Shown piece by piece: positions 1 to 32,977 of a stretch of 32,977 nucleotides of DNA (the first letter of the stretch is position 1; the number at the start of each line of letters is the position of its first letter). Made by a program: the position numbers and the translations under genes. The stretch comes from Sulfurimonadaceae bacterium (GTDB lineage: Bacteria > Campylobacterota > Campylobacteria > Campylobacterales > Sulfurimonadaceae): positions 1 through 32,977 of the forward strand of contig JADGEC010000026.1 of the NCBI GenBank assembly GCA_016744575.1, in the 5' to 3' direction. The notes beneath the pieces were generated by a model, which was not told the origin of the DNA, did no database searches, and saw only the letters and a list, made by a program, of their open reading frames with translations.

Positions 1-328
1 GACTTTTCCTTGTGCCCGAGCGAAGCGACAAATGCCCTTGGGGTGCAAAAAAAAGATATTGAAAACCGATCCACTCGCCACTCAAGTTTAAAGTGTGATC
101 ATCTGACTGTCCCTCAAGCTGAACTTTGTCGCTTTGGCTACATACCGACATATCACTTCTAACGAACTCCTCATCAATAGTATAGGCTATGCTTTTGTGA
201 AATTTTTTTACATACGAGGCTATTTTTTGATGATGATCGGTTCAGAAAAATGAAAAGCCTGCTAAACAGGCAAAACGTAATGCTGTCTAATCATCTCATT
301 GAGGATCTGGGAGCAGTCAATTGCGAGA
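1..328. other. Window edge without a supported gene
   Basis: No convincing gene is visible here. The 3' part carries a short terminator-like hairpin for the sbmA-like gene. A minus-strand frame stays open from an ATG at 151 to the left edge (about 50 codons), but it has no clear ribosome binding site and no recognisable motif, so I do not call it. Confidence 0.4.
253..275 (-). terminator. Possible terminator of the sbmA-like gene
   Basis: On the minus strand a GC-rich stem GCCTG/CAGGC (257-261 and 267-271) with a 5-nt loop is followed by TTTT, then CATTTTT. It lies about 60 nt past the stop codon of the transporter gene. The stem is only 5 bp, so strength is uncertain. Confidence 0.45.
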
Positions 329-1297
329 CTATGTCCTATAGCCTATAGTCAGCTCAAACTCTTTCAGCCTTTTGTGGATGGAACGCAGTTCTGTGACAGT
401 CGTCCAGTTTGCGATGAAGACAGAGAACGACTCACGTACCTTACTAAACGCATTGGACACTTGTACCAATACACCTAAGGTGATCACTCCGGTAAAAAGT
501 CCCGGGGCCATGATAAGGTAAGGGACTATGACCATAAATTGTTCAAAGAAGTTGACCCAGATGTCAAAATAACCGTAATGCAGGAAAAGACGATTATAGT
601 TGACACGAAGACCTGTGAAGAGTTCTACGATCGTCTCACTTTTCGCGAAGTTGATCTTGTCCTCTTCGGCAAAGACAAGCTCTTTTCTAAAAGCTGCTTC
701 GACTTTTTGGTTGTTGTACTCTAATCCAGGAAGCATGATGCCTACATACCAAGAGATCAAGAGCCCTCCAAGTGAGACAGTCAAAGCCACCCAGACAAGC
801 AATCCCTCAATGCCTTCGAAGAACGGTATGTCGACACCTGAGCTTAGTCCCCATAAAATAGGCAAGAAGGCGATCAAGGTCATGATCGCTTTGACCACTT
901 GCAGACCAAGACTCTCTACGATCTTTGCGAAGCGATAGATATCTTCTTGCATCCTTTGAGAGGACCCTTCTATATCTTCATCACACTGCTGCCATTTTGT
1001 TATGTATTCGAATGTCATCGCTTCACGCCATTTAAAAGAGTAGACTCTGGTGAAATACGCTGTTGCAGTCGCGATCAGTACATAAGGAAATGCCAAATAA
1101 GCAAACTCTTCCATCTTCACCCAAAACTCAGAGATAGAATGTTCTTCGGCTTTTTGTAAGATATCGTAAAACCCACCATACCATTTATTGATACTCACTG
1201 TCAGCTGGACTTGAAGAAAAAGTGAGATCAGTAGTAGTGCGCCCCCGCCGTATGCCCAAAAAAACCATTTTCTATTTCTAAAAAAGGAACGAAACAT
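329..1297 (-). CDS. SbmA/BacA-like inner-membrane peptide transporter
   Basis: Predicted inner-membrane protein of the SbmA/BacA family. Known members import peptides (microcins, proline-rich peptides) using the proton gradient and have no ATPase domain. Recognisable family segments are NKWYGGFYDILQ (37-48), EGSSQRMQEDIYRF (110-123), LPGLEYNNQKVEAAFRKEL (189-207) and a closing RSIHKRLKEFE near the C-terminus. Hydrophobic segments lie roughly at 12-35, 64-82, 132-151, 164-190 and 252-276. At 322 residues it is shorter than E. coli SbmA (406). The missing part corresponds to the N-terminal extension of about 80 residues that includes extra membrane helices. No nucleotide-binding domain follows, which separates it from YddA-type ABC relatives. 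Start is supported by TTGGAG 8 nt upstream of the ATG. It lies on the same strand as two secreted proteases but 290 nt from the nearer one, so shared transcription is uncertain. Confidence 0.85.
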   Translation of the reverse strand: MFRSFFRNRKWFFWAYGGGALLLISLFLQVQLTVSINKWYGGFYDILQKAEEHSISEFWVKMEEFAYLAFPYVLIATATAYFTRVYSFKWREAMTFEYITKWQQCDEDIEGSSQRMQEDIYRFAKIVESLGLQVVKAIMTLIAFLPILWGLSSGVDIPFFEGIEGLLVWVALTVSLGGLLISWYVGIMLPGLEYNNQKVEAAFRKELVFAEEDKINFAKSETIVELFTGLRVNYNRLFLHYGYFDIWVNFFEQFMVIVPYLIMAPGLFTGVITLGVLVQVSNAFSKVRESFSVFIANWTTVTELRSIHKRLKEFELTIGYRT

Positions 1298-1318
1298 CTT
1301 ATTTCTCCAAAAGAACAG

Positions 1319-1348
1319 TAGAGGTGCCCTATAAGTACTTGACCTCTA
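1319..1348. promoter_or_regulatory. Inverted repeat upstream of the sbmA-like gene
   Basis: A perfect 7-bp inverted repeat, TAGAGGT (1319-1325) and ACCTCTA (1342-1348), with a 16-nt spacer lies 22-51 nt upstream of the transporter start. It could be an operator or a leader hairpin. A repeat this short can arise by chance. Confidence 0.25.
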
Positions 1349-1587
1349 TCATATTCCTTGTTATTTATATTTTGATAGTTAGAATAATATCAGAGTAGTC
1401 TTGAGATGTCTTGTCTCAACGGTAAGAGTCTGTTTTTGAGGGTATACCATATTTCATCAGCATCTATCCAGAAATAGTGATATAAGGACTAAAGGGGCTA
1501 TGTGATCACTATGAGTACAAGAAAGATGTTTATCAAGACTGTGCTTATTTCTCAGGGATGACTACTTGTTCATCCCAATAGATGTTA

Positions 1588-2766
1588 TTATTGGACCAAC
1601 GCTTTTGCAGCCGCTACTGCACGACCTGCATCGATCTTACCGTAAGCTCTTTTTTCATCAAAAGTGAGATCGGTATCTGTATTTAGCACATAATCCGCAT
1701 CAGTACCACCGATCTTCTCAGCCGTACTTGTCAAGATCTCTTTTACTTGCTGTGGTGTGATATCTGGGTTCACAGAGTACATAAGTGCTACGACACCAGC
1801 AGTGACAGGAGTGGCATAACTCGTTCCATCCCCGAAGTGATAACTATCTGTCACAAGTCCATAGTTGTCTTGTGAACCTTGTTCCCCGGTATCATCCAGA
1901 CATAAGATCCCTATAGAATCACTGGCATTACCACCTGGGGCTAATACGTCTGCGTGTTCCCCATAGTTTGAGTAGGGAGACCAATCATTGTTCTCAGCAC
2001 TTGCTCCAACAGCTATTACCCATTCGACTTCGGATTCATCATTTACCTCTTCAGTATCTAAAGACTTACCGTCATTACCAGTTGCGAACAAGATGGTGAT
2101 CCCTGAATCGTATAAAGACTTTAGTTCAGAGACAACGGCCTCGGACACATCTTCAGATCCCCAACTGCAACTAACGACTTTCGCACCATTGTCTCTGGCA
2201 TATTCAAAAGCTTTAATAGTCGTAGCATCATCACTGGCCTCTAACTTTATCGCTATGAGTTTTGAAGATGGCGCTGTTCCGACAGTACCTTTACCGTTTA
2301 TGGACGAGGTGATAAAACCAGCACAGGTATTTCCATGTGACGCTGCACTCCCATCTGTTGACTTATTGCTTATATCATCAGAGTCGTCATCTGCATTATA
2401 GGCTAGAAACAGATTGTCTTTTATATCCTCATGCTCCACATCGACACCATCGTCGATCACTGCGACATAGACACCTTCGCCTTTTGTGAGTTTCCATGCT
2501 TGCGTAATATTGATATCAGCATCTTTGACGATAGCTGCATACTCAATACCTTCCTGGTCAAATGTGTCTTGAAAGAGTTCGTTCTGTGCCAGATAGGCAC
2601 TGGAGTCAAGATGCCATTGATATTTATAGTAAGGTTCACTACTGGCATCTAGATCAGATGAAGGACCATCATCGGTCGTCGGATCTGAATCACTACCGCA
2701 ACCACTTATTAAGAGACTCAAGACCAAGACAGTCGAAATGACGACAGGTCTTCTTTTATGTATCAT
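1588..2766 (-). CDS. Subtilisin-like (S8) serine protease, lipoprotein
   Basis: Secreted serine endopeptidase of family S8. The N-terminus is a lipoprotein signal with lipobox ISGC (Cys23), followed by a Ser/Asp-rich linker, so the enzyme is probably tethered to a membrane. The catalytic triad is intact: Asp105 in VAVIDDG, His144 in ASHGNTCAG, Ser316 in GDGTSYATP, with oxyanion Asn231 in FATGNDG. The catalytic domain begins almost directly after the linker (YYKYQWHLDSS, 46-56), where homologues normally have a propeptide first. Here the propeptide is the product of the preceding gene, whose stop overlaps this start by four bases (ATGA). A GAGAGGAAG motif just upstream of the ATG supports the start and suggests coupled translation. 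No C-terminal secretion or adhesion domain is seen; the protein ends soon after the catalytic fold. Confidence 0.93.
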   Translation of the reverse strand: MIHKRRPVVISTVLVLSLLISGCGSDSDPTTDDGPSSDLDASSEPYYKYQWHLDSSAYLAQNELFQDTFDQEGIEYAAIVKDADINITQAWKLTKGEGVYVAVIDDGVDVEHEDIKDNLFLAYNADDDSDDISNKSTDGSAASHGNTCAGFITSSINGKGTVGTAPSSKLIAIKLEASDDATTIKAFEYARDNGAKVVSCSWGSEDVSEAVVSELKSLYDSGITILFATGNDGKSLDTEEVNDESEVEWVIAVGASAENNDWSPYSNYGEHADVLAPGGNASDSIGILCLDDTGEQGSQDNYGLVTDSYHFGDGTSYATPVTAGVVALMYSVNPDITPQQVKEILTSTAEKIGGTDADYVLNTDTDLTFDEKRAYGKIDAGRAVAAAKALVQ

Positions 2767-3146
2767 CGTAGCTTCCTCTCTTTGATGAAGTTAGGATGGG
2801 CAAACTCTACGTCACCACTTTTGAACAGTTCTCTTGATAAAGAGAAGATGTCATCATAGTCCTCGACCTTTACAACAAAGATGGTATCTGTGAGTTTAGA
2901 GATGTTTGTTTGACTGAACTGAGCTAGAAGTCTCTCACAATCGATACCAGCGTTACACTTCACAAGTATCTCATCAGTTATACCTACTTTTTGTCCATTA
3001 CTTTTTTGAAAATACTCAATACCTGTACTATCAGTACTTCGTGATTGTAAGATCTTTTTAAGTTCGACTAGTTCGCCTTTTTCATAATAACTTTCGTTTG
3101 CACCAAGCAATAACGTAAGCGTCAAAAGTAACATGATCTTTTTCAT
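2763..3146 (-). CDS. Secreted stand-alone subtilisin propeptide-like protein
   Basis: Small exported protein of 127 residues, or 130 if the ATG at 3155 is used. I prefer 3146 because an AAGGA motif precedes it at normal spacing, whereas the same motif touches the upstream ATG. It has a Sec-type signal peptide (MKKIMLLLTLTLLLGA). The C-terminal 70 residues read like the propeptide of fervidolysin-type subtilases: a DEILVKC strand, an IFVVKVEDYDDI strand, then a helix ending in GDVEFAHPNF, the 'V-E-x-A-x-P-N' ending that fits the protease active site. The mature form has two cysteines in this part (CNAGIDC). The gene overlaps the downstream protease gene by 4 bases. Inference: it folds and/or inhibits the protease in trans after separate export. 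It is not a simple frameshift of one gene, because the protease has its own lipoprotein signal. Confidence 0.8.
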   Translation of the reverse strand: MKKIMLLLTLTLLLGANESYYEKGELVELKKILQSRSTDSTGIEYFQKSNGQKVGITDEILVKCNAGIDCERLLAQFSQTNISKLTDTIFVVKVEDYDDIFSLSRELFKSGDVEFAHPNFIKERKLR

Positions 3147-3327
3147 TCTCTTCATCCTTTTTAAGTCCTAAACACAGATATTTGACTTATGCACGAGCGA
3201 AGACTTACTGAGTCTCGACGTCACACTGGTCTGACTGATATGGATACTCTCTCATCATCTTTTCCCATATAGACCGTACGCGTCTCTTCCTCACTTTTTA
3301 GTGCAGGCAGAGACACCTGTGATCTGC

Positions 3328-5574
3328 TTATTGCTCGATCAGGTTTGCTTTTGCAGGCTCTGTACTGACCCAGTTGCCACTGATGTCACTTCCGATCATC
3401 ATGTAATAATAATCCAAAGGTTCTCCCTCATCATTGTCAAATATTAATGTCTCCAATGCAAAAGTAGGTGTTTTCTTAATAGTAAGGGTATCACTCTCAT
3501 AGAACCACTCTACCTCATTCGTCTGCAGGTCATAGTATTCAGCCAATAATGTGATCTTATCACCCTCTTCGAGTGGATGTGAAGCTTTGTCATATAAGAC
3601 ACTTCCTGTCGTATCTGTTGCTGATTGATAGACGATCTTATAAGGACGAACGCTGCTAAGGACAACATTGTCATCTTCATCGACTGTTATAGAAAGCTTT
3701 GCATAATCAAACTTCTCACCATCCTCATATGCCGAGTAGTCTTTATTCACATCCACGTAGTCGATCTCAGTCGAATAGATCCGGTGGTTGACACCTTCAT
3801 CACTGTATGCACTCTCAAATTCCATAGATAGCCAGCTGCTGTCACTTTCAGAATCTCCAAAAGACATCACATACCATTGCTGGTTCCATGTAGGTGTGAA
3901 GTATTCATCAACGTTATTTGTCTTTAATGATTGCAAGGTGGCTACAGTTGCAAAGTATTTTGTACCATCCTCTTCGGTGATGATATTGCCGTATACAGTC
4001 TTTACACTTTGAAGGTTTGTATCATGAAAGCTTGCACGTGTACCCGAAACAGGTGTGTTTGCACGTTTATTAGTACTTGTTACTGCAGAAAAACTAGCTA
4101 AAGGACCTAAGAAGGTCGAAGAGTCTGAGCTCTCTGTTGATCGGACTGATTTGGCGGAAGACGAATAGTACTCTTCATAATCATCGAAATCACTCTCATC
4201 AGCTTCAGACTGGGAGTCTTGATCTGAGATGGTCGGTGCCGTGGTGTCATCACTGATGATATTTTGCATACTTCGTGTCATAGCATACCACGCGCTACTA
4301 GGAGCGACATTTTCATTGTAGTCATCATAGCCCTCAGGTGGTGCTATGGTGACGCCATTGGAGTTTGGACGGGTACCATCTTGTTTGGAATAGACAACAT
4401 AATCTCCAAAGGCAGTATTGAGCTCTTCCGTAAGAGCACTCTCTCCTTTATCAGCTAGTTCGGATGCTATACCGTTGCTAAAGCCTTTAAGATCGATCGT
4501 TATTGCTTTGTCTCCCCGGGCTGACTTACCGTATTGCTGTGACTTCACTGCCGACTGAATAACAGATGTCTTCACCTCCGTATCTGTGAGTTGAGAGTCG
4601 ACATAGCTGGCCAATGCATCTACAGCTGTCTTAAGTCCATCATAATGATTCAGATCGACCATGGAGAGTGTCTTACCATCAGATTTATAAGGATGAGAGC
4701 TGTGTTTGACAAAGTTGTCTATTATCGTTTTTCCATAAAGTTCTAAGTCACTGTTTTGTGCTAAAGCAGGTACTACAGCAGTATAGTTCCATCCATGTCC
4801 AGGTTCTAGTTCTTCCGAACCAATATGATATCGGGCATATTTTTTCGTAACAGAGGCTAATTCAAAGTTAGCATTAAGACAGGCGTCATAACCGATGATA
4901 TCAAAATGCAGACCGACATTTTCAAATGCCGTATCCATCTCAGCCATGCTCAGACCATCACCTTTGAAATTTGAATCATTTCCAAAACTGCCGTATGCAG
5001 AGCCATGATCCCACATCGTCAAGACCTTTTGATCATGATCCGCGTAACCATCTTTTAGAAATCGTATAAATAACTCTAGCGATGACTCATCCCCCATGTG
5101 AGCCTCAGGAGAGTGATGGATGTACTCTTCGAGATTACCATACTTTCCATCTTCATCATCGGCAATGATCTGCGCCATACTTGCAATACGCATCCCTCGC
5201 CAACCCTCTTTGTTCGATCCACCAAATGCGACTACGATGTCTAGACTATCTTGTTCACTTTCGGAAAGTTCATAATAACCATCTATCAGTTCCTGAAGGT
5301 CATTTGTCCCTGCTCCCCCATTCTCTTCAAGGTCGCTTCCGACCATATAGATCGCCATGAGTTTTTTACCAGAGCCATCCGCCAGTTCAGGCGCGCTGTA
5401 ACTGCTTAGTACGCCATTGTCGCTACTGTACCCAGTAATACCTGCTTTAGAGGTCTGTACAGTCTGATCCTCTTTTCCTGTAGGAGCCGATTGTGTACTA
5501 CTTGATGAACCACAGCCGTAAAAGAGTGTGGATACAGAAAGAAGGAGTGTACTTAGAAGAGCAGAATGTCTCAT
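3328..5574 (-). CDS. Clostripain-family (C11) cysteine protease, putative lipoprotein
   Basis: Predicted secreted peptidase of family C11 (clostripain, often specific for Arg/Lys). I start it at the ATG at 5574, which has AAGGA 5 nt upstream and gives a good export signal. An upstream in-frame start at 5622 would add 16 residues ahead of the signal. The lipobox is unusual (LFYGC, Cys21). The C11 domain starts near residue 70 (KLMAIYMVGSDLEENG) and holds His190 in TMWDHGSAYG and Cys232 in IIGYDACLNANFELA, the expected catalytic dyad. The domain is followed near residue 440 by an Asp/Glu/Ser-rich stretch and a C-terminal part of about 250 residues that looks beta-rich and that I do not recognise. 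At 748 residues it is larger than clostripain (about 530). It ends 181 nt upstream of the propeptide/subtilisin pair on the same strand and may be co-transcribed with it. Confidence 0.9.
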   Translation of the reverse strand: MRHSALLSTLLLSVSTLFYGCGSSSSTQSAPTGKEDQTVQTSKAGITGYSSDNGVLSSYSAPELADGSGKKLMAIYMVGSDLEENGGAGTNDLQELIDGYYELSESEQDSLDIVVAFGGSNKEGWRGMRIASMAQIIADDEDGKYGNLEEYIHHSPEAHMGDESSLELFIRFLKDGYADHDQKVLTMWDHGSAYGSFGNDSNFKGDGLSMAEMDTAFENVGLHFDIIGYDACLNANFELASVTKKYARYHIGSEELEPGHGWNYTAVVPALAQNSDLELYGKTIIDNFVKHSSHPYKSDGKTLSMVDLNHYDGLKTAVDALASYVDSQLTDTEVKTSVIQSAVKSQQYGKSARGDKAITIDLKGFSNGIASELADKGESALTEELNTAFGDYVVYSKQDGTRPNSNGVTIAPPEGYDDYNENVAPSSAWYAMTRSMQNIISDDTTAPTISDQDSQSEADESDFDDYEEYYSSSAKSVRSTESSDSSTFLGPLASFSAVTSTNKRANTPVSGTRASFHDTNLQSVKTVYGNIITEEDGTKYFATVATLQSLKTNNVDEYFTPTWNQQWYVMSFGDSESDSSWLSMEFESAYSDEGVNHRIYSTEIDYVDVNKDYSAYEDGEKFDYAKLSITVDEDDNVVLSSVRPYKIVYQSATDTTGSVLYDKASHPLEEGDKITLLAEYYDLQTNEVEWFYESDTLTIKKTPTFALETLIFDNDEGEPLDYYYMMIGSDISGNWVSTEPAKANLIEQ

Positions 5575-6051
5575 GATTTTCCTTAGTGAGTTTAGATGAA
5601 ATAATACCCTATATATAGACATCCACCCTTGATATAAGGTAGTTTTTAGGACTTTTTCCGTGATTATTTTTAATATGAACTGAAAAAATTATATTATATT
5701 TTATAAAGTTTTTTATTTGGATAGACCTTGAAGACCCATTTAGTCAAAACAGACAGAGCGTGCGCTCTCTTATGTTGTGAACACGGATCAGTACAGCTAG
5801 TACACTAGTCATAGGACTCCTCGACTACGACAGATCACAATTGCCTGAAAAATCGAGACTCTCATTCATCTTCATCTATCCTCCATAGAGATAGTAAAAC
5901 AAGGTCCAGTTTTACTATTTAACATAGATGTTGGTGGAGTAATAATAAACAGCAGCCTACCCTCTTTTTTATAAAACATGTACCTGCCTCTTTAGATGAC
6001 TACATGTCGACTTTCCTTGACAATCACTATAAATACTACTAAGATTTCAGC
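5575..6051. other. AT-rich divergent intergenic region
   Basis: A long gap between the divergent C11 protease gene and a small plus-strand ORF. The 5600-5725 part is very AT-rich and should hold the promoter of the protease gene; several TATTAT/TATAAT-like boxes occur, too many to choose one. A short palindrome AGAGCGTGCGCTCT lies at 5755-5768. I see no RNA gene. Confidence 0.5.
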
Positions 6052-6327
6052 ATGAGATTCATCGGGTTATTTTTATCATTAGTGTTAATAATACTTTCAT
6101 CATATGAAGGCACTTCGTTGACGATGTCAATTGAAAAATCTTCTCAAATAGCTGTCGAATGTTCATTTGAAAAAAAGCAATCAGAGAAGCTTGTAGATGA
6201 GACAAGACTCCTGCCTACCGAGATGAGTACTGTATTACTACAAGATGAGTCGATCCATCTTTTTCAAGATACTTTTTATGTTCTCGCCCCCACGGACCCC
6301 CTTTTTAGACCACCGATCAACGCATAG
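6052..6327 (+). CDS. Small predicted secreted protein, unknown
   Basis: A 91-residue ORF. It begins with a hydrophobic segment (MRFIGLFLSLVLIILSS) that looks like a signal peptide or membrane anchor, continues with a polar middle containing one cysteine, and ends in DPLFRPPINA. I do not recognise a family. The ribosome binding site is weak (AAGATTTC upstream of the ATG), which lowers confidence. It is followed after 100 nt by another unrecognised gene on the same strand, and both sit in a visibly AT-rich stretch between two secreted-protein genes. It could be a real small envelope protein or a chance ORF; the clean N-terminal signal favours a real gene. Confidence 0.5.
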   Translation: MRFIGLFLSLVLIILSSYEGTSLTMSIEKSSQIAVECSFEKKQSEKLVDETRLLPTEMSTVLLQDESIHLFQDTFYVLAPTDPLFRPPINA

Positions 6328-6427
6328 ATACTTACCAAATAACAACTACTACTCTTTACTACAAGTAAATCTATTTTGCAAACGATGTGCGTCAAAAACA
6401 CTTTGACTATGTCTATAGGGGATATAA

Positions 6428-7105
6428 ATGCTAAAAAAACTGTCTACTGATGAAAATGTTGACCATGGATCTAACGTGGAACGATTTAATTGCTGTACAA
6501 ACAGAGTGAAACCAACAATGCTTAACGGTGTAAAGACCGAAGCAGTATTGGTCTTTGCCAGAACGGCACTTGAGAGATACTTTACATTTATCAAAGAAGA
6601 GAAGCATACTCCTAAAGTAGGCTCCCGAGAAGATACCGAGTATGTCTATAATACGCTTTATGAATTGAATAAGCATCTGCAAGAGTCTGTTGTGAATGCA
6701 GATTATTTAATAGATGTCGTTCAAGGGGCAAAAGTCGATACGCGACTTAGAAGACTTGCAAAGTATGAAGAGCCTTTGATAGACTATTATGACGCTATGG
6801 CTAGTTATATAAAAAATTATTATACTAATAAGCCAGCTTACATACCGGAATTTTTGATAATATCGCTTCTGAGTCACTGGATCCTCGAAGAAGGAAAGTC
6901 CGTTGAACTATACCCTTTTTTAGAAAAAATTGATTTTACGTTACTTATATCCAAGTTCGAGCTTAACAGAGAAGAGTTTCAAAAAGATGGAGAGTGTGTC
7001 ATATCTGAGATATTCTTAGCCTCTTCAGGAATCGTTGAAATATTAAAAAATGCAAAATATAAAGTAAATAAGGCAAGAGTCTCTAAAACGAGAAAGAAAA
7101 AGTAG
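6428..7105 (+). CDS. Hypothetical protein, predicted mostly helical
   Basis: A 225-residue protein that I do not recognise. GGGGATAT ahead of the ATG is a good ribosome binding site, and a strong terminator overlaps the stop codon, so the gene is very likely expressed. There is no signal peptide or membrane segment. The sequence appears largely alpha-helical with many Glu/Lys/Tyr residues (e.g. ALERYFTFIKEEKHTP, 48-63) and ends in a basic tail, KARVSKTRKKK, that could bind nucleic acid or simply be a disordered end. Base composition is more AT-rich than the sugar-metabolism block downstream, and no neighbour suggests a role. It may be acquired DNA; this is inference only. Confidence 0.75.
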   Translation: MLKKLSTDENVDHGSNVERFNCCTNRVKPTMLNGVKTEAVLVFARTALERYFTFIKEEKHTPKVGSREDTEYVYNTLYELNKHLQESVVNADYLIDVVQGAKVDTRLRRLAKYEEPLIDYYDAMASYIKNYYTNKPAYIPEFLIISLLSHWILEEGKSVELYPFLEKIDFTLLISKFELNREEFQKDGECVISEIFLASSGIVEILKNAKYKVNKARVSKTRKKK

Positions 7106-7130
7106 CAAATATGTGGACAGGCTACTTTTT
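7097..7130 (+). terminator. Strong intrinsic terminator, possibly bidirectional
   Basis: Perfect 10-bp inverted repeat AAAAAGTAGC (7097-7106) and GCTACTTTTT (7121-7130) with a 14-nt loop. The T-run forms the 3' arm. The left arm overlaps the stop codon of the preceding gene. Because the left arm begins with A5, it can also act on the minus strand for the convergent DUF481 gene. Confidence 0.8.
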
Positions 7131-7203
7131 CTAGTAGATGTAGTCGAGTATAATAAGACCTGCTTTGGTGCAGCGTTTTACTAACTCTTTCTCTTTCAAT
7201 ATT

Positions 7204-7941
7204 TCAAAATGGCAATACCGGAGCGTAATCGATTATCAGTGAGAGCAGAAAAGTCCGATCATAACGTTTTTTACCTTCGGGTGCTTGATTCTTATAGTCG
7301 ACCGTATAACTGGCTCCCAAAGAGAACATAGTGGTGATCCTACTCTCTACTGCTGTCCTGGAATTAAAAAAGTAATTATCAGGCTCTTCGACATCGACAC
7401 GATAAAAAGCTATCTGGATGAACTTCCAACGTTCATCCAGATACCAGATATAGTCTAGTTTAGCCTGCACTGAAGCATAATCATCAGTATCAAGGCCTTC
7501 GACAGAATCAGATGAATAGAGGATGTTAGCCTGAAGGTCAAGTTGATGTTCAGGTGGCAAGATCGCCCTCCATTTAATACCCGGACCGGTATAGAACTGT
7601 GAGTCATAGCCGGAGAACTTGTCTTCCTCATAACCGATCAGGTAGTTGAATTGTATGGTCTCAGCTGCTGGATAATCATAGTTTCCGACACTCTTCCAGC
7701 GATTTTTCGTCTCAACACCATTGTCGTCTGAGTAAAAGCCCTCGGCATCAAAACGAAACATATGATCGCCAAAGGTCTTATTGATGTTTAGAACACCGGA
7801 AAACGATTCTGTGTCTGTATTACCTGATGTATTGATATAGCCCAGTTCTGCATGTGTCTTCAAGACATTGTCACTTACTGCTGTCTTTGCAGCTAGGCTG
7901 ATGGTCGCTATTGTCAAGAGAGTTGCCACTATCTTCTTCAA
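7204..7941 (-). CDS. DUF481 family outer-membrane beta-barrel protein
   Basis: Predicted outer-membrane protein of the DUF481 family (similar to proteins annotated as salt-stress-induced outer-membrane proteins); its function is not established. It has a Sec signal peptide (MKKIVATLLTIATISLA, cleaved near residue 18-21), then repeated amphipathic strands typical of a barrel, including the family-like opening HAELGYINTSGNTDTES and GPGIKWRAILPPEHQLDL in the middle. It ends in phenylalanine (DYAPVLPF), the usual signal for the outer-membrane insertion machinery. The start codon is TTG at 7941: AGAAGGAG lies 5-6 nt upstream and the signal peptide begins exactly there. A TATAAT box at 7997-8002 on the minus strand would give a leader of about 50 nt. 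Confidence 0.85.
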   Translation of the reverse strand: MKKIVATLLTIATISLAAKTAVSDNVLKTHAELGYINTSGNTDTESFSGVLNINKTFGDHMFRFDAEGFYSDDNGVETKNRWKSVGNYDYPAAETIQFNYLIGYEEDKFSGYDSQFYTGPGIKWRAILPPEHQLDLQANILYSSDSVEGLDTDDYASVQAKLDYIWYLDERWKFIQIAFYRVDVEEPDNYFFNSRTAVESRITTMFSLGASYTVDYKNQAPEGKKRYDRTFLLSLIIDYAPVLPF

Positions 7942-7996
7942 ACTTGCTCCTTCTGTTACATAGGTCGGAATATCTTCTGAGATGTCCAGATTTTGG

Positions 7997-8002
7997 ATTA
8001 TA
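7997..8002 (-). promoter_or_regulatory. Candidate -10 box for the DUF481 gene
   Basis: TATAAT on the minus strand in the context CATACTATAATCC, about 56 nt upstream of the TTG start. No convincing -35 box is seen, which is common in Campylobacterota sigma-70 promoters. Confidence 0.45.
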
Positions 8003-8062
8003 GTATGTTTGAAGTTAAATATTGTTTATATATGATTATTTAAATGCATAAGGGGTGCTCTG

Positions 8063-8094
8063 CTAAATAGGACACGTCAACTTTATCTATTTAG
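8063..8094. repeat. 8-bp inverted repeat, 16-nt spacer
   Basis: CTAAATAG (8063-8070) and CTATTTAG (8087-8094) are perfect inverted copies separated by 16 nt, placed between two divergent genes. They could be a regulator site; there is no T-run on either side, so it is not an obvious terminator. Confidence 0.3.
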
Positions 8095-8308
8095 TATGGA
8101 GTCACTGTTTAGATGATAGTCCACCTCGCTTGATCAAGTAGACTGAGTTCACTTACATATTTATTGCATCTCATTATTTATTTAGTTCGATTGGCCTGTA
8201 GCCGGAAAGAATGGAACGAGAAGGTCGTGTACTGCTTATTTGCTATCCATAGCTTTTATATGTAAAAGATATCGATCAAAAGATGCTCACCATTTAAACA
8301 TTTATCAA

Positions 8309-8314
8309 TATAAT
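8309..8314 (+). promoter_or_regulatory. Candidate -10 box for the FTR-like gene
   Basis: A consensus TATAAT in ATCAATATAATTGC lies 43 nt before the ATG at 8358, giving an expected leader of about 37 nt. No clear -35 element is seen. Confidence 0.45.
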
Positions 8315-8357
8315 TGCGATCAGATATATTAACAGATAATAAAAAGGATAAGTAGCA

Positions 8358-9017
8358 ATGATCAAGATGATGATAGGTTTTATGAAAGACTATTGGAAAT
8401 ACCGTCACAAGGTCAAGAAGCAGGACGTCTGGATGAGGAAGTACACCAAGCAGAACGATTATGTGCTCAATCCCAGCTGGATGATGGCGACCAACCTAAA
8501 GGTCTGGCTGAGCGAGATGGATGAGACTTTTGGAAAACGTTACTGTCCCTGTTTCGAGCCGTCAGGTGATGCTGTATTAGACAAGAAGATGCTTTGTCCT
8601 TGTGAGTTTGTCGAAGATGAGATCAAAGAGTATGGCACTTGTCACTGCGCACTCTTTGGAAGTGCCGACCTTGACAAAGAGGGATGGAAAGCCTCATCAA
8701 AACGTTTGATGGAGGAGTACCGAGTACCGCTAGACCTTAAAGAGGGTGTGCTTGATACCAGGGGCATGCCGATGGACAGTCGCCGTGACCTGCCTATTCC
8801 TGATGCGATGCATCAACTCAAGTCTACACTTAACGACTACTCGGATAACGAGCTGACTATGATAGTAGAGCGCGAACAAGAGGCACTTAACCTTGAGAAG
8901 ATCGCAGAGTATCGCGGGTACAGTTCTGAGAAGGTCGTCAAAGATGATCATTACGAAGTGACATTGCACATGGATGGAAGCAGTTTTAAAGGCTCAAACT
9001 CTAGCTGTGGGACCTGA
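8358..9017 (+). CDS. Ferredoxin:thioredoxin reductase catalytic-subunit-like protein
   Basis: Homologue of the catalytic subunit of ferredoxin:thioredoxin reductase, a [4Fe-4S] enzyme that passes electrons from ferredoxin to thioredoxin disulfides. The signature is complete: Cys63-Pro-Cys65, Cys80-Pro-Cys82 and Cys95-His-Cys97. These supply the four cluster ligands and the two redox-active cysteines of the family. Spacings (14 and 12 residues between the pairs) differ from the plant enzyme (16 and 8) but match the form I associate with non-photosynthetic bacteria, with EYGTCHCALF at the last pair. Residues 1-60 form a basic/aromatic extension. Residues 115-219 form a C-terminal region beyond the roughly 110-residue catalytic core; it ends with SNSSCGT and its role is unclear. 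No variable subunit gene is seen. A TlpA-like thioredoxin gene lies convergent downstream, but its membrane anchor makes direct partnership doubtful. Confidence 0.85.
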   Translation: MIKMMIGFMKDYWKYRHKVKKQDVWMRKYTKQNDYVLNPSWMMATNLKVWLSEMDETFGKRYCPCFEPSGDAVLDKKMLCPCEFVEDEIKEYGTCHCALFGSADLDKEGWKASSKRLMEEYRVPLDLKEGVLDTRGMPMDSRRDLPIPDAMHQLKSTLNDYSDNELTMIVEREQEALNLEKIAEYRGYSSEKVVKDDHYEVTLHMDGSSFKGSNSSCGT

Positions 9018-9023
9018 TATTAT

Positions 9024-9049
9024 GATCAGGCAGGTGTGACCGCCTGATC
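9024..9049 (+). terminator. Hairpin after the FTR-like gene
   Basis: GATCAGGC (9024-9031) pairs with GCCTGATC (9042-9049), with GGT/ACC able to extend the stem inside the loop. It begins 7 nt past the stop codon. No T-run follows, so it may be a 3'-end stabiliser or a weak terminator. Confidence 0.4.
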
Positions 9050-9094
9050 CATACCATTAAGTCAAAAGTCATGATCGCTCTATAAGGTTTGGAA

Positions 9095-9143
9095 TCGGAA
9101 GGCTTTGCCTCCGCAGTTCGGGAGTGAACTCTCCGTTTCCGAA
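9095..9143. other. Structured convergent intergenic segment
   Basis: Two adjacent hairpins can form: CGGAAGGC-TTT-GCCTCCG (9096-9113, one bulged A) and GGAG/CTCC (9121-9134), the latter competing with GTTC/GAAC (9116-9129). CGGAA (9096-9100) can instead pair with TTCCG (9137-9141). A further hairpin, ATGTGC/GCACAT, lies at 9154-9174. This is dense structure for the 200-nt gap; function is unknown. Confidence 0.35.
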
Positions 9144-9226
9144 GACGTCTGTTATGTGCCATTTCGAAGCACATGATAGACTCCAAGATGCTTGACTTAA
9201 TGACATTAGACCACCTTGCACGCTTC

Positions 9227-9739
9227 TTATCGACCGGCCCACCACATCCTCAGATAGAGTCCAAGAGTCGAGGTGTACCCTACTTCCGTAAAAGCCAGCT
9301 CACCGTTGGAGTCAAAGATAAAGGTCGTTGGGTAAGCCTGAACACTAAAGTCCTTAGCCATGCCAGTACTGTCATTATAGACAGCATAGCCCAGGTCACG
9401 CTCCTTCATAAAGCTTTGTATCTCTGCATCACTGCCTGACTGGACTGCGACACTCAGGACCGGAAAGTCTTTGGAGATGCTTTCTATGTTTCCGGCTTCG
9501 GTCTTGCAGGTGGGACACCAGGTCGCCCAGAAATGGATAAGCAGCGGCTCTCCGTTAAGATCATCTGTGGAGAAGCTCTCCATGTCTATCAACGTGACAT
9601 CTATCTTGGGTAGATGCTCTGTTGGAAGGTCAGGACTTTTGAAGTAGCTGATGACATTGGCAAAGAGCGTGACAAGTACGACCATGATGATGATCTCTTT
9701 GAAGATCTTTTTGATACTCCATTTTTTAAAGTCTATCAT
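9227..9739 (-). CDS. Membrane-anchored TlpA-like thioredoxin
   Basis: Thioredoxin-fold protein of the TlpA/ResA type, probably acting on disulfides outside the cytoplasm. A single hydrophobic segment at about 15-33 acts as an uncleaved anchor, followed by a TlpA-type domain with the active site WATWCPTC (Cys75, Cys78) and the cis-proline region AYPTTFIFDSNGEL near residue 137. The 170-residue length is usual for this group. It starts only 4 nt after the pyruvate kinase stop codon and is the last gene of the long minus-strand block, so it is likely co-transcribed with pyk although no functional link is obvious. The ATG is preceded by AGAGG inside the end of pyk. Exact substrate (cytochrome c maturation, general oxidoreductase) cannot be told. 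Confidence 0.85.
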   Translation of the reverse strand: MIDFKKWSIKKIFKEIIIMVVLVTLFANVISYFKSPDLPTEHLPKIDVTLIDMESFSTDDLNGEPLLIHFWATWCPTCKTEAGNIESISKDFPVLSVAVQSGSDAEIQSFMKERDLGYAVYNDSTGMAKDFSVQAYPTTFIFDSNGELAFTEVGYTSTLGLYLRMWWAGR

Positions 9740-9743
9740 CTGC

Positions 9744-11234
9744 TTATGCCTCTGCTGCCAGCTTGTCTTTCATCTCCTGGATCTTTCGGTACTTTCGTTT
9801 TCGAAAGAACTCCATCTCATCACCAGTGACCATACGTATGAGATTAGTCGTACCCGGCATGCCTACAGGGTCTCCAGCAGTAAGGATGTAACTGTTCTCT
9901 TTTGAGAGTACCCCTCTTTGAAGGCCCTGATCCATCACTTCACCGATCATCATGCGCAGACCGCTTTTTGGTACTGAGAACGCGGGGACCACACCCCAGA
10001 CTATGGTAAGTGACTGGGCTGCTCTGATATCGTGGGTCACACTGTAGATCGGTCTACTTGGACGGTAACGGGCGATCTTTCTTGCTGATTGACCAGAGGC
10101 AGTCATCGCCAGGATGCCTGAGGTGTCCATACCCTCTGAGAGACGCACGGCTGATTCATTGATCTTGTCACCCTTGTCCACCATATTAAAAGTGTCGAAC
10201 TTGTGATAAGGGTAACACTTCTCAGCACCCTGGATCGTCTTGACCATCGTCTTGACAGCGAGGACCGGATCATGTCCGACGGCGCTCTCTTCAGAGAGCA
10301 TCACAGCATCGGTACCATCAAGGACAGCATTGGCGATATCACTGATCTCTGCGCGGGTCGCACGATCATACTTGGTCATCGAGAGCAGCATCTGTGTCGC
10401 TACGATGACCGGCTTACTGGCACTGTTGGCTTTTCTGATAAGCATCTTTTGCGTAGAAGGTACCTCGAAATAGGGGATCTCTATACCAAGGTCTCCCCGC
10501 GCGACCATAAGACCGTCACTGACTTCAAGGATCTCATCGATGTTCTCTACCGCATCAAACTTCTCGATCTTGGCGATGAGCTGCGTCCAGCCGCCGTTGT
10601 CATCAAGTACCTTCCGTGCAGTACGTATGTCATCAGCACTCTGAACAAAAGAGATCGCCATGAAATCGACATCGTTATTGATGCCCCAGAGCATATCTTT
10701 TTTATCTTTCTCTGTGATGACATCGATGCCGAGGCTGGTGTTTGGGAAGTTGACACCTTTTCGTGAGGAGAGTATCCCCTCGTTCTCAACAGTGACCATC
10801 ACACTGTGGGTACCGGTCTCTGTGACAACGGCGCGGATGATCCCGTCATAAAGATAGATATATTCGCCTGGAGAGAGCTGGTCCAAGATAGAGTGTTCGT
10901 TGATGCTCAACCGGTAGCTGCCCTCCTCCATCTTATTGCCTACGATCTCTTTTTTAAAGAACTCGATAGTATCTCCGGCTTTAAGGTGAAAGTCCTCTTT
11001 GAGTATGCCTACTCTGATCTTGGGGCCGCTGATATCTTGGAGTACACCGGTAATAAGTCCGGTCTTATGGATGGTCTCTCGAATACGTGCAAGTACTTTA
11101 GAATGGTACTCGTGTGTACCGTGACTGAAATTTAGTCGAAAGACATTGACACCTGCGCGCATCAGTGCCTCTATCTGCTCTTGAGAATCTGAAGCCGGCC
11201 CGATAGTGGCCACGATCTTTGTGTGTTTTTTCAT
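9744..11234 (-). CDS. pyk: Pyruvate kinase
   Basis: Converts phosphoenolpyruvate and ADP to pyruvate and ATP, the last step of glycolysis. The family is clear from TKIVATIGPAS at the N-terminus, FRLNFSHG (32-39), the catalytic-lysine region IAKIEKFDAVENIDEI and the signature MVARGDLGIEIP. At 496 residues it is slightly longer than typical bacterial enzymes (about 470-480) because of a charged C-terminal tail (EFFRKRKYRKIQEMKDKL); there is no PEP-utiliser domain. It lies 115 nt downstream of glgB, separated by a hairpin, and 4 nt upstream of the thioredoxin gene. The ribosome binding site before the ATG is poor. Its position at the end of a polysaccharide block suggests coordinated storage and glycolytic flux. 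Confidence 0.97.
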   Translation of the reverse strand: MKKHTKIVATIGPASDSQEQIEALMRAGVNVFRLNFSHGTHEYHSKVLARIRETIHKTGLITGVLQDISGPKIRVGILKEDFHLKAGDTIEFFKKEIVGNKMEEGSYRLSINEHSILDQLSPGEYIYLYDGIIRAVVTETGTHSVMVTVENEGILSSRKGVNFPNTSLGIDVITEKDKKDMLWGINNDVDFMAISFVQSADDIRTARKVLDDNGGWTQLIAKIEKFDAVENIDEILEVSDGLMVARGDLGIEIPYFEVPSTQKMLIRKANSASKPVIVATQMLLSMTKYDRATRAEISDIANAVLDGTDAVMLSEESAVGHDPVLAVKTMVKTIQGAEKCYPYHKFDTFNMVDKGDKINESAVRLSEGMDTSGILAMTASGQSARKIARYRPSRPIYSVTHDIRAAQSLTIVWGVVPAFSVPKSGLRMMIGEVMDQGLQRGVLSKENSYILTAGDPVGMPGTTNLIRMVTGDEMEFFRKRKYRKIQEMKDKLAAEA

Positions 11235-11320
11235 GTATGCTAGCCTATGATGGATTATTGTTTACAAGGATATCTTGTTTTGATGCCGTATTATAGTCAA
11301 TTATTGGTATCAGGAGGGTC

Positions 11321-11349
11321 ACGGTCTGCCTAAAAACAGACCGTTTTTA
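11321..11349 (-). terminator. Overlapping alternative hairpins between glgB and pyk
   Basis: ACGGTCTG (11321-11328) pairs with CAGACCGT (11337-11344), an 8-bp stem directly after the glgB stop. TAAAAAC (11331-11337) can instead pair with GTTTTTA (11343-11349), using part of the same bases. On the gene strand no T-run follows the larger stem, so it may cause partial termination or be a processing site rather than a full stop before pyk. Confidence 0.55.
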
Positions 11350-13269
11350 CTAAGATCTCTTCAGGTAGAGCACGCCAAGCGGCGGAAGGGTCAAGCTGAT
11401 GGAGTTCTCGCGACCATGCATCGGGATGTTCTCCGCAGTAAGTGGTCCGCTGTTACCAATGTTCCAGCCTTGATAATACTCTGACTGGGAGTTGAACATC
11501 TCTTTCCACCCTCCATCGTAAGGGACACCTACACGGTAGTTCTCTCTTGTATTATCAGAGAAGTTACAGATGACGAGCACTGTCTCTTTGGGGTCATCAC
11601 TTTTACGGAGAAAACTGAGACAGTTATGTGCGTAATCGCCATCATCGACCCACTCGAAACCGGCATGTTTCTCATCATATTGATGCAGGGCTCTGTTGTC
11701 ACGATAAAGGCCGTTAAGATCAGATATGACCTTTTGAATACCTTGATGGTTCGGGTCCTCAAGCAGATGCCAGTCCAGACTTCGCTTGTAAGCCCACTCT
11801 GCATACTGGGCGAGTTCACCACCCATAAAGAGCAGCTTTTTCCCTGGATGTGCTGTCATGAAAGCGTACATGGCGCGCAGATTGGCGAACTTCTGTTCAT
11901 TGTCACCCGGCATCTTGTTGATGAGAGAGCCTTTCATATGGACCACTTCATCATGACTTAGCGGTAACATGAAGTTCTCATCAAAAGCGTACCACAGACT
12001 AAAGGTGATCTGGTGATGATGATGCTGGCGGTAGATCGGGTCAAAACTCATGTACTTCAATGAGTCATGCATCCATCCCATGTTCCACTTAAAGCCAAAC
12101 CCAAGACCGCCAATATCAGTCGGTCGGGTCACCATCGGCCAGGCAGTCGACTCTTCGGCGATCATCATGATGTCAGGGTGTTTTCCATAGGCAGAGTGAT
12201 TTAGCTGACGCAGGAACTGGACTGCTTCGAGGTTCTCATTGCCACCGTACTGGTTAGGGATCCACTCACCCTCTTCTCGGGCATAGTCAAGATGCAGCAT
12301 GGAGGCCACAGCATCGACACGGATACCATCGACGTGGTACTTTTCCAGCCAAAACATCGCACTGCTGATTAGGAATGCTCGTACTTCACTACGTCCGTAG
12401 TTGAAGATGATACTTCCCCACTCCGGATGAAAACCCTGTTTCGGATCATCATGCTCATACAGCGCGGTACCATCAAAGTTGATGAGACCGTGCATATCGA
12501 CAGCGAAATGTGACGGCACCCAGTCCATGATGACACCGATATCGTTTTGGTGCAGGACATCGATAAGGTACATCAAGTCTTCTGGTTCACCAAAACGTGC
12601 AGTCGCTGAGAAATAACCGACTACCTGATAACCCCATGAGCCATAGTAAGGATACTCTGTCAGTGGCATGAACTCGACATGTGTATAGTTCATCTTTTTA
12701 AGATAGGCTGGTAGTTCATCAGCTATCTCACGGTAAGTAAGATAACGATTCTCCTCTTCGACCTTTCGACGCCATGAACCCACATGCATCTCGTAGATGC
12801 TTACCGGAGCATCATGGGCATTGTACTTGGCACGCTTGTCCATCCATGCGCTATCTTCCCATTCATATTGATCAATATCCCATACCCGTGAAGCAGAGTT
12901 TGAAGGTTTTTCAGCGTAAAAACCGTAAGGATCACTCTTCTCATGGACGATATCATGAAATTGGGAGACGATATGATACTTGTAGGTCAGGCCCTGTTCG
13001 ACATCCTCGATAAAGCCTTCCCAGATACCAGAGTCGTCATCACGTACTTTTAAAGGATGTGCTGCCAGGTCATAGTCGTTAAAGTCACCACGGACTGAGA
13101 CACTTTGGGCGTTAGGGGCCCAGACGGCGAAATAGACACCATCTTTGTTTCCAGAGCGCATCTGATGTGCGCCCATCTTTTCATAGAGACTGGTGTGATT
13201 GCCCTCTTTAAAAAGGAAGATATCGTATTCGGTAAAACGAGTGATGTCGTAATGTATCTTTTGTGGCAT
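11350..13269 (-). CDS. glgB: 1,4-alpha-glucan branching enzyme (GH13)
   Basis: Creates alpha-1,6 branches in glycogen by cutting and transferring linear alpha-1,4 chains. An N-terminal CBM48-type domain (about 30-135; GVYFAVWAPNAQSVSVRGDFN) precedes the GH13 barrel. Catalytic residues fit the family: Asp319 in DGIRVDAV, Glu372 in MMIAEESTAWP and Asp440 in LPLSHDEVVH, with the substrate region DWVPSHF at 249-255. The C-terminal beta domain ends in PPLGVLYLKRS. At 639 residues it resembles the shorter GlgB form that lacks the extra N-terminal domain of E. coli GlgB (728). AAAGGAACACC precedes the ATG. It follows the second GH57 gene by 36 nt and is surely in the same transcription unit. Confidence 0.97.
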   Translation of the reverse strand: MPQKIHYDITRFTEYDIFLFKEGNHTSLYEKMGAHQMRSGNKDGVYFAVWAPNAQSVSVRGDFNDYDLAAHPLKVRDDDSGIWEGFIEDVEQGLTYKYHIVSQFHDIVHEKSDPYGFYAEKPSNSASRVWDIDQYEWEDSAWMDKRAKYNAHDAPVSIYEMHVGSWRRKVEEENRYLTYREIADELPAYLKKMNYTHVEFMPLTEYPYYGSWGYQVVGYFSATARFGEPEDLMYLIDVLHQNDIGVIMDWVPSHFAVDMHGLINFDGTALYEHDDPKQGFHPEWGSIIFNYGRSEVRAFLISSAMFWLEKYHVDGIRVDAVASMLHLDYAREEGEWIPNQYGGNENLEAVQFLRQLNHSAYGKHPDIMMIAEESTAWPMVTRPTDIGGLGFGFKWNMGWMHDSLKYMSFDPIYRQHHHHQITFSLWYAFDENFMLPLSHDEVVHMKGSLINKMPGDNEQKFANLRAMYAFMTAHPGKKLLFMGGELAQYAEWAYKRSLDWHLLEDPNHQGIQKVISDLNGLYRDNRALHQYDEKHAGFEWVDDGDYAHNCLSFLRKSDDPKETVLVICNFSDNTRENYRVGVPYDGGWKEMFNSQSEYYQGWNIGNSGPLTAENIPMHGRENSISLTLPPLGVLYLKRS

Positions 13270-13305
13270 GGTGTTCCTTTATAGGTTTATTGCTTATTCG
13301 TGCGT

Positions 13306-14766
13306 TTAAAAGTCGTATTTTGCGATTGCTATCGTTCTGCGTGCGAACTCTCTGCCGTAATCTGCCCAGAGTCCTTCACCCCAGTATCGAAAACAGCTGG
13401 TCTCCGTACACATCAGATGAAACAGGGCGTTGCGATAGGCCGGCGTATTTGTGCTGCTCTCTTTACTCAAGACATTCTGGTAAAAGAGGGAACTGGCCTC
13501 TGCCATCGGCCCAAGTACCTTATTATAGCCTTCTGTCCAGGAGATATTGCTTGTCCAGCTTCCGCCATCCATATGAAAATCACCCTGTTCATCTTTGAGT
13601 CGTTCTATGACAAGGTCAAGTCGCTCTCTTGACTCACCCGGAGTGTACTGCTCCCAGATCTTTTTTTGATGCAGTGGCTGCAGTGGAGGAAACTGTTCGG
13701 CGTCTATCCCTATGGCTTCAAGATGTTCAAGGTATTCGCTCACATGCATCAATGGTGTGTCGCTATGTGAAGCTTCAGTGACTACATCATCGAACTTTGG
13801 CGGAAACTCGTTCATCATGACTCCCCCGTTCTCACCGTCAGCTATCTGTGTCACGAGTGGTGGGACCTTGATGCCGTCGATATACTGCATCTCACAACTC
13901 TTGGCTTCATAATAAGGCTGCATCTGTGCGACGAGTTTGGTGTCGCTTCCCTGCGTCTTGATGATAGCCGTGATACTCTCACTTCTGCCATCAGAAGCAG
14001 TACAGACTAAACGGTGTGGGATGTGAGGTCCTTGTATAGGACTACCATCATGCCCCTCGACCGTATGTTCTTGCAGCAAGACCCAGCTGTAACCACACTC
14101 TTTGAGTGTCTTGACAAACTCATAGGCGACATCTGGGTCATTTGGCAACGCCATCTCCGAAGGAGAAAAACCGCGTACTCGCTGCAAAGCCTTAAGACCA
14201 AAGAGTGAGGTAAAATGGTGCTGCCACGCTTTGACATGAAGCTTAAAGTCCTGGATAGGGGTCGATGGTGCTACTGCATGTCCCCATGGTGCGCCCAACC
14301 ACTCGACACCATGACGGTATTTCAGGTCGTTTGTAAGTCTACGAAGGGACTCAAGCAGATCATTTTCATGCATCTGTTGAAGGCCCCATAGCAGTGTGCC
14401 CGAGTATTCGAGCATGACTCTTGGCTCTTTGCCTTCATCTATCAGACGAGGTATGATCTCACCCATACGCTGATAACATTGCAAAAAGACTGGAGCATTA
14501 TGATTATCACCACTGTTTTGGTGCTCCATCATATGCTGCAAGTTACTGATAGTCTTTGCAGTCGTTATCTCATCACCGCCTGCAGGTATCAGCGGCTGGT
14601 GCATATGTAGTGCGACAGCAGCAGCTCCTTTGATGTGTTTGAAGTCAATGCCACCCTCTTCTAAAAAGATAGGTCTACTGCTGCGTTCACGTATGCTCTT
14701 TTCGATGAGATGTTCATCGCCGCAGATCTCTGGTAATGAACTATCTCGCTTTCGATTATGCATCAC
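13306..14766 (-). CDS. Glycoside hydrolase family 57 protein
   Basis: GH57 enzyme acting on alpha-glucans; the family includes alpha-amylases, 4-alpha-glucanotransferases, amylopullulanases and branching enzymes, and I cannot assign the exact activity. Family regions are visible: ALHMHQP (52-58), the probable nucleophile Glu204 in GFSPSEMALP and the probable acid/base Asp310 in QIADGENGGVM. A charged N-terminal segment of about 45 residues precedes the barrel. Length is 486 residues, and the sequence differs strongly from the other GH57 in the locus, so the two are not a recent duplication. It starts 23 nt after the glgA-1 stop and ends 36 nt before glgB. It may trim or transfer chains during glycogen turnover. 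Confidence 0.85.
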   Translation of the reverse strand: MMHNRKRDSSLPEICGDEHLIEKSIRERSSRPIFLEEGGIDFKHIKGAAAVALHMHQPLIPAGGDEITTAKTISNLQHMMEHQNSGDNHNAPVFLQCYQRMGEIIPRLIDEGKEPRVMLEYSGTLLWGLQQMHENDLLESLRRLTNDLKYRHGVEWLGAPWGHAVAPSTPIQDFKLHVKAWQHHFTSLFGLKALQRVRGFSPSEMALPNDPDVAYEFVKTLKECGYSWVLLQEHTVEGHDGSPIQGPHIPHRLVCTASDGRSESITAIIKTQGSDTKLVAQMQPYYEAKSCEMQYIDGIKVPPLVTQIADGENGGVMMNEFPPKFDDVVTEASHSDTPLMHVSEYLEHLEAIGIDAEQFPPLQPLHQKKIWEQYTPGESRERLDLVIERLKDEQGDFHMDGGSWTSNISWTEGYNKVLGPMAEASSLFYQNVLSKESSTNTPAYRNALFHLMCTETSCFRYWGEGLWADYGREFARRTIAIAKYDF

Positions 14767-14789
14767 TTATCTCCACTGCTCGCTCTTCA

Positions 14790-16280
14790 TCAATCAGCCA
14801 GAAATTCTTTCGCCTTACGGTCAAAGAGCACTTTAAAGTAGACAGTCTCATAACCTTTAGCGGCTTGTTCCCAGTCAAAACGGGCATACATCGCTTCTCT
14901 CTGCATAGCATGGAAGTGTGGTCGGTTTTGATGCCAGGTATCTACACTCCAGCGTACAGTATGGTAAAGTGCATCCGGTGTCGGATAGTCGAACTTAAAG
15001 CCGGTACCGCTTCCGGTATGTGGATCATAGTTCTCGATGGTATCATCAAGTCCGCCTGTAGCACGTACGATCGGCAGTGTGCCGTAGCTAAGACTATAGA
15101 TCTGGTTCAGACCACATGGCTCAAAGAGTGATGGCATCAAGAAGAGGTCACTTCCTGCTTCTATCATATGGGCGAGTTCGTTGTTATAACCGATGAAGCT
15201 GGCGAATCTGTCGCTGTGTTGAGCTGCGACCTTGCTGAAGAAGCCCTCTGCCCACTTCTCTCCGGTCCCAAGCATGATGATCTGAGCATCAAGATGAAGC
15301 AGACCTTCGATGGTATCTGCGATCAGCTCTATCCCTTTTTGCTCTGCGAAACGTCCTACAAAACCTATAAGTGGCACATCATCGCGTTCTGGTAGACCAA
15401 AACGTTTTTGAAGCTCGCTCTTACAGATGGCTTTTCCGGACATATCATCGACACTGAAGTTTGCCGGGATCATTGGGTCTACTTCCGGGCTCCACTCCTC
15501 ATAATCGACACCGTTGAGGATGCCGTAGAGTTTATGCGCATGTGTCTTGATATGCTCTTGCAGACCAAAACCAAACTCAGGTGTCTTGATCTCAGAAGCG
15601 TATTTTCGACTTACTGTCGTCACCGCGTCAGCGTGGGCTATGCCCCCTTTTAGCAGGTTGAGCCCGTCATGGATCTCAAGCTCATGAGGGTTGAAATGCT
15701 CCCAACCGATCTCCATCACATCGATGCCACCTTTGAAGAAGTAACCCTGGTGCTGCATATTATGGATGGTCAGTACGGTAGCAGCGTTCTCAAAGGTCTC
15801 ATCCCAGGCATAACGGGTATTGCGCAACAACGGCATCGCTGCGGTGTGCCAGTCATTAGCATGGATGATGTCAGGTTTGAAACCGATCTTCTTACAAAGC
15901 TGCATAGCCGCTTTTGAGAGAAAGAGGAAACGGTTATCATTGTCAGCATAAGAAAAGCCATCCTCCTCATAGAGTCCTTTTCGGCCATAAAACGTCTCAT
16001 AATCGATGAAATAAATAGGCACTTCACTGTTTGGTAAAGCACCTTCATAGACACCGGACCAGAACTCGCCCATCGGTCCCATCGGTACACCCATCGCTCC
16101 CTCAAGTAGTGTCAGCTCAGCGGTATCGATAGAGTAGTAACGTGGCATGACCACGATCACATTATGACCTAGCTTTTTAAGTGCCTTCGGAAGTGCACCT
16201 GCAACATCTGCGAGTCCACCGGTCTTGGCAAACGGCACGACTTCAGAAGCAGCAATAAGGATGTTTAGACTTTTGTTCAT
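14790..16280 (-). CDS. glgA: Glycogen synthase GlgA, copy 1 (GT5)
   Basis: Adds glucose from a nucleotide sugar (normally ADP-glucose) to the non-reducing end of alpha-1,4 glucan. It shows the GT5 pattern: KTGGLADVAGALPKAL (19-34) with the sugar-nucleotide-binding KTGGL, GFVGRFAEQKGIELI in the second domain with the phosphate-binding Arg and Lys, and the C-terminal LFEPCGLNQIYSLSYGT with the conserved Glu. Length (496) is close to E. coli GlgA (477). AGAAGAG precedes the ATG. The gene lies between a second glgA homologue and a GH57 gene; the 73 nt before it is the largest gap within the glgA-GH57-glgB part, so an internal promoter is possible. This copy is the better match to classical GlgA. 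Confidence 0.95.
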   Translation of the reverse strand: MNKSLNILIAASEVVPFAKTGGLADVAGALPKALKKLGHNVIVVMPRYYSIDTAELTLLEGAMGVPMGPMGEFWSGVYEGALPNSEVPIYFIDYETFYGRKGLYEEDGFSYADNDNRFLFLSKAAMQLCKKIGFKPDIIHANDWHTAAMPLLRNTRYAWDETFENAATVLTIHNMQHQGYFFKGGIDVMEIGWEHFNPHELEIHDGLNLLKGGIAHADAVTTVSRKYASEIKTPEFGFGLQEHIKTHAHKLYGILNGVDYEEWSPEVDPMIPANFSVDDMSGKAICKSELQKRFGLPERDDVPLIGFVGRFAEQKGIELIADTIEGLLHLDAQIIMLGTGEKWAEGFFSKVAAQHSDRFASFIGYNNELAHMIEAGSDLFLMPSLFEPCGLNQIYSLSYGTLPIVRATGGLDDTIENYDPHTGSGTGFKFDYPTPDALYHTVRWSVDTWHQNRPHFHAMQREAMYARFDWEQAAKGYETVYFKVLFDRKAKEFLAD

Positions 16281-16353
16281 GGTCTCTTCTTTGTGTTGGA
16301 TTGTAAATAAGGGTATAGCATGAGAAAGGGTACATACTCTCTTTTGAAAGTGT

Positions 16354-17802
16354 TCATACTGTCTTGCTCAAGAGAGTGGTATAAAGCTCAAAGTACTGTT
16401 TTGCACGATCGCCCCAAGAGAGGTCGACTTGCATGTTATGGCGTAAGACCTTGTTAAACGACCGCTTTTTAGCGTAGCTCTCAAAAGCCTTAGTGACACT
16501 TAGGCTCAAGGCGTCAGATGTCTCTTGGCTAAAGACAAAACCATGACCAGTCGTTGAAGAGGCATCATACTCTTCGATCGGTAAGACGCTATCTATAAGT
16601 CCACCGGTACTGCGTACTATTGGCATCGTGCCATAACGCATCGCGATCAGCTGGTTGAGACCACAAGGCTCATAAAGTGAAGGCATCATCAAGAAGTCTG
16701 CTGAGGCGTAGATGCGGTGAGAGATGGCTTCATCATAACCATAGATGAAACTGATGTTCTCATGTTTAGCAGCCAGTCGCTTTAGCTCACTACGATAGTG
16801 CTCTTCTCCCTCTCCGCGAATAAGTATGTTGATCGGCAGCGAAGCGATATCATCCAGCGCATCGATAAGTATGTCTAAGCCTTTTTGCGCGACCAGACGG
16901 CCGATAAAGACAAAAAGCGGTCTCTCGATATCTTGTAAGCCCGTCTCTTTAAGACAAGCTTTCTTGTTTACCTTCTTATTACTTAATGACTTGCTGTCAT
17001 AACGTTTGACAAGGGCCTTATCATCTTTAGGTGAAAAGTGTGTACTGTCGATGCCGTTAAGGATACCGACGAGTTTATCACTATGAGACTGTAAAAAGCC
17101 CTCGAGTCCGTTACCGTACTCTGGGGTCAATATCTCTTTTGCGTACTGTGGACTTACCGTTGTGACTTTGTCTGCAAAAGCGATGGCAGCTTTCATCAGG
17201 TTGATATTGCCATAGTACTCTAAGGTCCCCATAGTGAAGTACTCATCTGAGATACCCAGTGCCCCAAGCATGTGATGGTCGAAGATACCCTGATAAGCAA
17301 GATTATGGATAGTAAAGACCGTCTTCGTGTTCAGGTCTGGGTCTCTATGTACTAGCAGTGCGCTCAGGGCAGTCTGCCAGTCGTTTAGGTGAAGTACATC
17401 AAAACGGTAGCGTTTGACCAGGTCTACGATGGCATAACTAAACAGACCAAAGCGAAGTGCGTTGTCGACATATCCTTCACCAGGAGGTCCGTAGAGGTAG
17501 TCACGTTCACTCAGTACCGGGGAGTGGATAAAAATATACTCCATACCCTGATATTCGCACCCATAGAGTTCTGTGTGGTGTGGTGTTCCGGAGATGTTGA
17601 TCTCAGCGGAGATCCCAAGTGGTTTGATGGAGTACTTCTCTCTATCTATAGTGCGGTAAAGTGGCATCGCGACCGTGATGGCGACCATGGATGAGAGGGC
17701 TCTTGGCAGTGAGTAAGAGACATCTGCCAGACCTCCACTTTTTGCAAAGGGGAAAACCTCACTCGAGGCAAAAAGAGCTGTGATCGGTTTAATCGATCTC
17801 AA
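16354..17802 (-). CDS. Glycogen/starch synthase, copy 2 (GT5)
   Basis: A second full-length GT5 synthase, 482 residues. It has KSGGLADVSYSLPRAL (21-36), FIGRLVAQKGLDILI and SLYEPCGLNQLIAMRYGT, so all key sites of the family are present. The two copies are clearly diverged, pointing to an old duplication or separate origin; separate roles (priming versus elongation, or different donors) are possible but unproven. The start is a TTG at 17802: GGGAGG lies 6 nt upstream and the reading frame overlaps the end of galT by 14 nt. The next in-frame start would cut into the N-terminal fold. This arrangement implies translation coupled to galT. Confidence 0.93.
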   Translation of the reverse strand: MRSIKPITALFASSEVFPFAKSGGLADVSYSLPRALSSMVAITVAMPLYRTIDREKYSIKPLGISAEINISGTPHHTELYGCEYQGMEYIFIHSPVLSERDYLYGPPGEGYVDNALRFGLFSYAIVDLVKRYRFDVLHLNDWQTALSALLVHRDPDLNTKTVFTIHNLAYQGIFDHHMLGALGISDEYFTMGTLEYYGNINLMKAAIAFADKVTTVSPQYAKEILTPEYGNGLEGFLQSHSDKLVGILNGIDSTHFSPKDDKALVKRYDSKSLSNKKVNKKACLKETGLQDIERPLFVFIGRLVAQKGLDILIDALDDIASLPINILIRGEGEEHYRSELKRLAAKHENISFIYGYDEAISHRIYASADFLMMPSLYEPCGLNQLIAMRYGTMPIVRSTGGLIDSVLPIEEYDASSTTGHGFVFSQETSDALSLSVTKAFESYAKKRSFNKVLRHNMQVDLSWGDRAKQYFELYTTLLSKTV

Positions 17803-18823
17803 CGTCCGCCTCCCTGAGCAGTTTAGCAGCGCGCTCAGGTTCTACCGAGTTGATCATCATCCCGGTACTTATCTCAAATCCTCCGTGACGGTAGATACGG
17901 GGGATGATACGCAGATGAAAGCGGCACATAGAATCGATATGCTCAAACGCCGAGTCATCTTCGTAACGTGGCTGGAGCGGTGCGATGGCAAAAGAGAGGT
18001 TAAAGTCAAAGAACCCAAGTTTAGCATGCATCTTTAAGAAGACGAGTCGTAAAAGATCAGCGAGATGTCTATGATAAGCCGCGTCCATCGTATCAAACTC
18101 ACCGACACCTTTACCTGCAGCGATCATCACCTCAAAAGGGTACTGGCTTGCGTAAGGACAGAAAGCAGTAAAGGCACCCTGCTGTGCGATGATACGTTCT
18201 TGGTCTTTCTCTTCTTGAGCGACCATGTCATCAAGCAGTGCTCGTCCAGTATGCTGGTAGTGATGGTAGCAGTGCTCATATTTGATGCTGTCATCTCGTG
18301 GCACCATAGGAAGACCGATGAGCTGTGTATGCGGATGAGACTGTGTCGCTCCGGCAAAAGCACCACGGTTCTTAAATAGTGAGATAAAGACTAGGCGGTG
18401 GTCATTTCGCAGATCTGCTACACGTTGAGCGAGGGCTTTGAACCAGTTAAGATAGTGCTCTCGGCTCCATTGTGACATCGATGTCATATGTTCGGGAATA
18501 TCGATGATGACCTCATGGGCACCAAAACCCTCCCAAGCTTCGTTCATACCCTCTATTTTGTAATCGAAGGCTGATTCTACCTGGACGGCTTTGTAGAGGT
18601 TGGGTACGACACGACTCTTCCAGCCCGGCTTGTTCGCCTCACTCTGTTCATCACGTACTGCATAGATCTCCGGGGGCGTCAGCTCCTCGTTACCTTCGCA
18701 AAAAGGGCATTCAGCGGTGTCATGCTCTCTCTGTTTCCACGACATCTTATCCGGTCGGTGCAGGCGTTCGGGAGCGATGATGACATGACTTTTATCAAGA
18801 TGGTTATAGCGTATTTCAGACAT
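17789..18823 (-). CDS. galT: GalT-family hexose-1-phosphate nucleotidyltransferase
   Basis: Homologue of galactose-1-phosphate uridylyltransferase (HIT superfamily), which swaps the nucleotidyl group between UDP-glucose and galactose-1-phosphate via a uridylyl-histidine. The catalytic motif is SHPHTQ with His165 as the nucleophile; a Cys39-Pro-Phe-Cys42 pair matches the N-terminal zinc site. The ending FEISTGMMINSVEPERAA is typical. Length 344 fits E. coli GalT (348). No galK or galE is near and all partners are glycogen genes. The true reaction may therefore involve glucose-1-phosphate and ADP-glucose, as in plant ADP-glucose phosphorylase, a GalT homologue; that is inference. TAGGAG lies 5 nt before the ATG; the gene begins 8 nt after the GH57 stop. 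Confidence 0.88.
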   Translation of the reverse strand: MSEIRYNHLDKSHVIIAPERLHRPDKMSWKQREHDTAECPFCEGNEELTPPEIYAVRDEQSEANKPGWKSRVVPNLYKAVQVESAFDYKIEGMNEAWEGFGAHEVIIDIPEHMTSMSQWSREHYLNWFKALAQRVADLRNDHRLVFISLFKNRGAFAGATQSHPHTQLIGLPMVPRDDSIKYEHCYHHYQHTGRALLDDMVAQEEKDQERIIAQQGAFTAFCPYASQYPFEVMIAAGKGVGEFDTMDAAYHRHLADLLRLVFLKMHAKLGFFDFNLSFAIAPLQPRYEDDSAFEHIDSMCRFHLRIIPRIYRHGGFEISTGMMINSVEPERAAKLLREADVEID

Positions 18824-18831
18824 CGAGGCTC

Positions 18832-20859
18832 CTAGACAAACCAGTTTTTAGTGTAATCTTCATCAATATCTATCTCCAATGCACCGTATCCCGGTAGTGT
18901 CTGTAAGATCGTGTTCTTCTCTTCAAACTCAAATCGAAGGTGTATACGAGTATTGCCTTCAAAAAGAGAGAAAGGGATGGCCAGTTCGATGCCGTCAGCG
19001 ACGACACACTTTACCTGGCATTCCGGATTCTCTTCTCCGATCACGACGGAGTAGTCCTCTTCGGTCTCTTCGATGATGATCTGGAGTGTGACATCATTGT
19101 CTTTTAGACTTTCGATATCACCTTCAAAAGCGATGAAGACATGCTCTTTGTCATGACCGTAATAGATCTTCTCTATGGGACCTCTAACACGGTCCATCGT
19201 AGAGAAGAGTCGACTTTCATCGATACTTCCACTACCTATCCAATCAAAGAAATTGGAATGTTTACCATCGATATCTGGTGTGATGGCAGACTGCGGTTTG
19301 ACCATGAAAGAGGCGGTGCTCTTATTTGATATGATCGGTATGAGCAAGTCAGCCGGTGGATAGATGTCGAGTAGCTGATAGATGGTTATGAGGTGGTTTC
19401 TAAACAGCGCATCGAACTCCAGGGCAAAGTCGGTGACATGATCGTCGCCATACCACCAGAACCAGTCACTACACTCTGAGGCAAGGAAATGAAACTGTAT
19501 CTTCTTTGCGATCTCATCACTTATAGGGTGGTTGTAGTGTTCTACGTCACGTTTTGTCTGGTAGATCAGCTCCCAGGCTCTGTTCTTCTCAGCATGCCCA
19601 GACCAGGTGGAGAAGTCTCCACCTATCCAGCTACCTGGTGCAAGCTGTTCAAGCTCTTTAGAGTCAGCAGCTGCGACTTCATCCATCGTGACGGTATCAC
19701 ACCATTCGAGTTCAGAGAGTCTTTCATATAGTCCCGTAAAGAACGGGAAGGCGTTCTCTTCAAAGAACTCCCAAGCGTTCTCGCCATCAAGGATGACAAA
19801 GAGCGTCTGTGTCTCAGGGTCTTCAGCCAGTGGTTCGATAGTATTGACAAAGTGTTCAGCTGCTTCATGTGGGCTTTTAAAGCGGTAAGTAAAGCCAAGA
19901 AGATCACTGATGCCATGGTCACGAAAACCGATGGTGACATCTTTATATTTGTAGGATGAGTAGAGTGCGGTCCGATCATCTGAACCCAGAGAACGGAAGA
20001 GGATAGCTTCATCAGTCGCTATCCATTTCAATCCCAGTTTGCTATAAAGCTCTACACTACGTTCATCTACTGCTCCCTCTGCAGGCCAAAAACCTGTCGG
20101 CGCTAAGCCAAAGGTCTCTTTATACAGAGCGATAGATCGGTCGACCTGTTCGATGGCATCATCGGCCAGACAGAGCGGATTGTCAGGAAGCGCAGCGTGT
20201 TCATTTGCCTTATGCGCATTATCCATATCGAATAGCAGTGGAAGGATAGGATGGTTGTAGGGCGTGGTCGAGAGTGAGATGACCCCCTCTTTCGCCAGTT
20301 TTCCGTAAAACGGTAAGATCTCCAGGACAAAAGCAGCCAGTTCGTCAAGTAGTGACTGCTTATCTTTTTGCGTGAACCCATTCGCTTTTTGCAACAATCT
20401 TTTGACACTCTTGTTGTTCTGTCTAAGATAGATGCCACTCCATGAGAGTATGAAAAGGACTTCGAGGTCGATCATCTCTTTATCATCAAGGTACTCTTGA
20501 TGAAATAGTGTCGCATAGGTGCTGAGTGGTTTGACCATGGTGTCGAAGTTCGATGACTTACAGGTCTTTATCAGCCACTCTCTCTCACTAGCTTCAAGCT
20601 TTGAGGGGTGCTGAAGCCAAAGATCAAGGAAATAATCGTTCTTTGTAGGCTCGCTGTAGAGGTTTAATTGTTCGATAAGCGGCGGTGTGATGTTGAACGT
20701 CGCTTTGAGTGAAGGATACAAAGAGAGTATCCAAGGCATCTCATAATAGTCTTTGATGGCATGGAGAAAGACCCACGGCATCTTCATCACACCTGTGCTA
20801 TCACGATAGTCAGGCTGATGCATATGCCAAAAAAAGCTGAGTTTGAGATCCTTTTGCAT
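18832..20859 (-). CDS. Glycoside hydrolase family 57 (alpha-amylase-like)
   Basis: Large GH57 protein of 675 residues, annotated in relatives as alpha-amylase/alpha-mannosidase. HMHQP is at residues 12-16, followed by TTPYNHPILPLL (198-209), the probable nucleophile Glu261 in GFWPAEGAVDE and the probable acid/base Asp358 in ILDGENAWEFF. The last 150 residues form a beta-rich C-terminal domain. It should act on alpha-glucan in the cytoplasm, as there is no signal peptide. I choose the ATG at 20859, just after the stop of the upstream gene; a TTG at 20877 would add six residues and a 16-nt overlap, and neither start has a strong ribosome binding site. The upstream nucleotidyltransferase fusion and downstream galT are within 10 nt, so one operon is nearly certain. 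Confidence 0.9.
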   Translation of the reverse strand: MQKDLKLSFFWHMHQPDYRDSTGVMKMPWVFLHAIKDYYEMPWILSLYPSLKATFNITPPLIEQLNLYSEPTKNDYFLDLWLQHPSKLEASEREWLIKTCKSSNFDTMVKPLSTYATLFHQEYLDDKEMIDLEVLFILSWSGIYLRQNNKSVKRLLQKANGFTQKDKQSLLDELAAFVLEILPFYGKLAKEGVISLSTTPYNHPILPLLFDMDNAHKANEHAALPDNPLCLADDAIEQVDRSIALYKETFGLAPTGFWPAEGAVDERSVELYSKLGLKWIATDEAILFRSLGSDDRTALYSSYKYKDVTIGFRDHGISDLLGFTYRFKSPHEAAEHFVNTIEPLAEDPETQTLFVILDGENAWEFFEENAFPFFTGLYERLSELEWCDTVTMDEVAAADSKELEQLAPGSWIGGDFSTWSGHAEKNRAWELIYQTKRDVEHYNHPISDEIAKKIQFHFLASECSDWFWWYGDDHVTDFALEFDALFRNHLITIYQLLDIYPPADLLIPIISNKSTASFMVKPQSAITPDIDGKHSNFFDWIGSGSIDESRLFSTMDRVRGPIEKIYYGHDKEHVFIAFEGDIESLKDNDVTLQIIIEETEEDYSVVIGEENPECQVKCVVADGIELAIPFSLFEGNTRIHLRFEFEEKNTILQTLPGYGALEIDIDEDYTKNWFV

Positions 20860-20861
20860 CG

Positions 20862-23369
20862 CTATAGTGCCGACCAATTATCTATTTTCTCACTATATTC
20901 GTCAAAAATGGCCTGGCCACCTTTTTCGTCGACTGCCTGGATGTAAAGGTTAAGATGGTCACTGTACTGGTCAGGTATCATCAATATCCAGTCATTGGTA
21001 TCGACCCAGATCTTGACACCATCAGCAGAAGAGGACTTCTTGCCTTTGGAATCTTCAAGGAACTTACGCATCATCTTGCCTTTAAGGGCCTGTGTACATT
21101 CGATCTTCATGCTGGTGTAGTAGAACGGTTCGATCTTCTTGATGAGATCTGAAAGCTTCACGCCCTGGTTCATGATCATCTCTATGATCTTGAGACTTGC
21201 ATACATGGAGTCACGGTGTGTCGTGAACTCAGTAAAGGCAAAGTTGCCGTCGACCGTAGCGAGAAGGTCATACTTACGTAGCTCTTCTGCTTTGAAATTG
21301 GAGTATTTACCACGGACGATCTCGAGGTTCTCAAACAAGATGACATCGATAGCCCAGGTAGGAAGGAAGACACGTTTTATGGTGTTCGCTGCTTTAGCTT
21401 CGAGGTCCATCAGTGATAAGATGGCGAGAAGTGCCATCTGCTGAGAGAGGATCTCACCTTCATCTGTGACGATATCAAGGCGCTGACCATATGGGAACAC
21501 CATAAAACCGACATCAAGTCCAAGACTTTTGACGACAGAGCTGATGTCCTGTCTAGAACGTTTTTTAAGCGTATTGATGTTGGCCAGCTTCTGTGTATCG
21601 TGATAGGTGTTGAAGATGATGTTGTCGACACCCAGCTCGTTGAGCAGAGATGGAAAGACGACAGAGGCACTTCCGTGCATCATATCGACCGCCACACGGC
21701 AGTTGACACACTTGAAAAGATGCTGGTCGAGCACACTCTTGATACGACTCTTATAGTCTACGCACTCCTGAAAACGTTCCGTTTCATGGATCTCGCCGAT
21801 CTGTGTGTAATCGACACGACGGAAGGTCTCTTTGAAGAAGGCCTTCTCGACGCTCTGCGCTGTTGAACTGTCAATGCGAAGTGCTTCAGAGTTGTAGAAG
21901 GTGATGACCGTGCTGGTCGGATCGTCGATCTTCTGTTTGAAGTGGATACCGGCTGTCAGATCATCATGTGCACCAAGGTTGTAACGAAGTACCGCCGAAG
22001 GCATACTTTTGAGATCATAGATATCAGCACCTGAAGCAAGCATACCGCCAAGGAAGGCACGTTTGAGCATACGGGAACTCTTATGATGATCACGAGAGAT
22101 CAATACGGTAGAACCTACCGGCAGTTGTGCACCGAAAGCTTCCGCAAGTTTTGTCGACATCTCACAAGAGAGTTCGACATTGGACTGACCCATGACACTA
22201 CCGTTATCGAAGATGGAGTTCTTATACTTACTTCCCCATACGACATTATTACTTACGACAGATGCGTCTTCGATGCTTTTGTCAGGCCAGATGATGATGT
22301 CTTGTTCGACTGTGACAAGCTGTCCTATGTCACACCCCTCAGCGAGGATGAGACCTGCTTTTGCCACTGAGTTCTTACCGATGATATTGTTATTACAGAT
22401 GACCGAGTTGTCTAGAGTGACACCTTTGTCAACCGTGATGTTCTCCCAAAAGACAGTGTTTCTGAGTTTACAGTTCTCGCCGATCGTGACATTATTTCCT
22501 ACGACTACATTTTTAAGCGTAGTCCCTTTACCGATAGTGACACCTTTACCTAAGACGACTTTACCGATCACTTCGACGTTCTTCTCAAGCGTATAAGGCT
22601 CTTCACTGTAAAGCACACCATCAGGGAACTGCGTCTCGATACCTCTAAATGTGAACTTCACTTTGTCATTGAGGATATCATCATAGACTTCGCGATAGCT
22701 CTCCGGATTACCGACATCACGCCAGTAACCAGCAGCATAACCGGCCATAAGGTCGATGTCTTCACGCATCAACAGTGGGAACAGGTCTTTAGCGAAGTCA
22801 AAATTGTCTCCATGAGGGATATAGTCAAGTATCTCAGGTTCGATGATATAGATACCGGTGTTGATCGTATCACTGAAGACTTCTCCCCAGCTTGGTTTCT
22901 CAAGGAACTTCTCTATCTTACCCTCATCATTGGCTATGACGACACCAAATTGAAGTGGGTTCTCTACCGAGGTCAGGGTAATAGTCAGTTTTGACTCTTT
23001 CTGCGCATGGTAGTCAAAGATCTTCTGAAAATCAAAGTCTGTCACAAGGTCACCACTGATGATGATGAAGTTTTCGTCACCGATCTCTTCTTGAGCCAGT
23101 TTTACCGCTCCGGCAGTACCGTAGTCATCATCAGGTACGACGTAACTGATGTTCATCCCCAGATGGCTTCCATCTCCAAAGTGTGCTTTGATGACCTCAG
23201 GCTTGAAGTAAAGGAGTAAGATGAAGTCTGTGATACCGAGATCTTTTAGTGTAAGCATAGTGTGTTGCATCATCGGCATGTTGATGATCGGTAACATAGG
23301 TTTTGGACGGGAGTTTGTAAGCGGTTGGATCCTGGTTCCGAACCCGCCTGCCATTACGACTGCTTTCAT
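20862..23369 (-). CDS. Sugar nucleotidyltransferase fused to degenerate phosphomannomutase domain
   Basis: An 835-residue fusion. Residues 1-235 form a nucleotidyltransferase (AGGFGTRIQPLT, then RPKPMLPI; GYWRDVGNPESY at 214-225) of the type annotated as mannose-1-phosphate guanylyltransferase; the real sugar and base cannot be told. Residues 255-375 are hexapeptide repeats of a left-handed beta-helix (VVLGKGVTIGKGTTL and onward). Residues 385-835 match the phosphomannomutase/phosphoglucomutase fold but lack its catalytic parts. The usual TASHNP serine loop is absent (nearest region AGIHFKQKIDDP, 473-484) and the metal loop DGDxDR is replaced by VFPYGQRLDIV (624-634). The mutase half is therefore probably regulatory or structural. 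AAGGAACAGCC precedes the ATG. No glgC is in the window, so this enzyme may feed the glycogen synthases. Confidence 0.88.
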   Translation of the reverse strand: MKAVVMAGGFGTRIQPLTNSRPKPMLPIINMPMMQHTMLTLKDLGITDFILLLYFKPEVIKAHFGDGSHLGMNISYVVPDDDYGTAGAVKLAQEEIGDENFIIISGDLVTDFDFQKIFDYHAQKESKLTITLTSVENPLQFGVVIANDEGKIEKFLEKPSWGEVFSDTINTGIYIIEPEILDYIPHGDNFDFAKDLFPLLMREDIDLMAGYAAGYWRDVGNPESYREVYDDILNDKVKFTFRGIETQFPDGVLYSEEPYTLEKNVEVIGKVVLGKGVTIGKGTTLKNVVVGNNVTIGENCKLRNTVFWENITVDKGVTLDNSVICNNNIIGKNSVAKAGLILAEGCDIGQLVTVEQDIIIWPDKSIEDASVVSNNVVWGSKYKNSIFDNGSVMGQSNVELSCEMSTKLAEAFGAQLPVGSTVLISRDHHKSSRMLKRAFLGGMLASGADIYDLKSMPSAVLRYNLGAHDDLTAGIHFKQKIDDPTSTVITFYNSEALRIDSSTAQSVEKAFFKETFRRVDYTQIGEIHETERFQECVDYKSRIKSVLDQHLFKCVNCRVAVDMMHGSASVVFPSLLNELGVDNIIFNTYHDTQKLANINTLKKRSRQDISSVVKSLGLDVGFMVFPYGQRLDIVTDEGEILSQQMALLAILSLMDLEAKAANTIKRVFLPTWAIDVILFENLEIVRGKYSNFKAEELRKYDLLATVDGNFAFTEFTTHRDSMYASLKIIEMIMNQGVKLSDLIKKIEPFYYTSMKIECTQALKGKMMRKFLEDSKGKKSSSADGVKIWVDTNDWILMIPDQYSDHLNLYIQAVDEKGGQAIFDEYSEKIDNWSAL

Positions 23370-23442
23370 TGGCTGTTCCTTAGGTAATGATTTGTCTTTC
23401 AGTAAAGCTTGTAGAATAGGGAGGTCGTCTGTCCGCTTTGGT

Positions 23443-23496
23443 GACAGACATCCTGATGGTCTATGCTAAAAGGTCAAGCATAGACCTGTATCTGTC
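23443..23496 (-). terminator. Long nested hairpin between the CBM48 and nucleotidyltransferase genes
   Basis: GGTCTATGCT (23458-23467) and AGCATAGACC (23477-23486) form a perfect 10-bp stem with a 9-nt loop. GACAGA (23443-23448) and TCTGTC (23491-23496) add an outer 6-bp stem. It starts a few nt after the CBM48 gene stop. No T-run follows on the gene strand, so partial termination or mRNA processing is as likely as full termination. Confidence 0.55.
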
Positions 23497-23499
23497 TTC

Positions 23500-23781
23500 T
23501 TAGAGCTCAAGTATAGAGTTCTCTGTATAAAAAGGTGATGTCGTGACTGGGCACATAGATTCGATGAGCCACTCCTGTCCATCGATCTTATAGCCAAACT
23601 CATAACTTTCTCCAGTCTTGATGACCTTCGTGATAGAGTAATCACCATTTTTCTTCTGTTTCATCGGCTCATCTTTCCACTCACTCCACTCACCGGATAG
23701 ATGTACGCTCTCTACCTCCTGATCTGGGGTGTACGTAAAGGTGACCCATGCTTTTGCGCCTTTTTTCGTTATCTTGATCAT
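23500..23781 (-). CDS. Stand-alone CBM48 / isoamylase N-terminal-domain protein
   Basis: A 93-residue protein consisting only of an early-set carbohydrate-binding domain of the CBM48 type, as found at the N-terminus of GlgB and isoamylases and in AMPK beta subunits. The typical core is visible: VHLSGEWSEWKDEPM, then GDYSITKVIKTGESYEFGYKIDG with the conserved Trp and Tyr residues, followed by EWL. No catalytic domain is attached. I start at the ATG at 23781 because AAAAGGATTACA precedes it; an upstream in-frame ATG at 23823 gives 14 unlikely residues. It is the first gene of the minus-strand polysaccharide block, divergent from pfk. A glycogen-binding adaptor that brings enzymes to the granule or senses glycogen is a reasonable guess. 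Confidence 0.85.
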   Translation of the reverse strand: MIKITKKGAKAWVTFTYTPDQEVESVHLSGEWSEWKDEPMKQKKNGDYSITKVIKTGESYEFGYKIDGQEWLIESMCPVTTSPFYTENSILEL

Positions 23782-23875
23782 TGTAATCCTTTTCTGATGA
23801 TGTAATTCTACATCAAGATCCATAATTTTATTATTACAAAACGGTTAGATTTTGTACATTTTTTGAAACTACGAG

Positions 23876-23902
23876 AAAAAAAGAGTATATGCTCTTTTTT
23901 TT
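23876..23902. terminator. Symmetric terminator-like hairpin upstream of pfk
   Basis: AAAAAAAGAG (23876-23885) pairs with CTCTTTTTTT (23892-23901) around a 6-nt loop, with a T-run on both strands. No gene ends here: it lies between the divergent CBM48 and pfk genes. It could insulate the two promoters or act in a leader. Candidate pfk -10 boxes lie downstream of it (TATATT near 23928), but I cannot fix the start site. Confidence 0.55.
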
Positions 23903-23977
23903 ACCGATAGATTTCATACAGAGTGCATATATTGTGGTAACATTGCACAAAAAATTACAATTGCAGGAAGAACATAG

Positions 23978-24940
23978 ATGAGTAAGATCGCAATACTTTG
24001 TTCCGGAGGTGATGTCTCCGGCATGAACCCGGCCATCAAACAATTTGTAGAGTATAGTATTGAAAACGCTCTGACACCCTACCTGGTCTATGATGGCTAT
24101 GAGGGTCTGATCGATAACAACATCCACCCAGCAAGTTATGCAGATGTCAGTGGCATCATCAATCGCGGTGGTACGAAGATACGTTCTGCAAGGTCGATGC
24201 GTTTCAAGGAACCCTCTTTTCGAGCACAGGCAAAAGCCAACCTCGACAGCCATGGTATCGACAAGCTGGTCGTGCTCGGCGGTGACGGAAGTTTTCGTGG
24301 GGTCGAGAAGTTCTATAAAGAGACGGGCATAGCCTTTAGCGGTATCCCTTCTACTATAGATAACGATATTGCCGGTACAGACTACTGTCTGGGTGTGGAC
24401 ACGGCGCTTAACATCATCCAGGGGGCGCTCGATGCCATCCGTGATACTGCCTCTTCGTTCAAACGGGCGTTCGTACTTGAAGCGATGGGTCGCGACTGCG
24501 GTTACCTGACACTGGTATCGGCATTGACATCTGGCGCAGAACTCTGCCTTATCCCAGAGGTAAAGTACGACTTAAAGGCCTATGAGCGGCTCTTTAAGCA
24601 GCAGATAGAAGATGGTAGAAACTACTTTATAGCGGTAGTCTCAGAAGGGGTAGATCAGTCTGCTCAGGAGATCTCCGACTGGTTTGAGGATGTCATCGGC
24701 ATCGAATCAAGAGCGACCGTACTTGGACATATCCAAAGAGGGGGTAACCCTACCAGCCGAGATAGACTGATGGCGTACCGTTTCGTCACGGAAGCTATTG
24801 ATGGTCTGATCGCGGGAAGAAAAGACTCGGTGATCTGTTATAACAACAGTCGTTTTAATTACAAGTCTATCGATGATGTCGTGAACAAGCCCAATGTGCT
24901 TGATCCCGAACTGCTTCGTCTGGCAAAGAATATGATGTAA
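23978..24940 (+). CDS. pfkA: ATP-type 6-phosphofructokinase
   Basis: Phosphorylates fructose-6-phosphate to fructose-1,6-bisphosphate. The PfkA pattern is complete: ILCSGGDVSGMNPAI at the N-terminus, LGGDGSFRG (100-108), where the residue after GGD is glycine as in ATP-dependent enzymes, and PSTIDNDIAGTD with catalytic Asp128. It also has LEAMGRDCGYL and LGHIQRGGNPTSRDRLMA. In GGDVSGMN the 'AP' of the common GGDAPGMN is replaced by VS. Length 320 equals E. coli PfkA. GCAGGAAGAACATAG precedes the ATG. It is transcribed away from the glycogen block and a hairpin follows, so it may be monocistronic. With fbp also in the window, the cell can run this step in both directions. Confidence 0.96.
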   Translation: MSKIAILCSGGDVSGMNPAIKQFVEYSIENALTPYLVYDGYEGLIDNNIHPASYADVSGIINRGGTKIRSARSMRFKEPSFRAQAKANLDSHGIDKLVVLGGDGSFRGVEKFYKETGIAFSGIPSTIDNDIAGTDYCLGVDTALNIIQGALDAIRDTASSFKRAFVLEAMGRDCGYLTLVSALTSGAELCLIPEVKYDLKAYERLFKQQIEDGRNYFIAVVSEGVDQSAQEISDWFEDVIGIESRATVLGHIQRGGNPTSRDRLMAYRFVTEAIDGLIAGRKDSVICYNNSRFNYKSIDDVVNKPNVLDPELLRLAKNMM

Positions 24941-24950
24941 AGATCACAGA

Positions 24951-24969
24951 AGCGGCACCTTGTGCTGCT
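24951..24969 (+). terminator. Hairpin after pfkA
   Basis: AGCGGCAC (24951-24958) pairs with GTGCTGCT (24962-24969) including one G-T pair, with a 3-nt loop, 10 nt past the stop codon. There is no proper T-run after it, so termination efficiency is uncertain. Confidence 0.4.
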
Positions 24970-25026
24970 CGATCTTACACAGTATCGCACTTTTTAGCAT
25001 ACTTTCATCGACCTTTCATAAGATCT

Positions 25027-25035
25027 TGCTAAAAT
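25027..25035 (+). promoter_or_regulatory. Candidate extended -10 promoter for gltX2
   Basis: TGCTAAAAT fits an extended -10 element (TGnTAAAAT). It lies 27 nt before the ATG at 25062 and just after a T-rich stretch. No clear -35 box is seen. Confidence 0.45.
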
Positions 25036-25061
25036 CTCATAAAAACAATCCAGGAACATCA

Positions 25062-26348
25062 ATGCTACGTTTTGCTCCCAGTCCTACTGGTGATATGCAC
25101 ATCGACGATCTCCGTATCGCACTTTTTAACTCCCTTGTCTCGAAACAGCGGGATGAACCCCTTATCGTACGTATCCAAGACACAGATACTGAAGGTAAAG
25201 ACAAAGAGGTCCTGGAGCTTCTGGGTCTCTTTGGTATAGAGTACAGTAATGTCATCTATCAAAGCAACAACCTGCGTTATCACCGCGCCATGGCGATCTC
25301 TCTGCTACAGGATAAAAAAGCGTTTAACTGCTTCTGTACAGCTGCTGATCTTGATAGAAAACGTGAACTAGCCAAGACCTATAAGACCACTTATCATTAC
25401 GATGATACCTGTACGCATCTGCGTCCCGAAGAGACTATCGATAATGAGAACCCTTTTACTATTAGATTAGTACGACCAGCCAAGACGATGAAAGTGAGTG
25501 ATGTCATCAAGGGGGAGACAGACTTCGACCCGCAAGATATCGACAGCTTTGTCATCATGGACACCGAGAAGCTCCCGACATACGACTTCGCCTGCGCGGT
25601 AGATGATATGCTCAGTGATATCTCCATCGTCATCCGCGGAGAGGATCGCTTGAGCAATACACCTAAGCAGATCGCTGTACGTGATGCGCTTGGTTATGAC
25701 AAAAAAGCAGAGTATGCACACCTGCCGAGCATCTTGAATGACTCAGACACAAAGATGAGTCAGAAAGATGAAGCTTCGAGTGTGAAATGGCTTCTTGAAG
25801 AGGGTTATCTGCCAGATGCCATCGCCAACTATCTGATCCTTCTCGGCAACAAGGTCCCGAAAGAGATCTTCACAGTAGCAGAAGCAATGGAGTGGTTCGA
25901 CCTTGACAAGCTTTCCGACTCCCCTGCCCGTTTCGATCTTGAGAGACTAAAGAGCATCAATCGTGAGCATCTAAAACGTATGGACCCGACAGAGCTTTCA
26001 CGTTATGTCGGTTTTGCAGACAGTGACATCGGCGAGGTCGCTAAGACCTACCTCGGAGAGGCTTGCACGTTCAAAGAGCTTCGTACAAAGATCGAACCGA
26101 TCTTCGCTGAGAAGAAAATACCGGAGATGTTCACTGAAGCAGCAGACAAGCTGCGCTCTACGATAGTCACTGCACCGTTCTTTGAAGAGTTTGAGATGTT
26201 TGAGTCATACCTTATTAATGAGACAGGACTTGAAGGCAACTCCTTTTCCAAACCACTACGTCTATTGTTGACTGGTGCTGAAGATGGCCCAGAGCTGGCC
26301 GATCTTTATATCCATCTTAAAAACTACCTTGGGGAGATCGTAAAATGA
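25062..26348 (+). CDS. gltX2: Glutamyl-tRNA synthetase paralogue, GltX2 type
   Basis: Class I glutamyl-tRNA synthetase homologue, 428 residues, of the second type found in Helicobacter and relatives. There it charges tRNA-Gln with glutamate for later amidation. Support includes RFAPSPTGDMH (3-13), DEASSVKWLLEEGYLPDAIA after the KMSKS position and KVPKEIF further on. Active-site signatures are altered: HIGH/HIGN is HIDD (13-16), the usual RIEDTD is RIQDTD (Gln39), and KMSKR is KMSQK (231-235). The other pocket residues (Arg3, Ser7, Tyr174, Arg192 in IRGEDRLSNT) remain. I start at 25062, with CAGGAACATCA upstream, not at the in-frame ATG at 24960, because family members begin at MLRFAPSP. It overlaps yggT by 4 nt. 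Activity may be changed; a normal gltX1 would be expected elsewhere. Confidence 0.88.
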   Translation: MLRFAPSPTGDMHIDDLRIALFNSLVSKQRDEPLIVRIQDTDTEGKDKEVLELLGLFGIEYSNVIYQSNNLRYHRAMAISLLQDKKAFNCFCTAADLDRKRELAKTYKTTYHYDDTCTHLRPEETIDNENPFTIRLVRPAKTMKVSDVIKGETDFDPQDIDSFVIMDTEKLPTYDFACAVDDMLSDISIVIRGEDRLSNTPKQIAVRDALGYDKKAEYAHLPSILNDSDTKMSQKDEASSVKWLLEEGYLPDAIANYLILLGNKVPKEIFTVAEAMEWFDLDKLSDSPARFDLERLKSINREHLKRMDPTELSRYVGFADSDIGEVAKTYLGEACTFKELRTKIEPIFAEKKIPEMFTEAADKLRSTIVTAPFFEEFEMFESYLINETGLEGNSFSKPLRLLLTGAEDGPELADLYIHLKNYLGEIVK

Positions 26349-26641
26349 GTACAATGGGAAGCATAATCTATGGACTTGGCGGCATCTTACACAGTCTTAT
26401 CACTGTCTATATCTGGGTGGTCATCATCGCCGCACTTATCAGCTGGGTCCGACCTGACCCTTACAACCCTATCGTGCAGGTACTGGGCCGTGTCACTGAG
26501 CCGGCTTACGCTTTTGTAAGACGCTTTTTTCCGACAGTGTTTAACGGCATCGACCTTGCTCCGATCATCATCATCATCGGTCTGCAGGTCCTTGATGTCA
26601 TCCTCGTGAACCTTCTCAGCGGTCTTGCCGGCTCACTGTGA
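26345..26641 (+). CDS. yggT: YggT family membrane protein
   Basis: A 98-residue integral membrane protein of the YggT family, small inner-membrane proteins with two hydrophobic blocks whose role is not settled (links to osmotic tolerance, division and cell-envelope functions are reported in different bacteria). The typical features are IWVVIIAALISWVRPDPYNPIVQVLGR... (read here as two pieces, IWVVIIAALISWV and RPDPYNPIVQVL), a second block rich in Ile/Leu near the C-terminus (APIIIIIGLQVLDVILV), and ARG/PRO-containing linker TEPAYAFVRRFFP. It overlaps gltX2 by 4 nt at the start and the transglycosylase gene by 4 nt at the end, so the three genes are translationally coupled. Confidence 0.92.
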   Translation: MSTMGSIIYGLGGILHSLITVYIWVVIIAALISWVRPDPYNPIVQVLGRVTEPAYAFVRRFFPTVFNGIDLAPIIIIIGLQVLDVILVNLLSGLAGSL

Positions 26642-28254
26642 TCCGTCTACTATCGACTGCCCTGCTCCTGGCGGGTATGGGTCATGCAGTCACACTTACG
26701 GAGATCGACACAAAAGTCCCGAGTCGGGCAAAGAACTTCCTTATCTGGCAATACCTTCAACAAGACATCACCCCTGTACAAGCAGACAAGGCTTTTTATC
26801 AGATCCGTGATGTCGATAGAAAGCTCTTTTTCACTTATGCTAAAAAAAGCAGTGATAAAGCGGTCAAATATACTGCTCGATGTATGAAGCTCAGCGGTAA
26901 GGAGATGATGCATACTGATGATGAGGATTGCCAGCGTATCGCCATAGCTCCACACAAAGTCACCTCGGTGACCGTCAAAGATCGGCAGAGACTTTTAGAA
27001 GTCTTTAAGGGAAAAGAGGAGGAGAAGTGGCTGAAGATGCTGGCTGACAGCTCTCTTTCAGAAAACCTTGAGATCTACGACTCAGGGCTCTACCTGCGCA
27101 TGAGCAATAGTGCCGGCAGGACTTTCAGGCAGAAGAACTTCAACCATACTGTCTCACCGGAGTTCATGCAGCAGCTCTCCAAAAGTCCCGGCTTTTCCAG
27201 ATTTGTCCTTTTGGTCGTGACTGACCCCAAGATGGATAAGTTACAGCGTTCGCTCACCGTGCTTGATGGTGCGGGCCTCAATGCAGATACCAACTTCTTT
27301 CTGGCTATGAACCGACTTAAGTTCTCTCAGGAGAAGGAGGCACTTAGGCATCTTGATATTGTCTATAAGGACTCCTACTTTCGCATGCATAAAGATAAGG
27401 CACTTTTTTGGATGTACCAGATAACAAAGAAGAAGAAGTACCTTGAGACGTTGAGTGAAAGCTTTGATCTTAATATCTACTCCCTCTATGCCAAAGAGTC
27501 CACAGAGACTAAGATCGATAACTACTACACTATTTTAAAGACAGTCGATGAACCTACGGATATCGATCTCCAAGACCCATTCGTCTGGCTGGACCTGCTT
27601 GAGAAGACCAAGGCGACGCCAAAGAAAGAGCTCTTCGAACTTTCACGACAGTACAAAAGCAAAACGCTCCTTCCCTTACAGTCGTTTATCGTCGAACGTG
27701 CTTATGACTATCAGGTACAAAACTACATAACTCCCTATGCGGAGAGTATGGAGAAGCTTACACATGACGAGAAAGCACTTATGCTCTCTTTGATGCGACA
27801 GGAGAGTAGGTTCATCCCCTCTGCACTCTCCTACTCTTATGCCCTTGGTCTGATGCAGATCATGCCATTTCTGGTACGCTCACTGGACAAAGATGCCAAA
27901 GAACCGAGAGAGACACTCTCACAGATGTTTGAGCCTGAACGTAACATCGAGTACGCCACACGACATCTCGACTGGTTGAAGAAAAGTATCTACCATCCAC
28001 TTTTCATCGCTTACGCCTACAACGGTGGTATTGGTTTTACAAAACGACATCTGCAAGGCGGTACGTTTAGAGAGGGAGCGTATGAGCCATTTTTGAGTAT
28101 GGAGATGATGGCCAACTCACAAAGTCGTGAGTATGGGAAGAAAGTCCTGGCCAATTATGTGATCTATAAGAGGATATATGGTGAGCCGGTCTCTATATCT
28201 CACCTTTTTGATACTTTAACTCAGCCATCCCATACGGATCGATTTCGAAAGTAA
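26638..28254 (+). CDS. slt: Soluble-type lytic murein transglycosylase
   Basis: Periplasmic enzyme that cleaves peptidoglycan glycan strands to form 1,6-anhydro ends. The start is GTG at 26638, overlapping the yggT stop (GTGA). A short signal peptide (MIRLLSTALLLAGMGHA) is followed by a helical region of about 350 residues, as in the Slt70 superhelix. The C-terminal SLT domain has catalytic Glu389 in SLMRQESRF, then YSYALGLMQIMP and AYAYNGGIGFTKRHL. The length of 538 is somewhat below E. coli Slt (645). The last 62 nt overlap the end of the convergent lipoprotein gene. Campylobacterota homologues are usually annotated as Slt. Confidence 0.93.
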   Translation: MIRLLSTALLLAGMGHAVTLTEIDTKVPSRAKNFLIWQYLQQDITPVQADKAFYQIRDVDRKLFFTYAKKSSDKAVKYTARCMKLSGKEMMHTDDEDCQRIAIAPHKVTSVTVKDRQRLLEVFKGKEEEKWLKMLADSSLSENLEIYDSGLYLRMSNSAGRTFRQKNFNHTVSPEFMQQLSKSPGFSRFVLLVVTDPKMDKLQRSLTVLDGAGLNADTNFFLAMNRLKFSQEKEALRHLDIVYKDSYFRMHKDKALFWMYQITKKKKYLETLSESFDLNIYSLYAKESTETKIDNYYTILKTVDEPTDIDLQDPFVWLDLLEKTKATPKKELFELSRQYKSKTLLPLQSFIVERAYDYQVQNYITPYAESMEKLTHDEKALMLSLMRQESRFIPSALSYSYALGLMQIMPFLVRSLDKDAKEPRETLSQMFEPERNIEYATRHLDWLKKSIYHPLFIAYAYNGGIGFTKRHLQGGTFREGAYEPFLSMEMMANSQSREYGKKVLANYVIYKRIYGEPVSISHLFDTLTQPSHTDRFRK

Positions 28255-28699
28255 GTTTCATCGGACCGTCCTGCTGGACAGGAAAGGTGATAAGATAGTA
28301 ACGGTTCCACTCGTTCTTGATCGGCATCAATGTTCGAAGCTGGTCATCTTTTTTCAGCTCTTTGGCATCAAAATAGAAATCACCGTTCAATGTAAGGGCT
28401 ACTTCCGGAGCTTTTAGGTCCGCTTTGTAGAAGAGCCGGATGTCATCTTGAAGGTAGAGTGAGACAAAAAACGACTCGGTCTTCTCACTGGCATACTTTC
28501 CTGGAAGGGTCTCGTTAAGATAGATGGTAGAGATGATAGCCTTAGTCTCAAAGCTCTGTACGATGGTCGATGTCCTGAGGTTGGAGATGGCACGTTCATG
28601 TGCTTCATCTAGCTTAAAGACATCAAAAGCTGTCGATCTGGAGCAACCACTGAACGTCAAGATCAGTGCCGTCAAGAGTATGGAATAGAGTCGAATCAA
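28193..28699 (-). CDS. Predicted lipoprotein, unknown function
   Basis: A 168-residue protein with a lipoprotein-type signal (MIRLYSILLTALILTFSGC, Cys19; the -3 residue is Phe, a little unusual). The mature part looks beta-rich, with alternating strands such as FFVSLYLQDDIRLFYKADL and a closing MKLTFEIDPYGMAELKYQKG. I do not recognise a family. The start codon is TTG at 28699, supported by AAAGG 6 nt upstream and by the signal peptide beginning exactly there. Its 3' end overlaps the slt coding region by 62 nt in antisense, so both C-termini are constrained by the same DNA. It is transcribed divergently from mobB. Confidence 0.8.
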   Translation of the reverse strand: MIRLYSILLTALILTFSGCSRSTAFDVFKLDEAHERAISNLRTSTIVQSFETKAIISTIYLNETLPGKYASEKTESFFVSLYLQDDIRLFYKADLKAPEVALTLNGDFYFDAKELKKDDQLRTLMPIKNEWNRYYLITFPVQQDGPMKLTFEIDPYGMAELKYQKGEI

Positions 28700-28804
28700 A
28701 AAAGACCTTTCAAGGGTGATGTGCGATGGTGCATTATACCAAAAGAAAGGTATTGAATCCTCCTTTCTGCCTTGCTGTTAAACAGTATTTTAATGATTGT
28801 TCAC

Positions 28805-28810
28805 TATAAT
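28805..28810 (+). promoter_or_regulatory. Candidate -10 box for the mobB operon
   Basis: A consensus TATAAT in TCACTATAATAACTC lies 29 nt before the mobB ATG. A short palindrome CTGTTAAACAG (28775-28785) sits near the expected -35 position and could be an operator. Confidence 0.5.
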
Positions 28811-28838
28811 AACTCGAAATTACAGACTATGGATATAT

Positions 28839-29345
28839 ATGGCAAAAAAACGACTGGCAGTAGCTTTTACGGGACCATCGAACAGCGGTAAGACGACGTT
28901 GATATTGAAGGTAGCGCGTAAGTTGATCCATGAGCATGGAAAAGAGGTCGCGATCGTCAAGAACGACCCTAAAGACAAGGCTCGGTTCGATGTCGCAGGT
29001 AAAGACAGCTATAAGTTCTCCGATACCGGTGCAGAGGTCATCGTGACCTCACCGACACGCACCACTCTCTTCTCTCACCGCCATAAAGAACTTGACGATA
29101 TCGTCGCACTGTTTGGTGATTTTGACATCCTACTGGTCGAAGGGCTCAAGAACCTTCCGCTTCCACGCATCAGCATCTTTCGCGACCAGCTTGATCCTGA
29201 CTACTTTCCCTATATGAACGCATTGGCTATAGATCATTCTATCGATCCCTCTGAGTATGATCTGCCGGACAACATCGCGATGCTTGACCTTAACTGCGCC
29301 GACGATGTGATTGAGTGGATACTAAACAATGCAAAGGTGATCTAG
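28839..29345 (+). CDS. mobB: MobB-like molybdopterin-guanine dinucleotide biosynthesis protein
   Basis: GTP-binding P-loop protein of the MobB family, which helps MobA attach GMP to molybdopterin for bis-MGD enzymes. The P-loop is GPSNSGKTT (12-20), followed by [21 protein letters not shown], where many MobB proteins have a similar His/Asp-rich stretch, and [16 protein letters not shown], the usual VEG motif. Length 168 matches the family. I use the ATG at 28839 (GGAT 6-9 nt upstream), not the in-frame ATG at 28797, because the P-loop protein normally begins a few residues before the loop and the TATAAT box lies between the two. One nucleotide separates it from fbp, so the operon is clear although the functional link is not. 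Confidence 0.92.
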
Positions 29346-29346
29346 A

Positions 29347-30201
29347 ATGACATCACTCGCAAATATTTTTCAGGGTATTGAGAACTCTGCTCTCCGTATC
29401 AGAGATGCTGTTACCAATGAAGACACAGACTACTCTGCAAAGTCAAACCAGTCTGGTGAGATCCAGCTAAAGCTGGACATCCTCAGTGACCTTATCATCG
29501 CCGAAGAGTTTTCCAAGCTTCCTGAAGTGAAGTCGATCGCTAGTGAGGAGAAGGAAGAGGAAGAGGTACTGCATGAAGATGGTGAGTTCCTTATCGCTTA
29601 TGACCCACTTGACGGTTCAAGCCTGATCAATGTCAACTTGAGTGTCGGTTCGATCTTCGGCATCTATCGTGGCGGATGGAGTGCAGAGAAGATGGTCGCT
29701 TCAGTCTATGTGGTCTATGGTCCGAGAACTGAGATGGTGACGGCCTATAAGAAGCAGGTACGTCACTATATCTATCGTCACGGCCGCTTTAAAGAACTTG
29801 AACAGATCAAGTTGGGAAAACGCGGCACGCTGAACGCTCCGGGCGGGACTCAGCAGAACTGGACCAAAAAGCACAAAGCGATGGTAGATGGCCTTTTCAG
29901 TGATGGTTATCGTCTGCGTTACTCTGGCGGTATGGTCCCTGACCTGCACCACATCTTGCTAAAAGGCGGCGGACTCTTCAGTTATCCTGCCACTTCAGAC
30001 AAACCACTTGGTAAGCTTCGCAAACTCTTTGAGGTCTTTCCTTTTGCCTTTGTCTATGAGATGGCTGGTGGTGAAGCTATCGATGAGAACGGTGGACGCC
30101 TGTTAGAGCTTCCTTGTAGTGATCCGCATGAGACATCACCATGTTTCTTCGGTTCTGAGTATGAGATAGGTCTTGTAAAAGATGTCTACGGAGCAAACTG
30201 A
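29347..30201 (+). CDS. fbp: Class I fructose-1,6-bisphosphatase
   Basis: Removes the 1-phosphate of fructose-1,6-bisphosphate in gluconeogenesis and the Calvin-type pathways. The metal- and substrate-binding signature [18 protein letters not shown] (84-101) is intact, preceded by [11 protein letters not shown], which supplies acidic metal ligands. The ending region [15 protein letters not shown] is also typical. At 284 residues it is shorter than E. coli Fbp (332) but close to what I expect for Campylobacterota. It follows mobB by 1 nt and overlaps the next small gene by 20 nt. In an autotroph using the reductive TCA cycle, as many relatives do, it would direct fixed carbon to hexose and to the storage glucan made by the block upstream. 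Confidence 0.96.
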
Positions 30202-30379
30202 GGTCTTTGAACAGCGCCTTGATGCTGCGATGCAAAAGCTTCAAGAGTGCCAAAAAGAGAAACAACTAAAAAGCTGCAGTAAATGTGAGCAGTACATCGG
30301 CTGTGAGATACGAAGAGCGTACGTACAGACTGTTTATGACAGCATGTCCAAAGGTGAGACCGGCGGATTTGAGTTTTAA
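30182..30379 (+). CDS. Small four-cysteine protein, unknown
   Basis: A 65-residue protein overlapping the end of fbp by 20 nt and ending 27 nt before metG, which makes it a real operon member. It has an N-terminal helix ([19 protein letters not shown]), then four cysteines (Cys23, Cys32, Cys35, Cys41; [11 protein letters not shown]) and a basic helix ending in [14 protein letters not shown]. The C-x2-C-x5-C spacing could bind zinc or an iron-sulfur cluster, but no named family comes to mind. There is no signal peptide. It is probably conserved next to metG in relatives; this is inference. Confidence 0.8.
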
Positions 30380-30406
30380 TCTATTGAGAGAGAGAATCAT
30401 CAACAT

Positions 30407-32341
30407 ATGAGCAACTATATAACTACCCCTATCTATTATGTCAACGGCGAAGCGCACATAGGTCATGCCTATACTACTTTTATAGCCGATACGATGGCCC
30501 GATTTTCACGTCTACGTGGTGAAGACACCTACTTTCTGACAGGTACAGACGAACATGGACAGAAGATCGAGGAGTCAGCCAAGAAGAATGGCCGCTCGAC
30601 TAAAGAGTTCGCCGATGAGATATCTGAGTCGTTTAAAAACCTATGGGATGAGTTTGGCATCAGTTATGACCAGTTCATCCGTACGACAGATGACAAACAT
30701 AAACTTGGTGTACAAAACGCCTTCTTGAAGATGTTTGAGAAGGGCGATATCTATAAAGGACATTATGAGGGACACTACTGTGTAAGTTGTGAGACCTTTT
30801 TCCCGGAGATCCAGCTGATAGATGGTGAGTTCTGTCCTGACTGCGGACGCTCTACCAGTACGGTCAAAGAGGAGAGTTACTTCTTCAAGCTCTCAGAGTA
30901 TGAGCAGAAACTGCTTGACTACTATGATGCAAACCCTGAGTTCATCCTCCCGAGATCTCGCCGTAACGAAGTCATCAACTTCGTAAAAGGTGGCCTCAAC
31001 GATCTCTCTGTGACACGTACCAGTTTCACCTGGGGTGTCAAGATGCCAGAATCGATGCAAGACGATAAACATGTCATGTATGTCTGGCTTGATGCGCTGC
31101 TGAACTATGTCACGGCGCTGGGTTATGGCAGTGATGAGAAAAACATGGACTACTGGCCAGCGACTATGCATCTTGTCGGTAAAGACATCCTACGTTTTCA
31201 TGCTATCTACTGGCCTGCGTTCTTGATGAGTCTGGACCTTCCATTGCCAAAGCACATCGCGGCGCATGGCTGGTGGACACGTGATGGTGAGAAGATGAGT
31301 AAGTCAAAAGGTAACGTAGTCATCCCTAAAGAGGTCGCAGACGCTTATGGTGTCGAGAACCTCCGTTACTTCATGATGCGTGAGGTCCCATTTGGACAAG
31401 ATGGTGACTTCTCTCAGCGTGCGTTCATCGACCGTATCAACTCAGACCTGAGCAATGACCTTGGTAACCTGCTCAACCGTATCATCGGTATGAGCGGAAA
31501 ATACAGTGAGTTCCATATAGATAGTCAGCATGTCCTGGAGTACCACACCAAAGAAGTCGACGCGATGAACCTGGTGCTTGACGCACTTGAGCCTTTCCTC
31601 GATGAGCTTCAGACACACCGTTACCTTGAAGAGTTATGGAAACTCTTTACCATTGGTAACAAAGCTATTGAAGAGCACGCTCCATGGGTAAAGATGAAAG
31701 CAGACAAAAAGGATGAGGCGCTGGCTACGGTCGCACTTGTCGCAAACGTACTTGCACGTGCATCTGTCATGCTGCACCCTTTCATGCCGGAGACGACTAA
31801 TACCGTCGCTGACGCACTTGGATTTACCATTAACACTGAGAGTTACCAGGAGCTTATCAAAAAGCGTACTATGCTAGCAGCGTTTACCATCAAAAAAGTA
31901 CCACCTCTTTTCCCTCGTGTCGAAGAGCCGTTGATCCCTGAAGCACCAAAAGCAGTGATCGAGTCACATGCGTCAAAAGTCGAAGAGCCAAAGATAGAAG
32001 AGATCGAAGAGGACAACCTTATCACCTTCGATCAGTTCTTCGAGACTACACTGAAAGTCGGTACAGTCGTAGAGGCCGAAGAGGTACCAAAGAGTAAAAA
32101 ACTACTCAAGCTTCAAGTCGACCTTGGTGATGCACGACCACGACAGATCATTGCTGGCATAAAGACCTTCTATTCGGCAGAGTCACTGCTCAACACACAG
32201 GTGTGTGTAGTCGCCAACTTGAAACCTGCAAAACTGATGGGTAATCTCTCTGAGGGCATGTTGCTAGCTGCCAAAGATGAAGATGGCCTCTGTCTGATCC
32301 GACCAGAAAAACCAAGAAAGGCCGGCGCAATTATTGGATGA
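30407..32341 (+). CDS. metG: Methionyl-tRNA synthetase
   Basis: Attaches methionine to tRNA-Met. Class I signatures are intact: HIGH at 17-20 (NGEAHIGHAYT) and KMSKS at 296-300. A four-cysteine zinc knuckle is visible (Cys125, Cys128, Cys143, Cys146), and the WLDALLNYVTALGY segment is typical of the catalytic domain. The anticodon-binding helical domain follows. The C-terminal 100 residues are an EMAPII-like tRNA-binding/dimerisation domain (FFETTLKVGTVVEAEEVP, then IIAGIKTFY and NLKPAKLMGNLSEGMLLAA). Between the two lies a Glu/Pro-rich linker (about 510-535). Length 644 is normal for the dimeric form. The stop overlaps the next start by 4 nt. Confidence 0.97.
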   Translation: MSNYITTPIYYVNGEAHIGHAYTTFIADTMARFSRLRGEDTYFLTGTDEHGQKIEESAKKNGRSTKEFADEISESFKNLWDEFGISYDQFIRTTDDKHKLGVQNAFLKMFEKGDIYKGHYEGHYCVSCETFFPEIQLIDGEFCPDCGRSTSTVKEESYFFKLSEYEQKLLDYYDANPEFILPRSRRNEVINFVKGGLNDLSVTRTSFTWGVKMPESMQDDKHVMYVWLDALLNYVTALGYGSDEKNMDYWPATMHLVGKDILRFHAIYWPAFLMSLDLPLPKHIAAHGWWTRDGEKMSKSKGNVVIPKEVADAYGVENLRYFMMREVPFGQDGDFSQRAFIDRINSDLSNDLGNLLNRIIGMSGKYSEFHIDSQHVLEYHTKEVDAMNLVLDALEPFLDELQTHRYLEELWKLFTIGNKAIEEHAPWVKMKADKKDEALATVALVANVLARASVMLHPFMPETTNTVADALGFTINTESYQELIKKRTMLAAFTIKKVPPLFPRVEEPLIPEAPKAVIESHASKVEEPKIEEIEEDNLITFDQFFETTLKVGTVVEAEEVPKSKKLLKLQVDLGDARPRQIIAGIKTFYSAESLLNTQVCVVANLKPAKLMGNLSEGMLLAAKDEDGLCLIRPEKPRKAGAIIG

Positions 32342-32977
32342 GACTTGAGAACATCCTTGCACTGACACATGGGTCGTTGAAAAACGACCCCTTCATCACC
32401 GCCTTTGACGGCATCTCCTATCATGCTAAACGTGTAAAAAGAGGTGATCTCTTTATTGCCCAGGACCCTGACTCTATCGCTGAGGCGGTCTTTAATGGGG
32501 CTTATGGGATCATCTTCGACAGACCGACGCAGATCAGTGATGATGAGATCGCCTGGATAAAGGTCGACTCCATCGATGATGCGATGCTGCGGCTTTTACG
32601 CTTTAGGCTTCTAGAGAAAGAGCTAAACGTCTATCACTGTGATGCGGTCACTTTAGCACTTGCCAAACAAATCATGGCATCTAATGACTTTATCGTACTC
32701 TCTTCAAACCCTATAGAGACTTTTAAAGAGTTATGGGATTGTGAACAAGGTGCGACCGTACTCTATGATAAAGCTTTTACCAACAGCGACATCTTTACGG
32801 CTTCACAGCCTATGCCTGTGCACACAGATGAGAGAGTAGAGATCATTGAACAGACGCTTTTTGAGACGTCGTTCATCTATCAGCGCATCTTCTATGAGCG
32901 TCAACAGCTCTCTGCGTTCTTTATCCCTTATCTGGAACGACTGTTAAACTTTTTAGACAGTATGATGATACGTTTTC
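32338..32977 (+). CDS. Mur-ligase N-terminal-like protein, partial (runs off the window)
   Basis: The gene starts at the ATG at 32338, overlapping the metG stop (ATGA), and stays open for 213 codons to the right edge, so the C-terminus is missing. Residues 20-100 resemble the N-terminal substrate domain of MurE/MurF: ISYHAKRVKRGDLFIAQ, then AEAVFNGAYGIIFDRP, then IKVDSIDDAMLRLL. In true Mur ligases an ATP-binding GTNGKT motif follows by about residue 110; none is seen here (AVTLALAKQIMASNDFIVLS instead), and the sequence beyond is unfamiliar. It may be a degenerate or repurposed Mur-type protein. The metG coupling suggests a conserved housekeeping position. Confidence 0.75.
   Translation, partial: MRLENILALTHGSLKNDPFITAFDGISYHAKRVKRGDLFIAQDPDSIAEAVFNGAYGIIFDRPTQISDDEIAWIKVDSIDDAMLRLLRFRLLEKELNVYHCDAVTLALAKQIMASNDFIVLSSNPIETFKELWDCEQGATVLYDKAFTNSDIFTASQPMPVHTDERVEIIEQTLFETSFIYQRIFYERQQLSAFFIPYLERLLNFLDSMMIRF

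Follow-up and report, generated by a model that had tools for sequence, protein, structure and literature searches.

The window analysed here, i.e., the whole 32,977-nucleotide stretch of a Sulfurimonadaceae contig, carries on its reverse strand a small gene for a propeptide-like protein and, overlapping its end, a gene for an S8 protease (Table 1). The protease open reading frame begins at 2766, inside the stop codon of the small gene (CGATGATA), an arrangement that may couple the translation of the two genes. Two in-frame ATGs, at 3155 and 3146, could start the small gene; because an AAGGA motif lies 8 nt 5' of the latter but abuts the former, 3146 is the likelier start, as the initial annotation had chosen. 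The small protein opens with MKKIMLLLTLTLLLGA followed by NES, cleavage being read between LLLGA and NES, and it ends in GDVEFAHPNFIKERKLR. The N-terminal region of the protease runs through LLISGC and GS to EPYYKYQWHL, with the catalytic domain starting soon after. Export signals and lipoboxes, here and in all other proteins, were called by sequence pattern or inspection.

Table 1. Positions of the gene pair and its predicted elements in the window
Feature	Position	Strand	Remarks
S8 protease gene	1588..2766	-	392 aa; PF00082 is the sole Pfam family
Peptidase S8 catalytic domain	1708..2481	-	Predicted triad D105, H144, S316 and oxyanion N231
Asp243, NDES motif	2038..2040	-	Candidate P1 Arg partner, close to the expected S1 pocket
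Lipoprotein signal peptide	2698..2766	-	Ends in ISGC; Cys23 is the predicted lipidation site
ATGA stop/start overlap	2763..2766	-	Offset -1
Propeptide-like protein gene	2763..3146	-	127 aa; 130 aa from the alternative ATG at 3155
C-terminal tail FIKERKLR	2766..2789	-	Ends in a conserved Arg that is predicted to act as a product-like P1 residue
Propeptide core	2790..2981	-	Residues 59-122 of the 130 aa form; sub-threshold PF22148 match
Signal peptide MKKIMLLLTLTLLLGA	3099..3146	-	Type I-like, without Cys; read from sequence

Just upstream of the pair, on the same strand, lies a gene for a Clostripain-family (C11) peptidase (3328-5622) with a lipobox-like signal, LFYGC. When the neighbourhood was checked for a functional clue, the C11 gene did not adjoin the pair at L033, L034 or L036, three related loci whose flanking genes differ in each; the pair therefore seems to travel alone, and a conserved gene neighbourhood was rejected as a clue. 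A single further S8 gene turned up in the host genome, on contig 92 (749-1888; L002, L121); it has a lipoprotein-like open frame of 838 aa with extra N-terminal domains.

Split pairs and one-chain homologues in Campylobacterales

A profile built from 15 split small proteins was searched against 399 genomes of the order Campylobacterales, to which the host also belongs, and matched in 84 of them. Once 80 loci had been retrieved and duplicates removed, the set comprised 62 split pairs, 36 one-chain homologues (32 in Campylobacterales, 4 in Ignavibacteria/Pedobacter) and 9 loci without a protease directly downstream. The nearest named relatives, Sulfurimonas MAGs, carry small proteins 52-58% identical to that of the window. 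Relative to the small-gene stop, the protease starts at -1 (the ATGA overlap) in 37 of the 62 split loci and mostly between -13 and +8 in the rest. Since the small gene recurs at 62 distinct loci beside an S8 gene, and since substitutions between two close relatives are distributed 13/7/23 over the three codon positions, we regard it as truly coding, beyond chance. The proposal in the initial annotation of a propeptide encoded as a separate protein with its own export signal is thus supported, both open reading frames lying where it placed them; the same split exists in other genomes, as the 62 distinct pairs attest, and the reading of the two genes as one unit from their ATGA overlap is likewise supported.

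The one-chain homologues align end to end as small protein plus protease, in the same order, and split and one-chain paralogues occur within the same genome (e.g., G061, G137 and G149). On the best tree the split group needs two changes, but a tree with a single clade is compatible with the data (p-AU 0.464); the split genes thus represent one or two old clades. A search of plasmids returned one-chain forms only, in Nitratiruptor, plus weak rhizobial matches.

The existence of one-chain homologues with the same domain order might invite the view that a frameshift or sequencing error had simply cut such a gene in two. This view, which the initial annotation had already doubted, is refuted by the 62 conserved split loci, and its probability is negligible: a lipoprotein signal is present on each protease and a separate signal peptide on each small protein, one locus has the swapped gene order, and the split genes make up those one or two old clades.

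Order-wide, 91 proteases of the subfamily were found, with a propeptide directly upstream or in-chain in 85 and directly downstream in 1; the five without an adjacent propeptide comprise three contig-end or fragment cases, L131 and L130. L131 (G043 contig 238), an S8 protein of 776 aa, has a long N-terminus of a different kind and no recognisable propeptide, and the same genome holds an orphan small gene (L004/L080) whose last residue is other than Arg; the two may form an unlinked pair. L130 (G233 contig 67) is a lipoprotein protease whose adjacent sequence contains no propeptide gene, and a pair lies elsewhere in that genome, on contig 48 (L071/L142). In this pair the order is reversed, protease first and propeptide second, yet Arg remains the last residue of the small protein, an arrangement that favours action in trans. 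Orphan small genes occur (L004 and L028), and L112 and L120 are propeptide-like small genes ending in PNWKRxRGLK with no adjacent protease.

The protease is predicted to be an intact lipoprotein subtilase

Peptidase_S8 (PF00082) matched the protease at E 5.8e-49 (167.4 bits against a cut-off of 21.8), and the Pfam search found neither a propeptide nor a P-domain in it. The catalytic Asp, His and Ser and the oxyanion Asn are kept in 50/50 aligned proteases, D105, H144, N231 and S316 being invariant columns of alignment A5. Judged from its sequence, the enzyme is a member of peptidase family S8 (subtilases) with an intact triad and oxyanion Asn. It is also a predicted bacterial lipoprotein, with LLISGC as lipobox by inspection and a lipobox in the proteases of 61/62 split loci, the exception (L095) being a fragment. 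With PF00082 as its only Pfam family, the enzyme answers to the earlier description of a lipoprotein lacking a propeptide. In the NDES motif the Asp is present in 50/50 aligned proteases and the next Glu in 46/50; from its position in the fold, Asp243 may belong to the S1 pocket and bind a P1 Arg, and the window subtilase would probably be Arg-specific.

The small protein resembles propeptides and ORF2 in its predicted fold

The small protein had been labelled fervidolysin-like. The window protein itself falls below the cut-off of PF22148 (Fervidolysin_NPro-like; 16.2 bits against 21), but relatives match it better, with PF22148 in 8/15 aligned split proteins and a best E of 1.9e-6. PF18492 (ORF_2_N) behaves similarly, scoring 15.2 bits against a cut-off of 29.2 in the window protein and matching 5/15 aligned split proteins with a best E of 4.7e-4. 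The Pfam family Inhibitor_I9 gave no match to the window protein at E <=10, nor to its relatives at E <=1, and I9 membership was rejected.

An AF2 model of the small protein, built with 92 natural homologues, reached a pLDDT of 87.5 and a pTM of 0.75, its signal peptide region being modelled as a helix and then a strand. The best PDB match by Foldseek was 3wqb_B, the chaperone ORF2 from the complex with ASP (probability 1.00, TM 0.68 by target length, E only 0.013, 10% identity), followed by furin and furin-bound PC1 prodomains. A fold unrelated to subtilase propeptides, one of the outcomes that the initial annotation had named as refuting its reading, was thus not obtained. When the small-protein profile was searched against PDB sequences, ORF2 appeared at E 0.2-0.3, by itself non-significant. 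A weak signal to Itf52, EF-Tu and DNA polymerase beta in these searches was dismissed as chance-level, as it aligned over the N-terminal strand region only.

The one-chain homologue L068 was also modelled by AF2 (pLDDT 93.3, pTM 0.85). Its catalytic domain is nearest to furin and Kex2, whereas alignments to pro-subtilisin E and fervidolysin that reach the propeptides give an rmsd of 26-27 A, with a TM score hardly above that of catalytic-domain-only matches; either the propeptide is placed differently in the model or these alignments are wrong.

Protease binding by the small protein is our inference, and some copies carry a lipobox of their own, so that one could picture a targeting or secretion partner, or a substrate, with a coincidental propeptide fold. 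We find this very improbable, as the small protein shows colinear homology with in-chain propeptides as far as the Arg at the cleavage site and its model has the ORF2/prodomain fold. A propeptide acting in trans is the reading we pursue below.

The gene break coincides with the expected autocleavage site

Arg130 is the only invariant column among the 15 aligned split small proteins, and in 60 of the 62 split loci the small protein ends in Arg, the other two ending in Lys and Gln. As a crude background, 14/222 of the remaining long ORFs at these loci end in Arg; the 62 loci are also related to one another, though pairwise identity is often as low as 20-35%. In the one-chain homologues the matching column is Arg in 25/26 aligned and stands directly before the mature start (e.g., KKR followed by SLDPLFKYAWHL), the junction reading Arg and then D-P-x-Y/F-..-W-H-L. 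Because the same Arg directly precedes the mature N-terminus in the one-chain homologues, the gene break corresponds to their expected autocleavage site. The earlier choice of GDVEFAHPNF as the end of the propeptide left out the last eight residues, which hold the informative C-terminus, and the functional element is to be sought not in the PNF motif as such but in the terminal Arg at the extreme C-terminus.

Predicted lipidation accompanies the split

Among the 36 one-chain forms, only L115 has a lipobox pattern, and its Cys falls after the probable cleavage site and was taken as spurious. A lipid anchor on a one-chain proenzyme would be lost with the propeptide, and therefore two chains would allow the mature enzyme to stay lipidated. 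We propose lipid retention as the reason why the split persists, an explanation that is consistent with the data. The link is not strict for subtilases generally, as the contig 92 S8 protein of the host appears to be a long lipoprotein. The idea of a soluble inhibitor and a lipid-anchored enzyme fits the window and most relatives; about 6/62 small proteins have a lipobox themselves (L047, L050, L052, L055, L058 and L066), as does L071, so solubility is not universal and in these loci both partners would be anchored.

Discussion

Pro-subtilases are textbook intramolecular chaperones. The anatomy of the gene pair, its conservation, the reciprocal domain content and co-occurrence of its members and the fold similarity of the small protein all argue for a pro-subtilase pair, and we consider it likely that the locus encodes a two-gene, trans-acting pro-subtilase, in which an exported propeptide acts as folding chaperone and product-like inhibitor and its partner is a lipoprotein subtilase. 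The partner binding, chaperone need, inhibition, Arg specificity and release that we infer would proceed as follows: the upstream gene would give rise to the exported propeptide and the overlapping downstream gene to the lipoprotein subtilase without one, both proteins presumably leaving the cytoplasm by Sec; the free propeptide would template folding of the catalytic domain and then stay bound as inhibitor, its C-terminal Arg sitting in the S1 site like a cleavage product. Autocleavage would be needless, since translation of the propeptide stops at the very residue where the one-chain relatives are expected to self-cut. Activation would come from degradation or loss of the propeptide, much as the initial annotation had imagined release, and the mature enzyme would keep its own lipid anchor and remain membrane-tethered. 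Weighing against this reading are the L068 alignments that reach the propeptides, the Foldseek E of 0.013, the sub-threshold Pfam scores of the window small protein, the L130 protease and the orphan small genes.

A dedicated inhibitor or immunity-like guard derived from a propeptide, beside a protease that folds alone, would fit product inhibition through the terminal Arg, and stand-alone propeptide-like inhibitors of subtilases exist, e.g., Plasmodium SUB1-ProM (PMC6993865). SUB1, however, keeps its own propeptide, whereas the protease here has none; moreover, the protease almost never occurs without its partner (present in 86/91), and the one-chain relatives reveal the small-protein domain to be the propeptide itself. 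We therefore judge an inhibitor-only role unlikely and prefer the trans-acting propeptide.

The split is not unprecedented. Like the window pair, ASP-ORF2 of Aeromonas sobria (3wqb, 2mk4; PMC5638518) combines a propeptide-deficient protease with an adjacent small gene for a protein of the same predicted fold and a basic C-terminal residue, Lys in ORF2 and Arg here. Active ASP depends on ORF2, which also acts as its inhibitor and extends its own C-terminal Lys to the catalytic site (PMC5638518). In CspB, using engineered constructs, a prodomain supplied in trans restores folding, and the prodomain C-terminus blocks the active site (PMC3567191). The window pair thus shares with the ASP-ORF2 type a propeptide-less protease with an adjacent, separately encoded exported partner, and an ORF2 fold of that partner in the AF2 model; it lacks the combination of a kexin-like protease bearing a C-terminal P-domain and a downstream partner, the ORF2 gene lying downstream and the window small gene upstream with an ATGA overlap. 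Furthermore, ASP is secreted, whereas the window enzyme is a predicted lipoprotein, and pairs of the window type, unlike ASP-ORF2, have one-chain homologues that survive in the same order, together with a C-terminal Arg that hardly varies.

In a second class in Campylobacterales (L123, L124, L126, L128, L133, L135 and L139) the proteases combine S8 with a P-domain, and many of them carry lipobox-like signals; ORF2-like small genes lie downstream, on both sides or between tandem copies, and the last residue of the small protein varies (Arg, Lys, Gln, Tyr, His or Met). This class looks nearer to ASP-ORF2 than the window pair does, which suggests a continuum between the types.

One-chain fervidolysin-type subtilases (PF22148 plus PF00082) share the domains, order and junction Arg of the window pair; unlike it, they are single chains with one type I-like signal, and the mature enzyme is expected to be without a lipid anchor. 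The furin/Kex2 proprotein convertases, the best fold matches of the L068 catalytic domain, have a basic residue at the prodomain C-terminus. They are eukaryotic single chains with autocleavage and a P-domain, which the window enzyme lacks.

More tentatively, and with rather less confidence than we place in the trans-acting pair as such, these loci may define a subtilase class in which the gene split replaces autoprocessing: the ribosome would make a product inhibitor ending in the P1 Arg, and the enzyme would stay lipid-anchored, active only after removal of the propeptide, which is exported on its own. A single free propeptide may, in some genomes, act on two or more proteases, a possibility raised by the L130 protease, which has no neighbouring propeptide and shares its genome with the L071/L142 pair.

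Among open-licence papers, to which our search was limited, we found none on split systems in Campylobacterota. Subtilases with an external chaperone are already known; what is new is the C-terminal Arg, the link to lipidation and the finding of one-chain forms alongside the split ones. The present loci extend the ASP-ORF2 idea, which is known from Chromobacterium and a few genera of gammaproteobacteria, to many environmental Campylobacterales. One- and two-chain versions occur side by side within a single bacterial order, at times within a single genome, and the break lies at the predicted autocleavage site and accompanies predicted lipidation of the enzyme. These versions offer a natural experiment on whether autocleavage is needed, on the workings of a propeptide in trans and on the reasons why proteins split.
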